From Bryobacterales bacterium (GTDB lineage: Bacteria; Acidobacteriota; Terriglobia; Bryobacterales; UBA6623), in the NCBI GenBank assembly GCA_022825595.1, contig JAJDWM010000161.1:1-34864 (forward strand): a DNA stretch of 34,864 nucleotides, in the 5' to 3' direction. The translations under genes were made by a program, and so were the position numbers. The notes under the pieces were generated by a model, which saw only the letters and a program-made list of their open reading frames with translations, was not told the DNA's origin and searched no databases. Positions 1 through 34,864 of this stretch are shown here, one piece after another (within the stretch, counting starts at the first letter, position 1; the number at the start of each line of letters is the position of its first letter).

Positions 1-116
1 ACTGGACCAAGGACGGCGCCGAGGGGGTTCTCGCCCTGCGCGCCTGCATCTTGGGCGGGCGCTACGAGGATTTCTGGGCTTGGCGAACCGAGTCACGGCT
101 GCAGGCCGCCGCGTGA
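1..116 (+). mobile_element. 3' fragment of a transposase gene (ISKra4-like), cut by the window edge
   Basis: Reading from base 3 gives an open frame of 37 codons to the stop TGA at 114-116. It starts WTKDGAEGVLALRACILGG and continues with RYEDFWAWR. The pattern W-x(2)-GAE-x(2)-L-x-LRA, then a short linker and a D-F-W motif, is what I recall of the extreme C-terminus of ISKra4-family transposases; the match is from memory. The rest of the gene lies outside the window. Being at both contig ends, it suggests assembly stopped in a multicopy insertion sequence. Confidence 0.5.
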
Positions 117-395
117 CCGCAAACCGCCTGTCGGCCAGCGCCGAACCGCCCCTTCCTCTCGCTTCAACCACTCGCCCCGGGCCCCGGCCGAGACTCGCCC
201 CCCCGATGCCCGACCTCATCGCCACGCGCAATACTGACCCACTTCGAACCCTCAGAAAGCCGAGAAATCAAAATGAAGTCGTGCACCCACTCTGCACGAG
301 AAAAACCTAAGCCCTGCCTTGCAGAGCAGTTACGGCGCAAACCAGCATCACGCTAGCTCGCCCCATGTGCCGAAGTCTGAGACTGCTGTCCGCTC
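117..395. other. Non-coding flank of the insertion sequence
   Basis: No convincing gene is visible. The right end of the putative insertion sequence should lie somewhere here. The stretch at 230-245 (caatactgacccactt) resembles terminal sequences seen in some IS elements, but without the other end no terminal inverted repeat or target duplication can be established. The promoter of the downstream sigma-factor gene should also be here, but no clear -35/-10 pair is evident. Confidence 0.4.
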
Positions 396-917
396 TTGGC
401 AGGGGACAAAGCGAGAGAGGACTGGATCGCTTGCTGCTCGCGACGATTCTTCCCGCTGGCCAATCGAATTGCCGCCGCCGATGATCTTGCCCGGGAAGCA
501 CTGCAAGTCAGTTGGATCAAGATCTTCCAAGCGGCTAACGTCAGCTTAAGAGGTCCTACGGCTTGTCCGTGGGTCGCCTCTATCGTCGCCAACAGTGCCA
601 AGGATCTTCGACGCCAAGAGCGACGACGCCGGGAAGTATCGCTTGAGATCGCGGAAATCCCCAGCGCAGGTCAAGACCTAGAAGCCATCGTGCAAGAACG
701 TCAGTTGCTCGAATTGCTGTACGAGATGATCGCAATGCTCCCGGACACATACCGACGAGTCGTGGAGTTACGGCTACAAGAGGGCCTCTCCACCAAGCAG
801 ACCGCCGGTCGCCTCGGAATCTCTCACTCCAACGTGACGACTCGCCTAAACCGGGCTGTGCGGATGCTGAAGCGCAGCGTCAAGTCCCACATGGAATCGC
901 GCCAGCCTGATCGCTAG
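396..917 (+). CDS. ECF-type RNA polymerase sigma factor
   Basis: Probable sigma-70 family extracytoplasmic-function sigma factor of 173 residues, a normal length. Residues ~25-80 match region 2 (ADDLAREALQVSWIKIF, then a W-V-A-S-I-V-A-N segment running into the basic LRRQERRRR). Residues ~103-163 match region 4 with its helix-turn-helix (LPDTYRRVVELRLQEGLS, then TKQTAGRLGISHSNVTTRL). The only start compatible with the upstream in-frame stop at 378-380 is TTG at 396, and no clear Shine-Dalgarno precedes it, so the start is uncertain or the 5' end is damaged. No anti-sigma factor gene is adjacent. Two exported-protein genes follow on the same strand and are plausible targets or partners. Confidence 0.85.
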   Translation: MAGDKAREDWIACCSRRFFPLANRIAAADDLAREALQVSWIKIFQAANVSLRGPTACPWVASIVANSAKDLRRQERRRREVSLEIAEIPSAGQDLEAIVQERQLLELLYEMIAMLPDTYRRVVELRLQEGLSTKQTAGRLGISHSNVTTRLNRAVRMLKRSVKSHMESRQPDR

Positions 918-1153
918 CTCTGACATCTTGGTGAGCCGTGGGAAGGCGTGTGCCCCTATTGGGTTCAACTTCCCGAGACTTCCTTGTGTGAGCCTCCATA
1001 GAGGCATGCTTGCTCGTCGTTGGGGCCTCCGTGCCCCCACCCCTTCAGGAGAGCAACCACCGCCTATTGAGCAATCCAGCCTTTGGAGCAAATGAGAAGA
1101 AACTTGTGACCGTTCCGCCGTTACTTACGTTTACTAGTTAGGAGAGCACCAAA

Positions 1154-1702
1154 ATGCGGCTGGAACTCATCGCTGTCATCGTTTTGACAGGTCCTGTATC
1201 CGCCATCGCGGTCACACAACCTAAGGTTGTCGCGCCCAGGGCCGACCTGTTCGACGGCCTCGATCCTGATTCTCGTGTCATAGCGTTTCTTCAGGCACCC
1301 GAATCTCCGAACCAATCCGGCTCCTGCAGTCCTGGATTACCCGAGACAAGCCTGCCGGAACGTTCTGGCTGGTTAGACTCGGTATTCGGGTGGGTCGAGG
1401 CACATGTGCTGAGGGTCGAAACGGCCCTAGCGTCGGGACTTGAGTGTGATACCGGCTGTAGCGGGCACTACCAAGGCCCGGAGCACATTCTTGGCTGCGG
1501 TCTCTACGGCGGATGCGGGAGCTACTGTGCATCCGACCCCACCCAGTTCTACTGGGAAGATGGCTGCATAGACTGCACCATCAATGATCCCGATAACGAT
1601 TGCGACGGGTGCTCGTTGGACCAAGCATGCCAACACCCACCTTTAGGCGGGGCAGACAGCAATTCGGGAGAGGGCACCAGCCCAGGAGGCGAATCCCCAT
1701 GA
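1154..1702 (+). CDS. Small exported cysteine-rich protein, unknown function
   Basis: A 182-residue protein that I do not recognise. Residues 1-~20 (MRLELIAVIVLTGPVSAIA) form a Sec-type signal peptide, so it is probably exported. The mature part holds 11 cysteines (58, 98, 102, 115, 121, 125, 138, 141, 150, 153, 159), ten of them packed into residues 98-159, which suggests a disulfide-stabilised or metal-binding module. An acidic NDPDNDCDG stretch (144-152) looks calcium-loop-like. The C-terminus is Gly/Ser/Pro-rich. The ATG is preceded by AGGAG at 1140-1144, nine bases upstream. Its stop overlaps the next start as ATGA (1699-1702), so the two are translationally coupled. It lies 236 bp after the sigma-factor gene. 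Confidence 0.75.
   Translation: MRLELIAVIVLTGPVSAIAVTQPKVVAPRADLFDGLDPDSRVIAFLQAPESPNQSGSCSPGLPETSLPERSGWLDSVFGWVEAHVLRVETALASGLECDTGCSGHYQGPEHILGCGLYGGCGSYCASDPTQFYWEDGCIDCTINDPDNDCDGCSLDQACQHPPLGGADSNSGEGTSPGGESP
1684..1689 (+). promoter_or_regulatory. Ribosome-binding site AGGAGG deciding the start at 1699
   Basis: A perfect AGGAGG lies nine bases before ATG 1699, inside the end of the upstream reading frame. It favours ATG 1699, with its signal peptide, over any earlier in-frame start for the downstream gene. The mirror copy is at 33176-33181. Confidence 0.85.
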
Positions 1703-2703
1703 AGACACCTTATCTCTCAATCCGCGGAACATGCATCCTGCTGGCCTTGCTTGTCGTGAATGCGATTAGCGCTGCCGGTCCGGATCGTGTAGACATCGGA
1801 ATCAATCTAATCCCTGGACCTGCCGAACTACGTGTCGAGACTGCCGGGATCTGCCGATGGCGGGTTTCGGTGATTCGCACGGACGCCAAGGACGAGCCAC
1901 ACTATGCTCTCATTCGCCATGATGGCGCGGTCGCGTTCCGCAACAGCTTCTGGGCAGATGGCGCGGTGCAAGCCACGATCATGGATATGGCTCCCCTCGA
2001 CAGCGGGGGGGCTGTCGTGTCGGGGGGGATGATCCAAGCGGACGGAGCGATTGCGCGAGGCGCGATGATCGTTCGACCAGACGGAAGCATAGAGCACTTC
2101 ATCCGGACGGATGACTACATCCCGCATCATGTAGCGGCCGGGCAGGACGACTCGGTCTGGGTATTCGGACGGCAGCGAGGCGACGAGGCGGGGATCGCCC
2201 GCAAGTACAGTCTCGATGGCGAATTCCAAGGCGAGTTCCTGCCTCGTTCGATGTTTGGATCGAAAGTGCATCCATCCATGCCGGCCGGCAGAGCGGGCCG
2301 TTCGTTCGCGAGACGACTTGGGGAAGGGGTCGGCTTCTATTCCGGGGTGGCAGGTGAATGGGTCGAGCTAGACGCCAATGGCGAACTCGTTCGGCGGGTG
2401 CCCCTGCCGTTGGCACAGGTTCAGTTGCTAGCAGTGACGAACTCGGGACGGGTACTGGCATGGATCTCCGACCAAAGATTCGGAATCTACGAACTTGCGC
2501 CAGGAGCGGAGTCTTGGGCAGCAATTCCGGGCTGGGTCGGCACCATCGATGCACCCCCGTCAGTGGGGTTGTTGCACGGCGCTAGGGGAGAGCTGATAGC
2601 GCTACAGGAACTGCCCGCGCTGTTGAACCTACGCTTCAGTAGCATTCCACTACAAGGGCAATCCGATCACCTTTCCCCAGGGGACTCTCCCGCACGCAAA
2701 TAG
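1699..2703 (+). CDS. Exported beta-propeller-like protein, unknown function
   Basis: A 334-residue protein starting at ATG 1699. Residues 1-~26 (MKTPYLSIRGTCILLALLVV, ending at A-I-S-A-A) are a signal peptide. The mature chain repeats short beta-strand units with D/N-G turns (HDGAVAFRN, QADGAIARGAMI, RPDGSIEHFIR, DDSVWVFGRQ, SLDGEFQGEF, DANGELVRRVPL, NSGRVLAWI). This is the pattern of NHL/SMP-30-type beta-propellers, which usually bind ligands or proteins. No catalytic motif is recognisable. Translation is coupled to the cysteine-rich protein through an ATGA overlap, so the two probably act together outside the cytoplasm. A weak stem (AGCCGC at 2702-2707 with GCGGCT at 2722-2727) follows the stop but has no T-tract. 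Confidence 0.7.
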   Translation: MKTPYLSIRGTCILLALLVVNAISAAGPDRVDIGINLIPGPAELRVETAGICRWRVSVIRTDAKDEPHYALIRHDGAVAFRNSFWADGAVQATIMDMAPLDSGGAVVSGGMIQADGAIARGAMIVRPDGSIEHFIRTDDYIPHHVAAGQDDSVWVFGRQRGDEAGIARKYSLDGEFQGEFLPRSMFGSKVHPSMPAGRAGRSFARRLGEGVGFYSGVAGEWVELDANGELVRRVPLPLAQVQLLAVTNSGRVLAWISDQRFGIYELAPGAESWAAIPGWVGTIDAPPSVGLLHGARGELIALQELPALLNLRFSSIPLQGQSDHLSPGDSPARK

Positions 2704-2932
2704 CCGCTCTTAGCTGGGACGGCGGCTTGGCTTTGGACGAGTCAGGACTGACAGAGTTGCTGGCTGGCGTTTAGATCTGCTGAACACGGGGTCTGCACCG
2801 CCAGCAGGGACGCTCGGTAAGCCGTTTGGATAGGACGGGGAGCATTTTGGGGGCTCTGTGTTCGGAGGGTGCGAAAATAAAAGCGGGGACTAGCGCTGGC
2901 TCGCGCGAGGGCTGGCGCTTCGGTTCTCTGGC

Positions 2933-3637
2933 ATGCTCTTGCTAATCGCGGCGTTTTCCTTCGAATTCGCGGGCCTCCGATCGTGCAAGCCTTGCGCCAA
3001 GGCTGGCCTGCGCTGGGCTGCGACGCTGGATCTGGCGGGAGACCGGGCCATCTTGGTCGCTAACGGCGCGGGCCGCGCGCGTGCGTCCGCCGCCGCGCGA
3101 GCGATAGTGTCCAAGGAATCGGTTCGGGCTGTGATTTCGACCGGGTTCGCGGGTGCCCTGAACCCGTCTTTTCTGGCGGGCGACGTGTTCATCGCGGATT
3201 CCGTGCGCGGTGACGAGGGGGAGTTCGCAAGCCGGTCCCCCGCCGGGCCGCTCGGCGACGTGCGGCGCGGCGCGCTGCTGACCGTGGACCGGGTGGTGCA
3301 GTCAGCTTCGGCCAAGCGCGAGCTTTGGGGGCAGGGCGCCCAGGCCGTTGATATGGAGGCGTCATCGGTCGCCGCCGTGGCTAGGGAGCACGGCTTGCCA
3401 TTCTTCTGTATCCGGGCGATCAGCGATCTCGCCGCGGAGGACATGCCTGTGGACTTCGATCGCGCGATCCGCTCCGATGGCTCGCTGTCCGCGTGGAGCG
3501 TGATCGGACAGGCGCTGCGCGCACGCGGCCGTTGGCCGGGCCTGATGCGCCTGCGCCGCGATTCGGCGGCGGCAGCCCGATCATTGGGCGCGTGCCTAGG
3601 GCGCTGCGAGTTCCCCTTGCCAGCCAGCGGCGTATGA
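2933..3637 (+). CDS. Nucleoside phosphorylase-superfamily protein (MTA/SAH nucleosidase or HpnG-like)
   Basis: A 234-residue member of the purine nucleoside phosphorylase/uridine phosphorylase superfamily. The ribose/base-binding fold shows as STGFAGALNPSFLAGDVFIA (69-88). The substrate-binding VDMEASS motif lies at 139-145, with M141 and E142 the usual ribose contacts. RAISD (161-165) carries the conserved catalytic Asp165. Relatives cleave methylthioadenosine or S-adenosylhomocysteine; the short hopanoid-associated phosphorylases (HpnG) remove adenine from adenosylhopane to yield ribosylhopane. The compact size and the dehydrogenase partners make HpnG-like activity plausible but unproven, as no other hopanoid gene is present. 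Start ATG 2933 lacks a clear Shine-Dalgarno. The stop overlaps the next gene as ATGA (3634-3637). Confidence 0.75.
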   Translation: MLLLIAAFSFEFAGLRSCKPCAKAGLRWAATLDLAGDRAILVANGAGRARASAAARAIVSKESVRAVISTGFAGALNPSFLAGDVFIADSVRGDEGEFASRSPAGPLGDVRRGALLTVDRVVQSASAKRELWGQGAQAVDMEASSVAAVAREHGLPFFCIRAISDLAAEDMPVDFDRAIRSDGSLSAWSVIGQALRARGRWPGLMRLRRDSAAAARSLGACLGRCEFPLPASGV

Positions 3638-4701
3638 CGGTTCCTGAAGCCATGACTGCCGCGGTCTATCGCGGTCGGCAGACCGTCGTTCCCGAGTCGG
3701 TTGCCGTGCCGTCGATCGGACCCGGCGAACTGCTCGTTCGAGTCGAGGCCTGCGGCATTTGCCACACCGACCTGAAGAAGATCGAGCATGACTTGTTGCC
3801 CGCTCCAAGGATCTACGGGCATGAGACCGCCGGAGTCGTTGCCCAGGTCGGGGAGGGCGTCGACAGCTATGCGGTGGGGGATCGTGTGTGTTTCTTTCAC
3901 CACATTCCGTGCTTCGATTGCCACTACTGCCGCTTCCGTGACTATGCGCAGTGCCCGACATACAAGCGGGTCGGAGTGACTGCCGGTTTCGAGCCCGCCG
4001 GCGGCGGCTTCGCCCAGTACGTGAGGGTGATGGACTGGATCGTGCGCCGAGGGGTAGAGCGGATTCCGCCTCATGCCAGCTTCGAGCGCGCGACGTTCGT
4101 CGAACCGACCAACACCTGCCTGAAGGGCTTGGCGAAACTGGCCGCGGATCCCGACGAGAGCGTGCTAGTGATGGGGCAGGGCCCGATAGGGCTGCTCTTC
4201 ACGACGCTGCTGCGTCGGCAAGGCATCCGGTCGGTCTACACCAGCGACCGGCTGGATTCTCGTTTGGAACTGTCCCGCCAATTGGGTGCCGCCGAGGCCT
4301 GGGACGCTGCCGGCGATGTGGACCGCTGCGTTCGCCGAGTCTCTAGCGGCCGGGGCGTTGATGCTGTGATCGTGGCCGCATCGGCACCCGGAATCGTCGA
4401 ACAAGCCGTATCGCTGTCCCGTCGGGGCGGACGCGTGATGCTGTTTGCCCAGACCTCCCCCACGGAGCGCTTCGAACTCGACGGCAAGAGCCTGTGTGCC
4501 GAGGACCGCGCTGTGTTCGGTTCGTACAGCGCGTGCGCCGACTTGCAGTCCGAGTCTGCGGCCGCGGTCTGGGACCCCGACTTCCCGGCGGATGCGCTCG
4601 TCTCGCACCGATTTCGGCTGGACGAGTTCGAATCCGGCATGCGCTTGGCATCCCGGCCTCGAGAAGGTGCCTTGAAGCTGCTCGTCATGCCACAGGAGTG
4701 A
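3634..4701 (+). CDS. Zinc-dependent medium-chain alcohol dehydrogenase, probably NAD-linked
   Basis: A 355-residue medium-chain dehydrogenase/reductase of typical length. Catalytic-zinc ligands are visible: C43 in GICHTD, H63/E64 in YGHETAG, and E157 in VEPTNTCLKG. The structural-zinc lobe has four cysteines (93, 96, 99, 107; CX2CX2CX7C). The Rossmann loop is GQGPIG at 181-186. The following strand ends in an acidic residue (YTSDRLDSR, D205), which in this family usually favours NAD over NADP. The substrate is unknown. I chose ATG 3634 because it forms an ATGA overlap with the upstream phosphorylase gene; ATG 3652 is an alternative. It is the middle gene of a tight three-gene operon. Confidence 0.85.
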   Translation: MTVPEAMTAAVYRGRQTVVPESVAVPSIGPGELLVRVEACGICHTDLKKIEHDLLPAPRIYGHETAGVVAQVGEGVDSYAVGDRVCFFHHIPCFDCHYCRFRDYAQCPTYKRVGVTAGFEPAGGGFAQYVRVMDWIVRRGVERIPPHASFERATFVEPTNTCLKGLAKLAADPDESVLVMGQGPIGLLFTTLLRRQGIRSVYTSDRLDSRLELSRQLGAAEAWDAAGDVDRCVRRVSSGRGVDAVIVAASAPGIVEQAVSLSRRGGRVMLFAQTSPTERFELDGKSLCAEDRAVFGSYSACADLQSESAAAVWDPDFPADALVSHRFRLDEFESGMRLASRPREGALKLLVMPQE

Positions 4702-4702
4702 G

Positions 4703-5767
4703 ATGCAACCGCGGCGAGACATGCTGGCTTGCGTTCTGCATGGCCAAGAAGACCTCCGCATGGAGCGCGTTGCGGTTCCGACCGTGGGTCCGGCCGACCT
4801 GTTGGTCCGGGTCCGTGCCGCGCTCACCTGCGGGACCGACCTGAAGGTCTACCGGCGCGGGCACCACGCCCGCATGATCACCCTGCCGGCCGCGCTGGGC
4901 CACGAATTGTCCGGAGACGTCGTGGAGACTGGCTCGGCCGTGCGCTCGTTCAACGTCGGTGACCGCATCGTGGCGGCTAACTCGGCACCCTGCCACAAGT
5001 GCTTCTTCTGCCGCCAGGGCGAGAAGAACCTGTGCGAGAACCTGCTCTTCAACAACGGAGCCTACGCGGAGTACATCAGGATTCCCGGGCCTATCGTGGA
5101 CTGCAACACGCATATCCTCCCCTCCGAGGTCGACTACCGCGACGCCGCTCTGTCCGAGCCGCTGGCATGCGTGCTGAAGGGAATCGACGATACCGGGGTC
5201 AAACCTGGCGACACCGTCACCATCATTGGCCTGGGGCCGATCGGGCTGATGTTCGTGCGAGTCGCCAAGATCGCGGGGGCCCGCGTGATCGCTATCGGCA
5301 GGCGCCAGGTCCAGCTCGACAGGGCGGAGCATCTTGGAGCGGAGGTGTTGATCGAGTCGCATCGCGGCGACGACCCGACGGACGAGGTCCGGCGGCACAC
5401 CCGCGGCGGCAGGGGGTCGGACGCGGTGATCGAAGCGGTCGGCTCCCCGCACGCTTGGCGCCAGGCGGTATCCATGGTCCGCTCGGGCGGCAGGGTGAAT
5501 TTCTTCGGCGGATGCCCGAAGCAGACGGTCGTTTGCTTGGACACGGGCAGACTGCACTATTCCTCCCTCACCCTCAGAGCGACGTTTCACCACACGCCGG
5601 ACCACATCCGAGAAGCCTTGGAACTGATCAGTCGCGGCGAAGTGCACGCGCGCGACTTCATCGCGGGCGAGGTCCCGCTGACGGAGTTGGCCACGGCGTT
5701 CCGGCAGTGGGCGAGCCGTAGAGGCCAGCTCAAGATAGCCATCCTGCCCGACCACGGGCAGTCTTGA
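4703..5767 (+). CDS. Zinc-dependent medium-chain dehydrogenase (threonine/sorbitol dehydrogenase-like), possibly NADP-linked
   Basis: A 354-residue second medium-chain dehydrogenase, one base after the first one ends. Zinc ligands: C43 (LTCGTD), H67/E68 (LGHELSG) and E152 (SEPLACVLKG). Structural-zinc cysteines are 97, 100, 103 and 111. The Rossmann motif is GLGPIG (176-181). The second strand ends AIGRRQVQ, with arginines where the partner enzyme has an acidic residue, which suggests NADP use. AGGAG at 4694-4698 lies only four bases before ATG 4703; ATG 4721 (MLACVLHG), a more typical family N-terminus, may be the real start. Substrate unknown. It converges on the glnE-like gene with four bases between stop codons. 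Confidence 0.85.
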   Translation: MQPRRDMLACVLHGQEDLRMERVAVPTVGPADLLVRVRAALTCGTDLKVYRRGHHARMITLPAALGHELSGDVVETGSAVRSFNVGDRIVAANSAPCHKCFFCRQGEKNLCENLLFNNGAYAEYIRIPGPIVDCNTHILPSEVDYRDAALSEPLACVLKGIDDTGVKPGDTVTIIGLGPIGLMFVRVAKIAGARVIAIGRRQVQLDRAEHLGAEVLIESHRGDDPTDEVRRHTRGGRGSDAVIEAVGSPHAWRQAVSMVRSGGRVNFFGGCPKQTVVCLDTGRLHYSSLTLRATFHHTPDHIREALELISRGEVHARDFIAGEVPLTELATAFRQWASRRGQLKIAILPDHGQS

Positions 5768-5771
5768 GCGG

Positions 5772-8672
5772 CTAGCCCTCGCCGACGAAGTCTTGCAAGG
5801 CTGCCCTCACCCTGGCACAAGCGCCGTCCAAGCGAGCAGCGACGTCTCCGAAATCGTCCACCCCCGCCGCCTCGGCGAATGAGGGTCGCAGGCGCTTGGG
5901 GACGGCCGCGCCTCGCTTGTCCGCCTCGAGCAGGCAGTGGAGTGTCTGAACGCGCGTCATCAGCCGCCACGCGTCAGCGAGTCCCGTCGCCAGGTCGGTC
6001 GGAATCGCGCCAGACTCTGCAAGCTCCGCCAGCACGTCACCGGGCGTGGCGGCGGATCGGACCGAGGGATGCTCCGGAGCATGGCGGAGCCTGAAATAGT
6101 GCGTCAGGACCGCGATGTCGGCGAGGCCCCCGGGATGCTCCGCCACCGCCCGCGGATCGCCATCCGGCGAGGTGCCGCGCAGTCGCCCGATTGCTGCAGC
6201 GGCCTGTGCGCGCAAGGCTGAAGGGTCTCGGTGCTTCTCGAGGGCGGCGGACATGCTCTGCGAAACGCGCTCCGCCCCGTCTCCTATGCAGCACACGAGC
6301 CTGGGCCAGCACGGTGCCCGCCCGCTCCAGACGCCCTCGCTGAGCCTGGTTTGCAGGGCCTCGTAGCTCGCGGCGGGACCGTCGGTGGCACAGGCGTAGA
6401 TCTTGCGCCAACCCGGCTTCCCGCGGAGACCGCCCAGCAGCGCCGACTCGAGTCGCTGTGCAGAGGCGGATGCAGCTTGGCCGCTGCGGCCTTGGGCACT
6501 GCCGGCATCAAAGACAGCGATCTCGACCCCGGAGCCGACGTTCAGACACCGGCTGCCATAGTGGCCGGTGGCCAGGATCGCTATACCGGTACCAGCCGCA
6601 GACGCGTTCGAAGGTGTGATTTCGTCGCTTGCGCACTGTGCCAGAGCCGCAATCGCGCAATCTGCGATGTCAGAGAAGAGCGCTGACGCGTCCAGCGGAT
6701 CCAGCGCGTGGAACAAGACCCTTGCGCCGACCTTGAAGCGGGCTTCGTGGGTCCACTTCGAAATCTGCTGGACCCTGCCCTCGAAACCCATCACACCCGC
6801 CAGCGCGGCGGCCAAGCTCGCTTGCAGAGCGCCGCGATCGGGCGGAGACGAATCGGAATCCGGGTCGAGCAGGCTCTCGAGCAAGGACGGCCTCGCGGTC
6901 AGCAGCGCTCCGATCGCCGGTGCCGCGACCATGGTCTCGGCCACGGCCTCCAACACGTGCAGGTTGGCTTGGAAGAGGGTCAGCATGCCGTGCGCGTCTG
7001 GGATTCGGTCGATTAACTCGTCGAACCGGCGCAGGGCCAGGTCAGGATCCTCCGTCCCGCAGGAAGCAATCACGAGCGAGGGGATCAGGGACTGGAACAA
7101 TTCCAGCGCCCGGCGCTCTCGCGCCACGGTGTGCCGTCCCGTGCGCCATCGCTCCACAATGGCGAATGCTGCCGCTGGGTCGCGGTAGCCCATGCGTCCG
7201 AGCCTCTCCTCAGTTTCCGCCCGGCTGCGTCCGGACAGCGCTGACGAGGCGCTCGCAACCGTCATTTCGTGGGGCAGCTCGAAGAACGACTCGTACTGGT
7301 CCTCGACGTTGCGCAGGTGCCCGGTCAGGGCCTCGCGGAACGCTCGGCCGTCGGAGTATCCGAGAAACCGGGCCAAGATCTCGTAGTCGGCCTCTCTCTT
7401 CGGCAGCGAGTGCGTCTGGCGGTCGCCGACCATCTGGATGCGGTGCTCGACCCGGCGGAGGTACTCGTAGGCTGCGCCGAGCTTCTCGCTGGCGGAGTCC
7501 GGGATCCTGCCGGCCGCGGCGAGCGCCGCCAGCGAGTCGCAGGTGCCGATCAGGCGCAGCGAGGGGTCGGTGCCCCCCCAGACCAACTGGTGCGCTTGGG
7601 CGAAGAACTCGATTTCGCGAATGCCGCCCCGGCCGAGCTTGAGGTTCTGGCCGACCTCGCCGATCTGCCCGCCGCGGTGCTGCGCGTCGATCCGCCGCTT
7701 GGTCTCGTGCAGTTCCTGCACGGTGGCGAAGTCGAGGCTGTCACGCCACACGAATGACCCTAGCCGTTCCAAGAAGCGCTCGCCGGCGGCGATGTCGCCG
7801 GCGACCGGCCGCGCCTTGATCATCGCCGCGCGCTCCCATGTCTGGCCGCGCTTGGCGTAGTATTCCAAAGCTGCCTTGGTTGAGATGACCAGCGGCATGG
7901 ACACCGGATCGGGGCGAAGCCTGAGATCCACCGGGAACACGCGCCCCTCGATGGTGGGCTCGGCCAGCAGGTCGACGAACCGACGTGCTAACCGCATGAA
8001 ATGGGAGGGCGCCGCGTGGCGGTCCGCCAGCGGAGCCACGTCGGGATCGTACAGCAGTATGAGATCAATGTCGGAGGAGTAGTTCAGCTCCCTTCCGCCG
8101 AGCTTGCCCATCCCGATCACGATCAGGCCCGAGTCGTCTTCGCATACTTCACGCCCCTCGGCGAACGCTCCCTCGGCCGAGAGCCTGGCCAGTTGCGCGC
8201 GCAGGGCCACCGAGCAGGCCGCACGGGCGAACTCCGAGAGCGCGCCGGTCACCTCGCGCAGCGACCACATCCCTGCTATGTCGGCGAGCCCGACCGCCAG
8301 CGCGACGCGCCGACGTGCGCGGCGCAGCGTGCGCCCGACCTCCTGCTCGGAGGAGTCGACGGGGAGCGACAGCAAGCCGTCAACAATCGCGTCGACGCAG
8401 CGGTCCGGACCGCTCTTCCAGAGCTCGCGCACAAAGCCCTGGTGGGCTAACGCGCAGCTCTCCAGGAACGGGCTGGCCCCGCAGATGCATCGCAGCATGG
8501 CACCGCCGTCGGCTGATGCGGGGAAGTGCAGGGCGAAGTCCCGGTCCGCTCCCGGGCCGAGAGCGTTCGCGGCGTCGCTCCACTTTCTCAGGCCCACGGC
8601 CGCGCGGTCGGGGTTTGCCGGTGCCGGCCAAACGTCAGCGGCATTCAATCGACGCTCCGCCCGAGATGCCAT
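5772..8672 (-). CDS. glnE: Glutamine synthetase adenylyltransferase/adenylyl-removing enzyme, with degenerate C-terminal domain
   Basis: A ~966-residue GlnE homologue. GlnE attaches and removes AMP on glutamine synthetase in response to PII; in E. coli the N-terminal domain deadenylylates and the C-terminal one adenylylates. Residue numbers here count from an in-frame TTG at 8675; ATG 8672 is the better start. The N-terminal domain is intact: GMGKLGGRELNYSSDIDLI (188-206; D202, D204), VDLRLRPDP (249-257) and IREIEFFAQ (352-360). The equivalent C-terminal motif (698-722) reads LATGHYGSRCLNVGSGVEI, so the GKLGG loop and both catalytic aspartates are gone. The DxRLRP strand is also missing (~757-770). 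PGGLADIAVLTHYFRLRH (848-865) keeps the domain's fold signature. It is therefore probably mono-functional. The product is cytoplasmic. Confidence 0.85.
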   Translation of the reverse strand: MASRAERRLNAADVWPAPANPDRAAVGLRKWSDAANALGPGADRDFALHFPASADGGAMLRCICGASPFLESCALAHQGFVRELWKSGPDRCVDAIVDGLLSLPVDSSEQEVGRTLRRARRRVALAVGLADIAGMWSLREVTGALSEFARAACSVALRAQLARLSAEGAFAEGREVCEDDSGLIVIGMGKLGGRELNYSSDIDLILLYDPDVAPLADRHAAPSHFMRLARRFVDLLAEPTIEGRVFPVDLRLRPDPVSMPLVISTKAALEYYAKRGQTWERAAMIKARPVAGDIAAGERFLERLGSFVWRDSLDFATVQELHETKRRIDAQHRGGQIGEVGQNLKLGRGGIREIEFFAQAHQLVWGGTDPSLRLIGTCDSLAALAAAGRIPDSASEKLGAAYEYLRRVEHRIQMVGDRQTHSLPKREADYEILARFLGYSDGRAFREALTGHLRNVEDQYESFFELPHEMTVASASSALSGRSRAETEERLGRMGYRDPAAAFAIVERWRTGRHTVARERRALELFQSLIPSLVIASCGTEDPDLALRRFDELIDRIPDAHGMLTLFQANLHVLEAVAETMVAAPAIGALLTARPSLLESLLDPDSDSSPPDRGALQASLAAALAGVMGFEGRVQQISKWTHEARFKVGARVLFHALDPLDASALFSDIADCAIAALAQCASDEITPSNASAAGTGIAILATGHYGSRCLNVGSGVEIAVFDAGSAQGRSGQAASASAQRLESALLGGLRGKPGWRKIYACATDGPAASYEALQTRLSEGVWSGRAPCWPRLVCCIGDGAERVSQSMSAALEKHRDPSALRAQAAAAIGRLRGTSPDGDPRAVAEHPGGLADIAVLTHYFRLRHAPEHPSVRSAATPGDVLAELAESGAIPTDLATGLADAWRLMTRVQTLHCLLEADKRGAAVPKRLRPSFAEAAGVDDFGDVAARLDGACARVRAALQDFVGEG

Positions 8673-9037
8673 CAAGCCTTAGTGCCGCGTCAGCGTCTGC
8701 TGCGCCGTTGGCTCCCCGCCTAATCTTGACCGCCGCAGCGATCGGTACGGGGTAACTCCCCTGCTCGTACGTGCCACATCGTATCAGAAGCAGTGTCGTC
8801 GGCTGCGCTCTCGATGATTCGTAGCGGCCGACTTGGCGCTATGAGCGGGCGTGTGCGCTGCGCGGCCGAGAAGCTCGACGGCCGCAGGTGACAGCGGCTC
8901 GCGACTAGCTTGGCGATTGAGAGTCCTTTGGATGCGTCTGCGATATTGCATAATGTCAGCGTGGGCGTGAGCACTCACGGGCGGTTGCGAGTTCTTGCTG
9001 TCCGCGCATTCTGGATGTCTTTGAGCAAGAGGAATTC
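8673..9037. promoter_or_regulatory. Divergent promoter region between the glnE-like gene and the signalling operon
   Basis: A 365-bp stretch without a credible gene, separating two outward-facing transcription units, so it should hold both promoters. The best candidate for the rightward operon is a -10-like CATAAT at 8949-8954 with only a weak upstream match (TTTGGA at 8927-8932). No clear promoter or operator was found for the leftward gene. TAAGG lies upstream of ATG 8672 on the minus strand and could serve as a ribosome-binding site. Confidence 0.35.
9029..9032 (+). promoter_or_regulatory. Ribosome-binding site supporting GTG start at 9038
   Basis: AAGAGGAA (9027-9034, core GAGG) sits five bases before GTG 9038. 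This favours GTG over the in-frame ATG at 9050, which has no ribosome-binding site of its own. The mirror core is at 25833-25836. Confidence 0.65.
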
Positions 9038-10219
9038 GTGCCAAGTTCGATGCATGTAACGCCGAACGGGCCGCACCGCATCTTGGTGGTCGACGACGAA
9101 CCCGATCTGGAGCAATTGATCAGGCAGCGCATGAGGCGCGAGATCCGTTCCGGACAATTTGAGATGGAGTTCGCTTACAACGGCTTGGAAGCACTCGCCA
9201 AGCTAGAGAAGCTGGACCGTTTCGATATGGTGCTGTCGGACATCAACATGCCGAAGATGGACGGGCTGGCACTGCTGGAGCGGATTCCGACTGTCGATCC
9301 TGACGTGAAGGCAGTGATCGTGTCCGCCTACGGGGACATGAAGAACATTCGCACAGCGATGAATCGGGGGGCGTTTGACTTTGTCACCAAGCCGATCGAT
9401 TTCGGTGACCTGCGGGTGACGATCGACCGTACCTTGCAGAACTCGGCCGTCTGGCGGGAGGCGATGCAGTCCCGCAGTCAGTTGATGGCGTTAGAGAACG
9501 AACTTGACGTCGCCCGCCGGATGCAGGCTTCGATACTTCCGACAGAGTTTCCCAAGACGGACAGCTTCGAAGTGTACGCCAACATGCAGCCGGCCCGGGC
9601 GGTGGGCGGGGATTTCTATGATGTGCAGACCTTGGACCAATCACGCGTTGGAATGGCCGTCGCCGACGTCTCTGGCAAGGGTGTGCCCGCCGCACTATTC
9701 ATGATGTCAAGCCGAACGCTGCTCAAGGGTGCGGCGATCGGCTCTTCGGATCCAGCGATGGTGCTGACGACGGTCAACACCGTGCTCAGCGACGACAACT
9801 CAGAGATGATGTTCGTGACGGTGCTATACGCGGTGTTCGACCCTAAGACGCGTGCCTACACGTATGTTTGCGGCGGCCACGACGCGCCGGTGGTGGTGCA
9901 TGCCGATGGCAGCTCGACGCCGCTGCCGCACACGGGAGGTATTGCGCTGGGAGTACTGCCGAATGTGTCCTACCGGTCGCATACGGTGACGCTGGAGGAA
10001 GGCGACACGGTGCTGCTGTATACCGATGGGGTCACTGAAGCGCAGAACAGATCTGGCGAGCAGTTCGGCTTGGAGCGACTCCAAGAGGTCTTCCAAGAGG
10101 AGACGCCGTCTCGAGCGGAGGCGGCCACCCGAATGGTGTTCCAAGCAGTGCGGGACTTCGCAGGGACGGCGCCGCAGTTCGACGACATCACGTGCTTGGC
10201 GCTGTGTCAGCGGGGGTAG
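9038..10219 (+). CDS. Response regulator with PP2C-type (SpoIIE/RsbU) serine phosphatase output
   Basis: A 393-residue two-domain cytoplasmic regulator. Residues ~13-130 form a CheY-like receiver: acidic pair D19/D20, phospho-acceptor D68 in MVLSDINMPKMDG, S95 in VIVSAYGD and K118 in FVTKP. A helical linker (~140-165, LENELDVARRMQASILP) is typical of RsbU-like phosphatases. Residues ~180-393 are the SpoIIE/PP2C domain, with metal-binding aspartates in VGGDFYDV, VADVSGKGVPAAL, LLYTDGVTE and FDDITCLAL. This family dephosphorylates STAS anti-anti-sigma proteins and so frees a sigma factor. It heads a four-gene operon; the kinase at its end is the likely phosphodonor (inference). The start is GTG. 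Confidence 0.93.
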   Translation: MPSSMHVTPNGPHRILVVDDEPDLEQLIRQRMRREIRSGQFEMEFAYNGLEALAKLEKLDRFDMVLSDINMPKMDGLALLERIPTVDPDVKAVIVSAYGDMKNIRTAMNRGAFDFVTKPIDFGDLRVTIDRTLQNSAVWREAMQSRSQLMALENELDVARRMQASILPTEFPKTDSFEVYANMQPARAVGGDFYDVQTLDQSRVGMAVADVSGKGVPAALFMMSSRTLLKGAAIGSSDPAMVLTTVNTVLSDDNSEMMFVTVLYAVFDPKTRAYTYVCGGHDAPVVVHADGSSTPLPHTGGIALGVLPNVSYRSHTVTLEEGDTVLLYTDGVTEAQNRSGEQFGLERLQEVFQEETPSRAEAATRMVFQAVRDFAGTAPQFDDITCLALCQRG

Positions 10220-10225
10220 GTGGCG

Positions 10226-10639
10226 ATGGCGGACCAGGTCAGTCTCAATCTAGAGTCGAGCCTAGAATCCTTGAGCCAGATCGAGCGGGAGGTCGCAGCA
10301 TTTGGGGCCGAGCACGGATGGCCGGCTGACCTGCTCTTCCACGTCCAATTGGTGCTGGATGAGCTGGCAACGAACGTGATCAATCACGGGTACGGCGCAA
10401 GTGGGCACGAATTCCAGATCACGATCAAGTCCAAGCCGCAGGCCGTACGCATCGAAATGGTGGACGAAGCGCGACCGTTCGATCCGCTGCAGGATGCCCC
10501 GAATCCGACCACCGATGCGAGCTTGGAAGAGCGGGAGGCGGGTGGACTGGGAGTGCATATCGCCAAGCAGCTGATGGACGAGATGGAATACAGGCGCGAG
10601 GACGGCAAGAACCGTCTGACACTCGTGAAGAATCGCTGA
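10226..10639 (+). CDS. RsbW-like ATP-binding anti-sigma/serine kinase
   Basis: A 137-residue GHKL-fold ATPase domain protein of the RsbW/SpoIIAB type. The N-box is LVLDELATNVINHGYG (43-58, E46 and N50). The ATP-lid region includes VDEARPFDP (79-87). The G-box is REAGGLGVHIAKQLMDEM (103-120). Members bind and inhibit a sigma factor and phosphorylate a STAS antagonist, the opposite reaction to the phosphatase encoded immediately upstream. ATG 10226 follows TAGGTGG; GTG 10220 is an alternative two codons earlier. It lies six bases after the phosphatase stop and two bases before the binding-protein gene. No STAS protein is encoded in the window. Confidence 0.88.
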   Translation: MADQVSLNLESSLESLSQIEREVAAFGAEHGWPADLLFHVQLVLDELATNVINHGYGASGHEFQITIKSKPQAVRIEMVDEARPFDPLQDAPNPTTDASLEEREAGGLGVHIAKQLMDEMEYRREDGKNRLTLVKNR

Positions 10640-10641
10640 AG

Positions 10642-11808
10642 ATGGGCAGGTTTGGCAGAACCGCTGGGGTCGTTGCGCTGTGGATGGCGCTGGCAGCCGG
10701 CACGGCAACCGCACAGGGCTTGGAAGCGGAGGAGCAGACAGTACTGTTCGGGCAGTCAGCTCCATTGAGTGGCCCGGCACAGCAGCTGGGCAGCGATGCA
10801 CGAGCCGGGATCTTGGCGGCGTTCGCGGAGGCCAACCGCAAGGGCGGAGTGCACGGACGCAAGCTCGAGCTGCTGTCACTGGACGACGCCTACGAGCCTG
10901 CCAGCGCACTGGCCAACACCGAAAGCCTGATCGAGGATCACAACGTCTTCGCACTAATTGGCTCGGTAGGCACGCCGACCACGGTGGTGGCGGTGCCAGT
11001 GGCGGCCGAGGCCGGGGTGCCCTTCATCGCGCCTGTGACGGGTGCCGAGTTCCTGAGAGACGACCACTGGACTACTGTTATCAACCTGCGGGCGTCGTAC
11101 TTTCAGGAGACGCGTGAAATTGTCACACGGCTCGTCGAGGATCTTGGCGTCGAGCGCATCGCGGTGTTGTATCAGGACGATTCCTACGGTCGCGCCGGGC
11201 TGAACGGCGTGCAAGCTGCTCTGAAGGAGCGTGGCCTGGAACAGGTCGCCGTGGGGGTGTACACCCGCAACACGACGGCAGTGAAGACGGCGCTGTTGGA
11301 GCTGCGCGCCGCCGCGCCCGGGGCGGTGGTTTTGATTGGAGCCTATAGTCCGGTGGCGACGGCGATCCAATGGGCTAGGTACATCGGTATGGACGCCGTG
11401 TTCGCGACGGTATCATTCAGCGGCACCAACGCGCTTGCGGAGGCCATGGGGGCGCGCGGACAAGGAGTGTACGTGACTCAGGTCGTGCCCTTTCCGTCGC
11501 CGACATCGCCAATCGCACGGGCTTATCTGGCGGCCCTGCGAGCGAACTCGCGCGGATCGTTTCCGAGCTTCGTTTCGTTCGAGGGTTACTTGGCGGGCCG
11601 CCTAGCGATCGCGGGCTTGGAACGGACCGGGCCGAGTCTGGATCGGACAGAATTCCTCCGCCAAGTGCTTGACGGTCCGCCGATCGACCTGCACGGCTTC
11701 CGCCTGAGCTACGGTGGCGACGACAACCAAGGCTCGGACCAAGTCTTTCTGACGGTGATCGGCCCTAGTCTGGCCTACGAAGCAGCCCAAAAGATGGAGC
11801 GCCAATAG
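10642..11808 (+). CDS. Periplasmic type I solute-binding protein (LivJ-like), probable sensor component
   Basis: A 388-residue exported binding protein. Residues 1-~25 are a signal peptide (MGRFGRTAGVVALWMALAAG, then T-A-T-A-Q). The mature chain has the Peripla_BP_6/LivJ signature: VLFGQSAPLSGPAQQLG (34-50), GGVHGRKLELLSLDD (68-82), ALIGSVGTPTTVVAVPVAAE (103-122) and VLYQDDSYGRAG (176-187). This family binds amino acids, amides or related small molecules. No ABC permease or ATPase gene is nearby. It sits between a partner-switching kinase and a membrane histidine kinase with spacings of two and three bases, so it more likely presents ligand to that kinase than feeds a transporter (inference). 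The ligand is unknown. Confidence 0.9.
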   Translation: MGRFGRTAGVVALWMALAAGTATAQGLEAEEQTVLFGQSAPLSGPAQQLGSDARAGILAAFAEANRKGGVHGRKLELLSLDDAYEPASALANTESLIEDHNVFALIGSVGTPTTVVAVPVAAEAGVPFIAPVTGAEFLRDDHWTTVINLRASYFQETREIVTRLVEDLGVERIAVLYQDDSYGRAGLNGVQAALKERGLEQVAVGVYTRNTTAVKTALLELRAAAPGAVVLIGAYSPVATAIQWARYIGMDAVFATVSFSGTNALAEAMGARGQGVYVTQVVPFPSPTSPIARAYLAALRANSRGSFPSFVSFEGYLAGRLAIAGLERTGPSLDRTEFLRQVLDGPPIDLHGFRLSYGGDDNQGSDQVFLTVIGPSLAYEAAQKMERQ

Positions 11809-11811
11809 CCT

Positions 11812-14046
11812 ATGGCCGACCTCGGGCGGCTCGTGCGCAAGCTGAGCCTGGGGCGCGTGCAAGCCCGCTTGCGCGATCTGCCGCTGGTGTCCGGCCAGCG
11901 TGTCAAGCGCTTGGCGGGAGCGCGGCGGGGCATCGCCGTGCAGATGTATCTGGGACTCGGCGGGGCCGCGTCTTTGACCGCTATGGCCAGCGTGGTCGCG
12001 CTGATCTCGTTCAACGAAGTGCGGCAATCGCAGGAGGTCATGAATCAGAGGACCGTGCCGGACATGGCCGCGGCGTTTGCCGTCGCGCAGCGCGTCGGGG
12101 CATTGGTTGATGCGGCGCCGTCGCTGACCGTGGTCGATTCGGTCGATCTGTTTGAAGAGCGCCGTCAACAGATCGGTGAGCAACTGCGCGTCTTCGAAGA
12201 GAGCCTGCAGGTACTGGCCGGGCGCCGGGGAGAGAGCGAGGGCATTCGGCGGATCCGTGTCCGGGGGCGCGAGATGTCGACCAACATGCAGGCAATCGAA
12301 GTCTCCCAAGAGCGGGCGTTCGAACTGGCGGGGCAGCGCACCGCGATCAGCGAGCAGATCGCGCGCATCGACGCCGCGCTCACCAACCTCGTCATCTCGA
12401 TCATCGACGACCAGTTCTTTTACACGATGACGGGCTACCTGAATCTAGGTGAGCCGCCGGTCCCGCGAGCGACGCACCTTACGGAGCAGGAGGTCACGCG
12501 CTACCGCCTAATGGCTGAGTTGCGCGAGGGCGCGGCCGTGACCAGCCAGCTCGTCGCCAATGCGACGGCGATCTCTGACGAGGCCGAATTGCGCACCCTG
12601 CTGGATCGCTTCGAGGCGGCTTCGAGCCGCACGCTGCGCAACCTGAACCAGATCGGCGAACTGCAATCCGGAGACGAGATCATCGCGCTCTTTCGCGAGC
12701 TCTTCGAGCTGTCTACCGGGCCGGGCGGCTTGCTGGAAGTGCGCCAGCAGGAACTGGAGGTGCTCGGCCAGCAAGGCGCGCTGCTGGACCGCAACCGCGA
12801 GATCGCGACGGGCTTGGTGGTCGAAGTCGAGGGCTTGGTGGCCGGTCTGCGCTCCAGCACACAGCTTGCGGCACAGTCCTCCGCGGAGGCGATCCAGACG
12901 GCCATCCAGCGGCTGCTGGGGCTGAACTTGGTCACGCTGGCCGGCGCCGCCGTGATCGGCTGGCTGTTCGTCGGCCGGCATCTCTTGCGCCGCCTGCACA
13001 AGCTTTCCTCAACCATGCTGAACATGGCCGGGGGCGATCTCGAGAAGGAAGTGGAGGTGGAGGGTTCGGACGAGGTGGCCGACATGGCGCAGGCCTTGGA
13101 GGTATTCCGGCGGCACGCGCTGGAAGTGCAACGCTTGAACCTGGTCGAGAAGCTGGCAGAGGACCTCAAGGGCAAGAATCTGGAGCTGGAGGGCGTCTTG
13201 GCGGACCTGCGCACAGCACAGGACCAGATCGTCATGCGTGAGAAGCTGGCGGCGCTGGGCGAATTGACGGCCGGCGTGGCGCATGAGATCAAGAACCCGC
13301 TGAACTTCGTGAAGAATTTCTCGGAAGTCTCGCAGGAACTGCTCACCGAGCTGCAAGAGGCGCTGCCGGACGGAGACGAACCGCTCACCAAGGAGCAGCG
13401 AGAGGAATTGGCCGATATCTGCGATTACCTGACAGGGAACCTGGAGCGGATCCACGGGCACGGCGAGCGTGCGAACCGGATCGTGAACGATATGCTGATG
13501 ATGGGGCGCGGTTCAAACGAATGGCGCCCGACCGGGATCAACCGCTTGGTCACCGAGCATGCCAATCTGGCCTACCATAGCGCTCGGGCCACCGATTCGA
13601 ATTTCCAGCTGAGCATCGAGGAGGACCTAGACGAGCGCGTGGGAGAAGTGGACGCTGTCCCGCAAGACTTGGGGCGGGTGGTCCTGAACATGGTTTCCAA
13701 CGCCTGCCACGCCACCAACGAGAGGCGGGTATCCGGACAAGAGGCAGGCTATGCCCCCACCCTGAAGATTCGCACGGTGGACGCCGGAGACAGGTACGAG
13801 ATTCGCATTCGGGACAATGGCCACGGCATTCCGGACGAGGTGCTAGAGAAGATGTTCAATCCCTTTTTCACGACCAAGCCTACCGATCAGGGCACGGGGC
13901 TGGGCTTGGCGCTGTCAAACGACATCGTGCGCGAGCACGGCGGCGAGATTCGCGTAGAGACTGCAGTTGGCGAATTCACCGAAATGATCGTCGACTTGCC
14001 GAAACATGCGAACGTCGCCGCCCACGGTGACGGAGAGGGCGAGTAG
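11812..14046 (+). CDS. Membrane sensor histidine kinase with large helical periplasmic domain and HAMP
   Basis: A 744-residue sensor kinase. TM1 is at ~45-67 and TM2 at ~368-392, enclosing ~300 periplasmic residues rich in charged, heptad-like helical sequence. A HAMP domain (~390-445; MAGGDLEKEVEVEGSDEVAD) and a coiled coil (~440-482) lead to the kinase core. This has the H-box ELTAGVAHEIKNPLNFVKNF (484-503, H491), the N-box LNMVSNACHATN (625-636), IRDNGHGIP (666-674), NPFFTTKPTD (683-692) and GTGLGLALSNDI (694-705). Long all-helical periplasmic domains paired with a type I binding protein are known from TorS/TorT. Here the binding-protein gene ends three bases upstream. It has no C-terminal receiver or phosphotransfer domain, so phosphate probably goes directly to the receiver-phosphatase. 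Confidence 0.92.
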   Translation: MADLGRLVRKLSLGRVQARLRDLPLVSGQRVKRLAGARRGIAVQMYLGLGGAASLTAMASVVALISFNEVRQSQEVMNQRTVPDMAAAFAVAQRVGALVDAAPSLTVVDSVDLFEERRQQIGEQLRVFEESLQVLAGRRGESEGIRRIRVRGREMSTNMQAIEVSQERAFELAGQRTAISEQIARIDAALTNLVISIIDDQFFYTMTGYLNLGEPPVPRATHLTEQEVTRYRLMAELREGAAVTSQLVANATAISDEAELRTLLDRFEAASSRTLRNLNQIGELQSGDEIIALFRELFELSTGPGGLLEVRQQELEVLGQQGALLDRNREIATGLVVEVEGLVAGLRSSTQLAAQSSAEAIQTAIQRLLGLNLVTLAGAAVIGWLFVGRHLLRRLHKLSSTMLNMAGGDLEKEVEVEGSDEVADMAQALEVFRRHALEVQRLNLVEKLAEDLKGKNLELEGVLADLRTAQDQIVMREKLAALGELTAGVAHEIKNPLNFVKNFSEVSQELLTELQEALPDGDEPLTKEQREELADICDYLTGNLERIHGHGERANRIVNDMLMMGRGSNEWRPTGINRLVTEHANLAYHSARATDSNFQLSIEEDLDERVGEVDAVPQDLGRVVLNMVSNACHATNERRVSGQEAGYAPTLKIRTVDAGDRYEIRIRDNGHGIPDEVLEKMFNPFFTTKPTDQGTGLGLALSNDIVREHGGEIRVETAVGEFTEMIVDLPKHANVAAHGDGEGE

Positions 14047-14248
14047 GCCGCTTAATCCCGGCCCTGCGCGCCGGACTGGTGCTCGTTCGAATCGCTTAGG
14101 CCTGTTGCCGAAACAACTCCGTCAACTTGTGCATGCGGGGGCAATCCGGACGCTCTCGGTGTCGCTGGCAGCCTTGGCCTTGAGCGCGATGGAATCGAGG
14201 GCGGCCTCTCCAATGAATCGTGCTCTGCCTCGCCGTGACGGCCCGCGC

Positions 14249-15406
14249 CTAGAAGGCCATGCGAATGATTTTGTCAAGAAGAGACTCCATGCCTTTCATC
14301 GGTTCGGACCTGATACTTGCACTCACATCGACCTGCGATGGATCCTTCAAGAACTGCACGAGTTCCGCAACGTAAGGAGATTCATCCATCAGCCAGCCGT
14401 GAGAAATCATCGTCTGTATTCCTATTTGCCAGTTCCTTGCAATCGCTTCCCGTCCTGCATCCATACCGAATCTAGGGCCAATGATTGGCAAGGACGAAAG
14501 CCTGTGCTCCCGCCGATTCAAGAACAGTATCTCCTCCTGCACAGCTTCAGGAAACTCTCCGAAGGAAAACGGAAGAGCGAATTTCTCTAGGTCGACTTTG
14601 CTTCTCACATAGGCAGTGGTCCACCCGGGCAGGAAACTAGAGGTGGCCATGAAGCTCCCTACCGTTTCTCCCGGATCAATAGCGTCACCCAACCCAAGCC
14701 AACCGGATAGTTTTCCACGAGAATCTAGCTGCATTAGCTCGGGTCCACTCAAGTCTTCGTAAAGCGCAGCCTGCGGTACTACCCCAGACCCGCGTGCGGG
14801 AATGCCGCTGTTCCAATTGGTAGGATCTTCCAATCGTAGAGAGCGGTCGTCTGGATTAGACACGAAGTCCCACGCGCGGATCAAGCGCGTTGCTCCGATT
14901 CCGTTGGACACTTGGTACGAATAGATGAAGGTCCCATCTCGTGGAACGGCAACGACACTAAACTCAATTTCCGGACGCCCTAGATTGGGCACTTCGTAGC
15001 CGAATTCGACGAACTCTGTCTCTGAAACAAATTTGGTCCCGAGATCTTCCGGATAGCGAATCACATATCCTGTTTCGGACTCGTCCTTGCAAACATACCG
15101 CAGATGCCTTCTGGGCGCCAGCGACCGAGCAAGTGCTTGCGCCAGTTCTTGTGCTCGACCTTGAGGCAATGACCTAACGATCGTGCGCGCCCGTTCAGCA
15201 AGAGCCGGTGACCCATCCCGCCTGTCGGCAGCCCCGTCCTCGACATCAATTCCCGGCACAGGTGCAGCGCTCGATACACAGCTGGGCGTCGAGAACCAGC
15301 CCCGGACAGCCCCCACCCGCTGAGCCCTTGCCGACAGTCCGATGGAGAACACCAGAGCAAGGCACGCAAGGATTCGTCGATCTCTTGCCGGAACCGTCAA
15401 TGACAC
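14249..15406 (-). CDS. Exported protein of unknown family, paralogue A
   Basis: A 385-residue protein I do not recognise. Residues 1-~29 form a signal peptide (RRILACLALVFSIGLSARAQ). Two cysteines (43, 106) could form a disulfide in the mature part. It is a diverged tandem paralogue of the next gene: shared blocks include LPQG with a helical A-L repeat, VSNGIGATRLI (against LSNGVGAMAPI), PGWTTAYV (against PGWTMAYV), IGPRFG (against IGPKFG), NWQIGIQTMIS (against DWHVGVQMMVS), SPYVAELV and the C-terminal LLDKIIRMA. The start is GTG at 15406, with GGGAGG six bases upstream, 27 bases after the paralogue's stop. It converges on the histidine kinase gene across ~200 bp with no clear terminator. Likely periplasmic or secreted. 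Confidence 0.75.
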   Translation of the reverse strand: MSLTVPARDRRILACLALVFSIGLSARAQRVGAVRGWFSTPSCVSSAAPVPGIDVEDGAADRRDGSPALAERARTIVRSLPQGRAQELAQALARSLAPRRHLRYVCKDESETGYVIRYPEDLGTKFVSETEFVEFGYEVPNLGRPEIEFSVVAVPRDGTFIYSYQVSNGIGATRLIRAWDFVSNPDDRSLRLEDPTNWNSGIPARGSGVVPQAALYEDLSGPELMQLDSRGKLSGWLGLGDAIDPGETVGSFMATSSFLPGWTTAYVRSKVDLEKFALPFSFGEFPEAVQEEILFLNRREHRLSSLPIIGPRFGMDAGREAIARNWQIGIQTMISHGWLMDESPYVAELVQFLKDPSQVDVSASIRSEPMKGMESLLDKIIRMAF

Positions 15407-15433
15407 CCCTGGACCTCCCTGAGCAGCATCCCT

Positions 15434-16501
15434 TCAACGCAGTGCCATGCGGACAGCCTTGTCGAGAAGACCTTCCGCGCCCCGGCTCGGAGGGACCCCA
15501 ACTTCCAAGGCAATCTGCGCTTCTGGCGCGGAGGCTGCGATGTGCGCGAGTGCGCCGAGCAGCTTGACAACGTACGGCGATCCTGCCGACAGATGACCGG
15601 CGGAAACCATCATCTGGACGCCAACGTGCCAGTCTCCCGCAATCCAAGTCCGATCAGCGCCCGGACCGAACTTCGGGCCAATGGTCAATACCGGAGTGTA
15701 GTAATGCTCCGGCCTGGACAGCGTGTCCAGCCCAGACCTGACCTCCTCCGAGAGTTCTTGCTGCGGGAGCTCGATGGCATTGTCGGAACCGACGTATGCC
15801 ATAGTCCAGCCCGGCCGCAGGTCCGACGTAAGCGCAAACTGAGAGAGGCTCTCTCCAGCTTGGATCGCAAGTCGGTCGGATGGCGCCTGCCAGCGAGACA
15901 AGTCACTTCCACCCGCGTTTGGCGTTGGCCCCACGGCTGCTGCTGTGCTCTCCCGAGCGGTCACCGTCAAGACTCGGTCGGAGCGTGGCTCCGAAACCCC
16001 GACTAGCCAGCTCGGATGCGTCATCCTCGCCGTGCGACCTGTAGAGGGGGTCATCAGGCCCCAAGTCGTGATCGGGGCCATAGCACCAACTCCGTTCGAC
16101 AGACGGTAGGCGTAACCGAAGCCAACACCTTCGGTCAGCATGGCAACGTCAACTTGGAGTCGCGGCAAGCTGCGGTTACCCAAGGCAACTCGGAACTGGC
16201 TTGATCCTGTTTCCGCGCGACCGGAGGAAGCCGCCACGAATTCCCCGCTCTGCGGATCGCGGCAAAAGCCCTCGAGGCGTCCTCCAGAAACTTCGTTCAA
16301 GAGTTGTCGGGCAATGTCTCGCTCCATCCCTTGCGGGAGCTCTGCTAGAAGTCTCTTGATTTCTTCTTGAGAAGAGAGTGGTTCGGATTCGACCGAGCCG
16401 CAGACCGGCGATGACAGGAAACTCACCCTAGGCAGCGCTTCTTGAGCAAAGCACTGCATAGTGATGGTCAGCCAAGCGACTGAGCTAGTGAAACGAAGCA
16501 T
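15434..16501 (-). CDS. Exported protein of unknown family, paralogue B
   Basis: A 355-residue exported protein, first of a tandem pair. I chose ATG 16501 because GGGAGG lies just upstream on the minus strand and the protein then begins with a signal peptide (MLRFTSSVAWLTITMQCFAQ, cleavage near residue 20). Longer in-frame starts would bury it. Two cysteines (34, 80) match those of paralogue A in order. Residues ~45-75 are helical (ELPQGMERDIARQLLNEV). Residues ~100-270 are beta-rich with SNGVGA (135-140). The C-terminal third shares PGWTMAYVGS, TIGPKFG, DWHVGVQMMVS and LLDKAVRMAL with the paralogue. No catalytic motif is recognised. Codon usage is less GC-extreme than in glnE. Confidence 0.75.
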   Translation of the reverse strand: MLRFTSSVAWLTITMQCFAQEALPRVSFLSSPVCGSVESEPLSSQEEIKRLLAELPQGMERDIARQLLNEVSGGRLEGFCRDPQSGEFVAASSGRAETGSSQFRVALGNRSLPRLQVDVAMLTEGVGFGYAYRLSNGVGAMAPITTWGLMTPSTGRTARMTHPSWLVGVSEPRSDRVLTVTARESTAAAVGPTPNAGGSDLSRWQAPSDRLAIQAGESLSQFALTSDLRPGWTMAYVGSDNAIELPQQELSEEVRSGLDTLSRPEHYYTPVLTIGPKFGPGADRTWIAGDWHVGVQMMVSAGHLSAGSPYVVKLLGALAHIAASAPEAQIALEVGVPPSRGAEGLLDKAVRMALR

Positions 16502-16505
16502 GATA

Positions 16506-16511
16506 CCTCCC
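16506..16511 (-). promoter_or_regulatory. Ribosome-binding site GGGAGG deciding the start at 16501
   Basis: On the minus strand GGGAGG precedes ATG 16501 by four bases (ggaacagggaggtatcATG). It fixes the start of paralogue B at its signal peptide. The mirror is at 18354-18359. Confidence 0.75.
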
Positions 16512-16527
16512 TGTTCCATTTGGTGCG

Positions 16528-16870
16528 TTACCAGTTGCAGTGCACGTGGCGTTGAACGCCAGATCCTTCGACAGCTGCGCGAGAAGCGCCCGCATCCTTG
16601 CAATCGTCAACAAAGTCTTCCAGCAGCTCGGCTGGGATCGAGCCATGTCCTCCATTGCCGCCAACATCAACGGCCGTTCCGCTAGAACGGTGTGGTGAGT
16701 GGTGCGGAGGTTTCCGGTTTTGTTCGATATCGTTCGTCCGCTTGACAAGCTCATACCGTTGACAGCGCTCTGGTCATTCCTAAACCTCGACAACACTCGA
16801 GGGGGAGACTGACCAGCTTCTGCGCCTGGAGCGGTAGCAACAGGCCACATAGGCATATCCCCGCTAGCAT
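16528..16870 (-). pseudogene. Small exported protein gene, apparently frameshifted
   Basis: From ATG 16870 the minus strand reads a signal-peptide-like segment (MLAGICLCGLLLPLQAQKLV) and stops at TGA 16751-16753. A second frame, shifted by one base, opens at about 16773 and runs to TAA 16528-16530. It contains VDVGGNGGHGSIPAELLEDF and ends HVHCNW, with G-rich first codon positions typical of coding DNA. That second frame has no ATG, GTG or TTG until its last few codons, so it could only be expressed as a continuation of the first. The simplest reading is a one-base frameshift in a ~113-codon exported-protein gene, 26 bases upstream of paralogue B. A sequencing error or a programmed shift at GTA-TGA is also possible. 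Confidence 0.4.
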
Positions 16871-17994
16871 GAGCGCGAATCTTGGAACCTGAAAAACAAG
16901 GGAATTAGGCAAGCATGCATGTCGCGAAGCTCTACTTATCAAGACTCCCGAAGTGGCAAATCATCACAGTCCTTTTTGCGGGCGCGACAATTCGGGGCTG
17001 CAATCTCTCGATTTAGCCGACGAGTTTCCTATCCCCAGTCTCCGGGTAGACGGAAAGTTCGTGTGGGACGCCTAGTCGGACGGCGGAAGCCGCACTCTCG
17101 CCGGGCCGGGTGGCTTCGTTCGTCCTGACGCAAGTTCCATCCCGAGGGCATCGACAGCGTCGGGCCGAACACTGTGGACTGCGGCGGAGCACGAAATGTG
17201 AGCGATGCCGCTGTGGGACTAGGATCGGGCCGCAAGACGCTTTCGCCTGTGATTCACGGACAATCTGGCCAGCGACAACTACTTTGGCCGGCGTGTTGCC
17301 TCATTTCCGGATGTTACCCACCGTCCTCACAAAGATGCTACCGCCTCTCCGGTGAGGGTTGCAGCCACCGGATCCTCTGTTGGTGGTTCGTGGCCAGCCC
17401 TCCGCAAGGGACGGAGCAGTGGCGGGCGCGGTACCGCGCCCGCCACTGCTCCGTCCCTTGCGGAGGGCTGGCCACGAACCACCAACAGAGGATCCGGTGG
17501 CTGCAACCCTCACCGGAGAGGCGGTAGCATCTTTGTGAGGACGGTGGGTAACATCCGGAAATGAGGCAACACGCCGGCCAAAGTAGTTGTCGCTGGCCAG
17601 ATTGTCCGTGAATCACAGGCGAAAGCGTCTTGCGGCCCGATCCTAGTCCCACAGCGGCATCGCTCACATTTCGTGCTCCGCCGCAGTCCACAGTGTTCGG
17701 CCCGACGCTGTCGATGCCCTCGGGATGGAACTTGCGTCAGGACGAACGAAGCCACCCGGCCCGGCGAGAGTGCGGCTTCCGCCGTCCGACTAGGCGTCCC
17801 ACACGAACTTTCCGTCTACCCGGAGACTGGGGATAGGAAACTCGTCGGCTAAATCGAGAGATTGCAGCCCCGAATTGTCGCGCCCGCAAAAAGGACTGTG
17901 ATGATTTGCCACTTCGGGAGTCTTGATAAGTAGAGCTTCGCGACATGCATGCTTGCCTAATTCCCTTGTTTTTCAGGTTCCAAGATTCGCGCTC
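16871..17994. other. Central region without a convincing gene, spanning the dyad
   Basis: Both inner arm ends (16871-17432 and its mirror) hold only short, low-quality open frames. One stretch on the plus strand (about 17019-17075, ADEFPIPSLRVDGKFVWDA then stop) and another from about 17152 (starting DSVGPNTVDCGGA) read like scraps of coding sequence in different frames, so a decayed gene is possible. Frames crossing 17432/17433 exist only because of the junction. The promoter of the exported-protein genes should lie at the outer edges of this region. Confidence 0.5.
17421..17444. other. Dyad centre / junction of the inverted repeat
   Basis: The two arms meet with zero spacer between 17432 and 17433, inside GGTACC (17430-17435). 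The inner ~24 bases are almost purely G/C. A short self-complementary core like this is where an assembler could join a contig to its own reverse complement, where a polymerase could switch template, or where a hairpin end would be read through. The sequence does not discriminate among these. Confidence 0.9.
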
Positions 17995-18337
17995 ATGCTA
18001 GCGGGGATATGCCTATGTGGCCTGTTGCTACCGCTCCAGGCGCAGAAGCTGGTCAGTCTCCCCCTCGAGTGTTGTCGAGGTTTAGGAATGACCAGAGCGC
18101 TGTCAACGGTATGAGCTTGTCAAGCGGACGAACGATATCGAACAAAACCGGAAACCTCCGCACCACTCACCACACCGTTCTAGCGGAACGGCCGTTGATG
18201 TTGGCGGCAATGGAGGACATGGCTCGATCCCAGCCGAGCTGCTGGAAGACTTTGTTGACGATTGCAAGGATGCGGGCGCTTCTCGCGCAGCTGTCGAAGG
18301 ATCTGGCGTTCAACGCCACGTGCACTGCAACTGGTAA
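17995..18337 (+). pseudogene. Mirror copy: frameshifted small exported protein gene
   Basis: Exact copy of 16528-16870. A signal-peptide frame from ATG 17995 stops at TGA 18112-18114. The one-base-shifted frame continues open from 18092 to TAA 18335-18337 without its own start codon. The identical shift in both arms gives no independent support, since the arms are one sequence. Confidence 0.4.
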
Positions 18338-18363
18338 CGCACCAAATGGAACAGGGAGGTATC

Positions 18364-19431
18364 ATGCTTCGTTTCACTAGCTCAGTCGCTTGGCTGACCA
18401 TCACTATGCAGTGCTTTGCTCAAGAAGCGCTGCCTAGGGTGAGTTTCCTGTCATCGCCGGTCTGCGGCTCGGTCGAATCCGAACCACTCTCTTCTCAAGA
18501 AGAAATCAAGAGACTTCTAGCAGAGCTCCCGCAAGGGATGGAGCGAGACATTGCCCGACAACTCTTGAACGAAGTTTCTGGAGGACGCCTCGAGGGCTTT
18601 TGCCGCGATCCGCAGAGCGGGGAATTCGTGGCGGCTTCCTCCGGTCGCGCGGAAACAGGATCAAGCCAGTTCCGAGTTGCCTTGGGTAACCGCAGCTTGC
18701 CGCGACTCCAAGTTGACGTTGCCATGCTGACCGAAGGTGTTGGCTTCGGTTACGCCTACCGTCTGTCGAACGGAGTTGGTGCTATGGCCCCGATCACGAC
18801 TTGGGGCCTGATGACCCCCTCTACAGGTCGCACGGCGAGGATGACGCATCCGAGCTGGCTAGTCGGGGTTTCGGAGCCACGCTCCGACCGAGTCTTGACG
18901 GTGACCGCTCGGGAGAGCACAGCAGCAGCCGTGGGGCCAACGCCAAACGCGGGTGGAAGTGACTTGTCTCGCTGGCAGGCGCCATCCGACCGACTTGCGA
19001 TCCAAGCTGGAGAGAGCCTCTCTCAGTTTGCGCTTACGTCGGACCTGCGGCCGGGCTGGACTATGGCATACGTCGGTTCCGACAATGCCATCGAGCTCCC
19101 GCAGCAAGAACTCTCGGAGGAGGTCAGGTCTGGGCTGGACACGCTGTCCAGGCCGGAGCATTACTACACTCCGGTATTGACCATTGGCCCGAAGTTCGGT
19201 CCGGGCGCTGATCGGACTTGGATTGCGGGAGACTGGCACGTTGGCGTCCAGATGATGGTTTCCGCCGGTCATCTGTCGGCAGGATCGCCGTACGTTGTCA
19301 AGCTGCTCGGCGCACTCGCGCACATCGCAGCCTCCGCGCCAGAAGCGCAGATTGCCTTGGAAGTTGGGGTCCCTCCGAGCCGGGGCGCGGAAGGTCTTCT
19401 CGACAAGGCTGTCCGCATGGCACTGCGTTGA
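18364..19431 (+). CDS. Mirror copy: exported protein, paralogue B
   Basis: Exact copy of 15434-16501. A 355-residue protein with a signal peptide and no recognised family, tandem with paralogue A 27 bases downstream. GGGAGG at 18354-18359 supports ATG 18364. Confidence 0.75.
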   Translation: MLRFTSSVAWLTITMQCFAQEALPRVSFLSSPVCGSVESEPLSSQEEIKRLLAELPQGMERDIARQLLNEVSGGRLEGFCRDPQSGEFVAASSGRAETGSSQFRVALGNRSLPRLQVDVAMLTEGVGFGYAYRLSNGVGAMAPITTWGLMTPSTGRTARMTHPSWLVGVSEPRSDRVLTVTARESTAAAVGPTPNAGGSDLSRWQAPSDRLAIQAGESLSQFALTSDLRPGWTMAYVGSDNAIELPQQELSEEVRSGLDTLSRPEHYYTPVLTIGPKFGPGADRTWIAGDWHVGVQMMVSAGHLSAGSPYVVKLLGALAHIAASAPEAQIALEVGVPPSRGAEGLLDKAVRMALR

Positions 19432-19458
19432 AGGGATGCTGCTCAGGGAGGTCCAGGG

Positions 19459-20616
19459 GTGTCATTGACGGTTCCGGCAAGAGATCGACGAATCCTTGCG
19501 TGCCTTGCTCTGGTGTTCTCCATCGGACTGTCGGCAAGGGCTCAGCGGGTGGGGGCTGTCCGGGGCTGGTTCTCGACGCCCAGCTGTGTATCGAGCGCTG
19601 CACCTGTGCCGGGAATTGATGTCGAGGACGGGGCTGCCGACAGGCGGGATGGGTCACCGGCTCTTGCTGAACGGGCGCGCACGATCGTTAGGTCATTGCC
19701 TCAAGGTCGAGCACAAGAACTGGCGCAAGCACTTGCTCGGTCGCTGGCGCCCAGAAGGCATCTGCGGTATGTTTGCAAGGACGAGTCCGAAACAGGATAT
19801 GTGATTCGCTATCCGGAAGATCTCGGGACCAAATTTGTTTCAGAGACAGAGTTCGTCGAATTCGGCTACGAAGTGCCCAATCTAGGGCGTCCGGAAATTG
19901 AGTTTAGTGTCGTTGCCGTTCCACGAGATGGGACCTTCATCTATTCGTACCAAGTGTCCAACGGAATCGGAGCAACGCGCTTGATCCGCGCGTGGGACTT
20001 CGTGTCTAATCCAGACGACCGCTCTCTACGATTGGAAGATCCTACCAATTGGAACAGCGGCATTCCCGCACGCGGGTCTGGGGTAGTACCGCAGGCTGCG
20101 CTTTACGAAGACTTGAGTGGACCCGAGCTAATGCAGCTAGATTCTCGTGGAAAACTATCCGGTTGGCTTGGGTTGGGTGACGCTATTGATCCGGGAGAAA
20201 CGGTAGGGAGCTTCATGGCCACCTCTAGTTTCCTGCCCGGGTGGACCACTGCCTATGTGAGAAGCAAAGTCGACCTAGAGAAATTCGCTCTTCCGTTTTC
20301 CTTCGGAGAGTTTCCTGAAGCTGTGCAGGAGGAGATACTGTTCTTGAATCGGCGGGAGCACAGGCTTTCGTCCTTGCCAATCATTGGCCCTAGATTCGGT
20401 ATGGATGCAGGACGGGAAGCGATTGCAAGGAACTGGCAAATAGGAATACAGACGATGATTTCTCACGGCTGGCTGATGGATGAATCTCCTTACGTTGCGG
20501 AACTCGTGCAGTTCTTGAAGGATCCATCGCAGGTCGATGTGAGTGCAAGTATCAGGTCCGAACCGATGAAAGGCATGGAGTCTCTTCTTGACAAAATCAT
20601 TCGCATGGCCTTCTAG
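19459..20616 (+). CDS. Mirror copy: exported protein, paralogue A
   Basis: Exact copy of 14249-15406. A 385-residue exported protein related to the preceding gene. GTG start 19459 with GGGAGGT at 19446-19452. Function unknown. Confidence 0.75.
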   Translation: MSLTVPARDRRILACLALVFSIGLSARAQRVGAVRGWFSTPSCVSSAAPVPGIDVEDGAADRRDGSPALAERARTIVRSLPQGRAQELAQALARSLAPRRHLRYVCKDESETGYVIRYPEDLGTKFVSETEFVEFGYEVPNLGRPEIEFSVVAVPRDGTFIYSYQVSNGIGATRLIRAWDFVSNPDDRSLRLEDPTNWNSGIPARGSGVVPQAALYEDLSGPELMQLDSRGKLSGWLGLGDAIDPGETVGSFMATSSFLPGWTTAYVRSKVDLEKFALPFSFGEFPEAVQEEILFLNRREHRLSSLPIIGPRFGMDAGREAIARNWQIGIQTMISHGWLMDESPYVAELVQFLKDPSQVDVSASIRSEPMKGMESLLDKIIRMAF

Positions 20617-20818
20617 GCGCGGGCCGTCACGGCGAGGCAGAGCACGATTCATTGGAGAGGCCGCCCTCGATTCCATCGCGCTCAAGGCCAAGGCTGCCAG
20701 CGACACCGAGAGCGTCCGGATTGCCCCCGCATGCACAAGTTGACGGAGTTGTTTCGGCAACAGGCCTAAGCGATTCGAACGAGCACCAGTCCGGCGCGCA
20801 GGGCCGGGATTAAGCGGC

Positions 20819-23053
20819 CTACTCGCCCTCTCCGTCACCGTGGGCGGCGACGTTCGCATGTTTCGGCAAGTCGACGATCATTTCGGTGAATTCGCCAACT
20901 GCAGTCTCTACGCGAATCTCGCCGCCGTGCTCGCGCACGATGTCGTTTGACAGCGCCAAGCCCAGCCCCGTGCCCTGATCGGTAGGCTTGGTCGTGAAAA
21001 AGGGATTGAACATCTTCTCTAGCACCTCGTCCGGAATGCCGTGGCCATTGTCCCGAATGCGAATCTCGTACCTGTCTCCGGCGTCCACCGTGCGAATCTT
21101 CAGGGTGGGGGCATAGCCTGCCTCTTGTCCGGATACCCGCCTCTCGTTGGTGGCGTGGCAGGCGTTGGAAACCATGTTCAGGACCACCCGCCCCAAGTCT
21201 TGCGGGACAGCGTCCACTTCTCCCACGCGCTCGTCTAGGTCCTCCTCGATGCTCAGCTGGAAATTCGAATCGGTGGCCCGAGCGCTATGGTAGGCCAGAT
21301 TGGCATGCTCGGTGACCAAGCGGTTGATCCCGGTCGGGCGCCATTCGTTTGAACCGCGCCCCATCATCAGCATATCGTTCACGATCCGGTTCGCACGCTC
21401 GCCGTGCCCGTGGATCCGCTCCAGGTTCCCTGTCAGGTAATCGCAGATATCGGCCAATTCCTCTCGCTGCTCCTTGGTGAGCGGTTCGTCTCCGTCCGGC
21501 AGCGCCTCTTGCAGCTCGGTGAGCAGTTCCTGCGAGACTTCCGAGAAATTCTTCACGAAGTTCAGCGGGTTCTTGATCTCATGCGCCACGCCGGCCGTCA
21601 ATTCGCCCAGCGCCGCCAGCTTCTCACGCATGACGATCTGGTCCTGTGCTGTGCGCAGGTCCGCCAAGACGCCCTCCAGCTCCAGATTCTTGCCCTTGAG
21701 GTCCTCTGCCAGCTTCTCGACCAGGTTCAAGCGTTGCACTTCCAGCGCGTGCCGCCGGAATACCTCCAAGGCCTGCGCCATGTCGGCCACCTCGTCCGAA
21801 CCCTCCACCTCCACTTCCTTCTCGAGATCGCCCCCGGCCATGTTCAGCATGGTTGAGGAAAGCTTGTGCAGGCGGCGCAAGAGATGCCGGCCGACGAACA
21901 GCCAGCCGATCACGGCGGCGCCGGCCAGCGTGACCAAGTTCAGCCCCAGCAGCCGCTGGATGGCCGTCTGGATCGCCTCCGCGGAGGACTGTGCCGCAAG
22001 CTGTGTGCTGGAGCGCAGACCGGCCACCAAGCCCTCGACTTCGACCACCAAGCCCGTCGCGATCTCGCGGTTGCGGTCCAGCAGCGCGCCTTGCTGGCCG
22101 AGCACCTCCAGTTCCTGCTGGCGCACTTCCAGCAAGCCGCCCGGCCCGGTAGACAGCTCGAAGAGCTCGCGAAAGAGCGCGATGATCTCGTCTCCGGATT
22201 GCAGTTCGCCGATCTGGTTCAGGTTGCGCAGCGTGCGGCTCGAAGCCGCCTCGAAGCGATCCAGCAGGGTGCGCAATTCGGCCTCGTCAGAGATCGCCGT
22301 CGCATTGGCGACGAGCTGGCTGGTCACGGCCGCGCCCTCGCGCAACTCAGCCATTAGGCGGTAGCGCGTGACCTCCTGCTCCGTAAGGTGCGTCGCTCGC
22401 GGGACCGGCGGCTCACCTAGATTCAGGTAGCCCGTCATCGTGTAAAAGAACTGGTCGTCGATGATCGAGATGACGAGGTTGGTGAGCGCGGCGTCGATGC
22501 GCGCGATCTGCTCGCTGATCGCGGTGCGCTGCCCCGCCAGTTCGAACGCCCGCTCTTGGGAGACTTCGATTGCCTGCATGTTGGTCGACATCTCGCGCCC
22601 CCGGACACGGATCCGCCGAATGCCCTCGCTCTCTCCCCGGCGCCCGGCCAGTACCTGCAGGCTCTCTTCGAAGACGCGCAGTTGCTCACCGATCTGTTGA
22701 CGGCGCTCTTCAAACAGATCGACCGAATCGACCACGGTCAGCGACGGCGCCGCATCAACCAATGCCCCGACGCGCTGCGCGACGGCAAACGCCGCGGCCA
22801 TGTCCGGCACGGTCCTCTGATTCATGACCTCCTGCGATTGCCGCACTTCGTTGAACGAGATCAGCGCGACCACGCTGGCCATAGCGGTCAAAGACGCGGC
22901 CCCGCCGAGTCCCAGATACATCTGCACGGCGATGCCCCGCCGCGCTCCCGCCAAGCGCTTGACACGCTGGCCGGACACCAGCGGCAGATCGCGCAAGCGG
23001 GCTTGCACGCGCCCCAGGCTCAGCTTGCGCACGAGCCGCCCGAGGTCGGCCAT
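20819..23053 (-). CDS. Mirror copy: membrane sensor histidine kinase with HAMP
   Basis: Exact copy of 11812-14046. A 744-residue kinase with two membrane spans, a ~300-residue helical periplasmic domain, HAMP, H-box His491 and a complete ATPase domain. It is the last gene of the mirrored signalling operon. Confidence 0.92.
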   Translation of the reverse strand: MADLGRLVRKLSLGRVQARLRDLPLVSGQRVKRLAGARRGIAVQMYLGLGGAASLTAMASVVALISFNEVRQSQEVMNQRTVPDMAAAFAVAQRVGALVDAAPSLTVVDSVDLFEERRQQIGEQLRVFEESLQVLAGRRGESEGIRRIRVRGREMSTNMQAIEVSQERAFELAGQRTAISEQIARIDAALTNLVISIIDDQFFYTMTGYLNLGEPPVPRATHLTEQEVTRYRLMAELREGAAVTSQLVANATAISDEAELRTLLDRFEAASSRTLRNLNQIGELQSGDEIIALFRELFELSTGPGGLLEVRQQELEVLGQQGALLDRNREIATGLVVEVEGLVAGLRSSTQLAAQSSAEAIQTAIQRLLGLNLVTLAGAAVIGWLFVGRHLLRRLHKLSSTMLNMAGGDLEKEVEVEGSDEVADMAQALEVFRRHALEVQRLNLVEKLAEDLKGKNLELEGVLADLRTAQDQIVMREKLAALGELTAGVAHEIKNPLNFVKNFSEVSQELLTELQEALPDGDEPLTKEQREELADICDYLTGNLERIHGHGERANRIVNDMLMMGRGSNEWRPTGINRLVTEHANLAYHSARATDSNFQLSIEEDLDERVGEVDAVPQDLGRVVLNMVSNACHATNERRVSGQEAGYAPTLKIRTVDAGDRYEIRIRDNGHGIPDEVLEKMFNPFFTTKPTDQGTGLGLALSNDIVREHGGEIRVETAVGEFTEMIVDLPKHANVAAHGDGEGE

Positions 23054-23056
23054 AGG

Positions 23057-24223
23057 CTATTGGCGCTCCATCTTTTGGGCTGCTTCGTAGGCCAGACTAG
23101 GGCCGATCACCGTCAGAAAGACTTGGTCCGAGCCTTGGTTGTCGTCGCCACCGTAGCTCAGGCGGAAGCCGTGCAGGTCGATCGGCGGACCGTCAAGCAC
23201 TTGGCGGAGGAATTCTGTCCGATCCAGACTCGGCCCGGTCCGTTCCAAGCCCGCGATCGCTAGGCGGCCCGCCAAGTAACCCTCGAACGAAACGAAGCTC
23301 GGAAACGATCCGCGCGAGTTCGCTCGCAGGGCCGCCAGATAAGCCCGTGCGATTGGCGATGTCGGCGACGGAAAGGGCACGACCTGAGTCACGTACACTC
23401 CTTGTCCGCGCGCCCCCATGGCCTCCGCAAGCGCGTTGGTGCCGCTGAATGATACCGTCGCGAACACGGCGTCCATACCGATGTACCTAGCCCATTGGAT
23501 CGCCGTCGCCACCGGACTATAGGCTCCAATCAAAACCACCGCCCCGGGCGCGGCGGCGCGCAGCTCCAACAGCGCCGTCTTCACTGCCGTCGTGTTGCGG
23601 GTGTACACCCCCACGGCGACCTGTTCCAGGCCACGCTCCTTCAGAGCAGCTTGCACGCCGTTCAGCCCGGCGCGACCGTAGGAATCGTCCTGATACAACA
23701 CCGCGATGCGCTCGACGCCAAGATCCTCGACGAGCCGTGTGACAATTTCACGCGTCTCCTGAAAGTACGACGCCCGCAGGTTGATAACAGTAGTCCAGTG
23801 GTCGTCTCTCAGGAACTCGGCACCCGTCACAGGCGCGATGAAGGGCACCCCGGCCTCGGCCGCCACTGGCACCGCCACCACCGTGGTCGGCGTGCCTACC
23901 GAGCCAATTAGTGCGAAGACGTTGTGATCCTCGATCAGGCTTTCGGTGTTGGCCAGTGCGCTGGCAGGCTCGTAGGCGTCGTCCAGTGACAGCAGCTCGA
24001 GCTTGCGTCCGTGCACTCCGCCCTTGCGGTTGGCCTCCGCGAACGCCGCCAAGATCCCGGCTCGTGCATCGCTGCCCAGCTGCTGTGCCGGGCCACTCAA
24101 TGGAGCTGACTGCCCGAACAGTACTGTCTGCTCCTCCGCTTCCAAGCCCTGTGCGGTTGCCGTGCCGGCTGCCAGCGCCATCCACAGCGCAACGACCCCA
24201 GCGGTTCTGCCAAACCTGCCCAT
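23057..24223 (-). CDS. Mirror copy: periplasmic type I solute-binding protein
   Basis: Exact copy of 10642-11808. A LivJ-like binding protein with a signal peptide, no transporter genes nearby, adjacent to the histidine kinase gene. Confidence 0.9.
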   Translation of the reverse strand: MGRFGRTAGVVALWMALAAGTATAQGLEAEEQTVLFGQSAPLSGPAQQLGSDARAGILAAFAEANRKGGVHGRKLELLSLDDAYEPASALANTESLIEDHNVFALIGSVGTPTTVVAVPVAAEAGVPFIAPVTGAEFLRDDHWTTVINLRASYFQETREIVTRLVEDLGVERIAVLYQDDSYGRAGLNGVQAALKERGLEQVAVGVYTRNTTAVKTALLELRAAAPGAVVLIGAYSPVATAIQWARYIGMDAVFATVSFSGTNALAEAMGARGQGVYVTQVVPFPSPTSPIARAYLAALRANSRGSFPSFVSFEGYLAGRLAIAGLERTGPSLDRTEFLRQVLDGPPIDLHGFRLSYGGDDNQGSDQVFLTVIGPSLAYEAAQKMERQ

Positions 24224-24225
24224 CT

Positions 24226-24639
24226 TCAGCGATTCTTCACGAGTGTCAGACGGTTCTTGCCGTCCTCGCGCCTGTATTCCATCTCGTCCATCAGCTGCTT
24301 GGCGATATGCACTCCCAGTCCACCCGCCTCCCGCTCTTCCAAGCTCGCATCGGTGGTCGGATTCGGGGCATCCTGCAGCGGATCGAACGGTCGCGCTTCG
24401 TCCACCATTTCGATGCGTACGGCCTGCGGCTTGGACTTGATCGTGATCTGGAATTCGTGCCCACTTGCGCCGTACCCGTGATTGATCACGTTCGTTGCCA
24501 GCTCATCCAGCACCAATTGGACGTGGAAGAGCAGGTCAGCCGGCCATCCGTGCTCGGCCCCAAATGCTGCGACCTCCCGCTCGATCTGGCTCAAGGATTC
24601 TAGGCTCGACTCTAGATTGAGACTGACCTGGTCCGCCAT
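24226..24639 (-). CDS. Mirror copy: RsbW-like anti-sigma/serine kinase
   Basis: Exact copy of 10226-10639. A 137-residue GHKL ATPase with intact N- and G-boxes, expected to inhibit a sigma factor and phosphorylate a STAS protein. Confidence 0.88.
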   Translation of the reverse strand: MADQVSLNLESSLESLSQIEREVAAFGAEHGWPADLLFHVQLVLDELATNVINHGYGASGHEFQITIKSKPQAVRIEMVDEARPFDPLQDAPNPTTDASLEEREAGGLGVHIAKQLMDEMEYRREDGKNRLTLVKNR

Positions 24640-24645
24640 CGCCAC

Positions 24646-25827
24646 CTACCCCCGCTGACACAGCGCCAAGCACGTGATGTCGTCGAACTGCGGCGCCGTC
24701 CCTGCGAAGTCCCGCACTGCTTGGAACACCATTCGGGTGGCCGCCTCCGCTCGAGACGGCGTCTCCTCTTGGAAGACCTCTTGGAGTCGCTCCAAGCCGA
24801 ACTGCTCGCCAGATCTGTTCTGCGCTTCAGTGACCCCATCGGTATACAGCAGCACCGTGTCGCCTTCCTCCAGCGTCACCGTATGCGACCGGTAGGACAC
24901 ATTCGGCAGTACTCCCAGCGCAATACCTCCCGTGTGCGGCAGCGGCGTCGAGCTGCCATCGGCATGCACCACCACCGGCGCGTCGTGGCCGCCGCAAACA
25001 TACGTGTAGGCACGCGTCTTAGGGTCGAACACCGCGTATAGCACCGTCACGAACATCATCTCTGAGTTGTCGTCGCTGAGCACGGTGTTGACCGTCGTCA
25101 GCACCATCGCTGGATCCGAAGAGCCGATCGCCGCACCCTTGAGCAGCGTTCGGCTTGACATCATGAATAGTGCGGCGGGCACACCCTTGCCAGAGACGTC
25201 GGCGACGGCCATTCCAACGCGTGATTGGTCCAAGGTCTGCACATCATAGAAATCCCCGCCCACCGCCCGGGCCGGCTGCATGTTGGCGTACACTTCGAAG
25301 CTGTCCGTCTTGGGAAACTCTGTCGGAAGTATCGAAGCCTGCATCCGGCGGGCGACGTCAAGTTCGTTCTCTAACGCCATCAACTGACTGCGGGACTGCA
25401 TCGCCTCCCGCCAGACGGCCGAGTTCTGCAAGGTACGGTCGATCGTCACCCGCAGGTCACCGAAATCGATCGGCTTGGTGACAAAGTCAAACGCCCCCCG
25501 ATTCATCGCTGTGCGAATGTTCTTCATGTCCCCGTAGGCGGACACGATCACTGCCTTCACGTCAGGATCGACAGTCGGAATCCGCTCCAGCAGTGCCAGC
25601 CCGTCCATCTTCGGCATGTTGATGTCCGACAGCACCATATCGAAACGGTCCAGCTTCTCTAGCTTGGCGAGTGCTTCCAAGCCGTTGTAAGCGAACTCCA
25701 TCTCAAATTGTCCGGAACGGATCTCGCGCCTCATGCGCTGCCTGATCAATTGCTCCAGATCGGGTTCGTCGTCGACCACCAAGATGCGGTGCGGCCCGTT
25801 CGGCGTTACATGCATCGAACTTGGCAC
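24646..25827 (-). CDS. Mirror copy: receiver-PP2C (SpoIIE/RsbU-like) phosphatase
   Basis: Exact copy of 9038-10219. Receiver domain with Asp68 joined to a PP2C-type phosphatase domain; GTG start at 25827. First gene of the mirrored signalling operon. Confidence 0.93.
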   Translation of the reverse strand: MPSSMHVTPNGPHRILVVDDEPDLEQLIRQRMRREIRSGQFEMEFAYNGLEALAKLEKLDRFDMVLSDINMPKMDGLALLERIPTVDPDVKAVIVSAYGDMKNIRTAMNRGAFDFVTKPIDFGDLRVTIDRTLQNSAVWREAMQSRSQLMALENELDVARRMQASILPTEFPKTDSFEVYANMQPARAVGGDFYDVQTLDQSRVGMAVADVSGKGVPAALFMMSSRTLLKGAAIGSSDPAMVLTTVNTVLSDDNSEMMFVTVLYAVFDPKTRAYTYVCGGHDAPVVVHADGSSTPLPHTGGIALGVLPNVSYRSHTVTLEEGDTVLLYTDGVTEAQNRSGEQFGLERLQEVFQEETPSRAEAATRMVFQAVRDFAGTAPQFDDITCLALCQRG

Positions 25828-26192
25828 GAATTCCTCTTGCTCAAAGACATCCAGAATGCGCGGACAGCAAGAACTCGCAACCGCCCGTGAGTGCTCACGC
25901 CCACGCTGACATTATGCAATATCGCAGACGCATCCAAAGGACTCTCAATCGCCAAGCTAGTCGCGAGCCGCTGTCACCTGCGGCCGTCGAGCTTCTCGGC
26001 CGCGCAGCGCACACGCCCGCTCATAGCGCCAAGTCGGCCGCTACGAATCATCGAGAGCGCAGCCGACGACACTGCTTCTGATACGATGTGGCACGTACGA
26101 GCAGGGGAGTTACCCCGTACCGATCGCTGCGGCGGTCAAGATTAGGCGGGGAGCCAACGGCGCAGCAGACGCTGACGCGGCACTAAGGCTTG
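25828..26192. promoter_or_regulatory. Mirror copy: divergent promoter region
   Basis: Exact copy of 8673-9037, between the signalling operon and the glnE-like gene. No credible gene and only weak promoter candidates (the mirrored -10-like hexamer is at 25911-25916). Confidence 0.35.
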
Positions 26193-29093
26193 ATGGCATC
26201 TCGGGCGGAGCGTCGATTGAATGCCGCTGACGTTTGGCCGGCACCGGCAAACCCCGACCGCGCGGCCGTGGGCCTGAGAAAGTGGAGCGACGCCGCGAAC
26301 GCTCTCGGCCCGGGAGCGGACCGGGACTTCGCCCTGCACTTCCCCGCATCAGCCGACGGCGGTGCCATGCTGCGATGCATCTGCGGGGCCAGCCCGTTCC
26401 TGGAGAGCTGCGCGTTAGCCCACCAGGGCTTTGTGCGCGAGCTCTGGAAGAGCGGTCCGGACCGCTGCGTCGACGCGATTGTTGACGGCTTGCTGTCGCT
26501 CCCCGTCGACTCCTCCGAGCAGGAGGTCGGGCGCACGCTGCGCCGCGCACGTCGGCGCGTCGCGCTGGCGGTCGGGCTCGCCGACATAGCAGGGATGTGG
26601 TCGCTGCGCGAGGTGACCGGCGCGCTCTCGGAGTTCGCCCGTGCGGCCTGCTCGGTGGCCCTGCGCGCGCAACTGGCCAGGCTCTCGGCCGAGGGAGCGT
26701 TCGCCGAGGGGCGTGAAGTATGCGAAGACGACTCGGGCCTGATCGTGATCGGGATGGGCAAGCTCGGCGGAAGGGAGCTGAACTACTCCTCCGACATTGA
26801 TCTCATACTGCTGTACGATCCCGACGTGGCTCCGCTGGCGGACCGCCACGCGGCGCCCTCCCATTTCATGCGGTTAGCACGTCGGTTCGTCGACCTGCTG
26901 GCCGAGCCCACCATCGAGGGGCGCGTGTTCCCGGTGGATCTCAGGCTTCGCCCCGATCCGGTGTCCATGCCGCTGGTCATCTCAACCAAGGCAGCTTTGG
27001 AATACTACGCCAAGCGCGGCCAGACATGGGAGCGCGCGGCGATGATCAAGGCGCGGCCGGTCGCCGGCGACATCGCCGCCGGCGAGCGCTTCTTGGAACG
27101 GCTAGGGTCATTCGTGTGGCGTGACAGCCTCGACTTCGCCACCGTGCAGGAACTGCACGAGACCAAGCGGCGGATCGACGCGCAGCACCGCGGCGGGCAG
27201 ATCGGCGAGGTCGGCCAGAACCTCAAGCTCGGCCGGGGCGGCATTCGCGAAATCGAGTTCTTCGCCCAAGCGCACCAGTTGGTCTGGGGGGGCACCGACC
27301 CCTCGCTGCGCCTGATCGGCACCTGCGACTCGCTGGCGGCGCTCGCCGCGGCCGGCAGGATCCCGGACTCCGCCAGCGAGAAGCTCGGCGCAGCCTACGA
27401 GTACCTCCGCCGGGTCGAGCACCGCATCCAGATGGTCGGCGACCGCCAGACGCACTCGCTGCCGAAGAGAGAGGCCGACTACGAGATCTTGGCCCGGTTT
27501 CTCGGATACTCCGACGGCCGAGCGTTCCGCGAGGCCCTGACCGGGCACCTGCGCAACGTCGAGGACCAGTACGAGTCGTTCTTCGAGCTGCCCCACGAAA
27601 TGACGGTTGCGAGCGCCTCGTCAGCGCTGTCCGGACGCAGCCGGGCGGAAACTGAGGAGAGGCTCGGACGCATGGGCTACCGCGACCCAGCGGCAGCATT
27701 CGCCATTGTGGAGCGATGGCGCACGGGACGGCACACCGTGGCGCGAGAGCGCCGGGCGCTGGAATTGTTCCAGTCCCTGATCCCCTCGCTCGTGATTGCT
27801 TCCTGCGGGACGGAGGATCCTGACCTGGCCCTGCGCCGGTTCGACGAGTTAATCGACCGAATCCCAGACGCGCACGGCATGCTGACCCTCTTCCAAGCCA
27901 ACCTGCACGTGTTGGAGGCCGTGGCCGAGACCATGGTCGCGGCACCGGCGATCGGAGCGCTGCTGACCGCGAGGCCGTCCTTGCTCGAGAGCCTGCTCGA
28001 CCCGGATTCCGATTCGTCTCCGCCCGATCGCGGCGCTCTGCAAGCGAGCTTGGCCGCCGCGCTGGCGGGTGTGATGGGTTTCGAGGGCAGGGTCCAGCAG
28101 ATTTCGAAGTGGACCCACGAAGCCCGCTTCAAGGTCGGCGCAAGGGTCTTGTTCCACGCGCTGGATCCGCTGGACGCGTCAGCGCTCTTCTCTGACATCG
28201 CAGATTGCGCGATTGCGGCTCTGGCACAGTGCGCAAGCGACGAAATCACACCTTCGAACGCGTCTGCGGCTGGTACCGGTATAGCGATCCTGGCCACCGG
28301 CCACTATGGCAGCCGGTGTCTGAACGTCGGCTCCGGGGTCGAGATCGCTGTCTTTGATGCCGGCAGTGCCCAAGGCCGCAGCGGCCAAGCTGCATCCGCC
28401 TCTGCACAGCGACTCGAGTCGGCGCTGCTGGGCGGTCTCCGCGGGAAGCCGGGTTGGCGCAAGATCTACGCCTGTGCCACCGACGGTCCCGCCGCGAGCT
28501 ACGAGGCCCTGCAAACCAGGCTCAGCGAGGGCGTCTGGAGCGGGCGGGCACCGTGCTGGCCCAGGCTCGTGTGCTGCATAGGAGACGGGGCGGAGCGCGT
28601 TTCGCAGAGCATGTCCGCCGCCCTCGAGAAGCACCGAGACCCTTCAGCCTTGCGCGCACAGGCCGCTGCAGCAATCGGGCGACTGCGCGGCACCTCGCCG
28701 GATGGCGATCCGCGGGCGGTGGCGGAGCATCCCGGGGGCCTCGCCGACATCGCGGTCCTGACGCACTATTTCAGGCTCCGCCATGCTCCGGAGCATCCCT
28801 CGGTCCGATCCGCCGCCACGCCCGGTGACGTGCTGGCGGAGCTTGCAGAGTCTGGCGCGATTCCGACCGACCTGGCGACGGGACTCGCTGACGCGTGGCG
28901 GCTGATGACGCGCGTTCAGACACTCCACTGCCTGCTCGAGGCGGACAAGCGAGGCGCGGCCGTCCCCAAGCGCCTGCGACCCTCATTCGCCGAGGCGGCG
29001 GGGGTGGACGATTTCGGAGACGTCGCTGCTCGCTTGGACGGCGCTTGTGCCAGGGTGAGGGCAGCCTTGCAAGACTTCGTCGGCGAGGGCTAG
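26193..29093 (+). CDS. glnE: Mirror copy: GlnE-like adenylyltransferase with degenerate C-terminal domain
   Basis: Exact copy of 5772-8672. N-terminal nucleotidyltransferase domain intact; the C-terminal domain lacks the GKLGG loop, both catalytic aspartates and the DxRLRP strand. ATG 26193 follows TAAGG; an in-frame TTG directly precedes it. Confidence 0.85.
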   Translation: MASRAERRLNAADVWPAPANPDRAAVGLRKWSDAANALGPGADRDFALHFPASADGGAMLRCICGASPFLESCALAHQGFVRELWKSGPDRCVDAIVDGLLSLPVDSSEQEVGRTLRRARRRVALAVGLADIAGMWSLREVTGALSEFARAACSVALRAQLARLSAEGAFAEGREVCEDDSGLIVIGMGKLGGRELNYSSDIDLILLYDPDVAPLADRHAAPSHFMRLARRFVDLLAEPTIEGRVFPVDLRLRPDPVSMPLVISTKAALEYYAKRGQTWERAAMIKARPVAGDIAAGERFLERLGSFVWRDSLDFATVQELHETKRRIDAQHRGGQIGEVGQNLKLGRGGIREIEFFAQAHQLVWGGTDPSLRLIGTCDSLAALAAAGRIPDSASEKLGAAYEYLRRVEHRIQMVGDRQTHSLPKREADYEILARFLGYSDGRAFREALTGHLRNVEDQYESFFELPHEMTVASASSALSGRSRAETEERLGRMGYRDPAAAFAIVERWRTGRHTVARERRALELFQSLIPSLVIASCGTEDPDLALRRFDELIDRIPDAHGMLTLFQANLHVLEAVAETMVAAPAIGALLTARPSLLESLLDPDSDSSPPDRGALQASLAAALAGVMGFEGRVQQISKWTHEARFKVGARVLFHALDPLDASALFSDIADCAIAALAQCASDEITPSNASAAGTGIAILATGHYGSRCLNVGSGVEIAVFDAGSAQGRSGQAASASAQRLESALLGGLRGKPGWRKIYACATDGPAASYEALQTRLSEGVWSGRAPCWPRLVCCIGDGAERVSQSMSAALEKHRDPSALRAQAAAAIGRLRGTSPDGDPRAVAEHPGGLADIAVLTHYFRLRHAPEHPSVRSAATPGDVLAELAESGAIPTDLATGLADAWRLMTRVQTLHCLLEADKRGAAVPKRLRPSFAEAAGVDDFGDVAARLDGACARVRAALQDFVGEG

Positions 29094-29097
29094 CCGC

Positions 29098-30162
29098 TCA
29101 AGACTGCCCGTGGTCGGGCAGGATGGCTATCTTGAGCTGGCCTCTACGGCTCGCCCACTGCCGGAACGCCGTGGCCAACTCCGTCAGCGGGACCTCGCCC
29201 GCGATGAAGTCGCGCGCGTGCACTTCGCCGCGACTGATCAGTTCCAAGGCTTCTCGGATGTGGTCCGGCGTGTGGTGAAACGTCGCTCTGAGGGTGAGGG
29301 AGGAATAGTGCAGTCTGCCCGTGTCCAAGCAAACGACCGTCTGCTTCGGGCATCCGCCGAAGAAATTCACCCTGCCGCCCGAGCGGACCATGGATACCGC
29401 CTGGCGCCAAGCGTGCGGGGAGCCGACCGCTTCGATCACCGCGTCCGACCCCCTGCCGCCGCGGGTGTGCCGCCGGACCTCGTCCGTCGGGTCGTCGCCG
29501 CGATGCGACTCGATCAACACCTCCGCTCCAAGATGCTCCGCCCTGTCGAGCTGGACCTGGCGCCTGCCGATAGCGATCACGCGGGCCCCCGCGATCTTGG
29601 CGACTCGCACGAACATCAGCCCGATCGGCCCCAGGCCAATGATGGTGACGGTGTCGCCAGGTTTGACCCCGGTATCGTCGATTCCCTTCAGCACGCATGC
29701 CAGCGGCTCGGACAGAGCGGCGTCGCGGTAGTCGACCTCGGAGGGGAGGATATGCGTGTTGCAGTCCACGATAGGCCCGGGAATCCTGATGTACTCCGCG
29801 TAGGCTCCGTTGTTGAAGAGCAGGTTCTCGCACAGGTTCTTCTCGCCCTGGCGGCAGAAGAAGCACTTGTGGCAGGGTGCCGAGTTAGCCGCCACGATGC
29901 GGTCACCGACGTTGAACGAGCGCACGGCCGAGCCAGTCTCCACGACGTCTCCGGACAATTCGTGGCCCAGCGCGGCCGGCAGGGTGATCATGCGGGCGTG
30001 GTGCCCGCGCCGGTAGACCTTCAGGTCGGTCCCGCAGGTGAGCGCGGCACGGACCCGGACCAACAGGTCGGCCGGACCCACGGTCGGAACCGCAACGCGC
30101 TCCATGCGGAGGTCTTCTTGGCCATGCAGAACGCAAGCCAGCATGTCTCGCCGCGGTTGCAT
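29098..30162 (-). CDS. Mirror copy: zinc-dependent dehydrogenase, possibly NADP-linked
   Basis: Exact copy of 4703-5767. Threonine/sorbitol dehydrogenase-like medium-chain enzyme with both zinc sites; converges on the glnE-like gene with a four-base gap. Confidence 0.85.
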   Translation of the reverse strand: MQPRRDMLACVLHGQEDLRMERVAVPTVGPADLLVRVRAALTCGTDLKVYRRGHHARMITLPAALGHELSGDVVETGSAVRSFNVGDRIVAANSAPCHKCFFCRQGEKNLCENLLFNNGAYAEYIRIPGPIVDCNTHILPSEVDYRDAALSEPLACVLKGIDDTGVKPGDTVTIIGLGPIGLMFVRVAKIAGARVIAIGRRQVQLDRAEHLGAEVLIESHRGDDPTDEVRRHTRGGRGSDAVIEAVGSPHAWRQAVSMVRSGGRVNFFGGCPKQTVVCLDTGRLHYSSLTLRATFHHTPDHIREALELISRGEVHARDFIAGEVPLTELATAFRQWASRRGQLKIAILPDHGQS

Positions 30163-30163
30163 C

Positions 30164-31231
30164 TCACTCCTGTGGCATGACGAGCAGCTTCAAGGCACCT
30201 TCTCGAGGCCGGGATGCCAAGCGCATGCCGGATTCGAACTCGTCCAGCCGAAATCGGTGCGAGACGAGCGCATCCGCCGGGAAGTCGGGGTCCCAGACCG
30301 CGGCCGCAGACTCGGACTGCAAGTCGGCGCACGCGCTGTACGAACCGAACACAGCGCGGTCCTCGGCACACAGGCTCTTGCCGTCGAGTTCGAAGCGCTC
30401 CGTGGGGGAGGTCTGGGCAAACAGCATCACGCGTCCGCCCCGACGGGACAGCGATACGGCTTGTTCGACGATTCCGGGTGCCGATGCGGCCACGATCACA
30501 GCATCAACGCCCCGGCCGCTAGAGACTCGGCGAACGCAGCGGTCCACATCGCCGGCAGCGTCCCAGGCCTCGGCGGCACCCAATTGGCGGGACAGTTCCA
30601 AACGAGAATCCAGCCGGTCGCTGGTGTAGACCGACCGGATGCCTTGCCGACGCAGCAGCGTCGTGAAGAGCAGCCCTATCGGGCCCTGCCCCATCACTAG
30701 CACGCTCTCGTCGGGATCCGCGGCCAGTTTCGCCAAGCCCTTCAGGCAGGTGTTGGTCGGTTCGACGAACGTCGCGCGCTCGAAGCTGGCATGAGGCGGA
30801 ATCCGCTCTACCCCTCGGCGCACGATCCAGTCCATCACCCTCACGTACTGGGCGAAGCCGCCGCCGGCGGGCTCGAAACCGGCAGTCACTCCGACCCGCT
30901 TGTATGTCGGGCACTGCGCATAGTCACGGAAGCGGCAGTAGTGGCAATCGAAGCACGGAATGTGGTGAAAGAAACACACACGATCCCCCACCGCATAGCT
31001 GTCGACGCCCTCCCCGACCTGGGCAACGACTCCGGCGGTCTCATGCCCGTAGATCCTTGGAGCGGGCAACAAGTCATGCTCGATCTTCTTCAGGTCGGTG
31101 TGGCAAATGCCGCAGGCCTCGACTCGAACGAGCAGTTCGCCGGGTCCGATCGACGGCACGGCAACCGACTCGGGAACGACGGTCTGCCGACCGCGATAGA
31201 CCGCGGCAGTCATGGCTTCAGGAACCGTCAT
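30164..31231 (-). CDS. Mirror copy: zinc-dependent alcohol dehydrogenase, probably NAD-linked
   Basis: Exact copy of 3634-4701. Medium-chain dehydrogenase with catalytic and structural zinc ligands; overlaps the phosphorylase-like gene by ATGA. Confidence 0.85.
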   Translation of the reverse strand: MTVPEAMTAAVYRGRQTVVPESVAVPSIGPGELLVRVEACGICHTDLKKIEHDLLPAPRIYGHETAGVVAQVGEGVDSYAVGDRVCFFHHIPCFDCHYCRFRDYAQCPTYKRVGVTAGFEPAGGGFAQYVRVMDWIVRRGVERIPPHASFERATFVEPTNTCLKGLAKLAADPDESVLVMGQGPIGLLFTTLLRRQGIRSVYTSDRLDSRLELSRQLGAAEAWDAAGDVDRCVRRVSSGRGVDAVIVAASAPGIVEQAVSLSRRGGRVMLFAQTSPTERFELDGKSLCAEDRAVFGSYSACADLQSESAAAVWDPDFPADALVSHRFRLDEFESGMRLASRPREGALKLLVMPQE

Positions 31232-31932
31232 ACGCCGCTGGCTGGCAAGGGGAACTCGCAGCGCCCTAGGCACGCGCCCAATGATCGGGCTGCCGCCGCC
31301 GAATCGCGGCGCAGGCGCATCAGGCCCGGCCAACGGCCGCGTGCGCGCAGCGCCTGTCCGATCACGCTCCACGCGGACAGCGAGCCATCGGAGCGGATCG
31401 CGCGATCGAAGTCCACAGGCATGTCCTCCGCGGCGAGATCGCTGATCGCCCGGATACAGAAGAATGGCAAGCCGTGCTCCCTAGCCACGGCGGCGACCGA
31501 TGACGCCTCCATATCAACGGCCTGGGCGCCCTGCCCCCAAAGCTCGCGCTTGGCCGAAGCTGACTGCACCACCCGGTCCACGGTCAGCAGCGCGCCGCGC
31601 CGCACGTCGCCGAGCGGCCCGGCGGGGGACCGGCTTGCGAACTCCCCCTCGTCACCGCGCACGGAATCCGCGATGAACACGTCGCCCGCCAGAAAAGACG
31701 GGTTCAGGGCACCCGCGAACCCGGTCGAAATCACAGCCCGAACCGATTCCTTGGACACTATCGCTCGCGCGGCGGCGGACGCACGCGCGCGGCCCGCGCC
31801 GTTAGCGACCAAGATGGCCCGGTCTCCCGCCAGATCCAGCGTCGCAGCCCAGCGCAGGCCAGCCTTGGCGCAAGGCTTGCACGATCGGAGGCCCGCGAAT
31901 TCGAAGGAAAACGCCGCGATTAGCAAGAGCAT
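31228..31932 (-). CDS. Mirror copy: nucleoside phosphorylase-superfamily protein (MTAN/HpnG-like)
   Basis: Exact copy of 2933-3637. A 234-residue protein with VDMEASS and RAISD active-site motifs; first gene of the mirrored dehydrogenase operon. Confidence 0.75.
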   Translation of the reverse strand: MLLLIAAFSFEFAGLRSCKPCAKAGLRWAATLDLAGDRAILVANGAGRARASAAARAIVSKESVRAVISTGFAGALNPSFLAGDVFIADSVRGDEGEFASRSPAGPLGDVRRGALLTVDRVVQSASAKRELWGQGAQAVDMEASSVAAVAREHGLPFFCIRAISDLAAEDMPVDFDRAIRSDGSLSAWSVIGQALRARGRWPGLMRLRRDSAAAARSLGACLGRCEFPLPASGV

Positions 31933-32161
31933 GCCAGAGAACCGAAGCGCCAGCCCTCGCGCGAGCCAGCGCTAGTCCCCGCTTTTATTTTCGCACCCTC
32001 CGAACACAGAGCCCCCAAAATGCTCCCCGTCCTATCCAAACGGCTTACCGAGCGTCCCTGCTGGCGGTGCAGACCCCGTGTTCAGCAGATCTAAACGCCA
32101 GCCAGCAACTCTGTCAGTCCTGACTCGTCCAAAGCCAAGCCGCCGTCCCAGCTAAGAGCGG

Positions 32162-33166
32162 CTATTTGCGTGCGGGAGAGTCCCCTGGGGAAAGGTGATC
32201 GGATTGCCCTTGTAGTGGAATGCTACTGAAGCGTAGGTTCAACAGCGCGGGCAGTTCCTGTAGCGCTATCAGCTCTCCCCTAGCGCCGTGCAACAACCCC
32301 ACTGACGGGGGTGCATCGATGGTGCCGACCCAGCCCGGAATTGCTGCCCAAGACTCCGCTCCTGGCGCAAGTTCGTAGATTCCGAATCTTTGGTCGGAGA
32401 TCCATGCCAGTACCCGTCCCGAGTTCGTCACTGCTAGCAACTGAACCTGTGCCAACGGCAGGGGCACCCGCCGAACGAGTTCGCCATTGGCGTCTAGCTC
32501 GACCCATTCACCTGCCACCCCGGAATAGAAGCCGACCCCTTCCCCAAGTCGTCTCGCGAACGAACGGCCCGCTCTGCCGGCCGGCATGGATGGATGCACT
32601 TTCGATCCAAACATCGAACGAGGCAGGAACTCGCCTTGGAATTCGCCATCGAGACTGTACTTGCGGGCGATCCCCGCCTCGTCGCCTCGCTGCCGTCCGA
32701 ATACCCAGACCGAGTCGTCCTGCCCGGCCGCTACATGATGCGGGATGTAGTCATCCGTCCGGATGAAGTGCTCTATGCTTCCGTCTGGTCGAACGATCAT
32801 CGCGCCTCGCGCAATCGCTCCGTCCGCTTGGATCATCCCCCCCGACACGACAGCCCCCCCGCTGTCGAGGGGAGCCATATCCATGATCGTGGCTTGCACC
32901 GCGCCATCTGCCCAGAAGCTGTTGCGGAACGCGACCGCGCCATCATGGCGAATGAGAGCATAGTGTGGCTCGTCCTTGGCGTCCGTGCGAATCACCGAAA
33001 CCCGCCATCGGCAGATCCCGGCAGTCTCGACACGTAGTTCGGCAGGTCCAGGGATTAGATTGATTCCGATGTCTACACGATCCGGACCGGCAGCGCTAAT
33101 CGCATTCACGACAAGCAAGGCCAGCAGGATGCATGTTCCGCGGATTGAGAGATAAGGTGTCTTCAT
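32162..33166 (-). CDS. Mirror copy: exported beta-propeller-like protein
   Basis: Exact copy of 1699-2703. A signal peptide followed by D/N-G-turn beta repeats; translationally coupled to the cysteine-rich protein gene. Confidence 0.7.
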   Translation of the reverse strand: MKTPYLSIRGTCILLALLVVNAISAAGPDRVDIGINLIPGPAELRVETAGICRWRVSVIRTDAKDEPHYALIRHDGAVAFRNSFWADGAVQATIMDMAPLDSGGAVVSGGMIQADGAIARGAMIVRPDGSIEHFIRTDDYIPHHVAAGQDDSVWVFGRQRGDEAGIARKYSLDGEFQGEFLPRSMFGSKVHPSMPAGRAGRSFARRLGEGVGFYSGVAGEWVELDANGELVRRVPLPLAQVQLLAVTNSGRVLAWISDQRFGIYELAPGAESWAAIPGWVGTIDAPPSVGLLHGARGELIALQELPALLNLRFSSIPLQGQSDHLSPGDSPARK

Positions 33167-33711
33167 GGGGATTCGCCTCCTGGGCTGGTGCCCTCTCCCG
33201 AATTGCTGTCTGCCCCGCCTAAAGGTGGGTGTTGGCATGCTTGGTCCAACGAGCACCCGTCGCAATCGTTATCGGGATCATTGATGGTGCAGTCTATGCA
33301 GCCATCTTCCCAGTAGAACTGGGTGGGGTCGGATGCACAGTAGCTCCCGCATCCGCCGTAGAGACCGCAGCCAAGAATGTGCTCCGGGCCTTGGTAGTGC
33401 CCGCTACAGCCGGTATCACACTCAAGTCCCGACGCTAGGGCCGTTTCGACCCTCAGCACATGTGCCTCGACCCACCCGAATACCGAGTCTAACCAGCCAG
33501 AACGTTCCGGCAGGCTTGTCTCGGGTAATCCAGGACTGCAGGAGCCGGATTGGTTCGGAGATTCGGGTGCCTGAAGAAACGCTATGACACGAGAATCAGG
33601 ATCGAGGCCGTCGAACAGGTCGGCCCTGGGCGCGACAACCTTAGGTTGTGTGACCGCGATGGCGGATACAGGACCTGTCAAAACGATGACAGCGATGAGT
33701 TCCAGCCGCAT
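33163..33711 (-). CDS. Mirror copy: small exported cysteine-rich protein
   Basis: Exact copy of 1154-1702. A 182-residue exported protein with eleven cysteines, ten in a 62-residue block; function unknown. Confidence 0.75.
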   Translation of the reverse strand: MRLELIAVIVLTGPVSAIAVTQPKVVAPRADLFDGLDPDSRVIAFLQAPESPNQSGSCSPGLPETSLPERSGWLDSVFGWVEAHVLRVETALASGLECDTGCSGHYQGPEHILGCGLYGGCGSYCASDPTQFYWEDGCIDCTINDPDNDCDGCSLDQACQHPPLGGADSNSGEGTSPGGESP

Positions 33712-33947
33712 TTTGGTGCTCTCCTAACTAGTAAACGTAAGTAACGGCGGAACGGTCACAAGTTTCTTCTCATTTGCTCCAAAGGCTGGATTGCTCAATA
33801 GGCGGTGGTTGCTCTCCTGAAGGGGTGGGGGCACGGAGGCCCCAACGACGAGCAAGCATGCCTCTATGGAGGCTCACACAAGGAAGTCTCGGGAAGTTGA
33901 ACCCAATAGGGGCACACGCCTTCCCACGGCTCACCAAGATGTCAGAG

Positions 33948-34469
33948 CTAGCGATCAGGCTGGCGCGATTCCATGTGGGACTTGACGCTGCGCTTCAGCA
34001 TCCGCACAGCCCGGTTTAGGCGAGTCGTCACGTTGGAGTGAGAGATTCCGAGGCGACCGGCGGTCTGCTTGGTGGAGAGGCCCTCTTGTAGCCGTAACTC
34101 CACGACTCGTCGGTATGTGTCCGGGAGCATTGCGATCATCTCGTACAGCAATTCGAGCAACTGACGTTCTTGCACGATGGCTTCTAGGTCTTGACCTGCG
34201 CTGGGGATTTCCGCGATCTCAAGCGATACTTCCCGGCGTCGTCGCTCTTGGCGTCGAAGATCCTTGGCACTGTTGGCGACGATAGAGGCGACCCACGGAC
34301 AAGCCGTAGGACCTCTTAAGCTGACGTTAGCCGCTTGGAAGATCTTGATCCAACTGACTTGCAGTGCTTCCCGGGCAAGATCATCGGCGGCGGCAATTCG
34401 ATTGGCCAGCGGGAAGAATCGTCGCGAGCAGCAAGCGATCCAGTCCTCTCTCGCTTTGTCCCCTGCCAA
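33948..34469 (-). CDS. Mirror copy: ECF-type sigma factor
   Basis: Exact copy of 396-917. Sigma regions 2 and 4 are recognisable; the TTG start has no clear ribosome-binding site, and no anti-sigma gene is adjacent. Confidence 0.85.
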   Translation of the reverse strand: MAGDKAREDWIACCSRRFFPLANRIAAADDLAREALQVSWIKIFQAANVSLRGPTACPWVASIVANSAKDLRRQERRRREVSLEIAEIPSAGQDLEAIVQERQLLELLYEMIAMLPDTYRRVVELRLQEGLSTKQTAGRLGISHSNVTTRLNRAVRMLKRSVKSHMESRQPDR

Positions 34470-34748
34470 GAGCGGACAGCAGTCTCAGACTTCGGCACAT
34501 GGGGCGAGCTAGCGTGATGCTGGTTTGCGCCGTAACTGCTCTGCAAGGCAGGGCTTAGGTTTTTCTCGTGCAGAGTGGGTGCACGACTTCATTTTGATTT
34601 CTCGGCTTTCTGAGGGTTCGAAGTGGGTCAGTATTGCGCGTGGCGATGAGGTCGGGCATCGGGGGGGCGAGTCTCGGCCGGGGCCCGGGGCGAGTGGTTG
34701 AAGCGAGAGGAAGGGGCGGTTCGGCGCTGGCCGACAGGCGGTTTGCGG
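34470..34748. other. Mirror copy: non-coding flank of the insertion sequence
   Basis: Exact copy of 117-395. No convincing gene; expected to contain the insertion-sequence end and the sigma-factor promoter. Confidence 0.4.
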
Positions 34749-34864
34749 TCACGCGGCGGCCTGCAGCCGTGACTCGGTTCGCCAAGCCCAGAAATCCTCG
34801 TAGCGCCCGCCCAAGATGCAGGCGCGCAGGGCGAGAACCCCCTCGGCGCCGTCCTTGGTCCAGT
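34749..34864 (-). mobile_element. Mirror copy: 3' fragment of ISKra4-like transposase gene
   Basis: Exact copy of 1-116, cut by the right window edge. That both ends stop at the same internal point of a transposase gene follows from the symmetry and fits an assembly break in a repeated element. Confidence 0.5.

Follow-up and report, generated by a model that had tools for sequence, protein, structure and literature searches.

GlnE2, the GlnE-like paralogue described here, is probably a horizontally acquired second GlnE in which the C-terminal domain has become a pseudoenzyme and the N-terminal deadenylylase is the sole working site, acting one way to activate glutamine synthetase (GS). GlnE is the founding AMPylation enzyme and carries two opposed activities in one chain. 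In E. coli, the C-domain of GlnE AMPylates GS and the N-domain deAMPylates it (PMC12409994), and deAMPylation by AT-N requires phosphate and gives ADP (PMC3656104). Loss of the adenylylating active site from GlnE2 is well supported by sequence alignment. The activity, substrate, direction and regulation of the protein are what we infer, with adenylylated GS (GS-AMP) as the likely substrate on the grounds of homology.

Domain layout and active sites of GlnE2

The open reading frame (ORF) lies on the minus strand at 5772-8672 of the window (the whole stretch of DNA that was analysed, 34,864 bases) and encodes 966 amino acids plus a stop. The start is an ATG at 8672, preceded by a TTG at 8675, and the stop occupies 5772-5774. 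The features are as follows.

5772..8672, minus strand: GlnE-like paralogue (GlnE2); PF03710 at 233.6 bits, NF010706 at 657.6 bits
7278..8495, minus strand: N-terminal (deadenylylase-type) nucleotidyltransferase and helical domain, about aa 60-465, intact; 56/59 near-invariant residues, foldseek
8058..8114, minus strand: GMGKLGGRELNYSSDIDLI, aa 187-205, with D201/D203 equivalent to E. coli D173/D175; alignment, motif search
7911..7928, minus strand: DLRLRP, aa 249-254, with the third catalytic Asp, equivalent to E. coli D223; alignment, motif search
6708..7265, minus strand: central (regulatory-type) helical region, about aa 470-655; dN/dS about 0.1, the slowest-evolving part within the genus
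5775..6707, minus strand: C-terminal nucleotidyltransferase-fold domain, about aa 656-966, predicted to be catalytically dead; 10/25 near-invariant residues, AlphaFold2 (AF2) model
6519..6575, minus strand: degenerate motif LATGHYGSRCLNVGSGVEI, aa 700-718 (E. coli D701 to G, D703 to E); alignment
6387..6410, minus strand: site of the deleted DxRLRP strand (E. coli D752), about aa 755-762; alignment
26190..29093, plus strand: mirror copy of the GlnE2 ORF (assembly artefact); the window equals its own reverse complement

Membership of the GlnE superfamily is seen in PF03710 (GlnE), which is matched in two stretches at 233.6 bits against a curated cut-off of 24, the weaker second stretch scoring 44.9 bits; PF08335 is also matched. 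The best NCBIfam model is that of the alphaproteobacterial bifunctional GlnE, NF010706, which aligns along aa 17-965, and the score of 657.6 bits lies below the cut-off of 724, placing GlnE2 outside this equivalog. Active-site residues were assigned in an alignment of GlnE2 and its orthologues with GlnE of E. coli K-12 (NC_000913.3), 77 alphaproteobacterial GlnE and 17 canonical ones, all complete, from the same order, and residues conserved at 97% or more in 95 bifunctional GlnE were taken as near-invariant. The window GlnE2 keeps 56 of 59 such residues in its N-domain and 10 of 25 in its C-domain. All three N-domain carboxylates are kept (E. coli D173, D175 and D223, here D201, D203 and D249), and the G-x11-DxD plus DxRLRP of the N-terminal site of bifunctional GlnE is present as GMGKLGGRELNYSSDIDLI and DLRLRP, as a preliminary description of this DNA had claimed. 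Its account of the C-terminal counterpart is also borne out by the alignment to E. coli: both catalytic aspartates are replaced at LATGHYGSRCLNVGSGVEI (D701 by G, D703 by E), and the second metal-binding strand, the D752 strand (DARLRP) with the third carboxylate, is a gap. The C-terminal adenylyltransferase site thus lacks D701, D703 and D752 alike. An intact DxD with the full motif was found elsewhere in the C-domain of no GlnE2 member, nor was any other G-x11-DxD or DxRLRP, the sole full pair being that of the N-domain. A displaced DxD in the C-domain of the G007 copy, where a DVD sits two residues further on, was rejected, as an ungapped fit leaves the D703 equivalent only; the sister of this copy, on contig C127 of the window's own bin, reads DVE at this point. 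Both C-terminal aspartates are kept in 77 of 77 alphaproteobacterial GlnE and in all complete canonical GlnE of the Bryobacterales.

Judged by its residues, the N-domain carries the N-type (deadenylylase) signature. The preliminary description had offered a takeover of adenylylation by the N-domain as one possibility; this is not needed and gains no positive support from a domain with an N-type signature and 56 of 59 near-invariant residues unchanged. One warning sign is at R221 (E. coli numbering), two positions before the catalytic D223, where the window clade and G003 have Pro and G014 and G007 have Arg. This R221P change beside the catalytic strand may alter the activity of the N-domain.

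Both nucleotidyltransferase folds of bifunctional GlnE are predicted to be present in GlnE2. The AF2 model of the whole protein has a pLDDT of 83.5 and a pTM of 0.56, with an uncertain domain arrangement, and foldseek aligns it at a TMt of 0.84 to 1v4a, the E. coli AT-N fragment (the isolated deadenylylase domain). The middle and C-terminal half, modelled by itself, reaches a pTM of 0.87 and a TM of 0.74 to the E. coli adenylyltransferase domain 3k7d; the AF2 alignments included alphaproteobacterial homologues, and the predicted fold is partly expected from them.

Distribution, origin and genomic setting

Genome searches found 11 GlnE2 members, 48-98% identical, with the mirror copy left out. 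Orthologues at 87-98% occur in six close relatives (G001, G002, G004, G005, G009 and G010; G005, JAJDZN010000072.1, and G002, JAJEHF010000208.1, are Bryobacterales in the public records), and more distant members in G003 (54%), G014 (51%), G007 (48%) and the G007-like copy on C127 (48%). G003 and G014 are near-complete assemblies. The relatives share the loss: 11 of 11 members have no D752 strand and carry G, E or L at the D701 position, and the D703 equivalent is E in nine, the G007/C127 pair keeping Asp. Since all 11 share it, the loss is old and not a sequencing error. GlnE2 is confined to two genera, both in a single family of the Bryobacterales; 10 of the order's 257 genomes have it, and none was found in the other 395 genomes of an even draw across the Acidobacteriota. 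In G003 and the close relatives the gene is flanked by a dehydrogenase gene and an RsbU-like gene; G007 and G014 carry it elsewhere. In G008, a relative on a single contig, the gene has been lost: the syntenic place (L147, 9320-9933) holds only pieces that correspond to aa 6-93 and about 864-958 and include a stop. In G006 the neighbouring genes abut with no remnant between them. GlnE2 is therefore dispensable, since G006 is without a copy and G008 has remnants only.

In a maximum-likelihood tree of the N-domain and middle region, GlnE2 forms one clade (100/100). In the same tree, where similarity to the query had guided the choice of alphaproteobacterial sequences and the sole other outgroup was E. 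coli, its grouping with alphaproteobacterial GlnE has support of 100/99, and the canonical GlnE of the Bryobacterales falls elsewhere. Its N-domain has a median identity of 48% to alphaproteobacterial GlnE and 31% to canonical Bryobacterales GlnE. Placement and identities together imply that GlnE2 was acquired horizontally from an alphaproteobacterial-type source. Transfer as a block with its neighbours was rejected, the alphaproteobacterial loci having only glnE in common with the window. Carriage on a plasmid or virus was likewise rejected: no plasmid match at 60% identity or more, and no viral relative, was found.

The neighbours of GlnE2 (two zinc dehydrogenases, a phosphorylase, an RsbU/RsbW-type pair, a periplasmic binding protein and a histidine kinase) give no pointer to nitrogen metabolism. 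At 9038-14046, divergent from GlnE2, lies an operon-like run of a response regulator with SpoIIE phosphatase, an RsbW-like ATPase, a Peripla_BP_6 protein and a HAMP histidine kinase, conserved in most of the genus. At 2933-5767 are a phosphorylase (PNP_UDP_1) and then two zinc-dependent dehydrogenases, a set that stays adjacent in genomes with or without GlnE2. Sigma-54 promoter-like sites show no excess in the window (36 matches against 37 expected), and none lies in the intergenic stretch upstream of GlnE2.

Resident GS control, proposed function and alternatives

Canonical GlnE, complete and with its two active sites, is encoded separately in the six closest relatives and in G003, G007 and G014. 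GlnE2 as the only GlnE of its genome was accordingly rejected; by sequence it is a second, alphaproteobacterial-type paralogue beside the canonical one. The putative target is in place as well: all 11 genomes of the genus carry one type I GS, of the adenylylatable kind, with the DKDIYDL tyrosine that is the adenylylation site of E. coli-type GS and for which the preliminary description had advised looking. The PII T-loop tyrosine is present in all sampled copies of the genus, and GlnD was found in the genus, with fragments only in the incomplete bin G000. Two PII genes lie near glnD in G001, G002, G004, G005, G009 and G010 (L199/L192, L202/L191, L188/L197), on separate contigs in G005; G003, G006, G007, G008 and G014 have one each. 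Given the complete canonical GlnE of the relatives, the cells should still adenylylate GS, and GlnE2 would be an addition. The earlier claim that the protein is unable to adenylylate thus stands for the usual domain, whose active site is lost, and falls where the protein was taken for the genome's own GlnE. Compensating decay of the N-domain in canonical GlnE was rejected, as every complete copy, with GlnE2 present or not, retains 50-51 of the 51 conserved residues.

Selection can be followed along the protein. All 11 copies have open ORFs, even those at 48% identity. Nei-Gojobori dN/dS in the close cluster is 0.14-0.19 for the N-domain, 0.10-0.15 for the middle region and 0.24-0.29 for the C-domain, and between G007 and its C127 sister 0.09, 0.03 and 0.32, respectively. 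The upper 95% bounds of all these values are below 0.45, and canonical GlnE is mostly at 0.05-0.1. On the strength of open ORFs, a persisting predicted fold and low dN/dS, GlnE2 is judged to be maintained under selection, the dead C-domain being the least constrained part, under a constraint that is relaxed but real. The slowly evolving middle region fits a central regulatory domain.

With the C-terminal adenylyltransferase of this acquired second GlnE turned into a pseudoenzyme, the one working site left would be the N-terminal deadenylylase. GlnE2 would most likely act on the cell's single GS by phosphorolysis (GS-AMP + Pi -> GS + ADP), freeing the adenylylated tyrosine of AMP and leaving adenylylation to the canonical bifunctional GlnE. 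The central region, and possibly the dead C-domain too, could serve as a scaffold or as a sensor of PII, glutamine or 2-oxoglutarate. GlnE2 would then be a one-way 'on' switch that moves GS to its active form, expressed independently of the bifunctional GlnE and under separate control. The fuller version, a dedicated deadenylylation-only, full-length paralogue that was acquired horizontally, works in parallel to the resident bifunctional GlnE and uses its dead domain as an allosteric sensor, is put forward tentatively. Against the deadenylylase reading, canonical GlnE already has an intact deadenylylase domain, and an extra one is not strictly needed; the D703 equivalent retained in the C-domain of G007/C127 also counts against it, as do the R221P change, the dispensability of GlnE2 and its neighbours.

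The state of the contig itself must also be considered. The window is a perfect palindrome, its 34,864 bases equal to their own reverse complement with zero mismatch about an axis at 17432/17433, so every gene is present twice and the real content is 17,432 bp. This structure is an assembly artefact. The window contig (C462) is 97.6% identical to G005 over 11.3 kb, and the other tested genes of its bin (GS, PII, pieces of canonical GlnE on C524/C746, and C127) are 88-93% DNA-identical to G007; the bin contigs compared with C462 were C348, C4, C127, C524 and C746. C462 is probably a contaminant in its bin, misbinned from a G005-like organism, which leaves the GlnE2 finding unaffected because G005 and other relatives carry the gene on other contigs. 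A self-complementary contig in a mixed bin could suggest that the substitutions come from misassembly. This is scarcely credible, as the same losses recur in six relatives (87-98% identity), where the gene lies on other contigs, and in the two near-complete assemblies, G003 and G014, at 51-54%. For the gene, misassembly is refuted by the 10 further copies on other contigs, and it stands for the palindromic structure only.

Other functions can be proposed for GlnE2. A neofunctionalised N-domain, transferring a nucleotide to or removing one from another target unrelated to GS, would suit a lineage-specific paralogue next to a complete canonical GlnE, with R221P by the catalytic strand in the window clade and with neighbours that are dehydrogenases and a stress operon of RsbU/RsbW type instead of nitrogen genes. 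It is unlikely, however, for a domain that retains 56 of 59 GlnE-conserved residues and has a median identity of 48% to alphaproteobacterial N-domains. Alternatively, the acquired gene could be heading for loss, drifting to a pseudogene with its C-domain first, as the relaxed C-domain, the mere remnants in G008, the clean absence from G006 and the patchy distribution might suggest; the intact ORFs of all 11 copies, some as little as 48% identical, and dN/dS well below 1 throughout, dead domain included, make this quite unlikely. Very unlikely is a regulatory pseudo-subunit for which catalysis is irrelevant both ways, and which titrates PII or GS or pairs with and modulates canonical GlnE: a middle region that is the slowest-evolving within the genus and a C fold predicted to be retained without catalysis would agree with it, but it leaves unexplained why the N-domain catalytic residues are fully conserved in all members.

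Significance and comparison with known systems

The opposed action of the two GlnE halves makes the signalling between them difficult to study. The GlnE2 family is a natural separation-of-function variant, in which one catalytic site appears to have been removed and the fold and central region kept, and can be useful for asking what the C-domain contributes beyond catalysis. Its presence further suggests that in some Acidobacteriota a single GS is under two controls working in parallel. No report of a second, half-dead GlnE was found in the open-licence literature.

Like the alphaproteobacterial bifunctional GlnE (NF010706/PRK14108), GlnE2 has two nucleotidyltransferase-fold halves around a central helical region, alignable over aa 17-965, and its N-domain is about 48% identical. 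It differs in its destroyed C-terminal active site, its score below the family cut-off and its coexistence with a canonical GlnE; its C-domain is about 25% identical to the alphaproteobacterial one, whereas the median between one reference alphaproteobacterial GlnE and the others is 49%. With the E. coli AT-N fragment (1v4a) it shares an intact N-type site, and one working active site is expected, but GlnE2 is a natural full-length protein that is not truncated and retains the middle region and the dead C-fold. The canonical Bryobacterales GlnE has the same overall domain order, yet keeps both sites intact, is about 31% identical in the N-domain and branches separately in the tree. The closest precedent found comes from G. 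sulfurreducens, whose glnE is remarked to be possibly inactive from a C-terminal deletion (PMC2700814). There too the damage is limited to the C-terminal domain; however, that gene is one species' glnE, in a gat operon, whereas GlnE2 is a second, apparently horizontally acquired copy, found in several species with an intact GlnE alongside.
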